Assembly: GCA_029553375.1 (NCBI GenBank)
Contig: JAKPCH010000022.1
Location: 1-49,561, forward strand
Reading direction: 5' to 3'
Source: Deltaproteobacteria bacterium
GTDB taxonomy: Bacteria > Desulfobacterota > Syntrophia > Syntrophales > UBA8958
DNA length: 49,561 nucleotides
In this document: piece after piece, positions 1-49,561 of the stretch
How the letters are laid out: each line of letters begins with the position of its first letter
How positions within the stretch are numbered: the first letter of the stretch is position 1
Translations under genes and position numbers: made by a program
Notes under the pieces: generated by a model
Told to the model about the DNA's origin: nothing
What the model saw: the letters and a program-made list of their open reading frames with translations, nothing else
Databases searched by the model: none

Positions 1-176
1 AAGCAGCGGGGGCAGAAGCTCCGGGCGGGCACGAGGACCCGGGAGCACTTGGGGCAGCGGGTTCCGTATATCTTCTTCTCCTTGAGCCCCTCGAAGAAGC
101 GGGTCCACGTGGCACCGTAGGCCAGCTCGTAGGGAAGATGAATCTCCGTTTTCAGGGTTCTGTATTCTTTCGACAT
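1..176 (-). CDS. DUF35 (ChsH2/BbsA-like) zinc-ribbon OB-fold protein, C-terminus missing
   Basis: The reading frame starts with ATG at 176 and runs off the left edge, so only the first 58 or so residues are present. They show an N-terminal helix region (YELAYGATWTRFFEGLK) followed by a rubredoxin-like zinc knuckle, GTRCPKCSRV then FCPRC. This is how DUF35 proteins begin: a helical hairpin, a CxxC-x(n)-CxxC ribbon, then an OB fold that would lie outside the window. DUF35 proteins are non-catalytic or acyl-CoA-binding partners of thiolase-fold enzymes and MaoC hydratases (ChsH2 with Ltp2, BbsA with BbsB). It is the last visible gene of the leftward operon and begins 20 nt after the thiolase stop. 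Family assignment is confident; the partner is inferred from position. Confidence 0.85.
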   Translation of the reverse strand, partial: MSKEYRTLKTEIHLPYELAYGATWTRFFEGLKEKKIYGTRCPKCSRVLVPARSFCPRC

Positions 177-196
177 GGTCATTCCTCCTCGTTTCT

Positions 197-1363
197 TTAG
201 AGATTGGATCCCAGGATCATGATCCCGTTGAACTGGTCCACCCCCCCCATGGCGTGGGCGAGGGCCAGCTTGGCCCCCGGGATCTGGTGGTCACCCGCCC
301 TGCCCGTCACCTGCATCGCCGCCTCGGCCACCCGGATAAGGCCCGTGGCGCCGATGGGGTTCGTGCAGAGGACGCCGCCGGAGGGGTCGCAGGGGAGCTC
401 GCCCCGGCGGGTGAAGGTGCCTTTCAAGACGAGGTCCGGGGAGGTGCCGAAATCGCAGAACCCGAAGCACTCGTAGAAGAGCATCTCCTGGTAGGTGAAG
501 GGGTTGTAGACCTCGGCCACATCGAGCTCCTTCCTGGGGTCCTTGATGCCCGCCTGGTCGTAGGCCTGGCGGGCGGCCTGGATGGCGCTTTCCCAGACTA
601 CCTTGTCGCTGTCCCCGAAGAAGTACTCCTCGCCCCGGTATCCGACGCCCTTTACCCAGGCCGCCTTGCGGCCGATCCTCTTGGCCGCCTCCTCGGAGGC
701 GAAGATGACGGCGCAGGCGCCGTCGGAATTGGGGCAGACGTCCAGGAGACGGATGGGATAGGTGATGACCCGGGCGTTTTTCACGTCGTCCATGGAGACC
801 TTCACCTTCACGTGGGCGTATGGGTTGTCGAAGGCGTCGTCGTGGTGGGTGACGGAAACAAAGGCCGCCGCGTCGCGGATCTTCTCCTCGGAGATACCGT
901 AACGTGCCGTCCACATCTGGGACTGCATGGAAAAGACGCCGGGGGCGCCGGAGATGAAATAACGCTGATAGAAAGGTTCGGCGACGGTGGTCATGGTCGC
1001 CTGACTGTTCCCCTCGTTCATCTTCTCGTGACCGACGGCGAGGACGATGTCGGCCAGGCCCGAAGAGACCCAGTAGAAGGCCGTGTGGGCGATGGAAACC
1101 CCCGTGGAACCGCACGTCTCCGTCTTCAGGATGGGTTTGCCCACGGCCTGCATGGCCTCGGCGAAATAGAAGTGTGTCAGGGCGATCCCCTCCATCATGG
1201 AGGGCATGGTCCCCGAGACGACCCCGTCGATATCCTCCGGGGAAAGCCCCGTGTCTTCAAATACGCGGACGACGGCCTCCCGGACGAGATCGGGGTAGGA
1301 AACGTCCATCCTCCTGCCGTGATGCGTCTGACCGACGCCGATTATTGCCACTGCTCTACCCAT
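197..1363 (-). CDS. Thiolase-family protein (SCP2-type), retains the nucleophilic cysteine
   Basis: 388 residues. An upstream in-frame extension exists, but ATG at 1363 has a clean GGAGG site 8 nt away and gives the family N-terminus GRAVAIIGVGQT. The fold is that of SCP2/lipid-transfer thiolases. Cys84 lies in ETCGSTG at the position of the acyl-accepting cysteine. NEAF is replaced by YNPFTYQE, GHP by NPIGATG, and the C-terminal CxGGG by HAMGGVDQFNG, so the second catalytic cysteine is absent. Such proteins are usually thiolases for unusual or branched 3-ketoacyl-CoA, or lipid-transfer-like partners, and often need a DUF35 subunit, which is encoded immediately downstream. It follows a second thiolase-fold gene by 10 nt. 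Likely cytoplasmic, acting in CoA-thioester degradation; the substrate is unknown. Confidence 0.85.
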   Translation of the reverse strand: MGRAVAIIGVGQTHHGRRMDVSYPDLVREAVVRVFEDTGLSPEDIDGVVSGTMPSMMEGIALTHFYFAEAMQAVGKPILKTETCGSTGVSIAHTAFYWVSSGLADIVLAVGHEKMNEGNSQATMTTVAEPFYQRYFISGAPGVFSMQSQMWTARYGISEEKIRDAAAFVSVTHHDDAFDNPYAHVKVKVSMDDVKNARVITYPIRLLDVCPNSDGACAVIFASEEAAKRIGRKAAWVKGVGYRGEEYFFGDSDKVVWESAIQAARQAYDQAGIKDPRKELDVAEVYNPFTYQEMLFYECFGFCDFGTSPDLVLKGTFTRRGELPCDPSGGVLCTNPIGATGLIRVAEAAMQVTGRAGDHQIPGAKLALAHAMGGVDQFNGIMILGSNL

Positions 1364-1373
1364 AATCCACCTC

Positions 1374-2516
1374 CTAACTTCCCAAGATCGCAACGGCGTG
1401 GCACTGGCCGGCAAAACCGTGGACTCCGTGGGCCAGAGCGGTCTTGACCTGTTTCGGGACCTGGTGCTCCCCCGCCTCGCCCCGGATCTGGAGGAACGCC
1501 TCCACGGCCCGCTGGAGACCCCTCGAGACGTAGGGGTTGTTCGCCAGGACTCCGCCCGAGGGATTGACGGGCAGCTCCCCGTCCCGGTCCGTGAAACCCC
1601 TGTCGATCAGCTTTCCCCCCTCGCCCTCGCCGCAGAAACCGAGGTTCTCGTACCAGAGAAGCTCCTGAAAGGCGTAGGGTTCCGTGATCTCCGCCAGGTC
1701 GATCTCCCGGGCGGGGTCCTTGATCCCCGCCATGTCGTAGGCCTTCTTGGCGGCCGCGGGGAGGCGGCTGTCGAGGAGATCCCGGTCACCGATCATGTAG
1801 GCGTCGAGGGCGGAGGCGAAACCCTTTATCCACACCGGTTTTTTCGTCATCTTCGTGGCCTTCTCCTCCGAGGCGAGGAGCATGGCCACCATCCCCTCCG
1901 ACTTGGGGGCGCACTGGAGGGCCGTGAGGGGATCCACGACGAGATCGGACCTTAGGACCTCCTCCACGCTGTAGCGTCCCCGGCGGTGGGCGTAGGGGTT
2001 GAGGAGGGCGTTGCCGAGGTTCTTGACGGCGACCTTGGCGCACTGCTCCTTTTCGATCCCGTATCTCTCCAGGTACTGTTTCATCTGGAAGGCGGCGGCC
2101 ATGGTCTCCGTCAGACCGAGGGGCCGCAAATAGAAGGGATCGGAATACATGAGGGTGCACGTTTCGTTGTCGGGGTTTTCCGACCCCTTGCACAGTCCGA
2201 TGACGAGGACGGTGTCGAAATGGCCCGTCATGATCCGCATGGCCCCGTACATGAGGGCGAAGAGGGACTCCCCGTCCTGGCGGGAGGCGTTCTTGAGGAA
2301 GGCCCCCGTCGGATCCCAATAGTAGGCGTTGGCGCAGGAGATGCCCCCGTGGTAGACGTCCGAGGAGGCGCTGACGACGCTCCCCAGCTCGTCCCTCGTT
2401 ATCCCCGCCTTGTCGAGGACCTCCTTCGTGACCCGGTAGGCCTGGTCGAAGAAGTTGTCCTTCGACTCGGCGCCCGCGCTCTGAGCGACGGATACGATTG
2501 CGACTTTTCTTGACAT
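1374..2516 (-). CDS. Thiolase-fold protein lacking the nucleophilic cysteine
   Basis: 380 residues, ATG at 2516 with GGAGAGG upstream. It is a paralogue of the neighbouring thiolase: same N-terminal RKVAIVSVAQS strand, same ITEPYAFQE block and same NPSGGVLANNP stretch. The segment that should hold the active-site cysteine reads LKNASRQDGESLFAL. By ungapped alignment to the neighbour, Gln80 (or Asp81) replaces the cysteine. The C-terminal motif is HGVHGFAGQCH rather than CxGGG. It may therefore be a structural half of a heteromeric thiolase, or an Ltp2-type retro-aldolase; those enzymes have the thiolase fold without thiolase cysteines and depend on a DUF35 partner. The sequence shows the fold and the missing residue; the aldolase idea is inference. 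Confidence 0.8.
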   Translation of the reverse strand: MSRKVAIVSVAQSAGAESKDNFFDQAYRVTKEVLDKAGITRDELGSVVSASSDVYHGGISCANAYYWDPTGAFLKNASRQDGESLFALMYGAMRIMTGHFDTVLVIGLCKGSENPDNETCTLMYSDPFYLRPLGLTETMAAAFQMKQYLERYGIEKEQCAKVAVKNLGNALLNPYAHRRGRYSVEEVLRSDLVVDPLTALQCAPKSEGMVAMLLASEEKATKMTKKPVWIKGFASALDAYMIGDRDLLDSRLPAAAKKAYDMAGIKDPAREIDLAEITEPYAFQELLWYENLGFCGEGEGGKLIDRGFTDRDGELPVNPSGGVLANNPYVSRGLQRAVEAFLQIRGEAGEHQVPKQVKTALAHGVHGFAGQCHAVAILGS

Positions 2517-2539
2517 AGAACCTCTCCTTTTCCCTTTGA

Positions 2540-2995
2540 TCAGGCGGGTCTGCGACCGGCGATGATCTTCGTCGTGAAGACGATCACCGTCTCCCCCCGC
2601 TGATTCTTGACGGCGTTGTGCGCCTCGATGATACCCCTCCCGCCGTCCTTCTCCTCCAGGCCGCAGATCGTCATCTCGCAGTGGATGGTGTCGCCGATCT
2701 TCACGGGGGCCGTGAAGCGGACACCCTCCATGCCGTAGAAGGCGATGAAGCTCTTGGGGAGGACGACGTGGGGCCCCAGCCTGAAGAGGAGGGCCATCCC
2801 CACGGTAAGACCCAGCATCCCGTGGGCGATCCGCTCCTTGAAAGGCGTCTTGGCGGCGTACTCGATGTTCGTGTGCAACTGGTGCCAGTCGCCCGTGAAG
2901 GCGGAAAAGAGCACGATATCCGTCTCCGTGATGGTCCTGCCCGGGGAGACGAAGACCTCGCCCACGCCGTAATCCTCGAAATAGTTCTTCTCCAT
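2540..2995 (-). CDS. MaoC-family (R)-enoyl-CoA hydratase
   Basis: 151 residues from ATG at 2995; a GTG two codons upstream is possible, but the AGGGGG site fits the ATG better. It is a single hot-dog domain. The hydratase-2 region reads FSAFTGDWHQLHTN, with the Asp and His expected to activate water, then the central-helix motif IAHGMLGLTVGMAL. The length matches single-domain MaoC proteins, which act as homodimers. It should hydrate a 2-enoyl-CoA, presumably the product of the acyl-CoA dehydrogenase encoded 10 nt upstream, and hand it to the thiolase-fold proteins downstream. No dehydrogenase for the resulting 3-hydroxyacyl-CoA is visible in the operon. That fits retro-aldol cleavage of the hydrated product, or a dehydrogenase encoded elsewhere. 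Confidence 0.88.
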   Translation of the reverse strand: MEKNYFEDYGVGEVFVSPGRTITETDIVLFSAFTGDWHQLHTNIEYAAKTPFKERIAHGMLGLTVGMALLFRLGPHVVLPKSFIAFYGMEGVRFTAPVKIGDTIHCEMTICGLEEKDGGRGIIEAHNAVKNQRGETVIVFTTKIIAGRRPA

Positions 2996-3005
2996 GATCA
3001 CCCCC

Positions 3006-4166
3006 CTATATCTTGAAGATCTCCCTGGCCACGATCAGGCGGCGCATCTCGGATGTCCCGGCGCCGATGGTCCCCAACCTCGCGTCCCGCCAATAACGCT
3101 GGACGGGATACTCGAGGCAGTAGCCGTAACCGCCGTGGATCTGCACCGCCTCGTCGCAGATGCGACAGGCCGCCTCCGCCGCGAAGAGGATGGCCGAGGC
3201 GGCGATCTTGTGGACCTCCGTCCCCTTGCCGCCGCCCTTCGCCCTCTCGGCCAGCACGGCGGCTTTGTAGCACATGAGGCGCGAGGCCTCGATGAGGGTA
3301 TACATGTCGGCGACCTTCTGCTGGATGAGCTGGAAGGCGGCGATGGGTTTACCGAATTGGACCCTCTCCCGGGCGTATTTCACCGAGGCCTCGAAGGCGG
3401 CCTCGGCGATGCCGAGGGCGTAGGTGGCGAAAAAGGCCCTCTCCACGTCGAGGCCGCCCATCATCACGGCGATCCCGCCGTTCTCCTTGCCGATGACGTT
3501 CTCCGCCGGGATGATGCAGTCCTCCAGGACGAGCTCGCCCGTCATGGAGCCACGGTTACCCACCTTCTCCAGCTTCCGGGAGACGGAAAACCCCGGGAAC
3601 ATCGTGTCGAGGATGAAGGCCGTGATCCCCCGGGGACCCAGGTTCTTGTCCGTCTTGGCGTAAAGGACGATGGTGTCGGCGATGGGACCGTTGGTGATAA
3701 AGGTCTTCCGGCCATTGACGACGTAGTGGTCCCCTTCCCTCCTGGCCGTCGTCTGGATGCTGACGGCGTCCGAACCGGCGCCGGGCTCCGTGAGACCGAG
3801 GGCTCCGATGTGCTCGCCCGAGCAGAGGGGGGGTAGATATTTCTTCTTCTGCTCGTGACTGGCGTGGCTGTTGAGGTTGTTGCAGCAGAGATTGGCGTGG
3901 GCCCCCCACGAGAGGGCCACGGCCGCCGAGGCCTTGGCCAGCTCCTCGCAGGCGAGGGACGCCGACAAGATGTCGGCCCCGGCACCGCCGTACTCCTGAT
4001 CCACCGTGATCCCCATGATCCCGAGGGAGGCCAGTTTCTCCCAGAGTCCCTCGGGCCATTCGTCTCTTTTGTCGATCTCCTCGGCGATGGGGGCGATCTC
4101 CTTCGCCGCGAAAGCGGCGACGGTCTCCTTGAAGATCCTGTGTTCCTCGCTCAGTTGAAAATCCAT
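3006..4166 (-). CDS. Acyl-CoA dehydrogenase with isovaleryl-CoA-dehydrogenase-type catalytic Glu
   Basis: 386 residues; ATG at 4166 is preceded by GGAGGAGG. The three acyl-CoA dehydrogenase domains are complete: N-terminal helices from MDFQLSEEHRIFKE, the beta domain with GLTEPGAGSDA and NGRKTFITNG, and the C-terminal helices with RERVQFGKPIAAFQ and QIHGGYGYCLEYPVQR. The base is usually Glu in YEGTSE near the C-terminus, but here that site reads IGAGTSE. Instead Glu is present in GGLDVER, the helix-G position used by isovaleryl-CoA dehydrogenase. This suggests a branched or bulky acyl-CoA substrate. FAD-dependent, cytoplasmic, electrons presumably to ETF. It is the first gene of the leftward operon, about 50 nt below a predicted sigma-54 start. 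Confidence 0.92.
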   Translation of the reverse strand: MDFQLSEEHRIFKETVAAFAAKEIAPIAEEIDKRDEWPEGLWEKLASLGIMGITVDQEYGGAGADILSASLACEELAKASAAVALSWGAHANLCCNNLNSHASHEQKKKYLPPLCSGEHIGALGLTEPGAGSDAVSIQTTARREGDHYVVNGRKTFITNGPIADTIVLYAKTDKNLGPRGITAFILDTMFPGFSVSRKLEKVGNRGSMTGELVLEDCIIPAENVIGKENGGIAVMMGGLDVERAFFATYALGIAEAAFEASVKYARERVQFGKPIAAFQLIQQKVADMYTLIEASRLMCYKAAVLAERAKGGGKGTEVHKIAASAILFAAEAACRICDEAVQIHGGYGYCLEYPVQRYWRDARLGTIGAGTSEMRRLIVAREIFKI

Positions 4167-4226
4167 CTCCGTCCTCCTCCCTTTCCCGGTCGGTGCCGGA
4201 CGTGCTGACTTCTCCCATTTGTAACG

Positions 4227-4243
4227 CGCAATTTCGGTGCCAA
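4227..4243 (-). promoter_or_regulatory. Sigma-54 promoter of the acyl-CoA catabolic operon
   Basis: Read on the minus strand the sequence is TTGGCACCGAAATTGCG. It has the invariant GG (-24) and GC (-12) exactly 10 nt apart and almost the full TTGGCAC-N5-TTGC consensus. Transcription would start near 4216, leaving a leader of about 50 nt before the acyl-CoA dehydrogenase ATG. The adjacent gene encodes a sigma-54 activator. Confidence 0.85.
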
Positions 4244-4337
4244 CCCCCAAAAGGTGGATCCGAGGTGGCAATCCATTGATATGAATACATTTCTTACTAA
4301 AGAAGCCTTTCCCGCCCGGGCAGTTGTGAGGGTCTTT

Positions 4338-4355
4338 GTGTTAATATATCGACAC
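4338..4355. promoter_or_regulatory. Palindromic putative enhancer (UAS) for the sigma-54 activator
   Basis: GTGTTAATATATCGACAC reads as an inverted repeat (14 of 18 positions symmetric; ideal form GTGTCGATATATCGACAC). It is about 106 bp upstream of the -24 element of the leftward sigma-54 promoter, a normal enhancer distance. It also lies just upstream of the activator's own likely promoter, so autoregulation is possible. A related palindrome (13 of 18 identical) lies at 7587-7604. Confidence 0.65.
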
Positions 4356-4361
4356 TTTTCC

Positions 4362-4390
4362 TTGACTCCCCTGGGGGAGGGTGGTATCCG
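4362..4390 (+). promoter_or_regulatory. Possible sigma-70 promoter of the activator gene
   Basis: TTGACT at 4362-4367, a 17-bp spacer, then TATCCG at 4385-4390. The -35 is good and the -10 is weak. TTGTGA with TATCGA a little upstream, overlapping the palindrome, is an alternative. Confidence 0.35.
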
Positions 4391-4422
4391 AGGGGGGCCT
4401 ATCTTTTGGGAGGAGGTATGGG

Positions 4423-7400
4423 ATGGCGGTCAAAACGGCCAATCTCCAGCGTCTTTCGTCGGCGGAACGCTCGACCCTCTTTCGTTTCGCCGCTTTCCAG
4501 GACACATTCTCCATCGATTGGTTCGCCGACTTAAGGGAGGTGAAGCCCTCCCAGCTGGTCTGTGTCATTTCCTTCCTCGAGCGTCATCGCTGGGTCGCGC
4601 CGGTCAAGGAGGCAGACGGCCATTATCGCTGGACGAGGGCCTTTCCCCGGGAGGAGGTGGTCTCCCTCGTGCCGCCGGCGGAGATGACGGCCTATTATCG
4701 CCGGGCCGCGGAGATCCTCCAGAGGCACCTCCCGGAGACGGACGAGAATCTCCTCATGATCGCCCACACCTGTATCCTGGCGGGGATCGACGAGTCGGAC
4801 CGGGAGGTCATCCTGAAGGCGGCCCTCAGGGAGGAGGCCAATCACCGCATCGCCTCGGCCATTAGGCTCTACGACCACCTGTTGGCCTTCATGGAGAAAC
4901 TCGTGAGCCGGGACGAGGAGACGCCTTCACCCGAGACCTTCGGCACTTGGATGACGGCCCTCGAGCGGCGCGCCGCCCTCTCCCTCCTCCACCCCGATCT
5001 GAAACGGATCCACCCCTGGCTCACGGCGGCCCAAAAGACGGCCTCGCACCTGGGGGACGTCCGGGCGGAGGTTTCCTTGGAACTCCTCCTCGGCCAGAAC
5101 TGTTGGATGAGCTTCCAGTACGAACGGGCCGTCACCCACTTCGAGACGGCCTGGCGGATGATGGACACCGTCGACGACCCGGAGTTGCGCCGACGGGCCC
5201 TCCAGCTGCGGGGTCTCTCCTACCTCATACGGGGCGATCTCTCCCGGGCCGTTCAGGTCTACGAGGAATCCCTGGGGGAATTGGAAGAACGGGACGACGA
5301 CGACTTTTCCATGATCACGGCCCTCCATCTCTCCCAGTGCTATACCCAGCTCGGCATGCCCCAGCGGGCCCTGGGTATCTCGGAGAGCATCTACCACCAG
5401 GCCAAGAAAAACGAGAACTGGCCCCTCGTCTGCTTCTCCCTGGCCAATTCCGGTCTCATCCTCATCGAGATGATGCACTTGAAGGAGAGCCGGGCCTACT
5501 TCGAGGCGGCCATGGAGATCTGTCGGAAAGAGGCCACGCCAATGGCCGAGATCATCGCGGGCGTGGGCCTGGCGAACATCGAATGCCTGGAGGGGCGCTA
5601 CGACCGGGCGGCAAAACACTTCCAGGTCCTCTACCGGATCCGCAAGTCGAGCTGGTACCATACCCTAAATGCCTGCCACATCTTCGAGCCCGGCTTCATC
5701 CTCCACCGCCAGGGCGTCTCCCCCGTGGAACTCGACTCGGTGATCCGCTTCCTGAGCGAGTTCAGGGAAGAACAGCTCAATCCCCTCGTCTACGGGATCA
5801 TCCGGCGTCTGAAGATCCGCTACCTCGAGGAGAATGTGAAACCGGCGGACAAGATTAAGGAGCTCAAAACCATCGAGGCGTCCCTGGAAAAGACGGGGGC
5901 CCGCCTCGAGCTGGCCAAGGCGAGGATCGACCTGGCCAGGCTCTACCTCCAGACGAACCAGTGGTCCTTGGCGGAGGAGGCCGCCGGGAAGGCCTGGGAG
6001 TTCCTCAAGAGGACGGCCAAGGCGGCCTTCCCACCCGATCTGAAATCCCTCATCGACGGTGAGGAGGGCCGGGCGGAAGACCGGCTATACGAGGTCGTCA
6101 TCGAGATGGGGGAGGCCCTCATATCACAGAAGAACACGGAGCACATGCTCACCAACATCATCACCTCCATCTCCCGCCTCACGGGCGCCGAGCGGGCGGC
6201 CATCTTCATCCGGGACAAACGCTCCCCCGACTTCCGCATCGCCGCCTCGCGCAACTTCCCCCGGGACCACCTGACGGACCCGGAGTTCCGGGATATCCGG
6301 GAGATCATCCGTCTCGCCGTGACGGAAGGGGAGAGCAAGATCGTCCAACGGGAGTTGGACAAGACCGCCGACGGGGAGACGAGGAGGATCATCGTCACCC
6401 CCCTTGTCTTGGGGCGGCGCGTCACGGGCATCCTCTACCAGGACAGCCGTTTTTTCACCATCGATCTGGCCCCGGACCGTCTCCGCCTCCTCTCCGCCCT
6501 CGCCTCCCTCATCACCGTCTCCCTCGACCGGGCCCAGGCCTACGAAGAGATCGCCGGTCTCAACGCCCGTCTCCTTTCGGAATACCGACCCCCGCGGGAG
6601 GTTAACGAAGATCCCGGCCCCCTGGGCGAGATCATAGGCGCCAGCGAGGCCATGATCGATCTCAAGAATCTCATCCACAAGGTGGCGCCCACGAGGTCCA
6701 CGGTCCTCATCAAGGGCGAGACGGGGGTGGGTAAAGAGCTCATCGCCCGGGCCATCCACCGCGAAAGCGCCCGCCGGAACGGTCCTTTCATAAGGGTGAA
6801 CTGCGCGGCCCTCCCCGAGACCCTCATCGACAGCGAGCTCTTCGGACACGAGAAGGGTTCCTTCACGGGGGCCGTGCGTACGAAACCGGGTCGGTTCGAG
6901 CTGGCCGACAAGGGTACCATCTTCCTCGACGAGGTCTCGGAACTGCCCCCGGCGACACAGAGCCGCCTGTTGAGGATCCTCCAGGAGAAGGAGTTCCAGC
7001 GTGTCGGCGGGACGAAGACCCTCTATTCCGATTTCCGCCTCATCGCCGCCACCAACAAGGACCTCGAGGGGGAGATAGCCGCGGGGCGCTACCGGGCCGA
7101 CCTCTATTTCCGCCTCAACGTCTTCCCCCTCCGTGTCCCTCCCCTCAGGGAGAGGAGAGAGGACATACCCCTTTTGGCGGGTCATTTCCTCGAACACTTC
7201 TGCGCCCAGTACCAGAGTCCCCGCATGGTTATACCGCCGGCGGTGATGGAGAGGCTCGTCTCCTACGCCTGGCCGGGCAATGTGCGGGAACTCGCCAACG
7301 TCATCGAGAGGGCCGTCATCATGGGCGACCCCGACATCCGCCTCCCCGACAACCTCGCCGAGGCCGTCTCCTTCGTCGCAGAGACGACGCCCCTCCCCCT

Positions 7401-7569
7401 GAAGGAGCTCGAGAAGAGGCACATCCTCAATACCCTGAGGTTGACGCGGGGCAAGATCGGGGGACCCGCGGGGGCCTCGGCCCTCCTCGGCCTCAAGCGG
7501 ACGACTCTCATCCACCGCATGAAACGCCTGGGGATCTCCGTCCAGCGCGACGCCGCCTGCGAGACCTGA
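4423..7569 (+). CDS. Sigma-54-dependent activator: winged-helix/TPR sensor, GAF, AAA+, Fis HTH
   Basis: 1048 residues from ATG at 4423, placed 6 nt after AGGAGG. Residues 1-100 (SSAERSTLFRFAAFQDTFS...) resemble the winged-helix segment that follows the NTPase in STAND regulators such as MalT, but no NTPase precedes it. Residues ~110-560 are TPR-like helical repeats. A GAF domain spans ~563-710 (GAERAAIFIRDKRSPDF). The AAA+ domain has Walker A GETGVGK (765-771), sigma-54 loop GSFTGA (812-817, a serine variant of GAFTGA), and Walker B GTIFLDE (831-837). A Fis-type HTH ends the protein (LKRTTLIHRMKRLGI). It would drive open-complex formation at sigma-54 promoters. Two such promoters with a shared palindrome flank the gene, so it probably controls both neighbouring metabolic units. 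The inducer is unknown. Confidence 0.93.
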   Translation: MAVKTANLQRLSSAERSTLFRFAAFQDTFSIDWFADLREVKPSQLVCVISFLERHRWVAPVKEADGHYRWTRAFPREEVVSLVPPAEMTAYYRRAAEILQRHLPETDENLLMIAHTCILAGIDESDREVILKAALREEANHRIASAIRLYDHLLAFMEKLVSRDEETPSPETFGTWMTALERRAALSLLHPDLKRIHPWLTAAQKTASHLGDVRAEVSLELLLGQNCWMSFQYERAVTHFETAWRMMDTVDDPELRRRALQLRGLSYLIRGDLSRAVQVYEESLGELEERDDDDFSMITALHLSQCYTQLGMPQRALGISESIYHQAKKNENWPLVCFSLANSGLILIEMMHLKESRAYFEAAMEICRKEATPMAEIIAGVGLANIECLEGRYDRAAKHFQVLYRIRKSSWYHTLNACHIFEPGFILHRQGVSPVELDSVIRFLSEFREEQLNPLVYGIIRRLKIRYLEENVKPADKIKELKTIEASLEKTGARLELAKARIDLARLYLQTNQWSLAEEAAGKAWEFLKRTAKAAFPPDLKSLIDGEEGRAEDRLYEVVIEMGEALISQKNTEHMLTNIITSISRLTGAERAAIFIRDKRSPDFRIAASRNFPRDHLTDPEFRDIREIIRLAVTEGESKIVQRELDKTADGETRRIIVTPLVLGRRVTGILYQDSRFFTIDLAPDRLRLLSALASLITVSLDRAQAYEEIAGLNARLLSEYRPPREVNEDPGPLGEIIGASEAMIDLKNLIHKVAPTRSTVLIKGETGVGKELIARAIHRESARRNGPFIRVNCAALPETLIDSELFGHEKGSFTGAVRTKPGRFELADKGTIFLDEVSELPPATQSRLLRILQEKEFQRVGGTKTLYSDFRLIAATNKDLEGEIAAGRYRADLYFRLNVFPLRVPPLRERREDIPLLAGHFLEHFCAQYQSPRMVIPPAVMERLVSYAWPGNVRELANVIERAVIMGDPDIRLPDNLAEAVSFVAETTPLPLKELEKRHILNTLRLTRGKIGGPAGASALLGLKRTTLIHRMKRLGISVQRDAACET

Positions 7570-7586
7570 AACCCCGGGCAGCCGTA

Positions 7587-7604
7587 GAGTCGAAATATCG
7601 ACAT
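7587..7604. promoter_or_regulatory. Second palindromic putative enhancer
   Basis: GAGTCGAAATATCGACAT contains the perfect arms GTCGA and TCGAC (7589-7602) around AATA. It matches the ideal palindrome GTGTCGATATATCGACAC at 15 of 18 positions. Its centre is about 81 bp upstream of the -24 GG of the following sigma-54 promoter. A further half-site (ATTCGACA) lies near 7659-7667, next to the promoter. Confidence 0.62.
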
Positions 7605-7673
7605 TCGTCCTTATAACATCGTCAAGGCGATCAATCGCCGGGGCAAGAGGGGCGGAGATATTCGACAAAGAGG

Positions 7674-7690
7674 TTGGCATCTTTTCTGCA
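7674..7690 (+). promoter_or_regulatory. Sigma-54 promoter of the AbfD-like gene
   Basis: TTGGCATCTTTTCTGCA has GG and GC separated by exactly 10 nt; TGGCAT and CTGC each depart from consensus by one base. Predicted start is near 7701, about 70 nt before the ATG at 7770. Confidence 0.75.
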
Positions 7691-7769
7691 CATATTGGTC
7701 CCTGATAAACCGCCGATGCCGTCGTCTCGAAACGTAGCGGCGAAGGGGTAAACAGAGGAGGAAGTGACA

Positions 7770-9236
7770 ATGGACGGAAGGGGTTATGTAGAGTCCCTGG
7801 GCCGGATGAAGACTATCGTCTACATCGACGGCGAAACCGTCGTCGATTACTGGGACCACCCCGCCCTGAGACCGGCGGTGAACGCCCTGGCGGCGACTTA
7901 CGACCTGGCCGCCCGGCCGGACCTCGACAAAGAGATCCATGACCTCATCCTCTCAGATAGTCACCTTACGGGCGGGAAGATCAATCGTTTCCTCCACATC
8001 GTCCTCTCCCGAGAGGATCTTTTAGCCCGCATGAGGCTCCAGCGGGCCATGATGCGCTACACGGGCGGTTGCTTCGGCGGCCGGTGCGTCGCCGGGGCGG
8101 TGATCAACGCCCTGTGGTCCGTCACCTACGAGGTGGACCGGGCCTCGGGGGGGCGAACGGAGTACCACCGCCGCTTCGCCGATTACATGAAAATGTGCCA
8201 GGAGAGGGACCTGGCCGTCTCGGGCAACATCACCGACGCCAAGGGAGACCGTTCGCGACCTCCCCACGCCCAGGCCGACCCGGATCTCTTCTTACGCGTC
8301 GTGGAGCGCCGCCGGGACGGGATCGTTGTTAACGGCGCCAAGCTCCAGCAGTCCGGCGCCCCCATGGCCCACGAACGCCTCGTGGTCCCTACGACCGCCC
8401 TGGGTCCCCGGGACGAGGACTACGCCGTGGCCTTCGCCGTCCCGGGCGACGCCGAGGGGGTGATTCACGTCAACGATTCGGCTTGCAGTAACGCCAAGTT
8501 CACCGCCATGGAACCCCAAGACATCGGCAACGTTACCTACGGCATGCACCAGAGCGCCCACGTCATCTTCGACCACGTCTTCGTCCCCTGGGATAGGGTC
8601 TTCCTCTGCGGCGAGTGGCAGGCCACGAGGGACTTGGTCCACCGATTTTCCGACTTTCAGCGTTTCGCCTCCTCGGCCTGCCGTTGCGGCTATATCGACC
8701 TCTGCATGGGCACGGCCGCGGCGATGGCGGACTACAACGGCGTGGCCGGCAAATCCCACATCCAGGACAAGCTTATCGACATGAGCATCGACGCCGAAAC
8801 CCTTCAGGGCCTGGTGGCGGGTTCCGCCGCCCTGGCGTCCCCCACGCCCTCCGGCGTCTACCTCCCCGACTCCCTGACGGTGAACGCCGCCAAGCTATTC
8901 ATGAACGAGGCCATCCTGAAGGCGGGGCAGCGCCTCGCCGACGTCGGCGGCGGCATCCTCGTCACGAGGCCCAGCTCCCGGGACCTGAAGATCCCCAAGG
9001 TGGGCGAACTCCTGGCGAAGTATCACCAGGGCAGAGAGGGGGTGGACGTGGAGGACCGTCTCAAGATGGCGCGCCTCGCCGAGACCCTCTCGGGCCTCAG
9101 TGCGCCGACGACCATCCTCTCCGTCATCGCCGCGGGTCCCCCGGCGACGCAGCGCCTGAATTTCCGCCTCCTGACGGATTTCGCGGGTAAACGCCGGGCG
9201 GCGGAGCGTTTGGCGGGGATAACGAAGACTCCCTGA
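7770..9236 (+). CDS. 4-hydroxybutyryl-CoA dehydratase (AbfD)/HpaB-superfamily enzyme with altered Fe-S ligands
   Basis: 488 residues; ATG at 7770 is 8 nt after AGAGGAGGAA (a GTG at 7764 is too close). Similarity to AbfD runs full length: YEVD, DAKGDRSRPPHAQADPDLFLRVVE, DGIVVNGAK, VIFDHVFVPWDRVFLCGE and AAAMADYNG...SHIQDKLIDM. AbfD is a homotetrameric FAD and [4Fe-4S] enzyme that dehydrates 4-hydroxybutyryl-CoA and isomerises vinylacetyl-CoA. Its cluster is held by Cys99, Cys103, His292 and Cys299. Here Cys101 and Cys106 occur in CFGGRC (one residue wider), Gln297 replaces the His, Cys304 is kept and an extra Cys306 follows. The neighbour of the last ligand is Arg instead of Lys300. It is therefore probably a flavoprotein acting on a CoA thioester, but not a standard AbfD. 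AbfD comparisons are from memory. Confidence 0.85.
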   Translation: MDGRGYVESLGRMKTIVYIDGETVVDYWDHPALRPAVNALAATYDLAARPDLDKEIHDLILSDSHLTGGKINRFLHIVLSREDLLARMRLQRAMMRYTGGCFGGRCVAGAVINALWSVTYEVDRASGGRTEYHRRFADYMKMCQERDLAVSGNITDAKGDRSRPPHAQADPDLFLRVVERRRDGIVVNGAKLQQSGAPMAHERLVVPTTALGPRDEDYAVAFAVPGDAEGVIHVNDSACSNAKFTAMEPQDIGNVTYGMHQSAHVIFDHVFVPWDRVFLCGEWQATRDLVHRFSDFQRFASSACRCGYIDLCMGTAAAMADYNGVAGKSHIQDKLIDMSIDAETLQGLVAGSAALASPTPSGVYLPDSLTVNAAKLFMNEAILKAGQRLADVGGGILVTRPSSRDLKIPKVGELLAKYHQGREGVDVEDRLKMARLAETLSGLSAPTTILSVIAAGPPATQRLNFRLLTDFAGKRRAAERLAGITKTP

Positions 9237-9315
9237 GAAGGGACTCATCAGGACGTTGTCTCTTTCCCCGAAGGATGGTAAAGGGTCGTATCAACGTCGA
9301 TGAGGTCGGTCTTCG

Positions 9316-9561
9316 ATGGGTTCGCCCCTCTGGTGGCTCAAAATGGCGGCGGTCGGTGCCTTGTCCCTGTACTTTCTGTTCCTCGGGATCAACCAGCTCC
9401 TGGCCGCCTACGCCCTCAACCACCCCCAGTTGTTCCTCCTCCATTTCTTCTCATCTTCCTTCGTCATCCTCATCAGCCTCGTCGGCATCGCCTGCCCCAT
9501 CTTTCAGATCTTGGCCCTCTTGAAGGCGCGCCGGGCCGAGGCGGCGGGTAAACAGTCCTGA
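9316..9561 (+). CDS. Small two-helix membrane protein
   Basis: 81 residues, no family recognised. Two hydrophobic segments are clear: residues ~7-30 (LKMAAVGALSLYFLFLGINQLL) and ~40-67 (LFLLHFFSSSFVILISLVGIAC). A short basic tail KARRAEAAGK follows. The stop codon overlaps the start of the M16 peptidase gene (TGATG at 9559-9563). This translational coupling suggests it is a real gene and the first of the peptidase operon. The ribosome site (GAGG, about 10 nt upstream) is weak. It could anchor or assist the secreted peptidases, but nothing in the sequence demonstrates that. Confidence 0.65.
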   Translation: MGSPLWWLKMAAVGALSLYFLFLGINQLLAAYALNHPQLFLLHFFSSSFVILISLVGIACPIFQILALLKARRAEAAGKQS

Positions 9562-11105
9562 TGGGCGGAAAGAAACGCAGGACAATAACTTCCTTTTTCC
9601 CTCGTTGGCTTTGGGGCCTGTGGCTCCTCTTTGCGACGTTCCTCCTCCCCTTCCCCTGCCCTGGTGAAACGGCGGGTGGGGGCATCACGGCGGAGGTACG
9701 GGCCTTCGACCTCCCCAACGGTCTGAGGGTCCTCATGCTGGAGCGTCACACCTCCCCCACCGTCGCCTTCTATATCCGTCACCGCGTGGGGGCGGCGGAC
9801 GAGGAACGGGGCAAGACGGGTACGGCCCACCTCCTGGAGCACCTCCTTTTCAAGGGGACGACCTCCATCGGCACGCGGGACTACAAGAGGGAGAAACGCA
9901 TCCTGAAGGCTATCGAGGCCTCCCTGGAGGCCTTGGACAAGGAAAGGGCAAAGGGGGGACACGCCGACCCCAAGAGGATCGCCGATTACGAGGGACGCCT
10001 GAAAAGGCTCGAGGCCGCCCACCGGCGCCTCTTTGTCTCCAACGAGATCGACAGGATCTATCAGGAAAACGGTGCGGAAAACCTCAACGCCACGACGGGC
10101 CAGGACCTGACGACCTATCACGTCAGCCTCCCCAAAAACCGACTCGAGCTTTGGGCGCGCATCGAGTCCGACCGCATGTATCGTCCCGTCTTCAGGGAGT
10201 TCCGCCAGGAACGGGACGTGGTTCTCGAAGAGAGACGCCAGCGGGTCGATGCCAAACCCGAGGCGCTCCTGAACGAGGCCTTTTACCGCGCCGCCTTTAC
10301 CCTTCACCCCTACGGGCGCCCCGTCATCGGCCTGGCCGAGGACATCGCTTCCCTGTCCATCAGAGACGTGAGGGACTTCTTTTTGAGGACCCACACGCCG
10401 GCCAACACCGTCATCGCCGTCGTCGGTTCCTTCGACCCCGAGGCCCTGAAGAAAACCGTCACCGCCTATTTCGGGAGCCTGCCGCATAGACCTCCCCCTA
10501 CCGCCTCCGCCCTGCGAGAACCGCCCCAGACGGTGGAACGCCGCGTGACGATCCCCATCGACTCGGAGCCCTATCTGCTCGTCGGCTTCCACAAGCCCAA
10601 CGTGCCCCACGCCGACGACTACGTCTTCGACGTCATCGAGGCCCTCCTCTCCCAGGGCCGCACCTCCCGCTTCTTTCGGGACCTCGTGGAGAGGAGCGGC
10701 CTGGCCCGCACGGTGGAGGCCGTCAACGGTCTGCCCGGGTCCCGTTACCCGAACCTGTTCGTCTGCGGCGCCCAACCCCGGCACCCCCACGGTGTCGAGG
10801 AGGTGGAGCGGGCCCTCTACGAGGTCCTCGACCGTCTCAAAACGGAACCCGTGGGCGAAGAGGAACTGAAGAAGGTCAAGACGAACATCCGGGCCGACCT
10901 CATCCGCCGTCAAACCTCCAATGAGGGTCTCGCCTCCCTTCTTTCCTACTACGAGGCCCTGATCGGCGACTATCGCTACCTGGATGCTTACGAGGGGAAG
11001 ATCGAAGAGGTGACACCTGAGGACATCATGCGGGTGGCCCGGACCTATCTCACGGCGGCCAACAGGACCGTGGCCGTCGGTATCAAAAAACGGGAGAAAC
11101 GATGA
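9561..11105 (+). CDS. M16 family zinc metallopeptidase, catalytic subunit
   Basis: 514 residues with an N-terminal basic and hydrophobic export signal (RWLWGLWLLFATFLLPFPCP, residues ~15-34), so likely periplasmic. The inverted zinc motif HxxEH is present as H90-L-L-E93-H94. The third ligand is expected in FRQERDVVLEE near residue 218, unusually far away because a charged helical insert of about 50 residues (~108-157, LEALDKERAK...RLKRLEAAHRRL) separates the two. That insert is common in the PqqL-like branch. ENLNATTGQDLTTYHV is the conserved substrate-strand motif. It overlaps the next gene by 4 nt, and that product lacks HxxEH. This is the usual active/inactive M16 pair, which forms a clamshell that degrades peptides. 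Confidence 0.92.
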   Translation: MGGKKRRTITSFFPRWLWGLWLLFATFLLPFPCPGETAGGGITAEVRAFDLPNGLRVLMLERHTSPTVAFYIRHRVGAADEERGKTGTAHLLEHLLFKGTTSIGTRDYKREKRILKAIEASLEALDKERAKGGHADPKRIADYEGRLKRLEAAHRRLFVSNEIDRIYQENGAENLNATTGQDLTTYHVSLPKNRLELWARIESDRMYRPVFREFRQERDVVLEERRQRVDAKPEALLNEAFYRAAFTLHPYGRPVIGLAEDIASLSIRDVRDFFLRTHTPANTVIAVVGSFDPEALKKTVTAYFGSLPHRPPPTASALREPPQTVERRVTIPIDSEPYLLVGFHKPNVPHADDYVFDVIEALLSQGRTSRFFRDLVERSGLARTVEAVNGLPGSRYPNLFVCGAQPRHPHGVEEVERALYEVLDRLKTEPVGEEELKKVKTNIRADLIRRQTSNEGLASLLSYYEALIGDYRYLDAYEGKIEEVTPEDIMRVARTYLTAANRTVAVGIKKREKR

Positions 11106-12535
11106 ACCCCCGTCGTCTGTTGGTAGTCCTCATCCTTCTCATCGTTACCCTCCTCACCCCTCCCCCGGCCTGTCCCGCGGCCTCAAAGGCTAAGGCATTT
11201 CCCCACCCCGACCATCTCGTCTACCCCCCCCTCCCCTTCGAGGTGCCCCGGGCAGGGCGTTGGGTCCTCAAGAACGGGGCGGTCCTCTATCATCTCGAAG
11301 ACCGCCGTCTGCCCCTCATCGAGGTCCAGGTCCTTGTCCGGGGCGGGACCCAGTGGGACCCCCCCGGCAAGGAAGGCCTCGCCGAGATCTTAGCCGGCGT
11401 CATGCGGTCGGGGGGAGCGGCCGCCATGACGGGCGCGGAGATCGACAGGGCCCTCGAAAACACGGCCACCATCCTCGATTCCTCGGCGGGGGAGGACAAT
11501 TTCGTCTTTTCCCTCTCCACCCTCAGGGAGCATAGGGAGCGATCCTTCGCCATCCTGGGGGCCGTCCTGACGCAACCGCGATTCGAAGATGAGAGGCTCC
11601 GTCTCTTCAAGGACCTCAAGACGGAAGATCTGCGTCGTTTAAGGGACGACCAGCAGCGTCTGGCCTTCTGGGAATTCCACCGCCTCGTGTACGGGTCCGA
11701 TCCCCGGGGCAGAAGGCCCTCCCCGGCCTCCGTCAAGGCCGTCGAGAGAGAGGATCTCGTCGCCTTCCACCGGCGATTCTTCTTCCCCCAAAACATGATG
11801 ATCGCCGTCGCGGGGGACATCGGGACCGAGGAAGCGATCAAGGTCTTCGAATCCCTCCTCGCCCCCGGTTCACAAGGGATAGTCGTCACCTCCCCGCCGC
11901 CGCCCAGGCCCGCGGAACCGGCCCTCTATTTCATCGTCAAGGAGAGCCCCCAGGCCGTGATCATCGCCGCCCAACACGCCCCGCCGCGCGGAGACGGGGC
12001 CTCGTACCCCTTCGAGCTGGCCGACCACATCATCGGCAGCGGGGGCTTCCGTTCCCGGATCTTCCAGGAGATCAGGACCAACCGCGGCCTGGCCTACTCG
12101 ACGGGGAGCTACTACCGGCCGAGGCGGGACTACGGGATCTTCGGCGTCTATGCCTTCACGGCCGCCGATAAGGCGGCGGAGACCCTCGGGGAGATCCTGG
12201 GGATCCTCGAGAAGACCCGTGCTTCATCCTTTCGCGACGAAGAGATCGTGTGGGCGAAAAAGGCCCTCGTCAACAGCTTCGTCTTCCTCTTCCCCTCCCC
12301 TTCCCGGATCGTCAACAGGCAGATGGCCCTCGAATTCAACGGCCTGGAGAGGGATTTTTTTCACCTCTACTGCCGCCGCATCGAGGCCCTGACCAAGAAA
12401 GATATCGCCGCCGCCACGGCCTCCGTGGTCAACCCGCGGGGCATGGTCGTCCTCGTCGTCGGCCCCGAACGGATCCTCCCCTCGTTGAGGAACGCCTTCG
12501 GCGAAGTGCGACGCCTCGAGATGAGGGACTCTTGA
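11102..12535 (+). CDS. M16 family peptidase, non-catalytic partner subunit
   Basis: 477 residues, ATG in an ATGA overlap with the catalytic subunit gene. There is an N-terminal signal segment (LLVVLILLIVTLLTPPPACPA). A cysteine follows the hydrophobic core, but PPAC is not a convincing lipobox. Two M16 halves are recognisable: FEVPRAGRWVLKNGAVLYHLEDRRLPLIEVQVLVRGG, and the second half with FRSRIFQEIRTNRGLAYS (the R/Y loop that binds substrate in M16B enzymes). At the zinc site the sequence is GLAEILAGVMRSGG, with no HxxEH. It therefore supplies the R/Y loop and chamber wall while the upstream protein supplies zinc. Likely periplasmic. Confidence 0.9.
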   Translation: MNPRRLLVVLILLIVTLLTPPPACPAASKAKAFPHPDHLVYPPLPFEVPRAGRWVLKNGAVLYHLEDRRLPLIEVQVLVRGGTQWDPPGKEGLAEILAGVMRSGGAAAMTGAEIDRALENTATILDSSAGEDNFVFSLSTLREHRERSFAILGAVLTQPRFEDERLRLFKDLKTEDLRRLRDDQQRLAFWEFHRLVYGSDPRGRRPSPASVKAVEREDLVAFHRRFFFPQNMMIAVAGDIGTEEAIKVFESLLAPGSQGIVVTSPPPPRPAEPALYFIVKESPQAVIIAAQHAPPRGDGASYPFELADHIIGSGGFRSRIFQEIRTNRGLAYSTGSYYRPRRDYGIFGVYAFTAADKAAETLGEILGILEKTRASSFRDEEIVWAKKALVNSFVFLFPSPSRIVNRQMALEFNGLERDFFHLYCRRIEALTKKDIAAATASVVNPRGMVVLVVGPERILPSLRNAFGEVRRLEMRDS

Positions 12536-12567
12536 CAAAACCCCTCCCGCCGCGATATCCGACGTAC

Positions 12568-13827
12568 ATGGTTGATAGAGAGTCCTACGAGAGAGTGGCG
12601 GAGAGGATCGATTCCTACCGCGAGGAGATGATCGCCCTTCAGGGGGAATTGACGGCCGTCCCCGCCATTTCCCCCGATAACGGCGGCCGGGGGGAATACG
12701 CCAAGGCCCGCGTCCTGAAGGGCATCTTGGATACCATGGCCTTCGACGCCGTCCTTTCCATCGACGCCCCCGACGATCGCGCCGAGGGCGGGGTGCGACC
12801 AAACCTCGTCTGCCGCCGGGGCCCCAAGGACGGGCCGACGACCTGGATCGTCACCCACATGGACATCGTCCCCCCCGGGGAGCTTTCCCTCTGGGAAGGC
12901 GACCCTTACCAAATCCGCGTCCGGGACGGGCGCATATACGGCCGCGGCGTGGAGGACAACCAGCAGGACCTCGTCGCTTCCCTCTTCGCCGCGAAGGCCC
13001 TCCTGGCCGAGGGAGGGGAACCGAAGCGGGCCTTCGGCCTCGTCTTCGTCGCCGATGAGGAGACGGCCAGCTCCTACGGTCTGGACTATATCCTGAATCA
13101 AAAGGAGAACCCCTTTGGACGCGACGACCTCATCGTCGTGCCCGACTCGGGAAACCCAGAGGGGACCCTCATCGAGATCGCCGAAAAGAGCATCCTCTGG
13201 CTCCGTTTCCAGACCAAGGGCAAACAGTGCCACGGGAGCAGGCCCGACGAGGGGCGCAACGCCTTCCTCGCCGCCTCCCACCTCGTCGTTTCCCTCGACC
13301 GGGGCCTCCACGGACGTTATCCCGTCGAGGACCCCCTCTTCGACCCGCCCCGGAGCACCTTCCAGCCGACCCGCAAGGACGCCAATGTCCCCAACGTCAA
13401 TACCATCCCCGGTGACGACGTCTTCTACATGGATTGCCGCATCCTCCCCCGGTACGACCTCGAGGAGGTCATGAACTTCGTCCGTCGGGAGGCGGACCGG
13501 ATCGAGGGGGAATGGGGCGTGACGATCAAGGTGGAGCATGTCCAGAGGGTCCAGGCCCCTCCCCCCACGGCCGCCGACGCCCCCGTCGTAAGGGCCCTCA
13601 AGGAGGCCGTCCGGGAGGTTTACGGCCTCGAGGCCAGGGCGGGGGGGATCGGCGCCGGGACCGTGGCGGCCTATCTGAGAAGACGCGCCTACCCCGTCGC
13701 CGTCTGGTCCCGCTCGGACAACACGGCCCACCAACCTAACGAGTACTGCGTCATCGACAACATGGTCGGTAACGCCAAGGTCTTTGCCCACCTTTTCCTC
13801 AACGGCCTCGAGGATCGGAGCCCTTGA
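12568..13827 (+). CDS. M20 family metallohydrolase (ArgE/DapE-like)
   Basis: 419 residues from ATG at 12568. This start fits the family N-terminus ([18 protein letters not shown]), although no ribosome site precedes it. A TTG at 12532 overlaps the previous stop (TTGA), has GAGG upstream and would add 12 residues. Metal-site motifs are present: VTHMDIVPP (first His/Asp), [10 protein letters not shown] (bridging Asp), VADEETAS (general base and Glu ligand), VVPDSGNP (Asp) and NTAHQPNEY (final His). The enzyme would hydrolyse an amide bond of an acylated amino acid or small peptide. It is not clearly DapE, ArgE or a carboxypeptidase, and it lies outside the arg/lys operon, next to peptidases. 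Cytoplasmic, with two zinc or cobalt ions. Confidence 0.88.
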
Positions 13828-14807
13828 AAGACAAAGCGGAAGGCCCCTGCACCGAGAAGATCACCTTCGCCGACCATTCGCCCCTGCGTGTCCTATACGG
13901 CGAACACGACCGGAATCTCCGACTCTTGGAGAAGCTCAACAGCGTCCAGATCGGGGTCCGCGGGAACGTCCTCTCCATCAGCGGCGAAGCCCCGGCGGTG
14001 CGCCTCGTCAAGGACATCCTCGAGCAGCTTTACGACATCGTCGCCCGGGGCTATCCCCTCTACCACCAGGACGTGGACTACGCCCATCGGATGTTGAGCG
14101 AAAACAGGTCGTTGGCCCTCGAGAGCCTGTTCCTGGACAAGGTCTTCATCTCGTCCAAGAAAAGGATCATCACCCCCAAGAGCGTGGCCCAGAAGGAATA
14201 TATCGAGGCCATCCGATCGTCCGACATGGTCTTCGGCATCGGGCCGGCGGGGACGGGCAAGACCTATTTGGCCATGGCCATGGCCGTCGCGGCCCTCACG
14301 GAGAAGAGGGTGAACAGGATCGTCCTGGCGAGGCCGGCCGTCGAGGCGGGTGAAAGGCTGGGTTTTCTCCCCGGCGACCTGGCCGAGAAGGTCAATCCCT
14401 ATCTCCGCCCCCTCTATGACGCCCTCTTCGATATGATGGACTTCGACAAGGCCCAGGCCCTCATCGCCAAGGGCGTCATCGAAGTGGCCCCCCTGGCCTT
14501 CATGAGGGGCCGCACCCTGAACGACTCCTTCGTCATCCTCGACGAGGCCCAAAACACCACCTCCGAGCAGATGAAGATGTTTCTCACCCGCCTCGGTTTC
14601 GGATCCAAGGCCGTCATCACGGGGGACGTGACCCAGATCGACCTCCCTACGGACAAACAGTCGGGACTCGTGGAGGCGGAAGGGATCCTGCGCCACACCC
14701 GGGGCATTAGATTCGTCTATTTCAGCGAGATAGACGTGGTGAGACACCCCCTCGTCCAGGAGGTCATCAAGGCCTACAACCATCTCGACCGCTCCCGCCG
14801 GAAGTGA
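13824..14807 (+). CDS. ybeZ: PhoH family ATPase (PhoH-like)
   Basis: 327 residues, starting with TTG in a TTGA overlap with the M20 stop. The N-terminal ~110 residues are the KH-like region of PhoH ([26 protein letters not shown]). The NTPase core has Walker [26 protein letters not shown], Walker [10 protein letters not shown] and GDVTQIDLP. Length matches YbeZ/PhoL. It is followed with a 4-nt overlap by ybeY, the conserved ybeZ-ybeY pair implicated in ribosome maturation and RNA quality control. Cytoplasmic, probably a hexameric RNA-associated ATPase. Its first codon overlaps the upstream gene, so it should be co-translated with the peptidase genes, which looks like chance linkage rather than shared function. 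Confidence 0.93.
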
Positions 14808-15286
14808 CCGTGGGGCCCTTAAGAAACAGGATCAGGATAGAGAACCGACAGCGGATCCTCCCCCTGGACGGGCGTCGCGTCCGGGGCCTCGTGGGCCGCA
14901 TCATGGGGATCCTCGGACTGAAGGGAAAAGAGATCAGCGTCGTCCTCACGGACGACGAGGGCATCAGGGAGATTAACCGCCTCTATCTGAACCGCGACCG
15001 GGCCACCAACGTCATTTCCTTCGCCCTGAACGAGGGGGAATTCTCCGGTCTCAACCCGGAGGTCCTGGGCGACATCGTCGTGTCGGTGGAGACGGCGGCG
15101 AGGGATGCCGCCTCATGCGGTGCGCCCTGGGAGGATGAGCTCGCCTTCCTCCTTATCCACGGTCTCCTCCATCTCCTGGGATACGATCACGAGGGTAAGA
15201 ACAGGGCTGCCGCGGCGCGGATGAGGGAAGAGGAGAGACGGGTCTTTGCGGCCCTCAGGGGCTATAACCCGCCCTCCCGCACCTGA
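14804..15286 (+). CDS. ybeY: Endoribonuclease YbeY (16S rRNA maturation)
   Basis: 160 residues, GTG start overlapping the phoH stop (GTGA); a second GTG two codons later is also possible. The signature [11 protein letters not shown] (HxxxHxxGxxH) binds the catalytic zinc. [15 protein letters not shown] and [11 protein letters not shown] are the other conserved blocks. YbeY is a single-strand endoribonuclease for 16S rRNA 3'-end processing and 70S quality control. It is the last gene of the rightward operon and converges on the parvulin gene after about 38 nt. Confidence 0.94.
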
Positions 15287-15324
15287 GCAGCGACGCGAAA
15301 GGCATACCGAGCGGTTCTTCTTGC

Positions 15325-16398
15325 CTATTCGAGCCTGTCGGCGACGGTGATGCGGGCTTTGGCCTTCAGGCGGTCCATGATCTCCTCGAAGGTCTCGTAA
15401 CGCTTTTGTTCCTTGAGGAAGGCCGTGATCCTCGCCTTCGCCTCGTCGTCGAGGGGATGGGTCCGGGGGGGTTTCTTCTCGAGAACCTGGATGATGTGAT
15501 AGCCGTACGGCGTCTCCACCACGGGGCCTATCTCCCTCTTGGCCTGGCGGAAGGCGGCGTCCTCGAATGGTTTGACCATCTGACCCCGGCTGAAGTAACC
15601 CAGGTCCCCCCCGTCGGCCTTGCTCGGACAGTCCGAGTAGAGACGGGCCAGCTTGTCGAAATCGGCCCCCTCCAGGAGCTGACGGCGGATGTTTTCCGCC
15701 TTCTGCCTCTTTTGGGCCTTCACCTCGGCATTGTCCCCCTTTTCCACCCCCACGAGGATATGGCGGACCCGCACCGTCTCCGAGATCTTGAACCGTTCCT
15801 TGTTCTTGCGGTAGAACTCGGCGATCTCCTTGGGGGTGGGCGCAGGCTTGCGGCTCCCCTCCGCGGCGACCATCTTGTTCACCTTGATCCCGAGGACGAT
15901 CTCTTCCCTCAGTTTCGCCGGCGTGAGGCCCGCCTTCCTCATCATCTCCTCCATGGTCATACCCCGGGGAAGGCCTTCCTTGACCCTTTCCATGGCCGCG
16001 TTCACCTCCTCCTCCGTGACGGTGATCCGCCGCCGGTTGACCTCGTTGGTCAACAGGGTCCTGACGATGAAATCGTCCACCAAAGAGCGCCTGAGGTTGG
16101 CGGAGACCTGATTTATCTTGTCCTTCGGGACCTTCGCCTGGATCTCCTTCATCTTCTGGGACCATTCGCGGTCCAGGGCCTCCTTGGTGAGGTTGGTCCC
16201 GTCGACGGAGGCCACGATATCCCCGGGTTTGAGGGGTGCAGGAGGGGTCGCTGACGGTCCCGGAGGCGCGCCCTGGACGGGGGGCGTCTCCACCCCCTTG
16301 ATCCTGACGGGCTCCTCCGAGGAAGAACCGCAGGCGTACAGCAAGGCCAAAACGGCCAAAACCGCCCATCCCTTCCAAATGCCCATAATCCGTATCAT
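15325..16398 (-). CDS. SurA/PrsA-like peptidyl-prolyl isomerase lipoprotein
   Basis: 357 residues; ATG at 16398 has GAGGTGG 5-6 nt upstream (a GTG three codons earlier is possible). The signal peptide ends in the lipobox LLYAC, so the mature protein is a lipoprotein starting at Cys-Gly-Ser-Ser. A Pro-rich linker leads to a SurA-N-type chaperone region (~60-200; VDDFIVRTLLTNEVNRRRITV). A parvulin PPIC domain follows (~205-300; RVRHILVGVEKGD, GGDLGYFSRGQMVKPFEDAAF, ETPYGYHIIQVLEK), with the conserved His, Gly-Tyr-Phe and Tyr-His. It would assist folding of exported proteins at a membrane. Transcribed convergently to ybeY and divergently from the MATE gene. Confidence 0.92.
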   Translation of the reverse strand: MIRIMGIWKGWAVLAVLALLYACGSSSEEPVRIKGVETPPVQGAPPGPSATPPAPLKPGDIVASVDGTNLTKEALDREWSQKMKEIQAKVPKDKINQVSANLRRSLVDDFIVRTLLTNEVNRRRITVTEEEVNAAMERVKEGLPRGMTMEEMMRKAGLTPAKLREEIVLGIKVNKMVAAEGSRKPAPTPKEIAEFYRKNKERFKISETVRVRHILVGVEKGDNAEVKAQKRQKAENIRRQLLEGADFDKLARLYSDCPSKADGGDLGYFSRGQMVKPFEDAAFRQAKREIGPVVETPYGYHIIQVLEKKPPRTHPLDDEAKARITAFLKEQKRYETFEEIMDRLKAKARITVADRLE

Positions 16399-16436
16399 CC
16401 TTTCCACCTCGGGGCCCTCAAGAAAAGCCGCCGGTT

Positions 16437-16466
16437 TCTATCAACACAAAGACACTCCCCCGTCAA
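16437..16466 (-). promoter_or_regulatory. Candidate promoter of the parvulin gene
   Basis: On the minus strand TTGACG (16461-16466), an 18-bp spacer and GATAGA (16437-16442). The start would be about 30 nt upstream of the ATG at 16398. The -10 is poor. A perfect inverted repeat (16464-16483) overlaps the -35. Confidence 0.35.
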
Positions 16467-16483
16467 CGCCTAAAAAGGCGTTG
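16464..16483. repeat. Inverted repeat between divergent parvulin and MATE genes
   Basis: CAACGCC-TAAAAA-GGCGTTG is a perfect 7-bp inverted repeat with a 6-nt A-rich centre. It overlaps the candidate -35 of the leftward gene and lies 34 bp before the rightward MATE start, which fits an operator better than a terminator because both genes point away. Confidence 0.5.
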
Positions 16484-16516
16484 CCCCCCCTTTGAGGAAC
16501 GTGTTAGCCATAGTTC

Positions 16517-17872
16517 ATGCCTAAGACCCACCTCGATCTCGGAGAGGGGCCGATCCTTCCCCTCCTTCTGAAGATGAGCTGGCCCTCCATGGCCGCCATG
16601 CTTTCCATGGCCGTCTACAATCTCATGGACACCCTGTGGCTCTCCCGTGTCAGCCCCCACGCCATCGCCGCCTTCACCGTGACCTTCCCCATCCAGATGA
16701 TCATGGCGGCCATCGGGATCGGGACGGGGGTCGGGGCCGGTTCCTTCGCCGCGCGTATGTTCGGCGCCCAAGAGACGGACAAGGCCAGGGAAACGGCGGG
16801 CCAAGTCGTCTTTCTCTCCGCCTCGAGCGGCCTGGCCATGATCTTGCTCGTTGCGGCGGCCGGGGGGGATTTGTTGCGCCTCTTCGGGGCCCGGGGGGAG
16901 TCCCTCGCCCTGGCCTCGACCTATCTGTCCGTCGTCGTCTTGGGGGCCCCCTTCCTCATGTTCATGATGATGAGCAACAACCTCCTCCGGGCGGAAGGTA
17001 GACCCAACCTCTCCATGTACGCCATTTTGACCTTCGCCGTCTCCGGCCTTATCCTGGACCCCCTGCTGATCTTCGGCATCGGCCCCTTTCCCCGGATGGG
17101 GATCGTGGGTGCCGCCTGTTCGGCCATTGTCGGTCAGGTCTCGGCCTGCCTCCTCTCGGCGTATTTCATCCTCCAGAGGGCCTCACGTTACGCCCTCGAG
17201 CCGCGCCATCTCATCCCCAAAACGGACATCATCCGGTCCATCTATCAGACGGGCTTTCCCTCCGTCCTCATGAACCTCATCGTCAGCGTGGTCATCATGG
17301 TCTACACGATGATCCTCTCCGAGTTCGGCCACCTGGCCCTGGCCGCCCTGGGGATCTGTTTTCGGATCAACGGCCTCGCCCTCATGGTCATCTTCGGTAT
17401 CGGTCACGGCGTGATGCCCCTGGTGGGATTCAATTACGGGGCCCGCCAATACGACCGTCTCAAGGAGACGATCCATGTAGCCGTCCGCATCTCCGCCGTC
17501 TTCGCCGGTGTCAGCTCACTCGCCATCGTGGTCTTCGCCGTTCCCATCCTCGCCCTGTTCACCGATGATACCTCCCTGAGAGAGATCGGCGTTTCTGCCC
17601 TACGCCTCTACGTGGCCCTCCTCGTCCTTGTGGGCCCTACTGTGGTGTGGATCAACCTCTTCATCGGCCTGGGCAAGGGAGTCGCCTCCATGTGGCTGAT
17701 GCTTGTAAGAGACCTTTTTTTTCTCGTCCCCGCCCTCTATCTCTTCAAGGGCCTCTTCGGCCTCACGGGGGTCTGGATGGCCCAGCCCTTTTCCACCCTC
17801 CTGGCCTTCTTCCTCATCCGTTATTGGGCCGAGAGGGAAATGAGGACCATGACGCGGGAAAGGGCCCCGTGA
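16517..17872 (+). CDS. MATE family multidrug/sodium antiporter
   Basis: 451 residues, ATG at 16517; no strong ribosome site precedes it, but length and N-terminus fit the family. The 12 hydrophobic segments fall in two homologous halves: first half with ILPLLLKMSWPSMAAMLSMAVYNLMDTLWLS and IGIGTGVGAGSFAARMFGA, second half with GFPSVLMNLIVSVVIMVYTMIL and GIGHGVMPLVGFNYGARQYDRLKET. The GAxxxARxxGA-type loop and the P-x-GFNYGA motif are typical of NorM/DinF-like transporters. It would expel cationic compounds in exchange for sodium or protons at the inner membrane. The gene stands alone and ends in a strong hairpin. Confidence 0.92.
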   Translation: MPKTHLDLGEGPILPLLLKMSWPSMAAMLSMAVYNLMDTLWLSRVSPHAIAAFTVTFPIQMIMAAIGIGTGVGAGSFAARMFGAQETDKARETAGQVVFLSASSGLAMILLVAAAGGDLLRLFGARGESLALASTYLSVVVLGAPFLMFMMMSNNLLRAEGRPNLSMYAILTFAVSGLILDPLLIFGIGPFPRMGIVGAACSAIVGQVSACLLSAYFILQRASRYALEPRHLIPKTDIIRSIYQTGFPSVLMNLIVSVVIMVYTMILSEFGHLALAALGICFRINGLALMVIFGIGHGVMPLVGFNYGARQYDRLKETIHVAVRISAVFAGVSSLAIVVFAVPILALFTDDTSLREIGVSALRLYVALLVLVGPTVVWINLFIGLGKGVASMWLMLVRDLFFLVPALYLFKGLFGLTGVWMAQPFSTLLAFFLIRYWAEREMRTMTRERAP

Positions 17873-17878
17873 AATGCA

Positions 17879-17913
17879 CGAGGCCCCGCTACCCGGGGGG
17901 GTGCGGGGCCTCG
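17879..17913. terminator. Hairpin between convergent MATE and cold-shock genes
   Basis: CGAGGCCCCGC (17879-17889) pairs perfectly with GCGGGGCCTCG (17903-17913) across a 13-nt loop, 6 nt after the MATE stop and 19 nt after the cold-shock stop. There is no T-run on either side, so termination may depend on the very stable 11-bp stem; it can serve both directions. Confidence 0.65.
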
Positions 17914-17932
17914 CAAAGATGATTGCCCGTGA

Positions 17933-18133
17933 TCAGAGGGGACGTACTTTGGCCGCCGCCGGTCCCTTCTTGCCCTCCTCGATCTCGAAACTGATCCGCT
18001 GTCCCTGGACGAGGGTCCTGAAGCCCTGCCCCTGGATGGCCGTGTAATGGACAAAAACGTCGCCCCCCTCATCACTCTCGATGAAGCCGAAACCCTTCTT
18101 TTCGTTGAACCACTTCACCTTGCCTTCCGCCAA
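17933..18133 (-). CDS. Cold-shock domain protein (CspA family)
   Basis: 66 residues, complete five-stranded OB fold: [20 protein letters not shown] with RNP1 KGFGFI, then RNP2 DVFVHY, ending [17 protein letters not shown]. The first codon is TTG (18131-18133), directly after GGAGGGAAGGAG; no ATG or GTG lies nearby in frame. These proteins bind single-stranded RNA or DNA and melt RNA structure. The 198 bp between this gene and the upstream oppF stop must hold its promoter and 5' leader. A possible TTGATT/TTAATC pair lies in 18297-18324. That region contains GC-rich stretches and a poly-A/T tract close to the ribosome site, as in leaders that fold differently with temperature, but I see no defined element. 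Confidence 0.93.
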
Positions 18134-18331
18134 TTCTCCTTCCCTCCTTTCAGGATAATAAAAAAACCATGACCGCTCGACCCCCCCGGGCCAACCGCCA
18201 TGGTCAAAATATCATCGCAAAAAGGTGCAACCGCCGCTTCCGACCCGTTCCCCAAAAGTATCACGGCAACGGGCGATATCCATTTTCGAAGGCGATTAAC
18301 ACATACCTGAAGTCGAATCAAGTTTTTTTCT

Positions 18332-19312
18332 TCACGAAGGAACGCGGTGACAGGCAACGAAATGTCCCGGTGTCACCTCGTTCATGGTCGGTTCGTCACG
18401 CCGGCAGATATCCATCCTCAGGGGGCAGCGGCTGAGGAAACGACAGGGCGTGTCGGCGCCGGGCAAAGGTTCCGATGATGGATAAGTATCGGCCATGGGT
18501 GTCTTTTTCCGCTTCCGGGGGTCAGGGACGGGCACCGCCTCGAGGAGGAGCCGCGTGTAGGGATGGCAGGGCCGGGCAAAGAGCTCTTCGTTCGAAGCCG
18601 CCTCCACGACCTTCCCCAGGTACATGACCACGACCCGGTCACTCATGAAACGCACGACGCCTATATCGTGGGAAATGAAGAGATAGGCCAGGGAGAAGGC
18701 GCGCTGGAGATCCTTCATGAGGTTGAGGATCTGGGCCTGGATGGAGACATCGAGGGCGGAGACGGGCTCGTCGGCCACGATGAGGGAAGGTTGGAGGACC
18801 AATGCCCGGGCGATGCAGATGCGCTGGCGCTGGCCGCCGCTGAATTCGTGGGGATACCGGTCCAGGACGTCTCTCGGCAGGCCCACGGCGTCCATGACCT
18901 CCATGACCCGCCGCCGCCGCTCGGCCCGGTCCTTCACGCCGTGGACGATCAAGGGTTCCTCGATGGTCCCGCCCGTCGTCCTCCGTGGGTTAAGGGAGGC
19001 GAAGGGGTCCTGGAAGACGATCTGCACCTCCCTCCGATAGGCCTTCAGTTCCTCCTTGGTGAAGGAGAAGATGTCACGGCCCCGAAAGAGGACCTCCCCG
19101 GCCGTGGGCTCTTCCAGACGGGCCACGATCCTTCCCAGGGTCGTTTTTCCACAGCCGCTCTCACCCACGACGCCCACCGTCTCCCCCTCCGCCACCTCCA
19201 TGGTCACGCCGTCGAGGGCCCGTATGACGACCTTTTTCGCCGCGAAGGGGTTCGAGGTCACGGTGAAGACCTTCTCCAGGTCTCTCACCTCCAAAAGAGA
19301 TGATGCCTCCAT
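18332..19312 (-). CDS. Peptide ABC transporter ATPase, OppF/DppF type
   Basis: 326 residues. Walker [11 protein letters not shown]-loop VFQDPFASLNP, signature EFSGGQRQR, Walker B LIVADEPVSALD and switch ISHDIG are all intact. The C-terminal oligopeptide/dipeptide domain has four cysteines (CRFLSRC, DIC, AC), the pattern thought to bind an iron-sulfur cluster in this family. HPYTRLLLEAVPVPDP is the usual OppF tail entry. It starts 3 nt after the oppD stop and should heterodimerise with OppD at an inner-membrane permease, but no permease or binding-protein gene is nearby. An ABC exporter role with an unlinked membrane pair cannot be excluded. Confidence 0.92.
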   Translation of the reverse strand: MEASSLLEVRDLEKVFTVTSNPFAAKKVVIRALDGVTMEVAEGETVGVVGESGCGKTTLGRIVARLEEPTAGEVLFRGRDIFSFTKEELKAYRREVQIVFQDPFASLNPRRTTGGTIEEPLIVHGVKDRAERRRRVMEVMDAVGLPRDVLDRYPHEFSGGQRQRICIARALVLQPSLIVADEPVSALDVSIQAQILNLMKDLQRAFSLAYLFISHDIGVVRFMSDRVVVMYLGKVVEAASNEELFARPCHPYTRLLLEAVPVPDPRKRKKTPMADTYPSSEPLPGADTPCRFLSRCPLRMDICRRDEPTMNEVTPGHFVACHRVPS

Positions 19313-19315
19313 GAC

Positions 19316-20293
19316 CTATGGGGCCCTCCGGCAACGGACGTAATGACCGTCCCCACAGGGGGAAAGGGCCAGGGGAAAATCGCGGCAGCCTTCGTCGGCC
19401 CAGGGGCAACGCTCCAGAAAACGGCACCCCTTCAGGTCAGCGGAGAAATAAGTGGGTACCGTACCCCCGATGCCTTTGAGACGTTCGTCTTTTCCCGGGA
19501 GGCGGTCGACGGGGGGGATGGAGGACAAAAGGCCGATCGTGTAGGGGTGCATCGGTCGGGAGAAGATGGCCTCCACGGGCCCTTCCTCGACGATCTGTCC
19601 CGCGTACATGACCGCGACCCGCCGGGCCGTCTGGGCGACGACGCCCAGGTCGTGGGTGATGAGGACGACGGCCGTTCCCGTCTCCTCTTGGAGGTTCTCC
19701 AATAGGGCGAGGATCTGGGCCTGGACGGTCACATCCAGGGCCGTCGTCGGCTCGTCCGCCAGAAGAAGGCGGGGCCTACAGGCGAGGGCCATGGCGATCA
19801 TGACCCGCTGGCGCTGTCCGCCGCTGAGCTGGTGGGGGTAGTCCCGGACACGCTTCCGGGCGTCGGGTATCCCCACGCGGGCCAAGAGTTCCACGGTCAT
19901 TTCCCCGGCCTCCCTGGCCCCCATCCGCCGGTGGAGGGTCAAGACCTCGGCGATCTGGTCCCCGACGGTGAAAACGGGGTTCAGGGAGTTCATGGGTTCC
20001 TGGAAGATCATGGAGATCTCCCTGCCCCGGAGGGTCCTCATGGCCTCCTCGTCGAGGCCCAGGAGATCGACGCCGTCGAAGACGATCTCCCCCGCGACGA
20101 TCCGGCCCGCCGGCCGCGGGACGAGGCGGAGAATGGACAGGGCTAAAACGGTCTTGCCGCACCCCGACTCACCCACCACCCCCAGGGTCTCTCCCTTTTC
20201 CACCTCGAGATCGATGCCTGCCAAGGCCCAGACGGTACCCCATGTCGTCTCGAAACAGGTCCTGAGATTGCGGATCGTCAGGAGGGGGACCAT
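19316..20293 (-). CDS. Peptide ABC transporter ATPase, OppD/DppD type
   Basis: 325 residues; ATG at 20293 with TGAGG 8 nt upstream. Walker [10 protein letters not shown]-loop [11 protein letters not shown], signature QLSGGQRQR, Walker [13 protein letters not shown] and switch ITHDLGVV are intact. The C-terminal domain has [12 protein letters not shown] and a four-Cys cluster pattern (CRFLERC, GC, RC). It sits between pepA (9 nt upstream) and oppF (3 nt downstream). Together the three suggest import of peptides followed by hydrolysis. Membrane subunits must be encoded elsewhere. Confidence 0.92.
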
Positions 20294-20302
20294 GGGGAGA
20301 CC

Positions 20303-21805
20303 TCAGGGTGAGAAAAGGGCGAGAAATTCCACCAAGAGACGAACGCCGATGCCCGAGGCCCCCTTGGGGATGTAGGGTCGGTCCTTGGTCAGCCAGGCCG
20401 GGCCGGCGATGTCGAGGTGGACCCAAGGATAGTCCCCCACGAACTGCTTGAGGAAGGCCGCGGCGGTTATGGCCCCCCCGTAGCGACCGGCGGAGTTCTT
20501 CACATCGGCGACGTCGCTCTTTATCAGCTCCTCGTATTCCCTCCAGAGGGGGAGTTCCCAGACCCTCTCGCCCGTCCTCTCGGAGGCCGCCCGCATCTTT
20601 CCCTTGAGACCCTCGTCCGTGCCCATCATGCCGATGGCGATATCCCCCAGGGCCACGATACAGGCCCCCGTCAGGGTGGCGATGTCGACGACGGCCGCCG
20701 GTTTCAGGGTCTGGGCATAGGCCAGGGCGTCGGCGAGGATGAGACGGCCCTCGGCGTCCGTGTTAACGACCTCGATGGTCTTGCCCGCCAGAGAGGTGAG
20801 GACGTCACCCGGTTTGAGGGCGTTTCCGCCCGGGAGGTTCTCCGTGGTCGGGCAGAGACCCACGATATTCAGGGGCAAAGACAGGTCGGCGGCGGCCCGG
20901 AGAGTCCCCATGACGGCGGCGGCCCCGGCCATGTCCGACTTCATCTCGTCCATCTTCTCCGCCGGTTTCAGGGAGATACCGCCGCTGTCGAAGGTCAGGC
21001 CCTTACCCACGAGGACCACAGGCGGATCCTTCCTCTTTCCGCCTGTATACTTGAGGATGATGAAGCGCGGTGGTTGGGCGCTTCCCTTGGCTACCCCCAA
21101 AAGGGCGTTCATGCCCCGTTTCGCCATCTCCTTCTCATCCATGACCTGGACGCCGAGGCCCTTCCTGCCCTTGGCGAGGCCGACTGCCGCCGCGGCGAGG
21201 TCCCTCGGCGTCAGGTGATTGGCGGGGGTCGAGACGAGATCGCGGGCGAAGACAACGGCGTCGCAGATCACGTCGGCCCGTTCCACCGCCGAGACCAGTT
21301 CCTTGGGCGGGTTCTTCGCGCCCGTCGTGATGGTGAAGCCTTCCAGGTCGTGCCGTTCCTCTTTGTTTTGGGTCTTGAAACGGTCAAAGGTATAGAGGCC
21401 CAGACGCACCCCTTCGACGGCCGCCCCTGCCGCCTCCGCCAGGGGGGCGTCAAAGAAACCCTCCTCGGCCTCCCACGCCACGGTCGAGAGACGCAGGTTC
21501 CGGGCCTCCCGGGCCGCCGCGGCGAAGGCGCCCCGGACGGCCTCCGCCTCCTGTTCTCCCCGCTTGCCCAAACCTGTCAGGATGAGACGTCGGCTACGGA
21601 GGCCTACATCCGGATAGAGGACCGCCGTCTTGCCCCGTTTGCCCCTGAAATCCCCCGCCTTCAGGACGGCCCCGACGGCCCCCGACGTTGCCTCGTCGAG
21701 GATCCCGGCGGCGCCCCTAAGTTCCTTCTCGTCCTCGTAAATGGGTAAGATCAGGGCGTCCGCCTGCGTTTCGACGCTTGAGCCCCGAGAAACTGAGATC
21801 TTCAT
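20303..21805 (-). CDS. pepA: Leucyl aminopeptidase (M17, PepA)
   Basis: 500 residues from ATG at 21805 (GAGGTGCC upstream). The frame continues upstream through the tRNA genes, but that part cannot be coding. The N-terminal macro-like domain (~1-170) is followed by the M17 catalytic domain with KGLTFDSGGISLKP, DMAGAAAV and the family signature NTDAEGRL, giving the two-zinc site with its Lys and Arg. Cytoplasmic hexamer that releases N-terminal amino acids from peptides. In some bacteria PepA also binds DNA at carAB and cer. First of three genes with oppD and oppF. Its ATG is only 17 nt from the end of a strong terminator for the tRNA genes upstream, so its promoter is unclear. Confidence 0.95.
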   Translation of the reverse strand: MKISVSRGSSVETQADALILPIYEDEKELRGAAGILDEATSGAVGAVLKAGDFRGKRGKTAVLYPDVGLRSRRLILTGLGKRGEQEAEAVRGAFAAAAREARNLRLSTVAWEAEEGFFDAPLAEAAGAAVEGVRLGLYTFDRFKTQNKEERHDLEGFTITTGAKNPPKELVSAVERADVICDAVVFARDLVSTPANHLTPRDLAAAAVGLAKGRKGLGVQVMDEKEMAKRGMNALLGVAKGSAQPPRFIILKYTGGKRKDPPVVLVGKGLTFDSGGISLKPAEKMDEMKSDMAGAAAVMGTLRAAADLSLPLNIVGLCPTTENLPGGNALKPGDVLTSLAGKTIEVVNTDAEGRLILADALAYAQTLKPAAVVDIATLTGACIVALGDIAIGMMGTDEGLKGKMRAASERTGERVWELPLWREYEELIKSDVADVKNSAGRYGGAITAAAFLKQFVGDYPWVHLDIAGPAWLTKDRPYIPKGASGIGVRLLVEFLALFSP

Positions 21806-21822
21806 GGTCGGCACCTCGGATG

Positions 21823-21857
21823 AAAAAAAAGGATTATTCCCCGGGGGGATAATCCTT
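21823..21857 (-). terminator. Intrinsic terminator after the tRNA genes
   Basis: On the minus strand AAGGATTATCCCC (from 21857) pairs with GGGGAATAATCCTT (one extra A as a bulge) and is followed at once by eight T residues. It lies 15 nt after the CCA of tRNA-Cys and ends just before the pepA ribosome site. Confidence 0.9.
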
Positions 21858-21872
21858 CTCGCTTCTTTATGA

Positions 21873-21948
21873 TGGAGGCGGCAACCGGATTCGAACCGGT
21901 GAATAACGGTTTTGCAGACCGCTGCCTTAGCCACTTGGCTATGCCGCC
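21873..21948 (-). tRNA. tRNA-Cys (GCA)
   Basis: The minus strand folds as a full cloverleaf: acceptor GGCGGCA pairing with TGCCGCC, D-arm AGCCAAGTGGCTAAGGC, anticodon loop CTGCAAA (anticodon GCA), T-arm CCGGTTCGAATCCGG, discriminator T, and an encoded CCA (21873-21875). 76 nt with CCA, 9 nt after tRNA-Gly in the same transcript. Confidence 0.97.
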
Positions 21949-21957
21949 GTTTCTTCC

Positions 21958-22032
21958 TGGAGCGGGCGAACGGATTTGAACCGTCGACGTCCACCTTGGC
22001 AAGGTGGCACTCTACCGCTGAGTTACGCCCGC
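21958..22032 (-). tRNA. tRNA-Gly (GCC)
   Basis: The minus strand gives acceptor GCGGGCG pairing with CGCCCGC, D-arm AACTCAGCGGTAGAGT, anticodon loop TTGCCAA (anticodon GCC), T-arm ACGGTTCAAATCCGT, and an encoded TCCA end. 75 nt with CCA; first gene of the two-tRNA transcript. Confidence 0.97.
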
Positions 22033-22052
22033 TTTTGCTCGGTCAGGCCGTG

Positions 22053-22079
22053 ACTATAATATGCGGGCGTTTTTGTCAA
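22053..22079 (-). promoter_or_regulatory. Promoter of the tRNA-Gly/tRNA-Cys operon
   Basis: On the minus strand TTGACA (22074-22079) and TATAGT (22053-22058) with a 15-bp spacer. Predicted start is near 22046, about 14 nt before the mature tRNA-Gly 5' end. The -35 is perfect and the spacer short. Confidence 0.7.
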
Positions 22080-22096
22080 TAGAAAAAAGTCGCAAT

Positions 22097-22906
22097 TCAG
22101 CCTTGGCTACCGCCGGCGATGAGTCCCGCCAGTTCCACGACGGCGTCCATGTACTGGGTCATGCCGAGGGCGAAGATGTTGTTGTGGTTCGCCCCCTTGA
22201 TCTTGAGGAAGCGCTTCTCCTCGGCGCCGCTCGCCTCGTAGAGGGCCGCCCCCTCGGAACAGGCGATGATGTGGTCGAACTGGGCGTGGATGATCAAGGT
22301 CGGCTTCTTGAAGGAACGGATCTTCTCAGGGTGACGAAACAGATCCTCATCGGGCAGGGAAAGACCGCGGCTGTCGATCCCCAACAGGGAGAAGAGGGGT
22401 CCCACGTGGGCGAAGCCGCTCTCGATGATAAGGGCGTCACAGTAGGCGGGAAAACGGTGAACGATCTCCAGGGCCGGCGCCGACCCCAGGGATCTGCCCA
22501 TGACTATCAAGGGCCCCGTATAGCCTTCCGTGGCGAGCCACTCCCGGCAGAAGTCAAGAATGGGGCCGCAATCGGCCATCATCGCCGAGACGGTGGGTCT
22601 CCCCCCCGAACGCCCGTAACCCCGGTAATCCACGGGGAGGAAATTGAGTCCCCGGTCCATGAAAAAGGGGGCCAGGTCGTGATACTCCGAGGCGATTTCA
22701 CCGTTCCCGTGAAAGAAGAGGATCGTCGGGCGGTGAAGGGCCGAGGGGTGGAAGTAGGCCCCGAGCCTCACGTCTCCCTCCACCGGTATACTCAGGGGGA
22801 TGACCTTGCCGTTGGTCAGGGGGAGATTCCACTCGGGACGAGGGTAGAAGAGGCGCCCCAGGATCTCGGGGTGGTCGTAAGGGGTGTAGTCATGGTCACA
22901 ACTCAT
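22097..22906 (-). CDS. Alpha/beta hydrolase (BEM46/YqkD-like)
   Basis: 269 residues. Single alpha/beta-hydrolase domain: oxyanion strand ILFFHGNGEIASEY, VDYRGYGRSGGRP, nucleophile elbow GRSLGS, Asp in HAQFDHI and His near the C-terminus in KGANHNNIF. There is no signal peptide, so it is probably cytoplasmic. This branch (BEM46-like) has members with thioesterase or esterase activity, but the substrate cannot be read from sequence. It is the last gene of the long leftward operon, starting 11 nt after pgsA, and ends just before the tRNA promoter. Confidence 0.88.
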   Translation of the reverse strand: MSCDHDYTPYDHPEILGRLFYPRPEWNLPLTNGKVIPLSIPVEGDVRLGAYFHPSALHRPTILFFHGNGEIASEYHDLAPFFMDRGLNFLPVDYRGYGRSGGRPTVSAMMADCGPILDFCREWLATEGYTGPLIVMGRSLGSAPALEIVHRFPAYCDALIIESGFAHVGPLFSLLGIDSRGLSLPDEDLFRHPEKIRSFKKPTLIIHAQFDHIIACSEGAALYEASGAEEKRFLKIKGANHNNIFALGMTQYMDAVVELAGLIAGGSQG

Positions 22907-22917
22907 CTGGACGGTCT

Positions 22918-23526
22918 CTAGGACTCCTTTCTGACGATGATGCGGTAGAATTTGGCCAGGTAGTCGATACCTGAATAGATGCTGAGAAACAGGGCCAGGT
23001 AGAGAATCACCGTTCCCACGGCATGGGCGTCGGCCCCGAAGATGGGGTAGTGGATGATGAGGGCCGAGATGGCGAACACCTGGCAGAGGGTCTTCTGCTT
23101 GCCCAAACGGCTGGCGGGAATGGTAAAACCCTCCGCCTGGGCGATGCTGCGGATCCCGTCCACGACAAAATCCCTGATGACGATCAGGGCCACGACCCAG
23201 GCCTGGATGCGGCCGATGGGGATCATGAGGATCATGGCGGTGTTGAGGACGAGCTTGTCCGCGATGGGGTCCAGGAACTTCCCCATGGTGGTGACGATCC
23301 GGTAGCGCCGGGCCACGTAACCGTCGAGGAGGTCCGTGAAGGAGACGAGGATGAAGGTGACGGCGATGACGAGGCTCCAGGTCTGACCGGGCGCCGCGAG
23401 AAGAAAGAATAGAACGGGAATGATGCTCAACCTCGCCAGGGTGATGACGTTGGGGAGGTTGAAGACCCTCCGTTGGGCCTGGTCGAGGGGAAGGGTGTCG
23501 AAGTACCGCTTCAGGATCTCTATCAT
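22918..23526 (-). CDS. pgsA: CDP-diacylglycerol--glycerol-3-phosphate 3-phosphatidyltransferase
   Basis: 202 residues from ATG at 23526, overlapping the end of the transaldolase gene region by short spacing (stop at 23534). The CDP-alcohol phosphotransferase signature is complete: DGYVARRYRIVTTMGKFLDPIAD, matching D-G-x2-A-R-x8-G-x3-D-x3-D. About five hydrophobic helices surround it, and FNLPNVITLARLSIIPVLFF is the typical PgsA N-terminal helix. It makes phosphatidylglycerophosphate at the inner membrane. No pgpA phosphatase gene is adjacent. The N-terminal 20 residues before NLPN are slightly longer than usual. Confidence 0.92.
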   Translation of the reverse strand: MIEILKRYFDTLPLDQAQRRVFNLPNVITLARLSIIPVLFFLLAAPGQTWSLVIAVTFILVSFTDLLDGYVARRYRIVTTMGKFLDPIADKLVLNTAMILMIPIGRIQAWVVALIVIRDFVVDGIRSIAQAEGFTIPASRLGKQKTLCQVFAISALIIHYPIFGADAHAVGTVILYLALFLSIYSGIDYLAKFYRIIVRKES

Positions 23527-23533
23527 AGAGCCA

Positions 23534-24181
23534 TTACTTCTTCGGCACCTTCTCCCAATCGGCAAGGAACGCGGCCACGCCCTGGTCCGTGAGGGGGTGA
23601 CGGACCAGTTGGGTCAAGACCTTGAAGGGGATCGTGGCGATGTGGGCGCCCATGAGGGCCGCCCTGAGGACGTGGGAGGGATGGCGCACGCTGGCCACGA
23701 TCACCTCGGTGCTGAAACCGTAGCGCTCGTAGATCTCGAGGATCTGCTCCACCAGATCCATGCCGTCGTGACCGACGTCGTCGAGGCGGCCCACGAAGGG
23801 GCTGACGTACGCGGCGCCGGCCTTGGCCGCCAGGAGGGCCTGGAGGGGCGAAAAGACGAGGGTCTGGTTGACGGCGATCCCGGCGGCGGAAAGACGGCGC
23901 GTCGCCTCCAGGCCCTCCATCGTCATGGGGACCTTAACGACCACCTGTTTCCCCAGACGGGCAAGCCTCTTCCCTTCCTTGAACATCTCTTCGGCGGTGA
24001 GGCTGACGACCTCCAGGCTCACGGGTCCGTCCACGAGCTTCAGGATCTCTTTCACCACCTCCATGAAGGACCTCTTTTCCCGCGCCACGAGGGTGGGGTT
24101 GGTGGTCACCCCATCCACCAGGCCCAGTTTGAGACCTTCCTTGATCTCGTCGATGCTGGCCGTATCGATAAAGAATCTCAT
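23534..24181 (-). CDS. TalC/FSA-family transaldolase-like enzyme
   Basis: 215 residues; ATG at 24181 follows AGGAGG and overlaps the previous stop (ATGA). This is the small, decameric class of transaldolases: [31 protein letters not shown], Schiff-base Lys in VVVKVPMT, and [14 protein letters not shown]. At the two positions that separate fructose-6-phosphate aldolase (Gln59, Tyr131 in E. coli FsaA) from transaldolase (Glu, Phe), this protein has Glu in VSLEVVS and Phe in NQTLVFS. Transaldolase activity (sedoheptulose-7-P plus glyceraldehyde-3-P) is therefore the better guess, despite common naming as FSA. It serves the non-oxidative pentose phosphate pathway in the cytoplasm. Residue comparison is from memory. 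Confidence 0.88.
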
Positions 24182-24459
24182 GGTGCCTCCTGGCTCGATC
24201 TTTTTTGCCTCCGATAGTCGTCCAGACACTTCCTGCTGCAGAAGTAAAGGGTCCTTCCATCCACCTCGAGGCTGTGGGCCGCGCTCAAGGGGATATAGGT
24301 GTGACACTGGGGATCCTCCACCAGGTCCTCGCCCTGGAGACTGGCCGGGTTGCCCCCCGAAAGTGGTCTCGTCACCCGGCCGGAATCGGAGAAGAGGAGA
24401 CGGGCCAGCCGGTAGAGGATATAGAAGATGACGGCGGCGACGATGGCCCGGATCAGCAT
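24178..24459 (-). CDS. Small membrane protein with Cys-pair domain (PP0621-like)
   Basis: 93 residues from ATG at 24459, overlapping folK upstream and the transaldolase start downstream. An N-terminal membrane helix ([22 protein letters not shown]) is followed by a charged linker and a compact cysteine region, [36 protein letters not shown]. The region resembles TRASH/YHS metal-binding knuckles and the PP0621 family. The Cys set is C-x(n)-C-x3-C, one short of a four-Cys zinc site, with His as a possible fourth ligand. Function unknown; the overlaps at both ends support it as a real gene. Confidence 0.75.
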
Positions 24460-24953
24460 CTGACACCCCTTGCTATTCTTTCCACCCGACCCTCCGCATC
24501 CAGGCGGTCCAGCAGGCCCCTCACGGAGACCCCGAAGGCGGGATGGATGACGTAGGGGGCGATTTCGCACAGGGGCACCAGAACGAAGCGGCGTCTGTGC
24601 ATCTCCGGGTGGGGGATGGTCAGGCCCTCTTCCCGGATCACCTCCTGACCGTAGAGGAGGATGTCGAGGTCGATCTCCCTGGGGCCCCAACGCCGAGAGG
24701 GCTTCCTGCCCAGCTCGGCCTCCAGGTTTTTCAGGATCGTCAGGAGACCCCGGGGAGAGAGACCCGTTTTGATCTCGGCGGCGCCGTTGACGAAATCGGG
24801 CTGGCCCTCGTCACCCACGGGCGAGGTGCGGTACCAGGAGGAGACGGAGACGACCTCCATGAGAGGTATCTCCCTCATGGCCCCCACGGCCCTTTCACAC
24901 GCTGCGAGGGGATCGCCGACGTTGGCGCCGATCCCGAGATAGACGATCATCAT
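24453..24953 (-). CDS. folK: 6-hydroxymethyl-7,8-dihydropterin pyrophosphokinase
   Basis: 166 residues; two adjacent ATGs (24953, 24950) overlap the dapB stop. Family motifs: [33 protein letters not shown], the PROSITE block [15 protein letters not shown], and [16 protein letters not shown]. It transfers pyrophosphate from ATP to the pterin in folate synthesis. The other fol genes are not adjacent; linkage to dapB by overlap suggests co-translation only. Confidence 0.94.
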
Positions 24954-25756
24954 CCCCTGAGCCCCAGGACGTCCTGCATGTCGTAAAGGCCCTTCTCCTT
25001 CCCGATAATCCAGCGGGCGGCCCTCAGGGCGCCGCGGGCGAAATTGTCCCGGCTGTGGGCCCGGTGGATGAACTCGAGGCGTTCACCGTTGGTGATGAAC
25101 ATGACGTTGTGTTCCCCCACGATGTCCCCGCCGCGGATGGTCTGGATGCCGATCTCCGTCTTCGTCCGCTCGCCGATCATGCCCTTCCGGGTATAGATGC
25201 CCTCCTTCTCGAGGTCCCGTTTCAGACGGGCGGCGATTATCTGGGCCATCTTCATGGCCGTGCCGCTGGGGGCATCCTTCTTGAGGTTGTGGTGGGCCTC
25301 GATGATCTCGACGTCGTAGTCGTCACCCAGGATCCCCGCCACGTCGTCTAGGACCTTGAAGAGGAGGTTCACCCCCACGCTCATGTTGGGGGCCACGACG
25401 CAGGGCATGCCCTCGGCCAGCCTCCTGATCTCCTCCTGCTCCTGGGCCGTGAAACCCGTCGTGCCCACGACGATGGGCTTTCCCGCCGCGGCCGCCGCCC
25501 GGATATGTCCCACCGACGCCTCGTGGTGGGTGAAATCGATGATCACGTCACCGGCGCCGATGACGGCCGAGAGGTCGTCCGTCACCGTCACGCCCTTCTT
25601 CCCCAGGCCGAGGACTTCGCCGAGGTCCCGCCCGACGGCCGGGTGCCCTTTCTTCTCCACCGCCGCCGCCACGGTCATGTCCTGGGAGGCGTAAATCAGC
25701 GACGCGATCCTGCCCCCCATGCGACCGCCGGCCCCCATGACTATCGCTCCGATCAT
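24950..25756 (-). CDS. dapB: 4-hydroxy-tetrahydrodipicolinate reductase
   Basis: 268 residues. Rossmann start VMGAGGRMGGRIA, FTHHEASVGHIRAAAAAGKPIVVGTTG, APNMSVGVN, and the catalytic/substrate signature EAHHNLKKDAPSGTA with its His-His and Lys. C-terminal ALRAARWIIGKEKGLYDMQDVL is typical. It reduces the DapA product with NAD(P)H on the way to diaminopimelate and lysine. Lies 18 nt after dapA and overlaps folK by 4 nt. Confidence 0.96.
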   Translation of the reverse strand: MIGAIVMGAGGRMGGRIASLIYASQDMTVAAAVEKKGHPAVGRDLGEVLGLGKKGVTVTDDLSAVIGAGDVIIDFTHHEASVGHIRAAAAAGKPIVVGTTGFTAQEQEEIRRLAEGMPCVVAPNMSVGVNLLFKVLDDVAGILGDDYDVEIIEAHHNLKKDAPSGTAMKMAQIIAARLKRDLEKEGIYTRKGMIGERTKTEIGIQTIRGGDIVGEHNVMFITNGERLEFIHRAHSRDNFARGALRAARWIIGKEKGLYDMQDVLGLRG

Positions 25757-25774
25757 AGGAAAACCCCCTTATGC

Positions 25775-26650
25775 CTATTTGATGAGGCCGTAGTCCGTCA
25801 TGGCCTTTTTCAGTTTCTCGTAGTTGCCCGCCGAGAGCTTGCACAGGGGCAGGCGGACCTCGTACTCGATCTTGCCCATCATCGCCAGGGCCGCCTTGAC
25901 GGGCACGGGGTTGGTCTCAATGAACAGCATGTCCACCAGGGGGACCATCTTGAAGTGGAGCTCTTTGGCCTTCTGATAGTCCCCCGCCTCGAAGGCGTCC
26001 ACCATGGCCGCCATGTCCGCCGGGGCCACGTTGGAGATGACGGAGATGATGCCGTGACCGCCGAGACACATGAGGGGGTAGGTGAAGAAATCGTCACCCG
26101 AGAGGACGGAGAAATCGGGACCGCATTTGGCGATGACGTCGTGCATCTGTTTCAGGGAACCCGAGGCCTCCTTCGTGCCCACGATATTGGGTATCTCGGC
26201 CAGGCGGGCCAGGGTCTCCGGGAGGAGGTTCACACCCGTCCGACCGGGGATGTTGTAAATGATGATGGGCAAAGGGACATTCTCGGCGATGAACTTGTAA
26301 TGCTGATAGAGTCCCTCCTGGGTCGGGCGGTTGTAATAGGGACAGACCATGAGGGCGGCATCGGCGCCGACCTCGTAGGCGTGCCTCGTGAGACGCAGGG
26401 CCTCTTCCGTGCTGTTGGAACCCGTACCGGCGATCACGGGGACCCTCTTCTTCACGGCGTCCACGGTGATCTCGATCACCCGGTCATGCTCCTCATGGGA
26501 CAAGACGGGCGATTCCCCCGTGGTCCCGCAGGGGACGATGCCGTCCGTGCCGTTTGCGATCTGGAACTCGATCAACTCCCTCAACGCCTCCTCGTCGATC
26601 TGCCCGTTTTTGAAGGGGGTGACGATGGCAACAATGGCTCCCTTGATCAT
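25775..26650 (-). CDS. dapA: 4-hydroxy-tetrahydrodipicolinate synthase
   Basis: 291 residues; ATG at 26650 is preceded by GGAGGAGG. (beta/alpha)8 class I aldolase: GAIVAIVTPFKNGQIDEE, CGTTGESPVL, YYNRPTQEGLYQHY with the proton-relay Tyr, YNIPGRTGVNL, and Schiff-base Lys in GTKEASGSL. It condenses pyruvate and aspartate semialdehyde, the first committed step of the diaminopimelate pathway. Follows lysA by about 37 nt in a lysA-dapA-dapB unit; dapL or dapC-E-F for the middle steps are not in this window. Confidence 0.96.
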   Translation of the reverse strand: MIKGAIVAIVTPFKNGQIDEEALRELIEFQIANGTDGIVPCGTTGESPVLSHEEHDRVIEITVDAVKKRVPVIAGTGSNSTEEALRLTRHAYEVGADAALMVCPYYNRPTQEGLYQHYKFIAENVPLPIIIYNIPGRTGVNLLPETLARLAEIPNIVGTKEASGSLKQMHDVIAKCGPDFSVLSGDDFFTYPLMCLGGHGIISVISNVAPADMAAMVDAFEAGDYQKAKELHFKMVPLVDMLFIETNPVPVKAALAMMGKIEYEVRLPLCKLSAGNYEKLKKAMTDYGLIK

Positions 26651-26687
26651 GGCTTCCTCCTCCACAATGGTTTTTCGTCCTTATTTA

Positions 26688-27956
26688 CTATTCTTTTTTC
26701 TTTTTCAAGCTCCTCGGCACGACCTCCCCCCGCACGAGATCGTTCATGGTCTCCCTCCGGCGGATCACGAACCACTCCTTCCCATCGGCCATGACCTCCG
26801 CCACCCGGGGGCGACTGTTGTAGTTCGAGGCCATGGTGAAACCGTAGGCGCCGGCGCTCATAACCGCCAGCATCTCTCCCGGCTGGAAATCGGGAACCTC
26901 CCTCTCCTTGGCCAGGTAGTCCCCGGACTCGCAGATGGGTCCCACCACGTCGGCCACGATGGTCCTCCTCCTCCGGCGGGTCAGGGGCTGAATGGCATGA
27001 TAGGCCTTATAGAGGCTGGGGCGTACCAGGTCGTTCATACCCGCGTCGACGATGAGGAAATTCTTCCCCTCGTTCTGTTTCGTGTACAGGACCTTGGTGA
27101 CAAGGATACCGGCGTTTCCCACGATCACCCGCCCCGGCTCGAAGACGAAGGTGACGGGCAACTCCTGGGCGGCGTCCACGATGGCCTCGGCGTAACGGGA
27201 CGGGTGGGGAGGCTCCTCGTCCCGGTAGGTGATCCCCAGCCCGCCCCCCAGGTCGAGGTAACGGATGTCGATCCCCTCCATTTCCAAGCGGCCCAGGAGG
27301 ATCTTGAGACGGTCCAGGGCGTCGAGGAAAGGGGAGAGCTTGGTCAGCTGGGAGCCGATGTGACAACTCACCCCCCGGATATCGAGATTCTTCAGTCGGG
27401 CGGCCCTGCTGTACGCCTCTATGGCGGCGTCGATATCCACGCCGAACTTGTTCTCCTTCAGGCCCGTGGAGATGTAGGGGTGGGTCTCGGGGTCCACGTC
27501 GGGGTTGACCCTCAGGGCGATCCCCGCCTTCTTCCCCAGCCTCGCCGCCCGCTCGTTGACGACCTCGAGTTCCTGGAAGGACTCGATGTTGAACATGAGG
27601 ATCCCTTCCGACAGGGCATAATCGATCTCTTCCACCTTCTTGCCCACGCCCGAATAGACGATCTTGGCGGGATCGACGCCGGCCTTCAGGGCCCGGAAAA
27701 GCTCTCCCCCCGAGACGATGTCGGCGCCTCCCCCCTCCGCCGCGAAGAGGGCGAGGATGGCGATGTTGGAGTTGGCCTTCACGGCGAAACAGGTGAGATG
27801 GGGCACGGAGGCGAAGGCCCCGTCGAAGACCCGGAAGTGGTGGGTCAGGGTCCGGCGGCTGTAGAGATAGAAGGGTGTCCCAACCGCCTCGGCGACCTCC
27901 CTGACGGGGACCTCTTCGCAGTACAGTTCCCCCTTGACATAATTAAAGTGATGCAT
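26688..27956 (-). CDS. lysA: Diaminopimelate decarboxylase
   Basis: 422 residues. Alanine-racemase-type barrel with PLP-lysine in CFAVKANSN, HIGSQLTKLSPF, DLGGGLGI, EPGRVIVGNAG, and the C-terminal active-site motif CESGDYLAKER followed by GAYGFTMASNYNSRPR. Converts meso-diaminopimelate to lysine in the cytoplasm. It is the last step of the pathway yet the first of the lys/dap genes here, directly behind argH and a lipoprotein gene, the typical deltaproteobacterial arrangement. Confidence 0.96.
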   Translation of the reverse strand: MHHFNYVKGELYCEEVPVREVAEAVGTPFYLYSRRTLTHHFRVFDGAFASVPHLTCFAVKANSNIAILALFAAEGGGADIVSGGELFRALKAGVDPAKIVYSGVGKKVEEIDYALSEGILMFNIESFQELEVVNERAARLGKKAGIALRVNPDVDPETHPYISTGLKENKFGVDIDAAIEAYSRAARLKNLDIRGVSCHIGSQLTKLSPFLDALDRLKILLGRLEMEGIDIRYLDLGGGLGITYRDEEPPHPSRYAEAIVDAAQELPVTFVFEPGRVIVGNAGILVTKVLYTKQNEGKNFLIVDAGMNDLVRPSLYKAYHAIQPLTRRRRRTIVADVVGPICESGDYLAKEREVPDFQPGEMLAVMSAGAYGFTMASNYNSRPRVAEVMADGKEWFVIRRRETMNDLVRGEVVPRSLKKKKE

Positions 27957-27975
27957 GAATAACTCTTCCTAAATT

Positions 27976-28416
27976 TCAGTAATCCTTTTGTAATTCAGCT
28001 GTGTAGTCCTCGCATTCGCCTGCCGCCCGGCACCACCGGACCTTGTAGGCGTAGCGCCCTCCCCTTCTCACCTTCCGGTCCGTCATGACACAGAGGGCCC
28101 CGTCGGAACAGAAGCGCCTGTCCGTGGGGGCGATCTCGCCTATCAGGGCCGCCTCATCCACACAACGTCCACAGGCCCCCTCACCGGTGGGGATCTCCCG
28201 TCTCTCGATCCTGAAGACCCCCCTCTCCGCCGACGCCCGGACCGGCCAGGTGAGGACGATCCCCTCGGGGCTCCTCTGAAGGGTGAGGCTGGGGTTGCCG
28301 CGCAGGGGCTCTCGTGACCTTGGTTCGGGATCGCCCTTCTTCCCGCAGGCGGCAAGACACGCCAAGGCGCCGCAGAGAAATGTTAAAGCTAAGAAGAGAA
28401 AGAACAGACGCCTCAT
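27976..28416 (-). CDS. Small lipoprotein with CGKKGDP start (LptM/YifL-like motif)
   Basis: 146 residues, ATG overlapping the argH stop by 4 nt. The signal peptide has a long hydrophobic core and the lipobox LAAC, and the mature protein begins CGKKGDPEP. This is close to the CGxKGP start of LptM (YifL), the lipoprotein that helps LptDE assembly and in E. coli is also encoded beside a lysine-pathway gene (dapF). The remainder (~40-146) looks like one beta-sandwich or fibronectin-III-like domain with six cysteines (ACGRC, FCSDGALC, WCRAAGEC) that could pair as disulfides in the periplasm. Function is not established; the LptM link is inference from the motif and locus. Confidence 0.75.
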   Translation of the reverse strand: MRRLFFLFLALTFLCGALACLAACGKKGDPEPRSREPLRGNPSLTLQRSPEGIVLTWPVRASAERGVFRIERREIPTGEGACGRCVDEAALIGEIAPTDRRFCSDGALCVMTDRKVRRGGRYAYKVRWCRAAGECEDYTAELQKDY

Positions 28417-29795
28417 TTGTCCCTTCGCCCGAGGTCCTCGATACGCCTCGCCACCTCCGACGGGGCCGTGGAACCCTGGGTCCTCTTTCTCGCCACGGAG
28501 GCCTCCGGCGTGAGGAGAGAGAGGACCTCCTCGTCGAAGCCATCGTGAAAACGCCGAAAATCCTCGAGACGGAGGTCGGGGAAGGACTTCCCCTCATCGA
28601 TGCAGTAGGCGACGATCCTGCCCACGATCCCGTGGGCCTCCCGAAAGGGCACCCCCTTGGACACGAGATACTCGGCGATGTCCGTCGCCGCGGAGAAGCC
28701 GCCGGCGGCCGCCGCGGCCATCTTCTCGCCCTTCACCCGGACGTGGGACATCATCGCCCCGAAGACGGCCAGAGAGGCCTTGAGGGTGTCCACGGTGTCG
28801 AAGAGGGCCTCCTTGTCCTCCTGGAGGTCCCGGTTATAGGTCATGGGCAGGCCCTTGAGGACCGTCAGGATGGCCGCGAGGTTCCCGTAGACCCGTCCCG
28901 TCTTGCCCCTGATCAGCTCCGCCACATCGGGGTTCTTCTTCTGGGGCATCATGCTGCTGCCGGTGGTGAAGGCGTCGGAGATCTCGATGAAATCGAACTC
29001 CGCCGTGGAGTAGAGGATCAGGTCCTCACAGAAGCGGCTCAGATGGGCCATGACGAGGGCGGAGGCAAAGATGAACTCCGCCACGAAGTCCCGGTCGGAG
29101 ACGGCGTCCATGCTGTTGTCCGCCACGGCGGAAAAACCCAGGAGCCTTGCCGTGTACCGGCGGTCCAGGGGCAGACCGGAGCCCGCCAAGGCCCCCGAAC
29201 CGAGAGGCATGACATCGACCCGCTTCCGGGCGTCGGCCAGACGGCCCTCGTCCCTCTCGAACATGGCGTGGTAGGCCAGGAGGTAATGGGAGAACAAAAC
29301 CGGCTGGGCCCTCTGGAGGTGGGTGTAACCGGGCATGACGGTCCCCGCCTCCCGTCCGGCCACCTCGACGAGGGTCCCCCGCAGGGCCCTCAGGAGGCCG
29401 ATGATCTCGTCAATCTCCTCCCGGAGGTAGAGGCGGAGGTCCAGGGCCACCTGGTCGTTCCGGCTCCTCCCCGTGTGCAGGCGGGCCCCGTCGGAGCCGA
29501 TGCGCTCGATGAGGGCCTTCTCGACGGCCATGTGGATGTCCTCGTCCTCGGGCCGGAAGACAAAACGGCCCTCCTCCATGTCGTTGAGGATCCCCTCGAG
29601 ACCCTTGATGATGGCCCTCCGGGCCTTCGCGTCGATGATCCCGCAGCGCCCCAGCATCTTCGCGTGGGCGATGCTGCCCCTGATATCGTGGCGGAAGAGG
29701 CGGCGGTCGAAGGCCAGGGACGAGGTGAAGGCCTCGACCATGGCATCCGTCTCCTGGCGGAACCTTCCGGCCCAGAGTTTCCTGCCCTTCGCCAC
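28413..29795 (-). CDS. argH: Argininosuccinate lyase
   Basis: 460 residues. Fumarase/aspartase superfamily: LWAGRFRQETDAMVEAF, HTGRSRNDQVALD, GYTHLQRAQPV, and the signature GSSMMPQKKNPD carrying the catalytic serine loop. Splits argininosuccinate to arginine and fumarate in the cytoplasm as a homotetramer. Starts 14 nt after the argG stop and closes the argB-D-F-G-H run. Confidence 0.96.
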   Translation of the reverse strand: MAKGRKLWAGRFRQETDAMVEAFTSSLAFDRRLFRHDIRGSIAHAKMLGRCGIIDAKARRAIIKGLEGILNDMEEGRFVFRPEDEDIHMAVEKALIERIGSDGARLHTGRSRNDQVALDLRLYLREEIDEIIGLLRALRGTLVEVAGREAGTVMPGYTHLQRAQPVLFSHYLLAYHAMFERDEGRLADARKRVDVMPLGSGALAGSGLPLDRRYTARLLGFSAVADNSMDAVSDRDFVAEFIFASALVMAHLSRFCEDLILYSTAEFDFIEISDAFTTGSSMMPQKKNPDVAELIRGKTGRVYGNLAAILTVLKGLPMTYNRDLQEDKEALFDTVDTLKASLAVFGAMMSHVRVKGEKMAAAAAGGFSAATDIAEYLVSKGVPFREAHGIVGRIVAYCIDEGKSFPDLRLEDFRRFHDGFDEEVLSLLTPEASVARKRTQGSTAPSEVARRIEDLGRRDK

Positions 29796-29809
29796 CTAGG
29801 ACCCCCTTC

Positions 29810-31102
29810 TCAAGCCTTGCGCCTGCGGCAACCCGGTCTCTTGGGCCGCGGCCCCTCCGGTGTGGCCTCGGCGGCCCCCGCCTCCCTCTCCATCCTGCTG
29901 AGGGCCTGGATCCTCAGGCGCAGGGCGTTGAGGCGGATGAAGCCCGTGGCGTCCATCTGGTTGTAGACCTCGTCCTTCTCGAAGGTGGCGAATTCCTCCC
30001 GGTAGAGGGACTGGGGCGACTTTCTCCCGACGACGATGCAGTTGCCCTTGTAGAGCTTGACCCGGGCCGTGCCGGTGACGTTTTCCTGGGTCGCGTCGAT
30101 GAAGCACTGGAGGGCCTTCATCTCCGGGGAGTACCAGAACCCGTTGTAGACGAGCTGGGCGTATTTCGGGATCATGGTGTCCCTCATGAGCATCACCTCC
30201 CGGTCCATGGTTATGGACTCGACGGCCCGGTGGGCCGCCCACAGGACCGTCCCTCCCGGCGTCTCGTAAACGCCCCGGGACTTCATGCCCACGAAACGGT
30301 TCTCCACCATATCCACCCTTCCCACACCGTTCTTGCCGGCGATCTCGTTCATGACTTCCATGAGCTCCGCCGGTGACATCCTCCGGCCGTTGACGGCCAC
30401 GGGGTTGCCCCTCTCGAAGTCGATCTCCACGTAGGTGGGCTTGTTCGGCGCCTTCTCGGGCGACACGGTCAGCACGAACATGTCCTCCGGCGGCTCCGCC
30501 CAGGGGTCCTCCAGGATGCCGCCCTCGTGGGAGATGTGGAGGGAGTTGCGGTCGCTGCTGTAGGGTTTCTCCTTCGTGACGAGGGGTACGGGTATCCGGT
30601 GCTTCGCCGCGTAATCGAGCATGGACTGGCGGGAATTGAAGGTCCACTTCGGGTCCTTCCAGGCGGAGATGATGCGTATCTGGGGATCGAGGGCCATGTA
30701 GGTGAGCTCGAAACGCACCTGGTCGTTTCCTTTGCCCGTCGCCCCATGACAGACGGCGTCGGCCCCCTCGGCCCTGGCGATCTCGACCTGTTTCTTGGCG
30801 ATAAGGGGGCGGGCCAGGGAAGTCCCCATGAGGTAAACGCCCTCGTAAACGGCGTTGGCCCTGAGGGCGGGGAAGATGAAATCACGGGCGAACTCCTCCC
30901 GGAGGTCCTCGATGTAAACCTTGCTCGCCCCCGTCGCCAGGGCCCGCTCCCTCAGTCCCTCCAGCTCTTCCTTCTGGCCCACGTCGGCGGCGAAGGCGAT
31001 GACCTCGCAATCGTAAGCCTCGATGAGCCACCTGACGATGACCGACGTGTCCAGACCCCCGGAATAGGCGAGGACGACCTTCATCTTCTTCTTGCCCTTC
31101 AT
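29810..31102 (-). CDS. argG: Argininosuccinate synthase
   Basis: 430 residues from ATG at 31102 (AGGAGG about 10 nt upstream); a second ATG at 31084 begins KVVLAYSGG directly and is the alternative. PP-loop ATP site [10 protein letters not shown], citrulline/aspartate-binding [18 protein letters not shown], and [19 protein letters not shown] are conserved. The C-terminal ~30 residues ([15 protein letters not shown]) are an unusual basic extension beyond the normal end. Joins citrulline and aspartate in arginine synthesis. Confidence 0.95.
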
Positions 31103-31107
31103 CTCTC

Positions 31108-32025
31108 TCAATCCTCCTTCAATAGCATCTCGAGTATGGCCTTTTGCACGTGGAGTCGGTTCTCCGCCTGGTCCCACACGATGGAACGCGGGCCGTCCAT
31201 GACCTCCGAGGTTATCTCCTCCCCCCGATGGGCGGGCAGGCAGTGCATGATCAGCACCCGTGATGACGCCAGGGCAACGAGGCCGGCGTTGACCTGGTAG
31301 TCCCGGAAGGCCCGGGCGCGTTTCTCCTGTTCGTCCTCTTTCCCCATGCTGGCCCAGACGTCCGTATAGACGACATCGGCCCCCTTCACCGCCTCGGCGG
31401 GGTCCCGGTGGAGGGTGACGCCGCAGGGGGCCTCCCGGTAGGCCCGTTCGAGGATGAAGGCATCCGGGTCGTAACCCTCGGGGCAGGCCAGGGTCAGGTG
31501 GAAGGGGAGACGGGCCGCCGCGTTGATCCAGGAGTTGGCCACGTTGTTCCCGTCGCCCACGTAGGCGATCTTCAGGCCCCGGTAATCGCCGCGGTGCTCC
31601 AAGATGGTGTAGATGTCGCTCAGGATCTGGCAGGGATGGAGGAGATCCGTCAGGCCGTTGATGACGGGGATCGTGGCGTGGCGGGCGAATTCCTCGACGG
31701 TCTGTTGGGCGAAGGTCCTGATCATGACGATATCCAAATAGCGGGACATGATCCTGGCCGTGTCCGCCACCGTCTCTCCCCTCCCGAGCTGCGTGTCCCG
31801 GGGGTTAAGAAACACGGCGTTACCGCCTAGTTGGATCATCCCGACCTCGAAGGACAGGCGGGTCCGAGTCGATGCCTTCTCGAAGATCATGCCGAGGGTC
31901 TTCCCCGCCAGGGGTCGGTAAGGGCGGCCCTCCCGCAGCCAGGCCTTGAGTTCCTTCGCCCTCGCGAAGAGGCCGTCGATCTCCTCGACCTTCAGGTCGT
32001 ATTCGCTCAACAGGTCCCTTTTCAT
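31108..32025 (-). CDS. argF: Ornithine carbamoyltransferase
   Basis: 305 residues. Carbamoyl-phosphate site [14 protein letters not shown] in [19 protein letters not shown], ornithine loop DVWASMGKE and HCLPAHRG are all present. Makes citrulline in the cytoplasm as a trimer. Overlaps argD by 4 nt and precedes argG by 5 nt. Confidence 0.96.
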
Positions 32026-33209
32026 GTCGCCGCCAACACCTCCCCGAGGATCTCCAGGGCCCGGTCCATCTCGCCCCGGGTGACGATCAGGGGGGGCACG
32101 AACCTCAGGACCCGCGGTCCCGCCGAGGCGATGAGGAGTCCCTTCTCCCGGCAGCGATCGATGATCTCGGCCCCCTCGGCGTTCAATTCCACCCCCAGGA
32201 GCATCCCCCGGCCCCGGACCTCTTTGACGACGGGGAGGCGCCTCTGCAGTTCCCTGAGCCCCTCAAGAAAGTAAGAACTTCTCTCCCTGACACCCTCCAG
32301 GAAGCCCTCCGCGGCGATGATCTCCAGGGTGGCCCGGGCCGCCGCCATGGCCAGGGGATTCCCGCCGAAGGTGGAGGCGTGGCTGCCCGGCTCGAAGGCC
32401 GAGGCCACGTCGGATGTGGCCAGCATGGCCCCCAGGGGGAAACCGTTTCCCAGGGCCTTGGCGAGGGTCATGATATGGGGGGTCACGCCTTCATACTCGT
32501 GGGCGAACATGGTCCCCGTCCTCCCCATGCCCGTCTGGACCTCGTCCAGGATCATGAGGATCCCCTGCTCGTCGCAGAGGGCCCGGACGCCGGCGAGGTA
32601 GCCCCCGTCGGGCACGTTCACCCCCCCCTCGGCCTGGATCGGTTCCACCATGACGGCGCAGGTCTTGTCGTTCACCGCCTCCTTTAGGGCGTCGAGATCG
32701 TTGAAGGGCACGTAGCGGAACCCCGCCGGGAGGGGCTGGAAACCCTTGTGGAACTTCTCCTGACCCGTGGCGGCCACGGTCGCGAGGGTACGGCCGTGGA
32801 ACGATCCTTTCATGGTGATGATCTCGTGCCTGCCCCCCAAACGTTCGTTCCCGTATTTCCGCGCCAGTTTGATGGCGGCCTCGTTGGCCTCGGCGCCGCT
32901 GTTGCAGAAAAACACCTGATCGGCGAAGGACCTCTTTATCAGCATGGCGGCGTAGAGGATCTGGTTCTCGATGTGATAGAGGTTCGAGACGTGGCAGAGG
33001 AGGGAGACCTGGCGGGAGACGGCCTCCGCGACGGCGGGGTGACAGTGGCCCAGGGCGCAGACGGCGATACCCCCCACGAAGTCGAGATACTCCTTCCCCT
33101 CCGTGTCCCAGACCCTCGATCCCTCGCCCCTGGCCAGGACCACGGGGAAACGCCTGTAGGTCCCCATGATCACCCTCTCCCCGAGGGCCATGAGCTCTTG
33201 CGTCGTCAT
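32022..33209 (-). CDS. argD: Acetylornithine aminotransferase
   Basis: 395 residues, fold-type I PLP enzyme of class III: YLDFVGGIAVCALGHCHPAV, FFCNSGAEANEAAIKLARKY, SFHGRTLATVAATGQ, LDEVQTGMGRTG, and PLP-lysine in LAKALGNGFPLGAM. Transfers an amino group from glutamate to N-acetylglutamate semialdehyde. The same enzyme often also serves succinyl-diaminopimelate synthesis, which would suit the lys/dap genes in the operon. That second role is inferred. Confidence 0.95.
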   Translation of the reverse strand: MTTQELMALGERVIMGTYRRFPVVLARGEGSRVWDTEGKEYLDFVGGIAVCALGHCHPAVAEAVSRQVSLLCHVSNLYHIENQILYAAMLIKRSFADQVFFCNSGAEANEAAIKLARKYGNERLGGRHEIITMKGSFHGRTLATVAATGQEKFHKGFQPLPAGFRYVPFNDLDALKEAVNDKTCAVMVEPIQAEGGVNVPDGGYLAGVRALCDEQGILMILDEVQTGMGRTGTMFAHEYEGVTPHIMTLAKALGNGFPLGAMLATSDVASAFEPGSHASTFGGNPLAMAAARATLEIIAAEGFLEGVRERSSYFLEGLRELQRRLPVVKEVRGRGMLLGVELNAEGAEIIDRCREKGLLIASAGPRVLRFVPPLIVTRGEMDRALEILGEVLAAT

Positions 33210-33231
33210 CCGCCTGTCCCCCTTTCCCCAA

Positions 33232-34146
<915 letters not shown>

Positions 34147-35532
34147 TCAGAGGATGTAGCGGCTCAAGTCCTCGTCCTCGATGATGTCCATGAGCTTCTC
34201 CCGGACGTACGCCGCGTCGATGGTGATCTCCTTCTCCTCCATGTCCGGGGCGTCGAAGGAGATGTCCTCCAGGAGGGTCTCCATGACGGTGTAGAGGCGG
34301 CGGGCGCCGATGTTCTCCGTCCTCTCGTTGACGAGGGCGGCGATCTCGGCGATCTCGGCGATGGCGTCGTCGGTGAAGACGAGGCGGACGCCTTCCGTGG
34401 CCATCATCTCGATATACTGTTTCACCAGGGCGTTGCGGGGCTCCGTGAGGATCCTGATGAACTCCTCCTTCCCCAGGGAATTCAGCTCCACCCGGATGGG
34501 GAAACGGCCCTGAAGCTCCGGGATGAGATCCGAGGGCTTGGTGAAGCTGAAGGCCCCGGCGGCGATGAAGAGGATGTGATCCGTCTTCACCATGCCGTAG
34601 CGGGTGTTGACCGTGGAGCCCTCGACGATGGGCAAAAGGTCCCTCTGGACCCCCTCCCGGGAGACGTCGGGACCGTGGGGCGAGTCGGACCCCACGATCT
34701 TGTCGATCTCGTCGAGGAAGATGATCCCCGACTGCTCCACCCTGGCGACGGCCGTCTTCGTCACCTTGTCCATGTCCACGAGGCGCTGGGCCTCCTCCTG
34801 GGTCAGGATCTCGAGGGCCTCGGGCACCTTCACCTTGGTCCTCTTCTTCTTATGGGGGAAGATGTTGCCGAAGAGTTCCTTGATGTTGAGCCCCATGTCC
34901 TCCACGCCCGCCGTGGAGAAGATCTCGATCATGGGCGTCGGCCGCGATTCCGCCACCTCGATCTCCACCTGCCGGTGGTCGAGTTTACCTTCCTTGAGGA
35001 AGCGGCGCAGCTTCTCCCGGGTCGTGTCGTGGGACCTCAGGGTCGCCTCCTCGTTGGCGTCCACCGTTTTCTGGTCCGCCATGAGGTCGCCTACGGTCCG
35101 CTCCAGGGGCTTCGGCGGCAGAAGGATGTCCAGGAGCCTCTCCTCCGCCAGCTCCGCCGCCTTGGCCTTCACCTTCTCCTGCTCCTCCGCCTTGACCATG
35201 TTCACGGACAGTTCCACGAGGTCGCGGATCATGGACTCCACGTCGCGGCCCACGTAACCCACCTCGGTGAACTTGGAGGCCTCGACCTTCAGGAAGGGGG
35301 AGTTGTCCAGTTTTGCCAGGCGCCTGGCGATCTCCGTCTTCCCCACCCCCGTCGGCCCGATCATGATGATGTTCTTGGGGGCGATCTCCTCCCCCAGTTC
35401 CTGGGAGACGTTCTGGCGGCGCCAGCGGTTGCGCAGGGCGATGGCGACGGCCCGCTTCGCCTCGTCCTGGCCGATGATGTACTTGTCGAGCCTCTCGACG
35501 ATCATGCGCGGCGTCAACGAATCGGCAGACAT
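34147..35532 (-). CDS. hslU: ATP-dependent protease ATPase subunit HslU (ClpY)
   Basis: 461 residues. N-domain [31 protein letters not shown], Walker [10 protein letters not shown], pore-loop region [13 protein letters not shown], an I-domain of about 125 residues, Walker [11 protein letters not shown], and sensor-2 with [12 protein letters not shown]. The last residues (SRYIL) form the tail that docks into HslV. Unfolds substrates for HslV. Adjacent, 1 nt after hslV. Confidence 0.97.
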
Positions 35533-35533
35533 T

Positions 35534-36073
35534 TCAGATATCCAGCTCCTCCACGACGATCCTGTCGTTGGTGTAGATGCAGATCTCGGAAGCGATCTTC
35601 ACGGCCTCCCTTGCGATCTCCGACGCCGAGAGGTCGGAGTGACGCACCAGGGCCCGGGCGGCGGCCAGGGCGTAGGGGGCCCCGGAACCGATGGCGAGGA
35701 CCTCGTCGTCCGACTCGATGACGTCGCCGTTGCCCGAGATGAGGAGGAAGTAGTCCTTGCTGACGGCGATCATCAGGGCCTCGAGGTGACGCAGGACCCT
35801 GTCCGTCCGCCAGTCCTTCGTCAGTTCCACGGCCGCCCTCAGGAGGTTGCCGTTGTACTGTTCCAGTTTGGCGTCGAAACGGTCGAAGAGGGTAAAGGCG
35901 TCGGCCGTGGTCCCCGCGAAACCCACGATCACCTGGTTGTGGTAGAGGCGCCTCACCTTCCTCGCCCCGTGTTTCATCACCGTCACGTCGAAGGTCACCT
36001 GGCCGTCCCCGGCCACCGTGACCTTGCCCCGGTGACGCACGGCCAGGATGGTGGTGCCGTGGATCTTCATCAT
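35534..36073 (-). CDS. hslV: ATP-dependent protease peptidase subunit HslV (ClpQ)
   Basis: 179 residues, ATG overlapping the xerC stop. The short propeptide MMKIHG precedes the catalytic threonine (TTILAVRH, Thr7 of the precursor). [21 protein letters not shown], and [14 protein letters not shown] are family motifs of this dodecameric proteasome-like subunit. Confidence 0.97.
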
Positions 36074-37017
36074 TTCCCCTTGTCTCCTTTCCCCGCCCTC
36101 GGATGGGCCCGGTCGTAGACCGTCAGGAGATGCTCCACGCTCACGGAGGTGTAACGCTGGGTCGTGTTGAGACTCTCGTGACCGAGCATCTCCTGGATGC
36201 TCCTCAGATCCGCCCCCATGTCGAGGAGGTGGGTGGCGAAGGAGTGGCGCAGGGCATGGGGGCTGACCTTCCTCGTCAGGCCCCCCGCCGCGGCGTGGCG
36301 GTCGACGATCCTCTGGACGGTCCTCTCGCTTATCCTGCCCCCCCGGGGACCCGCAAAGACGGGGTTGTCGTCGGCCCCGGGACCCGCCGTCACGCCCCTC
36401 GCCTCCAGGTACTGCGAGAGGGCCCTCAGGGCGGCCTCGCCGATGGGGACCAGGCGTTCCTTCCTCCCCTTGCCCCTCACCCTGACCATCCCCTCGGAAA
36501 ACAGGACGTCCCCGACGTTCATCCCCGTCAGCTCATGGAGCCTCATCCCCGTCGAGTAGAGGACCTCCAGGACGGCCCGGTCCCGCTTCCCCTTCTGATC
36601 GTCGGCGAAGGGGAGATCCAGGACGTTGAAGATCTCGTCCACGGACAGGAGATTCGGCAAATGAGGCTGCTGCCGGGGCCCCGAAACGGCCCGGGCCGGG
36701 TCGGCCTCCACCAGTCCCCGGTCGTGGAGAAACTTGAAAAAGGCCCTCAGGGCCGCCAGTTTACGGCCGATGGAGGTCTTCTTGACGCCCCGGCGGTACA
36801 GGGACGCCAGGAAAGACCGGATGACGGCCACATCCACCCCTTTGACGGCCTCCTCCTCGTCCCCGCCGGCCCCCAGAAGGCCCCTTTCCCTGAGAAAGGC
36901 CAAAAACTGCCCCACGTCGGAGCCGTAACCCCGGCGCGTGTGCGCCGAGGCGTCCTTGCCGATTTTAAGGTGTTCGTCGAATTCCGCCAGGAGATCCAAG
37001 GCCCTTCGTCCCCTCAC
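36070..37017 (-). CDS. xerC: Tyrosine recombinase XerC
   Basis: 315 residues, GTG start overlapping the previous stop (GTGA). SAM-like N-domain (~1-120) and catalytic domain with Arg in STGMRLHEL, Lys in [49 protein letters not shown] with the nucleophilic Tyr. Length and place before hslVU are typical of the chromosome-dimer-resolving recombinase rather than a mobile integrase. A XerC or single-XerA-like role cannot be separated here. Confidence 0.92.
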
Positions 37018-37514
37018 ATCTTGTACTTGCCGAAATCCTCCGGCGAGAGGCTCTCGAGGAGTTCCTTGAGCTTCTCTTCCTTGAGCTTCTCCATGTCCTC
37101 CGACTTCTCCCCGAAATCCACGGTCCGGGACTTCTCGATCACCGCCTCGTCCACGAAGATGGGGGCCTCCGCCCTCAGGGCCAGGGCGATGGCATCGCTC
37201 GGCCGGGCGTCGACGACGAAAGAGGCGCCTTCCCGGGAGAGATAGATGTTCGCGAAGAAGGTGTTGTTCCTCAGGTCGTTGATCTCGATCTTCTCCACGA
37301 CGACCTCCGTCGTCTTCAGGACCTCGTAGAGGAGGTCGTGGGTCATGGGGCGGGCGTAGGTGATCTTCTCCAGCTGCGAGGCGATGGCGCTGGCCTCGAA
37401 GATGCCGATCCAGATGGGGAGGGCCTTCCGTTCCTCCTTGTCCTTCAGGATCACGATGGGCGTGTTGGTGATGGGATCGATGGTGATCCCCGCGATGTTC
37501 ATCTCGATGAGCAT
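37014..37514 (-). CDS. Bifunctional nuclease (BFN, DUF151) family protein
   Basis: 166 residues. The DUF151 core is intact: PIVILKDKEERKALPIWIGIFEASAIASQLE, RPMTHDLLYEVLK, and VVDARPSDAIALALRAEAPIFVDE. A C-terminal charged helix (~135-160) follows. Members have been described as nucleases or stress-related proteins, but the biochemical role in bacteria is unsettled. Encoded 3 nt after miaB and overlapping xerC, a linkage seen in related genomes. Confidence 0.9.
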   Translation of the reverse strand: MLIEMNIAGITIDPITNTPIVILKDKEERKALPIWIGIFEASAIASQLEKITYARPMTHDLLYEVLKTTEVVVEKIEINDLRNNTFFANIYLSREGASFVVDARPSDAIALALRAEAPIFVDEAVIEKSRTVDFGEKSEDMEKLKEEKLKELLESLSPEDFGKYKM

Positions 37515-37517
37515 AGC

Positions 37518-38843
37518 CTACTCCTCGGCCACTGGCTCCCCCCGGAGGGAATGGAGAAAGGCCCGGACGATCCTCGTCTTCACGAGCCGCCCCTTCATCT
37601 CCCCCCGGCCGGGGAAATTCACGATCTTGTTGCCCCTGGTTCTTCCCGTCATCTCCCGGGGGTCGCCCTTGCTCGGCCCCTCGACGAGGACCTCCACCTC
37701 CCTTCCCTCCCAGGACCGGTTCCGCTCGAGGGCGTGACGGTCCTGAAGTCCCTGGAGGATCGTGAGGCGCCGCGCCTTCTCCTCTTCGGGCACCTTTCCC
37801 GGAAGCCCCACGGCCACCGTGCCTTCGCGCTCTGAATACTTGAAGGAAAATAGGTTGTCAAACCGGATTTTTTCCATCAGATCCAAGGTCTGGAGGAAAT
37901 CTTTCTCCGTCTCCCCGGGGAAACCCACGATCATGTCCGAAGAGACGGCGATGTCGGGGCAGACGTCCCTCAGTTTCTCGACCTTACGCAGATAATCGTC
38001 CCTTGTGTAACCCCGGTTCATCATGGTCAGGACGGCGTCGGAACCCGATTGGACGGGGAGGTGGATATGCTCGCAGAGGGAGCGGAGCCTGCCGAAGAGC
38101 CCTATGACTTCGTCGGAGAGGTCCCGCGGGTGGGAGGTGGTGAAACGGACCCTCTCCATGACCCCGAGGTCGTCGATCTCCCTCAAAAGACGGGCGAAGG
38201 ACGCCCCGCCGGGGAGGTTGCGGCCGTAGGAATTGACGTTCTGGCCCAAAAGGGTGACCTCCCTTATCCCCCGGTCGGCGAGACAGCGGATCTCCGCCAG
38301 GATCTCGTCGAGGGGACGGCTCTCCTCCGGCCCCCTCAGGAGGGGGACGACGCAGTAGGTGCAAAAGTTGTCGCAACCCTGCATGATGGTCACGTAGGCG
38401 CCTACCTTTCCCTCTTCGGGAGAGGCCTGGATCTTCAGGGAGGGAACGGAGCCGTGAAAGGAGATATCCGAAACTCTCCCTCCCCCTTCCCTCACCTTCC
38501 TCACCATTTCGGGGAGCCGGTGGATGTTGTGGGTCCCGAAGACGATGTCCAGATGGTCCGCCTTTTCTAAAAATTCCTTTCCCCACTGCTGGGCGAGGCA
38601 CCCGCCGACGGCGATGATCATCGTGGGTTTCCGCCTCTTGAGGTCCCTCAGGCGTCCCAGGCGGCTCATGATCTTCTGGACGGCCTTCTGACGGATGCTG
38701 CACGTGTTCAGGATGACGAGATCCGCCTCCCGGGGCGAAATGACGGGCTCATACCCCTCCGCGCCCATGAGGAACGTCATCTTCTCCGAGTCCTGGACGT
38801 TCATCTGGCAGCCGAAGGTATGGATGTAGATCCCTTTCGCCAT
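37518..38843 (-). CDS. miaB: tRNA-2-methylthio-N6-dimethylallyladenosine synthase
   Basis: 441 residues from ATG at 38843; an in-frame extension upstream does not fit the family. N-terminal UPF0004 domain with the three auxiliary-cluster cysteines (TFGCQMN, NTCSIRQKA, GGCLAQQ). Radical-SAM domain with CDNFCTYC. C-terminal TRAM domain (RSWEGREVEVLVEG...TRGNKIVNF). Adds the methylthio group at A37 of tRNAs that read UNN codons. It is the first gene of the ~17-kb leftward operon. A possible promoter, TTGACT at 38904-38909, lies over the end of the upstream transporter gene. Confidence 0.96.
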   Translation of the reverse strand: MAKGIYIHTFGCQMNVQDSEKMTFLMGAEGYEPVISPREADLVILNTCSIRQKAVQKIMSRLGRLRDLKRRKPTMIIAVGGCLAQQWGKEFLEKADHLDIVFGTHNIHRLPEMVRKVREGGGRVSDISFHGSVPSLKIQASPEEGKVGAYVTIMQGCDNFCTYCVVPLLRGPEESRPLDEILAEIRCLADRGIREVTLLGQNVNSYGRNLPGGASFARLLREIDDLGVMERVRFTTSHPRDLSDEVIGLFGRLRSLCEHIHLPVQSGSDAVLTMMNRGYTRDDYLRKVEKLRDVCPDIAVSSDMIVGFPGETEKDFLQTLDLMEKIRFDNLFSFKYSEREGTVAVGLPGKVPEEEKARRLTILQGLQDRHALERNRSWEGREVEVLVEGPSKGDPREMTGRTRGNKIVNFPGRGEMKGRLVKTRIVRAFLHSLRGEPVAEE

Positions 38844-38901
38844 GGCCCAAAATCGCCCGCCCCGGAAGGGCGAAGTGGATCTCGTAATATAGGACCCGTC
38901 T

Positions 38902-39786
38902 TTAGTCAACGACTTTTTGTCTCCCCTGGATCAGGATCCCCGCCACGATGAGGGCGAGGCCCAGGAGGGTGGAGGGCCGGATGACCTCCCCGACGATGCG
39001 GCTGATGAAGAAAAGGGAGAGGAAGGGGGAGAGGAAGACGAGGTTGCTCACCTGGGCCGTCGAGCGCGAGAGGCTCAGGGCCTTGAGCCAGAAGACATAG
39101 GTGATCCCCATCTCGAAGGCGCCGATGTACAGAGCGCCGAGGAGGCCCACGGCGTCCAGGGTGATCTCGGCGCCCCCGACCAACGCGAAGAGGCCGACGA
39201 AGACCGTCCCGAAACAGAAGTTGACGAAGAGCTTGAGGACCTCGTCCCGGGGGTCCTTCACGTTGTAGAGCCAGAACAGGGCCCAAACGACGGAACTCCC
39301 CACCGCCAGGGCCGCCCCGGGGATGTTGGAAAAGGTGAGGGAGAGGGGGTCGCCGTGGGTGGCCACCGTCAGGACGCCGCCGAAACCGACGATGATCCCC
39401 GCGAGTTTTCGCCCCGTCAGCCTCTGCCCCAGGATGAAAGATGACAGGATGACCACCGTGATGGGCCAGGTATAGTTGAGGGCCTGGGCCTCCTGGGCGG
39501 GAAGGAGATCGTAGGCCTTGAAGAGGATCAGATAGTAGAGGAAAGGGTTGAGAAACCCGAGGAGGGAGGACCTGAGCCATTCCCGGCGGCCCATCTTCAC
39601 CAGGAGGGGGAGTTTCCCCTGGAGATTCAGGACGGCAAAGAGCAGAAGGGACGAAAAGAAGGCGGCGAAGAGGAGCATCACGTCGAAGGGGAGACGGCGG
39701 AGGGTGATCTTGAAGGCCGAGGCCACGGTGGACCACAGCGCCACGGACAGTAAGGCGTACCCGTACGCCCTCGTCTGGATGTCCAT
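38902..39786 (-). CDS. EamA/DMT-family transporter
   Basis: 294 residues, ten hydrophobic helices in two EamA repeats (~6-140 and ~155-290). The first has GYALLSVALWSTVASAFKITLRRL and QAQALNYTWPITVVILSSFILGQRLTGRKLAG; the second ends SNLVFLSPFLSLFFISRIVGEVIRPSTLLG. Inner-membrane exporter or importer of a small metabolite; the substrate is not deducible. It is separate from the miaB operon by 58 nt. Confidence 0.9.
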   Translation of the reverse strand: MDIQTRAYGYALLSVALWSTVASAFKITLRRLPFDVMLLFAAFFSSLLLFAVLNLQGKLPLLVKMGRREWLRSSLLGFLNPFLYYLILFKAYDLLPAQEAQALNYTWPITVVILSSFILGQRLTGRKLAGIIVGFGGVLTVATHGDPLSLTFSNIPGAALAVGSSVVWALFWLYNVKDPRDEVLKLFVNFCFGTVFVGLFALVGGAEITLDAVGLLGALYIGAFEMGITYVFWLKALSLSRSTAQVSNLVFLSPFLSLFFISRIVGEVIRPSTLLGLALIVAGILIQGRQKVVD

Positions 39787-39823
39787 CAGGGGGCCCCGTG
39801 AGATCCCAGTCGCTTAGGTCTTC

Positions 39824-40222
39824 TCAGGTCTGGCTCTTTTCCTTCTCCATCCGTTTGCGGAGATGCTCCTGGATCATGCGGCGGTACTCTTCGAAGGTGA
39901 TATCGCCGTCGGAGGCCTTGGGTTTCTCCTCGGCCCCCGCCTCCGCAGGCGCCTTCGTCCCAGTGTCCGGGGCCGTGAAGACGATGCGCGGCGCCACCTT
40001 GGTCTCCACCTCGGGCGGTTCCTCGCCCGCGCCTTCCTCCAGATCGAGGCGGGCCACAACGGCCTCGAAGACGGCCTTGGCCTTCTCGATGCGGCGCTCG
40101 AGATAGGCCAGCCTCTCCTTGAGCCGCCTGATCTCGACGGCGTCCTCGTCCATCTCCTTCTTCGCCATGGCCAGGACGGTTTGGTACATGGAGGAACGGC
40201 TGCCGTCTTTTCCCTTCTCCAT
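39824..40222 (-). CDS. Hypothetical coiled-coil protein
   Basis: 132 residues, ATG at 40222 after AAGGGGG. No family recognised. Residues ~20-62 are a heptad-rich helix (EIRRLKERLAYLERRIEKAKAVFEAVVARL), ~63-105 a Pro/Glu/Ala-rich disordered linker, and ~106-132 a charged helix (FEEYRRMIQEHLRKRMEKEK). No signal or membrane segment. Codon use matches neighbours and the ribosome site is good, so it is probably expressed. Confidence 0.7.
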   Translation of the reverse strand: MEKGKDGSRSSMYQTVLAMAKKEMDEDAVEIRRLKERLAYLERRIEKAKAVFEAVVARLDLEEGAGEEPPEVETKVAPRIVFTAPDTGTKAPAEAGAEEKPKASDGDITFEEYRRMIQEHLRKRMEKEKSQT

Positions 40223-40309
40223 AAGTCCCCCTTCAAATGATGATATGACTTTCCTCTCTCACAGGGGGTCTTAAATGTCAAACATTTTGGATACAAAGGG
40301 CCGAAGGCC

Positions 40310-40338
40310 TTGACACGGCCCCACGGCGCCGCTAGATT
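40310..40338 (+). promoter_or_regulatory. Near-consensus sigma-70 promoter for the leader peptide/EamA unit
   Basis: TTGACA (40310-40315), exactly 17 bp, TAGATT (40333-40338). The usual 6-7 nt discriminator places +1 at about 40345, which is the A of the leader-peptide ATG. Confidence 0.82.
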
Positions 40339-40344
40339 GGCCCC

Positions 40345-40401
40345 ATGAACATCGTCCTTTTGCACCTCACCGCCCCCCTGCTACGCCGGTGCCTGAGGTG
40401 A
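40345..40401 (+). CDS. 18-residue leader peptide, apparently leaderless mRNA
   Basis: The frame encodes MNIVLLHLTAPLLRRCLR and a TGA stop. Six of 18 codons are Leu (CTT, TTG, CTC, CTG, CTA, CTG), with Ile, Val and three Arg; CTA and CTT are uncommon in this GC-rich DNA. No ribosome site precedes the ATG, and the promoter geometry puts transcription start on the ATG itself. The stop is about 20 nt before the first of three overlapping hairpins that end in a T-run. This is the design of an amino-acid-sensing attenuator in which ribosome stalling on the control codons selects the antiterminator. The sensed amino acid is likely leucine (or arginine); this is inference. Confidence 0.65.
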   Translation: MNIVLLHLTAPLLRRCLR

Positions 40402-40421
40402 GAACCCGTCCTTTTCCGACC

Positions 40422-40467
40422 CGCCGCCCCGGGCGGCGCAGGCGCCCTCCCGTGAGGGGGCGTTTTT
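40422..40467 (+). promoter_or_regulatory. Transcription attenuator: hairpin, antiterminator and intrinsic terminator
   Basis: Segment 1 (CGCCGC, 40422-40427) pairs with segment 2 (GCGGCG, 40433-40438). Segment 2 (GGGCG, 40431-40435) can instead pair with segment 3 (CGCCC, 40443-40447). Segment 3 pairs with segment 4 (GGGCG, 40458-40462), which is followed at once by TTTTT (40463-40467). The 1:2 and 2:3 pairings exclude each other, as do 2:3 and 3:4, giving the classic switch. It precedes the EamA gene by about 165 nt. Confidence 0.72.
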
Positions 40468-40630
40468 CTCCCCTGGCGTTTTTTACCGTGCAGGTCCCGC
40501 GATCCATCCTCCAGGAGGGGCCGACACGGCGGGGGGGCTTTACGGGGATGATGGCCACGGCGGTCGCGGTTTCCTTTGGGCCTGTCAAACCCTGCCCGGA
40601 GAAGGTGGCCGCGGCTGATCCCTGGGGGGT

Positions 40631-41509
40631 GTGACCTTGTTGTGGCTGGTCCTCTCCGTCCTCTCCGCCTTTTTCCTGGCGACGGCCGACGCCTTGACCA
40701 AAAGGTTCTTCTCTCAGTATCCCGCCTACGTCATGGGCCTGGTCCGCCTCGGTTACGCCCTGCCGTGGTTTCTCGCCTCTTTCCTCTTCATTCCCCTGAC
40801 CGTCCCTACCCCGACCTTCTGGGTCGCCGTCGCCTGCGCCCTCCCCCTGGAGGTGGGCGCCTTCATCCTCTACATGCGGGCCATCAAGATCTCGCCCCTC
40901 TCCCTGACCCTGCCCTTCCTCTCCTTCACCCCCGTCTTCATCGTCTTCACGGGCTGGCTCTTCCTGGGCGAGAGGGTCAGCGGGGGCGCCGCCGCCGGCA
41001 TCGTCTGCATCGTCATCGGGACCTGGACCCTCCATTTCTCCAAGGGCCGCCAGGGGATCCTCGAGCCGTTCCGGGCCGTCATCCGGGAGCGGGGTTCTTT
41101 GCTGATGATCCTCGTCTCCCTCATCTACGCCGTCACGGCCCCCCTGGGCAAGCTCGCCATCATCAACTCCGACCCCCTTTTCTTCGGGGCCGTCTATTTC
41201 ACGATCCTCGCGGTCCTCTTGATCCTCCTCGCCCCCTTGACGGACGGGAAGAGGACCTTCAAGACCCTCAATTGGCGCAGCTTCCCGGCGGGCGAGGCCC
41301 TGGGTCTCTGCGTCTTTCTCTCGGCCCTCTGTCATTTCCAGGCCGTCGCGCTGACGAACGTGGCCCACATGATCGCCGTCAAGAGGATGAGCATCCTCTT
41401 CGGGGTCCTCTACGGCGCCTGGCTATTTCGGGAGGAGGAGATCGGCGAGCGTCTCGTCGGTTCCCTCATCATGATCGGCGGCGTTTTCCTCATCGCCCGT
41501 TACGCCTAA
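40631..41509 (+). CDS. EamA/DMT-family transporter under attenuator control
   Basis: 292 residues, GTG start after a G-rich ribosome site. Ten membrane helices in two EamA repeats: LLWLVLSVLSAFFLATADALTKRF, PLEVGAFILYMRAIKISPLSLTLPFLSFTPVFIVFTGWLFLGE, then ILVSLIYAVTAPLGKLAI, and AHMIAVKRMSILFGVLYGAWLFREEEIGERLVG. It is not close to the other EamA protein of this window. DMT proteins include exporters of threonine, homoserine, cysteine and other amino acids. The upstream leader peptide and attenuator suggest a role tied to amino-acid supply (leucine or branched-chain?), and a stalled ribosome would raise expression under starvation, which would favour uptake over export. Substrate unknown. 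Confidence 0.9.
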   Translation: MTLLWLVLSVLSAFFLATADALTKRFFSQYPAYVMGLVRLGYALPWFLASFLFIPLTVPTPTFWVAVACALPLEVGAFILYMRAIKISPLSLTLPFLSFTPVFIVFTGWLFLGERVSGGAAAGIVCIVIGTWTLHFSKGRQGILEPFRAVIRERGSLLMILVSLIYAVTAPLGKLAIINSDPLFFGAVYFTILAVLLILLAPLTDGKRTFKTLNWRSFPAGEALGLCVFLSALCHFQAVALTNVAHMIAVKRMSILFGVLYGAWLFREEEIGERLVGSLIMIGGVFLIARYA

Positions 41510-41512
41510 TTG

Positions 41513-41531
41513 GGGGACACCATACTTAATT
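41513..41531. repeat. Possible remnant end of an IS200/RAYT-type element
   Basis: GGGGACACCATACTTAATT starts right after the EamA stop. From memory this string (and its complement ending GGTGTCCCC) flanks small REP-associated/IS200-like transposase genes in many bacteria. No transposase gene or second copy is present here. Assignment is recall only. Confidence 0.35.
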
Positions 41532-41741
41532 CGTAATGCGTCGTTTTCATTGAGAATATTTTCGGCGCAAAAGGGTCATCGTGTCCGGGCATTTCTCACC
41601 CTTTCGGCCAAGAATCCGCCGGGGTGCGATCCGCAAACCCTTGTCCGGCTGGGCTTTCGGGCCCTCAAGAACCGGGATGCCTCACCACGACAGGAATTTT
41701 TTAAAGTCGCTGATTCATCAATGATATCATAAAGCTAACCT

Positions 41742-41759
41742 GTATCGGAACTCCGATAC
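41742..41759. repeat. Perfect 18-bp palindrome
   Basis: GTATCGGAACTCCGATAC: two 8-bp arms around AC. It could be an operator or a short terminator stem for the facing genes; no T-run follows on either strand. Confidence 0.5.
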
Positions 41760-41908
41760 CCCTCCGAACGGGTCCGTAAACCGTCATCGGCGCCGCCGGG
41801 TGACTCGTTTCCCTCGGTACGTTCCGTATTGATGCGATCGTCCGACACGATATGCGCCGTTTTCGCCGAAGATGGTTCGGTGACGGCGGGGTGGGCGGGA
41901 TTTGGGTA

Positions 41909-44251
41909 TCAGGTCCCCCGATTTTCCGGGTCCCTCGTCGCGGGGAGGAGGATGGTGAAGGTCGTCCCCTCGCCGGGGCTGCTCTCCACCTCGATGGACC
42001 CGCCGTGACCCTTGACGATGCCGTAGACGGACGCCAGGCCCAGGCCCGTCCCCCTGCCCCGGGCCTTGGTCGTGAAGAAGGGCTCGAAGATCCGCTCCTT
42101 CGTCTTCTCGTCCATGCCGACGCCGGTGTCGGAGACGGTGATGCGCACGAAATCCCCCTCCTCCACCTCGAGGAGTTCGGCCTCCGGCGACGCCAAGTTC
42201 TCGTTTCCCATGGCGACCCTGATCGTCCCACCCGCCGGCATGGCCTGATAGGCATTGACGAAGAGGTTCATGAAGACCTGCTCCATCTGGGTCCGATCGG
42301 CCTTGATGGCCCAAAGATCGGCGGGGCGCTCCACGTCGATGACGATCTGACGCCGCGTCCGGGTGAAGAGGCGGGCCGTTTCCGCGACGAGTTCCCCGAT
42401 ATCCATGACCCTCACCTCGTAGCGGCCGCCCCGGGCGAAGCCGAGGAGCTGACCCGTCAGGTCGGCGCCGCTTTTCACGAGCCCCTCGATCTTTTTGAGG
42501 CGTTCGTAATGGGGATGGGTAGGCGCGAGATCGAGGAGCATCAAGGAGGCGTAGCCCTGGATCCCCATGAGGAGATTGTTGAAGTTATGGGCGACGCCGC
42601 CCGCGAGGGTCCCGACGGCCTCGAGACGCTGGGCCCTCTCCAGGCGTCTCTCCAGTTCCTCTTTCTCCTCCTCGGCCTTCTTTCGTTCCGTGATGTCGCT
42701 GACGAAGGCGAGGGTCGCCGGCCTGCCCCCCCAGTTGACGAGACGGGAGGTGATGAAGACCCAGCGGATCTCGCCGTCGGGCCTGACGATCCGAAACTCG
42801 TAACCCGTGGTCGTCATCTCCCCCCTGAGACGGGCTAAATGGCGTTCCAGGACCATCGCCCTGTCCTCGGGGTGGATGAAGGAGACAAAGGGCCGCGAAG
42901 TCAGTTCTTCTATGGGATAGCCCAAGAGATTGGCCAGGGCGGGATTGGCGAAATCCATCGTCTCACTCGTGGCCACGAGTATCCCCTCCTGAACGTTCTC
43001 GAAGAGCTGGCGGTAACGCTCCTCGCTCGCCCTGAGGGCCTCTTCCCTTTCCCTCTGCCTTGTGATGTCCGTCATGAAGCAAAGGGTGGCGGGCCTCCCA
43101 CGCCAGCGGCTCACGGCGGCGTTGAGGGCCATCCAGCGGACTGCGCCGTCCCTCCTGAGGAGGCGAATGGTGTAGCGGGAGGGGACCTCCTCACCCCTGA
43201 GACGCCGCTCGTAACGTTCCTTCACCAGCTCCCGGTCCTCGGGATGGATGAAGGACAGAAAAGGCTTCCCGTACAGTTCCGAGGGTGTATAGGTGGCCGC
43301 CTCGAAGGTCGCGGCGTTGACGAAGGCGATGCGGCCGTCCTGGATGACGAAGATGCTCTCACGGGCGTTGTTCACGAGGTCGCGGAACCTCGCCTCGCTC
43401 TCCATGAGGGTCTCTTCGATTTGCCGCCGCAACGTGACGTCCCTCCCCAGGACGGACAGGCCGTCCGGCGTGGGATAGAGGGTCACCTCGAAGAGCAGAC
43501 GACCCTTGCGGGTCTCCCATTCCCAGGGGATCCAGCGGCGTTCCCCCGCAGCGAGGGCCTCGGTCAGCGCCGATCTCACCGCCTCCGAGACGGCCCCCGC
43601 AGGGAAGACCTCGCCGACCTCTGCACCCAGGGCCGCGGCGGCCTCCTTTCCCGTCAACTCCTCGCACACCCTGTTCCAGTAGCGGACCCGCAGATCCCCA
43701 TCGAGGCCGAAAAAGAGATCAGCGATGCTCTCCGTCAGTTCCCGGTAACGCCTCTCGCTCTCCCTGAGGGCCTCCTCGGCCCTCTTGAAGGCGTCGATGT
43801 CCTGAAAGGTCCCGAAGAGACGGAGGCACTTCCCCTCCCGGTGCTCGGCCTCGCCGATGGCGCGCACCCAGCGCTCGTTTCCCTTCGCCGTCACGATCCT
43901 GAGTTCCAAATCGAAAGGTTCGCCCCCCTCGATGGCCCGGGAGACGGCCTCCTCGATCCGTCGTCGGTCCTCCCCCTCCTTGTAGAAGGCGATCCCCGCG
44001 GCCATGTCGGGCCGGAAGTCGGGTCCCACCTCGTGGATCTCCCTCGTCACCTGGGACCACGTATCGTCGCCCGTCAGGAGGTTCTTCTCCCAGAACCCCA
44101 CCCTGGCCATCGTCGCGGCCTTCACGAGCAGCTCCCTCTCCTCGTCCCAGCGGCCTGGGCCATGATCACCGGGCGCCGCCGGCCGCTCTTCGTCCCCTGT
44201 CCGGGGCCGGTCCGTTGATCCGCCCCTTTCCTTATCCCTGAGTCCCTTCAT
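41909..44251 (-). CDS. Soluble sensor histidine kinase with four PAS domains
   Basis: 780 residues, no membrane segment. An N-terminal Arg/Pro-rich stretch (~1-35) is followed by PAS domains at about 40-165 ([16 protein letters not shown]...[17 protein letters not shown]), 166-285, 286-405 ([22 protein letters not shown]) and 406-530 ([22 protein letters not shown]). Each is capped by a D-I-T-like exit and linker. HisKA-type dimerisation has the phosphoacceptor in [11 protein letters not shown] (NtrB/HWE-like H-N-F-N-N context); HATPase_c has N-box [19 protein letters not shown], and [11 protein letters not shown]. Likely cytoplasmic, sensing a small ligand or redox state through PAS. No cognate regulator gene is adjacent in its own direction; the operon across the divergent gap encodes two receivers. 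Confidence 0.92.
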
Positions 44252-44431
44252 GACTACGCCCGTCCGCGGCCATACACATATCGAAGTTCCAAAAGCATAA
44301 TCCTAATAAACAATCAAGGTCCAATGTGGGTCGCCGGTTTCCGGTCTCCCCCGTCATGACTGATTTTCACAGGCCGACCTTGCCGCCTCCCTTTGCCAAG
44401 TCCCTCCCCCGCCGTTGCGACGACATCACCG

Positions 44432-44460
44432 TTGACGGGTGATGAGGCAGGCTGTATAGA
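44432..44460 (+). promoter_or_regulatory. Promoter of the sensor kinase/HD-GYP operon
   Basis: TTGACG (44432-44437), 17-bp spacer, TATAGA (44455-44460). Start near 44467, giving a leader of about 67 nt to the ATG at 44534. Confidence 0.7.
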
Positions 44461-44533
44461 AGGTGTCAGACACGGCACGGGGGCGCGTAAAGAGGGCAAA
44501 CCAGATCCGAAAAAACGTCCGCGAGGGAGTCCT

Positions 44534-47053
44534 ATGAAGGCACCCGTCAGGTTGTTGCTCTTCTGTGCCCTCTGGGCATTCGGGGTGTGCCTTTACGCGG
44601 TCGCCCCCGGGCGGTCCCACGCCGCCCCGGGGGTAGGGCGCCAGGCACAGATCCTCGTCATCACCGCCCAACCCTTCGTCACCCAGTGGTTCACCACCCT
44701 CAACAACGCCTTCGTGGAACACCTCCAGGAACTGACTAATCGGTCTGTCCGGGTCAGCTACGAGTATGTCGACACCCGCATCTACGCCGACCCGGAATAC
44801 CTCCGTCTCTTCAAGGACCTCCTCATCAGGAAGTACCGCAACCTGCCCCTTGACCTCGTCGTGGGCGTCATGCCGACGAGCAGCGCCCTCCTCCTCGATC
44901 ACGGCGAGACCCTCTTCCCCGCCGTGCCCGTCCTGCACCTCCTCCCCGGCCGGGACCGCCTGGCCGAAATCGCCTCCCGGCCCGGGGCGGGTCTCGTGGA
45001 GAGCACCTCGGACCTCCCCGGGACCCTGGAGAGGATAAGATCCCTGTTCCCCGAGACCCGGCGCCTCTATGTCGTCTCCGGCGCCGGGAAAGACGACGAG
45101 GTCTATCTCGAACAGGCCCGGGCCGCCGTGGAGAAGGCGGCCTGGCCCGCCGAGGCGGTCTATCTCAAGGGTCTCACCCCCGACGAGCTCCTGGCGGAGT
45201 TCGCCAAGACGGACAAGAAGGCCGCCGTCCTCATGCTCACCTATCTTAGGGACCGCCGGGGCGACCCCCTCACGACGGTGCAGGTCATGAAGGCCATCGC
45301 TTCGGAGGTGAATCTGCCCATCTTCGGTTTCTACGACACCGTCCTGGGCCTGGGCATCGTCGGGGGGCGTCTCACCTCGGCGGAGGCATACGGACAGGCG
45401 GCGGCCCAAGCGGCCTTCAACATGCTGGCGGGGGCCCCGGGGAGGGGCACCGTGAGGGTCGAGGCCCAGATCCGGGACATGTACGACTGGCGGGTGCTGC
45501 GACGCTTCGGCATACCGGCGGACCGCCTCCCCGAGGGGAGCGTCATCCGCTACCGGCAAATCTCCCTCTGGGAACGGTACAAGGTGGAGCTGACCCTCGT
45601 CGCCCTGGTCATCGCCCTCCAGGCCTTCCTCATCACCGCCTTGGTCATCGCCCTGAAGAGGCGGCGGGCGGCCCTGGAGGCCCTGGAGGCGAAGGAACGG
45701 GAACTGCGCCGGGCCAACCGGGCCCTGACGACGATCGGCCGGTGCAACCAGGCCATCGTGAAGGCCCCAACCGAGGGGGAGCTTCTGAGGGAAATATGTG
45801 AGATCCTCGTGAATACAGGCGGTTACCGCCTCGCCTGGGTGGGCTACAAGGACGAAGAGACTTCCCTCATCAGGCCCGTGGCCGCGGCGGGGGACGACGG
45901 GGTCTACCTGGAGGGGATCCGCGTCACCTCCGGCGACGACGAACACGGCCGGGGCCCCACGGGCACGGCCGTCAGCACGGGACGCCCCTGCGCCGCCCGC
46001 CGCATCCCCACCGACCCGACATACGCCCCCTGGCGGGAGCGGGCATTGGCGATGGGTTTCGCCTCCTCCATCGCCCTCCCCCTGTCGGGCCCCGCAGGTA
46101 CCTACGGGGCCCTGAACATCTATTCTTCAGAGCCCGACGCCTTCGATGAGGGGGAGATCGACCTCCTGACGGAACTGGCGGGGGACCTCGCCTTCGCCGT
46201 CGAGGCCCTGCGGATCCGTGACGCCCACCGCCGGGTGGAAGAGGAGCTCCGGCGCTACCGGGAAGATCTCGAGGAGTTGGTCCGGCAGCGGACCCGGGAG
46301 CCGGACCGGGTCAACCGGGAGCTGACCGTCGCCAAGGAGCGGGCCGAGGCGGCGGACCGGATGAAATCCGCCTTCCTCGCCACCATGTCCCACGAGCTGC
46401 GAACCCCCCTGAACTCCATCATCGGCTTCACGGGGATACTCCTCCAGGGGCTGGTGGGCCCCCTGAACGAGGAGCAGACCAAACAGCTGGGCATGGTGAA
46501 GTCCAGCGCCGCCCACCTCCTCGCCCTGATCAGCGACGTCCTGGACATCTCCAAGATCGAGGCGGGCCAGCTCACTCTCGCCCGCGAGCCCTTCGAACTG
46601 CGCGCCTCCCTGGAAAAACTGGTACAGACCTTCCGGCCCCAGGCCCAGGCCAAGGGCATCGAGCTGCGACTCGACGTCGCCGCCGAGGTGGGCGCCATGG
46701 CGGGAGACCGGCGGCGGGTGGAGCAGGTCCTCATCAACCTCCTCGGCAACGCCCTCAAGTTCACCGAGCGGGGCGGTCACGTCACCGTGACCTGCCGGGC
46801 CGCCCCGGATCGTTACGTCCTCGCCGTCGCCGACGACGGCATCGGCATCAGGGACGAGGACCTTGCAAAAATATTCCAGCCGTTCTATCAGGTCGAGACG
46901 GGTGTGAGTCGCCGTTACGAGGGCACGGGCCTCGGCCTGACGATCTGCAAGAGGCTGGTGGACTTGATGGGCGGCGCCATCGAGGTGGAGAGCGTCTGGC
47001 AGGGAGGAACGACCTTCCGGGTCGCCCTGCCCAAGGAGGGATCGGCACCGTGA
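44534..47053 (+). CDS. Histidine kinase with periplasmic ABC-substrate-binding-like sensor and GAF domain
   Basis: 839 residues from ATG at 44534 (GAGGGAG upstream); longer in-frame starts lack signals. A signal peptide (LLLFCALWAFGVCLYAVAPG) is followed by a periplasmic ABC_sub_bind-type domain (~35-330, QILVITAQPFVTQWFTTLNN... FGFYDTVLGLGIVGGRLTSAEAYGQAAAQ). A membrane helix comes at ~352-372 (LTLVALVIALQAFLITALVIAL), a GAF domain at ~415-555 (GGYRLAWVGYKDEETSLI), then a coiled coil. HisKA has His620 in MSHELRTPLNSIIGF. HATPase_c has NLLGNALKF, DDGIGI, and GTGLGL. It should bind a small molecule in the periplasm and pass phosphate to the receivers encoded next; overlap with the first receiver gene is 4 nt (GTGA). 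Confidence 0.92.
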   Translation: MKAPVRLLLFCALWAFGVCLYAVAPGRSHAAPGVGRQAQILVITAQPFVTQWFTTLNNAFVEHLQELTNRSVRVSYEYVDTRIYADPEYLRLFKDLLIRKYRNLPLDLVVGVMPTSSALLLDHGETLFPAVPVLHLLPGRDRLAEIASRPGAGLVESTSDLPGTLERIRSLFPETRRLYVVSGAGKDDEVYLEQARAAVEKAAWPAEAVYLKGLTPDELLAEFAKTDKKAAVLMLTYLRDRRGDPLTTVQVMKAIASEVNLPIFGFYDTVLGLGIVGGRLTSAEAYGQAAAQAAFNMLAGAPGRGTVRVEAQIRDMYDWRVLRRFGIPADRLPEGSVIRYRQISLWERYKVELTLVALVIALQAFLITALVIALKRRRAALEALEAKERELRRANRALTTIGRCNQAIVKAPTEGELLREICEILVNTGGYRLAWVGYKDEETSLIRPVAAAGDDGVYLEGIRVTSGDDEHGRGPTGTAVSTGRPCAARRIPTDPTYAPWRERALAMGFASSIALPLSGPAGTYGALNIYSSEPDAFDEGEIDLLTELAGDLAFAVEALRIRDAHRRVEEELRRYREDLEELVRQRTREPDRVNRELTVAKERAEAADRMKSAFLATMSHELRTPLNSIIGFTGILLQGLVGPLNEEQTKQLGMVKSSAAHLLALISDVLDISKIEAGQLTLAREPFELRASLEKLVQTFRPQAQAKGIELRLDVAAEVGAMAGDRRRVEQVLINLLGNALKFTERGGHVTVTCRAAPDRYVLAVADDGIGIRDEDLAKIFQPFYQVETGVSRRYEGTGLGLTICKRLVDLMGGAIEVESVWQGGTTFRVALPKEGSAP

Positions 47054-47436
47054 AGAAGAAGATACTCGTCATCGAGGACAACGAGCAGAACCTCTATCTC
47101 ATCCGCTACATCCTGGAGAAGAACGGCTACGAAGTCGCGGCGGCCACGGACGGGATGGCGGGCATCGAGACGGCGGCGGCCGTCCGGCCCGATCTCATCC
47201 TCCTGGACATCCAGCTCCCCGTCATGGACGGCTACACCGTGGCCCGGCGGCTCCGGGAGGACCCCCGCACGGCACCCATCCCCATTGTCGCCGTGACGTC
47301 CTACGCCATGGCGGGCGACCGGGAGAAGGCCCTGGCGTCGGGGTGTACGGGTTACATCGAGAAACCCATCGACCCCGAGACGTTCCTGGCCCAGGTCGAG
47401 GCGCACCTGCCCCCGGTCGGAGGGGGTGACGCCTGA
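47050..47436 (+). CDS. Single-domain response regulator (DivK-like)
   Basis: 128 residues, GTG start overlapping the kinase stop. A receiver domain only: acidic pocket VIEDNEQN, phosphoacceptor Asp53 in LLDIQLPVMDG, Thr in VAVTSYAM, and Lys in GYIEKPID. There is no output domain, so it acts by protein contact or as a phosphorelay shuttle, as DivK does. Its stop overlaps the next start (TGATG), so kinase, shuttle and HD-GYP regulator are translated as one block. Confidence 0.95.
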   Translation: MKKKILVIEDNEQNLYLIRYILEKNGYEVAAATDGMAGIETAAAVRPDLILLDIQLPVMDGYTVARRLREDPRTAPIPIVAVTSYAMAGDREKALASGCTGYIEKPIDPETFLAQVEAHLPPVGGGDA

Positions 47437-49325
47437 TGCCCAAGGCCCTCATCGTCGACGACAACGCCCAGAACCTCTATCTCCTCGAGGTCCTTCTCAA
47501 GACCCACGGCTTCGAAGTCAACGCCGCACGAAACGGCGCCGAGGCCCTGCACTCCGCCCTGGCCGACCCGCCCGACATCATCCTCAGCGACGTCCTCATG
47601 CCCGTCATGGACGGTTTCGCCCTCTGCCGACGCTGCCAGGAGGAAGAGGCCCTCAGGGAAATCCCCTTCGTCTTCTATACCGCCACCTTCACCGACCCCA
47701 AGGACGAGGAGTTCGGCCTGAGCCTCGGGGCGGCCCGCTACATCATCAAGCCCCAGGAGCCGGACGCCTTCATGGGGATCGTCGCCGAGGTGCTCGCCGA
47801 GCACGAGGCCCTGAAACGCCGGGCCCGACAGGAGAAGATCGACCTCGGCCCGGAGGTCAACGGCCGGTACGGCGCCGCCCTGTTCCGGAAGCTGGAGAAG
47901 AGGACGGCGGACCTGGAGTCTTTGAACGTCGAGCTGACCGACAGCCTCGAAAGACTCAAGAAGACCCAGAGGGCCCTGGAGGAGAGCGAGAACAACTACC
48001 GCCACATCTACGAAAACATCTCCGAGGGCATCTACCGGACCACGCCGGAAGGGCGCTACCTGTCCCTCAACCCCGCCTTCGCCCGGATGTTCGGCTACTC
48101 CACCCCGGAGGAGATGATGGCGGAGGTGACCGACATCGGCCGGCAGCTCTACGTGGACCCCCAACGGCGGGAGCTCCTCAAGAGGCTCCTGAACGAACGG
48201 GGCGAGGTGCGCAACTTCGAGGCCCAGGTCTACCGCCGGGACGGCTCCAAGTTCTGGATATCCATCAACGCCCGTGCCGTCCGGGACGAGAAGGGCCGGG
48301 TCCTCTACTACGACGGGACCAACACGGACATCACGGCGCGGGTGGAGGCCATGGAGGAGCTCCGTCGGGCCGAGGCGAGCTACCGCAGCCTCTTCGAGAA
48401 CGCCCAGGAGGGGATCTTCCGGTCCACCCCCGAGGGGAGGGTCTTTCTGGCCAACCGGGCCATGGCGCAGATCCTGGGCTACGACAGCCCCGAGGACCTC
48501 ATGGAGCACCTCACCGACGTGACCCGGCAGCTCTACGTAAACCCCGAAGACCGGGCCAAGATCCTCAAGATCATCGAAGAGAAGGGCATGGTGAGGGGTT
48601 ACGAGGTCCTGCAGCGCCGCAAGGACGGGACCCCCGTCTGGATCTCCCTGACCATGCACGCCGTCCGCGACGAGACGGGCCGGATCCTCTACTACGAGGG
48701 CCTCGACGAGGACATTACGGAGCGGAAGCTCTCCGAGGAGCGGATGAAACGGGCCCTCATGGCCGCCGTGGAGGCCATGGTGGCCGCCGTGGAGACGAGG
48801 GACCCCCACACGGCGGGGCACCAGCGGCGCGTCGCCGTGCTGGCCTGCGCCATCGCCGAGGAGATGGGCCTCCCCGCCGAAAGGGTCGAGGGCCTGAGAA
48901 TGGCCGCCCTGATCCACGACCTGGGGAAGATCTCCGTCCCCGCCGAGCTCCTGACGATGCCCAGAACCCTGACGAAAGTCGAATTCGCCCTGGTCAAGAC
49001 CCATGCCCAGGCGGGCCACAACATCCTCAAGGACATCGACTTCCCCTGGCCCATCGCCCGGATGATCCTGGAACACCACGAACGCCTCGACGGCAGCGGT
49101 TACCCCCAGGGGTTGAAGGACGGGGAGATGCTCGAAGAGTCGCGGATCCTCGCCGTGGCCGACGTGGTGGAATCCATGGCGTCCCACCGCCCCTATCGGG
49201 CCGCCCTGGGCATCGACGCGGCCCTCGCCGAGATCGAGGACAAGGCGGGCGTCCTCTACGACCCCCAAATCGTCGCCGCCTGCCTGCGTCTCTTCAGGGA
49301 GAGGGGCTTCCGCCTCCCCGACTGA
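47436..49325 (+). CDS. Response regulator: receiver, two PAS domains, HD-GYP phosphodiesterase
   Basis: 629 residues. Receiver (~1-125) with VDDNAQN, Asp52 in LSDVLMPVMDG, Thr/Ala of FYTATFTD and Lys in YIIKPQEP. A coiled coil (~165-185) leads to PAS 1 (~187-310, YRHIYENISEGIYRTTPEG) and PAS 2 (~312-430, YRSLFENAQEGIFRSTPEG), near-duplicates of each other. The HD-GYP domain (~440-625) has DPHTAGHQRRV, HD at 494-495 (IHDLGKIS), HHERLDGSGYP (547-557) and DVVESMASHRPYR, so the metal and substrate residues are intact. It should hydrolyse cyclic di-GMP when phosphorylated or when PAS ligands bind, lowering the second messenger (motility and biofilm control). Confidence 0.94.
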   Translation: MPKALIVDDNAQNLYLLEVLLKTHGFEVNAARNGAEALHSALADPPDIILSDVLMPVMDGFALCRRCQEEEALREIPFVFYTATFTDPKDEEFGLSLGAARYIIKPQEPDAFMGIVAEVLAEHEALKRRARQEKIDLGPEVNGRYGAALFRKLEKRTADLESLNVELTDSLERLKKTQRALEESENNYRHIYENISEGIYRTTPEGRYLSLNPAFARMFGYSTPEEMMAEVTDIGRQLYVDPQRRELLKRLLNERGEVRNFEAQVYRRDGSKFWISINARAVRDEKGRVLYYDGTNTDITARVEAMEELRRAEASYRSLFENAQEGIFRSTPEGRVFLANRAMAQILGYDSPEDLMEHLTDVTRQLYVNPEDRAKILKIIEEKGMVRGYEVLQRRKDGTPVWISLTMHAVRDETGRILYYEGLDEDITERKLSEERMKRALMAAVEAMVAAVETRDPHTAGHQRRVAVLACAIAEEMGLPAERVEGLRMAALIHDLGKISVPAELLTMPRTLTKVEFALVKTHAQAGHNILKDIDFPWPIARMILEHHERLDGSGYPQGLKDGEMLEESRILAVADVVESMASHRPYRAALGIDAALAEIEDKAGVLYDPQIVAACLRLFRERGFRLPD

Positions 49326-49326
49326 G

Positions 49327-49340
49327 GGGGTCATGACCCC
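49327..49340. terminator. Palindrome between convergent genes
   Basis: GGGGTCATGACCCC begins one base after the HD-GYP stop: 5-bp arms around a 4-nt loop, or 7-bp self-complementary DNA. No T-run follows, so it is only a plausible terminator for the facing genes. Confidence 0.4.
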
Positions 49341-49387
49341 GCCGTCAGGTCGGGAGTTCAGGGACGGATCCTTGGGCAATCAGATCG

Positions 49388-49561
49388 CTAATCCCGCTCG
49401 AAATTGTCGATAAGGGAACCGTCGGCGTTGAGGAGGCAGTACCCCTTGAGACGGGCGTGGCGGCCCGTGATGGTGTAATCCCTGCCCCCCTCCTTCGCCG
49501 TGACGATGACGAAGACGTCGGGCACCCCCACGTACTTGGTGCTCATGTACTGATCGGGGGT
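49388..49561 (-). CDS. Hypothetical protein, C-terminal fragment
   Basis: An open minus-strand frame enters from the right edge and ends with TAG at 49388-49390, giving 57 residues. They read as a small beta-rich end (KYVGVPDVFVIVTAKEGG, then RHARLKGYCLLNADGSLIDN). I do not recognise the family. Codon use with G/C third positions matches the neighbours. It converges on the HD-GYP gene with about 60 nt between stops. Confidence 0.6.
   Translation of the reverse strand, partial: TPDQYMSTKYVGVPDVFVIVTAKEGGRDYTITGRHARLKGYCLLNADGSLIDNFERD

Follow-up and report, generated by a model that had tools for sequence, protein, structure and literature searches.

4-Hydroxybutyryl-CoA dehydratase (AbfD, 4HBD) contains FAD beside a [4Fe-4S] cluster, which is held by three cysteines and one histidine, and performs radical chemistry on an acyl-CoA. 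The histidine is regarded as both a cluster ligand and a part of the catalytic apparatus. Tyr296, Glu257, Glu455, Lys300 and Thr190 of AbfD presumably have catalytic roles as active-site residues. A proposal involving a flavin semiquinone and a ketyl radical has been summarized for AbfD (PMC13101534). According to another article, three cysteines plus a non-cysteine ligand are the arrangement of Lewis-acid dehydratases (PMC11138216). Aconitase and dihydroxyacid dehydratase, unrelated in fold and devoid of a flavin, allow a functional comparison only. They possess a three-cysteine cluster with the fourth site available for substrate or solvent. 4-Hydroxyphenylacetate 3-monooxygenase (HpaB) belongs to the PF11794/PF03241 superfamily and resembles the protein described here in fold (Z ~38), but lacks all three cysteines; the host lineage of the present protein is presumably anaerobic.

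The window, i.e. the whole analyzed stretch of 49,561 nucleotides, encodes an AbfD-like flavoenzyme with glutamine at the position of the cluster histidine, termed Q-AbfD (Table 1). The open reading frame of 488 codons extends from an ATG to a stop codon, with an in-frame GTG at 7764. Both halves of the HpaB superfamily were assigned by Pfam, PF11794 with 281 bits and PF03241 with 159 bits, far above the gathering cut-offs of 35 and 25 bits, respectively. Solved structures of 4HBDs were matched with E-values of 4e-106 (6vjr) and 5e-100 (1u8v), HpaB monooxygenase structures at 6e-38 or weaker. Identity to characterized 4-hydroxybutyryl-CoA dehydratases amounts to ~40%. An AlphaFold2 model (mean pLDDT 86.6, pTM 0.85) superimposed on 6vjr with Z 48.8 and an rmsd of 1.4 over 431 residues, on 1u8v with Z 48.1 and on HpaB entries with Z 38 at most. 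The HpaB equivalog cut-offs were not reached (HpaB-1, 165 of 480 bits; HpaB-2, 103 of 885 bits). By sequence, tree and predicted fold, the protein is a member of the AbfD family. The original prediction, namely homology to AbfD combined with changes at the cluster site, is supported by alignment, tree and fold. Its exclusion of an HpaB-type flavin monooxygenase also stands, in view of the missed cut-offs, the weaker fold match and the three retained cysteines. The genome additionally codes for an AbfD in which no ligand is missing (L001).

Table 1. Features of the Q-AbfD locus in window coordinates.
Feature	Position	Strand	Basis or remark
DUF35/ChsH2-type OB-fold protein, cut by window edge	3..290	-	79% identical to L006 protein over 58 aa
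Thiolase-like protein THL1	197..1414	-	domain search and neighbourhood comparison
Thiolase-like protein THL2	1374..2516	-	domain search and neighbourhood comparison
MaoC-type enoyl-CoA hydratase	2540..3001	-	domain search and neighbourhood comparison
Acyl-CoA dehydrogenase 1 (ACAD1)	3006..4166	-	domain search and neighbourhood comparison
Sigma-54 element TGGCACCGAAATTGC, upstream of divergent acyl-CoA operon	4228..4242	-	no mismatch
TPR-GAF sigma-54-dependent transcription activator	4381..7569	+	adjoins Q-AbfD in several relatives
Sigma-54-type -24/-12 element TGGCATCTTTTCTGC, upstream of Q-AbfD	7675..7689	+	2 mismatches
Q-AbfD, AbfD-like flavoenzyme with Gln at cluster-His position	7770..9236	+	488 aa; Pfam, alignment, tree, fold
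C101-F-G-G-R-C106, first two cluster Cys, CxxxxC versus CxxxC in AbfD	8070..8087	+	alignment
QQSGAP, Ser195 at AbfD Thr190 position	8346..8363	+	alignment
Q297-R-F-A-S301-S-A-C304-R305-C306, third cluster Cys and variable Cys306	8658..8687	+	alignment

Q-AbfD shares with AbfD the fold, the three cluster cysteines and the general flavin-domain architecture, but differs in active-site residues and in the gene neighbourhood. The reference alignment comprised Clostridium aminobutyricum AbfD (1u8v, its chain numbering), Nitrosopumilus maritimus 4HBD (6vjr) and ~30 further relatives. Cys99, Cys103 and Cys299 of AbfD correspond to C101, C106 and C304. One glycine (G103) is inserted between the first two and aligns to AbfD Gln101. 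The cluster ligand His292 is replaced by Q297, Tyr296 by S301, Lys300 by R305, Thr190 by S195, His188 by Gln193 and Glu455 by Leu450. Glu257 is lost, Gln261 or Ser262 taking its place depending on gap placement, and an extra cysteine is present at 306. Every residue named beforehand (C101, C106, S195, Q297, S301, C304, R305, C306) was reproduced by the alignment to AbfDs, and Gln297, not a histidine, occupies the ligand position.

In the AlphaFold2 model the inserted glycine is located in a coil between helices 81-98 and 105-125 and hence need not displace the cluster cysteines. Nevertheless, a one-residue insert could alter the cysteine geometry, which would speak against the cluster proposed below. 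Q297, S301 and C304 are placed in one long helix (283-323), the latter two at four and seven residues from Q297, which parallels the arrangement of His292, Tyr296 and Cys299 in AbfD. An additional role had been suggested for Cys306. This residue is alanine in L075 and serine in L077 among 13 orthologues and follows C304 by two residues in the same predicted helix, from which its side chain should face away from the cluster site. Cys306 was rejected as fourth cluster ligand on both grounds; it is not conserved and probably not a ligand.

Four orthologues, derived from metagenome-assembled genomes of Syntrophaceae and lineages related to them, show 75-81% identity to Q-AbfD and have every site change in common. 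A profile built on these orthologues and run on 155 genomes of the order recovered 13 members with 749-1066 bits; the next-best match reached 483 bits, leaving a clean gap below the Q-AbfD members. The C101/C106 spacing, S195, Q297, S301, C304, R305 and L450 are common to all 13 (the truncated orthologue L078 was scored only at positions it contains), which places the changes beyond chance. The G103 insert is invariant in these 13 and in eight members of a sister clade. Comparison of the window gene with its nearest orthologue yielded a dN/dS of 0.14, and values stayed below 0.21 in every unsaturated pair examined. Selection on Q-AbfD is purifying. A decaying paralogue without function is scarcely credible: the ACAD2 and BKACE neighbours (see below), kept in relatives, have been lost in the window, but the intact frame, the low dN/dS and the identical site residues of 13 orthologues already contradict decay. 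A search of 395 genomes of the phylum at E <= 1e-130 retrieved no Q-AbfD beyond two from the window's own family. Outside the order, the CxxxxC pattern was matched at DNA level in six genomes, none of the matches lying within an AbfD-like frame. Far from being an isolated oddity, Q-AbfD constitutes a conserved clade, and its operon is conserved as well.

The 13 Q-AbfD orthologues form one clade with a support of 100/100. The sister group (n=8) likewise has all three cluster cysteines, CxxxxC and the glutamine, but retains Lys300 and Glu455. The joint clade (support 98/96) is placed inside the AbfD family and adjoins canonical AbfD and a His-bearing Desulfobacterota type. Replacement of histidine by glutamine, the glycine insert, Thr190 to serine and three more substitutions occur in both Q-type groups and are absent from all His-bearing AbfDs compared. 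The window's genome harbors a second His-less gene of the AbfD family (L098:3055-4497; G000:C31, minus strand), coding for protein L003. Its group comprises 13 proteins in the order, 64-100% identical, with CxxC (FCSMC in L003), valine or glycine at the histidine position (valine in L003) and the third cysteine kept. The nearest relatives of this group, L124, L127 and L128, keep the histidine. A single shared origin of the two His-less groups was rejected, as forcing them together costs 85 log-likelihood units (AU test, p-AU 7e-5). Judging from the tree, the cluster histidine has therefore been lost at least twice, with the three cysteines retained. Genes of the L003 group and Q-AbfD co-occur in seven genomes versus 1.1 expected; counted per genus, the values are 5 versus 2.1 (p 0.02). 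A literature search yielded no description of these His-less clades, which is not proof of absence.

Relatives without one of the cluster cysteines are without all three, as observed for HpaB and a Binatia/Latescibacterota type (L025-L033). The earlier alternative of a cluster with different ligation or none is thereby narrowed: the balance tips towards a cluster, since Q-AbfD and the separate His-less L003 group keep the three cysteines missing from relatives that look cluster-less. A cluster-less flavoenzyme would hold the cysteines as a structural relic, while FAD alone would dehydrogenate, isomerize or hydroxylate, as in HpaB or acyl-CoA dehydrogenases. The lost ligand, the changed cysteine spacing and the existence of cluster-less relatives in the superfamily are compatible with such an enzyme. 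It is nevertheless improbable, because those relatives lack all three cysteines, the Q-AbfD clade maintains them under purifying selection and the HpaB score (165 bits) falls far below the cut-off (480 bits).

We infer, at a rough probability of 0.45, that Q-AbfD combines FAD with a three-cysteine [4Fe-4S] cluster, the fourth iron of which is open or weakly held, and catalyzes an elimination or isomerization, its substrate being a CoA thioester different from 4-hydroxybutyryl-CoA. Cys101, Cys106 and Cys304 would bind the cluster. In place of His292, Gln297 or water may weakly hold the fourth iron, or the site may be open, as is argued from the loss of the histidine. The putative open site would resemble that of aconitase and dihydroxyacid dehydratase. 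Next to the flavin, as in AbfD, the cluster would bind the substrate and activate it, acting as a Lewis acid, as a one-electron relay or as both, and FAD would handle the alpha and beta hydrogens of the acyl-CoA. The reaction would most likely be an elimination or a double-bond isomerization.

Retention of the cluster with a new protein ligand on the fourth iron is unlikely. Candidates are His260 in the loop GMHQSA, Cys239, Cys280 or Gln297 itself. All 21 Q-type members possess His260, the loop of which aligns beside AbfD Glu257, taken here to be an active-site residue. However, in canonical AbfDs of the order a histidine already occupies the position next to it (GGHEAL), and the gaps around His260 can be placed in more than one way, which weakens the case for a replacement ligand introduced by insertion. 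None of the 13 orthologues deviates at Cys239 or Cys280, but the former is missing from the sister clade and the latter is common in AbfDs already having His292. As for Gln297, a review gives histidine, asparagine, SAM and citrate as known non-cysteine cluster ligands, and glutamine is named neither in its passage on such ligands nor in that of PMC11138216.

An ordinary 4-hydroxybutyryl-CoA dehydratase tolerating the changes, or an enzyme limited to the vinylacetyl-CoA delta-isomerase half of the reaction, would have the same fold and the ~40% identity to characterized enzymes. In L074, a gene for an ADP-forming ligase divergent from Q-AbfD weakly resembles 4-hydroxybutyrate-CoA ligase (399 bits, cut-off 1300), which would suit this activity. 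Weighed against the replacement of His292, Tyr296, Glu257, Glu455 and Lys300 in every orthologue and the full-ligand AbfD of the same genome, the ordinary activity has poor prospects. A different CoA thioester is likely, because L001 is present beside Q-AbfD and the pocket residues differ. The different reaction originally suspected likewise appears likely, given these replacements, that of His188 and the presence of L001.

The proposed open-site enzyme would serve a sigma-54-controlled route of acyl-CoA degradation with acyl-CoA dehydrogenases, a MaoC hydratase, thiolase-like enzymes and the DUF35 partner; in relatives, the route would also include a beta-keto acid cleavage enzyme (BKACE). 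The usual gene order in relatives with enough flanking sequence is sigma-54 activator, acyl-CoA dehydrogenase 2 (ACAD2), Q-AbfD and BKACE, accompanied by a divergent operon of ACAD1, MaoC, two thiolase-like genes and the DUF35 protein. In the window, the divergent operon and the activator are kept, and adjacent ACAD2 and BKACE are absent. The genome encodes on another contig a BKACE 88% identical to that of the cluster; the ACAD2 relative reaches only 50%. ACAD2 orthologues were found in 11 of the 13 Q-AbfD genomes versus 24 of 155 overall (p 8e-9, uncorrected for relatedness). In genome G080 (L144:8335-10662), the cluster is the same except that BKACE and ACAD2 have no Q-AbfD between them. 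It represents a natural counterpart of the window, which has Q-AbfD and lacks ACAD2. The link of Q-AbfD to the acyl-CoA pathway is loose, because ACAD2 and BKACE are not adjacent in the window and the G080 cluster is without Q-AbfD.

Further genes in some relatives code for an OYE/BaiCD-type reductase, a NifS cysteine desulfurase and a CoA-transferase. In one genus, the BaiCD/OYE-type reductase and NifS follow BKACE (L071:1615-4790, L072:5027-8202, also L070:5496-8674). Three BKACE genes are present in the window's 2.4 Mb genome (G000:C35:14396, C50:25775, C92:30928), 68-88% identical to that of the cluster, and several relatives likewise hold two to four copies. BKACE scored 425.9 bits against the model for 3,5-dioxohexanoate (cut-off 430), the enzyme of which has been described (PMC10470551). 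Substrate assignment via BKACE was rejected, as the score lies just below the cut-off and copies also occur away from the cluster. Among the genes scanned at 18332-41368 (minus strand) of the window are an ABC transporter ATPase, a member of the leucyl aminopeptidase family, a diaminopimelate/ornithine-type decarboxylase, a class III aminotransferase, an AAA protease ATPase and a radical SAM/UPF0004 protein. The scanned frames 22061-22918 (plus strand) and 40370-41368 (minus strand) had no Pfam match at 1e-10.

The element TGGCACCGAAATTGC was equalled by none of 500 shuffles and is also present in L006 and L073. The score of TGGCATCTTTTCTGC was matched by 57 of 500 shuffles. Evidence for this site is therefore its cross-species identity, the ACAD2 gene of L006 being preceded by exactly the same 19 bases as those at 7672-7690. 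Owing to this identity, Q-AbfD of the window seems to be located now behind a former ACAD2 promoter region, loss of ACAD2 being the simplest reading. A genome-wide sigma-54 scan revealed no excess above chance, and only conserved positions count. The Q-AbfD gene is assigned by these elements and its neighbours to a predicted sigma-54-type acyl-CoA degradation cluster.

A wider proposal is tentative, with the odds rather against it. The histidine losses, two or more, would have given rise to three-cysteine, open-site [4Fe-4S]/FAD enzymes on an acyl-CoA-dehydrogenase-related fold, in which a Lewis-acid cluster and a flavin cooperate in an undescribed elimination or isomerization of syntrophic acyl-CoA degradation. 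That evolution has more than once discarded a ligand considered essential is surprising to specialists, even though the function is one that we infer. 4-Hydroxybutyryl-CoA dehydratase frequently serves to indicate carbon fixation or GABA metabolism; a blanket annotation of AbfD homologues under this name would be wrong for the His-less clades. The natural His-less, three-cysteine clades offer ready variants for probing whether the cluster acts in one-electron chemistry, in Lewis-acid activation or in structure, and they may mark an unassigned step in the acyl-CoA degradation of syntrophic bacteria.

Follow-up and report, generated by a model that had tools for sequence, protein, structure and literature searches.

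A candidate leucine-responsive attenuator with a predicted leaderless leader peptide ahead of an EamA/DMT transporter gene

The window analyzed here (the whole stretch of DNA, 49.6 kb) belongs to a 2.4 Mb genome in 96 contigs, the sole representative of its genus in our comparison. Within this window, a promoter, an 18-codon frame rich in leucine and a T-tailed terminator, all of them real, stand in front of a transporter gene. Does a ribosome translating the short frame decide whether the transporter is transcribed and, if so, which amino acid does it sense? The features on which the answer depends are as follows.

40310..40338, + strand: sigma-70-type promoter TTGACA-N17-TAGATT, predicted +1 at 40345
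40345..40401, + strand: predicted leaderless 18-codon leader frame MNIVLLHLTAPLLRRCLR, ATG at the predicted +1, stop TGA at 40399-40401
40363..40369, + strand: segment 1, CACCTCA (codons 7-9), pairs with 40394-40400
40388..40400, + strand: segment 2, in which GGTGCCTG (40388-40395) pairs with 40439-40446 as antiterminator and TGAGGTG (40394-40400) pairs with segment 1
40422..40438, + strand: spacer hairpin CGCCGCCC-C-GGGCGGCG, a perfect 8-nt inverted repeat enclosed by the antiterminator
40439..40449, + strand: segment 3, antiterminator 3' arm (40439-40446) and terminator 5' arm (40443-40449)
40443..40467, + strand: intrinsic terminator, a 7 bp hairpin (40443-40462) followed by TTTTT
40631..41509, + strand: EamA/DMT-superfamily transporter, 292 aa, GTG start, PF00892 E 2.6e-23, directly downstream of the leader

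When both strands were scanned, the promoter was the single site scoring at least 10/12 in the window, and no other site of at least 9/12 was found within 39700-41700. Genome-wide, the pattern TTGACA-N16-18-TANNNT matched 94 times and a reversed control pattern 7 times, and thus a site of this class is about 93% likely to be something other than a chance match. Counting 7 nt from the end of the -10 element placed +1 on the A of the ATG at 40345. The first-pass annotation had described this promoter, a start on the ATG of the 18-codon frame and a leaderless leader; the first two were recovered exactly, the start as a prediction, and the third is supported by the position of the ATG and by the use that the genome makes of the same arrangement. 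Among 95 promoters examined, four had an ATG at exactly the +1 offset, including those of moeA, whose MoeA_N match spans residues 2-60, and of an HTH_17 gene. An ATG 6-8 nt past a consensus -10 element was also seen at moeA, the HTH gene, a peroxiredoxin-like gene and a gene for a probable membrane protein, often with GGCC just 5' of the ATG, and these four genes probably give leaderless mRNAs. Because such genes share the -10/N6/ATG layout, a leaderless start appears to be ordinary in this genome. If transcription does begin at 40345, as predicted together with the translation of the frame, a Shine-Dalgarno sequence is impossible for the leader.

The leader had been described as rich in leucine, and it contains six Leu among the 17 codons after Met, an enrichment in a single amino acid that was reached in 0.23% of dinucleotide shuffles (P 0.0023). 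It was also the only frame with at least one-third Leu among the 354 in the window that begin with ATG and span 10-30 codons. Half of its Leu codons are rare ones: CTA, CTT and TTG, each present once in the leader, made up 2/398, 17/398 and 28/398 in eight window genes. The Leu codons at positions 5, 6, 8 and 12 precede the switch point described below, the Leu5-Leu6 pair being CTT TTG, both uncommon, and the Arg codons at positions 14, 15 and 18 fall past it.

The terminator hairpin (40443-40449 with 40456-40462) had a computed stability of -11.6 kcal/mol as a simple hairpin, and a second T-run, TTTTTT, begins at 40479. Competing pairings could be recognized upstream: segment 1 forms a perfect 7 bp pairing with the end of segment 2 (hairpin 40363-40400, -13.1 kcal/mol), and the antiterminator comprises 8 bp. 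The nested pairing architecture was matched in 11/400 shuffles. Fold stability was ordinary, with a z of -1.2 for 296 nt and 102/1000 shuffles equally stable for 128 nt, and Rfam covariance models gave no match at gathering, only chance-level ones (E at least 0.47). An 81-codon GTG frame (40389-40634, + strand) crosses this region, its end overlapping the transporter's GTG start; it is probably fortuitous. The hairpins first proposed for this locus were partly correct: the terminator at 40443-40467 and the inverted repeat at 40422-40438 (there called 1:2) are real, but the 2:3 pairing (40431-40447, -9.3) is weak and loses to 1:2 (-12.8). Moreover, 40422-40438 cannot respond to translation, because a ribosome on the stop codon covers the RNA to about 40411. 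As a regulatory set, these stems were rejected on geometry, stem 1 beginning 21 nt past the stop. A competing set that can work is made up of 40363-40369, 40388-40400, 40439-40449 and 40456-40465.

How the terminator responds to the place of the ribosome was computed by folding the RNA downstream of the ribosome alone while the P-site was moved codon by codon. Terminator probability stayed at about 0 as long as the P-site was in codons 1-10 and reached 0.83-0.91 once it stood at codon 12 or beyond, which places the switch at codon 11/12; footprints varied from 12 to 16 nt kept this transition between codons 10 and 12. Mutually exclusive pairings were found within reach of the ribosome, switching at the control codons. 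An equal or larger amplitude was obtained in 17/1200 dinucleotide shuffles, 20/684 GC-matched genomic hybrids and 6/600 frame-only shuffles (1-3% of controls overall). This switching, and not fold stability, is the feature that distinguishes the leader. In the computed fold without a ribosome the antiterminator was the equilibrium structure, and at the stage when segment 4 has not yet emerged, segment 3 pairing was affected modestly (0.58 versus 0.24). It should be noted that the switch layout and statistics were chosen after the sequence was seen, in G+C-rich DNA, and that the position-dependent test replaced a cruder one in which the strength of pairing between upstream RNA and the terminator arm was scored, ribosome position was ignored and no signal was seen (888/1000 shuffles at least as strong). 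Since the later test was designed with the layout in view and the earlier one was null, the switch statistics provide moderate evidence for attenuation.

Based on these observations, we favor a leucine-responsive, ribosome-mediated transcription attenuator with a leaderless Leu-rich leader that would control the EamA/DMT transporter at 40631, to which we assign a probability of about 0.55. RNA polymerase would start at 40345 and a ribosome would load straight onto the 5' AUG. When charged Leu-tRNA is scarce, the ribosome would pause at Leu5-Leu6, Leu8 or Leu12, covering or disrupting segment 1 and leaving 40388-40395 free for 40439-40446; with these paired, no terminator would form and the transporter would be transcribed. 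When leucine is plentiful, the ribosome would reach the stop and cover 40388-40400, and 40443-40462 would fold as the terminator. Leucine is the likeliest signal, because Leu codons 5, 6, 8 and 12 precede the switch, which falls at Leu12-Leu13. Of the two signals suggested originally, leucine or branched-chain amino acids and arginine, leucine alone is favored; a ribosome stalled at the Arg codons, which come after the switch, would cause termination. The proposed trp/leu-type attenuation is likewise retained in kind, given the rarity of such a switch among controls and three attenuators elsewhere in the genome, but with different stems.

These three attenuators lie ahead of genes of branched-chain metabolism. 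The cimA gene (citramalate synthase, TIGR00977, 768.8 bits) is preceded by the leader MTRNTGIIIGRGIIIRPVT and a strong terminator, ilvB (825 bits) by MTFTAKKIDVPRGVVVVIVGGGTAARCV and a terminator, and a 2-oxoacid:ferredoxin oxidoreductase operon by MKVREGKGENGALRLSLRLRLSLLLLGERPGTRRF with the terminator AAGGCCATGG...CCATGGCCTTTT. The first is a textbook Ile attenuator (IIIGRGIII; locus L039, 1292-1489), the second a Val/Ile attenuator (VVVVIV; locus L132, about 1222-1491), and the third stands before four genes (gamma, ferredoxin-like, alpha and beta) on contig C64 (locus L180, about 1318-4546). In all three, the computed switch fell at or just past the last control codon: at 17/18 after Ile13-15 in cimA, at 19/20 after Val/Ile14-19 in ilvB and at 27/28 after a Leu run to 26 in the oxidoreductase leader. 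Our first automatic architecture search missed the visible cimA pairing, its arm limits being too narrow, and the position-dependent test recovered the cimA switch. All attenuators found elsewhere in the genome sense branched-chain amino acids. No LeuA-type synthase scored above cut-off in this genome, only CimA and lyase- and carboxylase-type relatives, and about half of 60 relatives also lacked LeuA. Since the genome carries Ile, Val/Ile and Leu attenuators and is without LeuA, a Leu attenuator is plausible at the window locus.

Across the order, the terminator AAGGCCATGG-N3-14-CATGGCCTTTT was identified in 76/154 genomes, with no control matches. It lies 3' of Leu leaders (leuA, oxidoreductase) and of aromatic leaders, the latter ahead of genes named by eye as DAHP-synthase-like, tryptophan-synthase-beta-like and tyrosine phenol-lyase/tryptophanase-like; one terminator sequence is common to attenuators for different amino acids. 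A conserved Leu leader with the AAGGCCATGG terminator precedes at least the gamma-subunit gene in several relatives (nine loci), and the same leader precedes leuA in others. Its position ahead of the oxidoreductase in LeuA-less genomes, the present one among them, suggests that leucine is made from isovalerate under a retained Leu attenuation, presumably via reductive carboxylation of isovaleryl-CoA. With leucine made in this way, a transporter likewise under Leu control would not be out of place. The window leader has neither the AAGGCCATGG...CATGGCCTTTT terminator, whose single match in the genome is on C64, outside the window, nor a Leu run. Descent from the Leu attenuator of the order is unsupported, as terminator and Leu layout both differ.

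With respect to the transporter itself, its expression must pass the terminator, because this element separates the gene from its only good promoter. From the terminator to the gene start the distance is 164 nt; for the clear attenuators of the genome and order it amounts to some tens of nt. The protein reached none of the NCBIfam equivalogs (best TIGR03340, 67.6 bits versus a cut-off of 288). A second EamA/DMT transporter (38902-39786, - strand) adjoins the first and shows a weak YddG match (66.8 bits versus a cut-off of 300); an orphan 132-aa frame (39824-40222) between the two was absent from the family among the relatives searched. Conservation and covariation of the leader in related genomes had been put forward as a check on the attenuation proposal. 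Homologues of the transporter were drawn from the order, the class and a sample of the phylum, all of them distant relatives at most 55% identical, and leader plus terminator were absent upstream of all 44 with readable upstream DNA. A search with the leader peptide in 155 genomes of the order gave weak matches only (E 0.8-1.0), and the gene order around the transporter was not conserved. When relatives were compared by eye, presence of the transporter showed no clear association with absence of LeuA, and a literature search returned no relevant report of an EamA gene under leader-peptide attenuation. Membership of the attenuator class is accordingly not fully established, conservation having been sought and not found in distant relatives and translation of the leader being predicted.

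Such a distribution could also be explained without any translational regulation. The promoter and terminator, which delimit a short unit separated from the gene by a long gap, would give an RNA of about 125 nt, which might be an sRNA or else a terminated transcript that allows some read-through; frame and pairings would have arisen by chance in G+C-rich sequence. Ordinary fold stability and a leader conserved at 0/44 homologues (at most 55% identity) agree with this explanation, but an ATG exactly at +1, the Leu excess and the switch amplitude are each improbable by chance and no Rfam family matched; we regard it as unlikely, if worth keeping in mind. If the locus is instead a relic, formerly the attenuator of another gene and now without effect ahead of an unrelated transporter, the unconserved gene order would be expected, and the Leu attenuator of the order does move between genes, being found at leuA in some genomes and at the oxidoreductase operon in others. 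However, the window leader is unlike both that Leu leader and the terminator that goes with it, its own switch is intact and the gene has no other promoter, all of which make a relic very improbable.

A closer competitor in mechanism keeps the translation-dependent attenuator and drops leucine: any early slowdown of the ribosome, caused by general starvation, a ribosome-targeting compound or poor leaderless initiation, would lead to read-through, and the Leu richness would be incidental. The computed switch follows ribosome position rather than Leu itself, and the computation predicts read-through without a ribosome as well. In addition, the transporter could be an exporter, and precedents exist for leaders that control efflux-type or resistance genes, for example at the resistance gene msrD (PMC10314930), as well as for action of the trans-acting peTrpL peptide on smeAB (PMC7298713). 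Nevertheless, the Leu excess (P 0.002), with half of the Leu codons rare, and the restriction of the other attenuators found in this genome to branched-chain amino acids speak against a leucine-independent device, which seems to us rather improbable. Under the leucine-responsive attenuator that we prefer, the transporter might act in the metabolism of leucine or of branched-chain compounds, although the step that the first-pass annotation took from the leader codons to its substrate class is conjecture. Taken further, leucine starvation might switch on a DMT transporter in a LeuA-less bacterium through attenuation alone, with a scavenging function for leucine or branched-chain amino acids or a function in isovalerate handling; this extension is tentative and rather doubtful. 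If the attenuator is real, its regulation hints at what a widespread group of transporters carries, and the transporter would join the branched-chain genes (ilvB, cimA, leuA or the 2-oxoacid oxidoreductase) apparently run by ribosome-mediated attenuation in this lineage.

Ribosome-mediated attenuators of the leu/ilv/trp type are represented by leuL, ilvL and trpL of E. coli, and the principle is textbook. The window leader shares with these, and with the cimA, ilvB and oxidoreductase leaders of its own genome, a short frame enriched in a single amino acid, hairpins that compete, a T-tailed terminator and a switch near the control codons. It differs from them in its transporter target, unusual for such an attenuator, its predicted leaderless start, its scattered control codons (Leu runs being typical of the conserved Leu leader of the order), a segment 2 inside the frame, as in the ilvB leader of the genome, and the long distance from terminator to gene. 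In tnaC, the ligand is sensed by nascent-peptide arrest. Leader translation controls a transporter (tnaB) in tnaC-tnaAB and a resistance gene in the macrolide-responsive msrD leader (PMC10314930), which is a likeness to the window leader; both of these respond to a ligand through such arrest, whereas the window leader is proposed to sense Leu-tRNA supply. A precedent for a leaderless leader in an attenuator is trpL of Sinorhizobium meliloti, where the 5' end of the attenuator RNA (rnTrpL) is the ATG of the leader frame (PMC7298713). The window leader resembles it in its predicted leaderless peptide; trpL, in contrast, senses Trp ahead of trpE(G), and its 14-aa peptide and RNA also act in trans (PMC7298713), whereas action in cis only is proposed here. 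Our reading, if correct, would supply one more example of attenuation by a leaderless leader peptide, in this instance beyond trpL.
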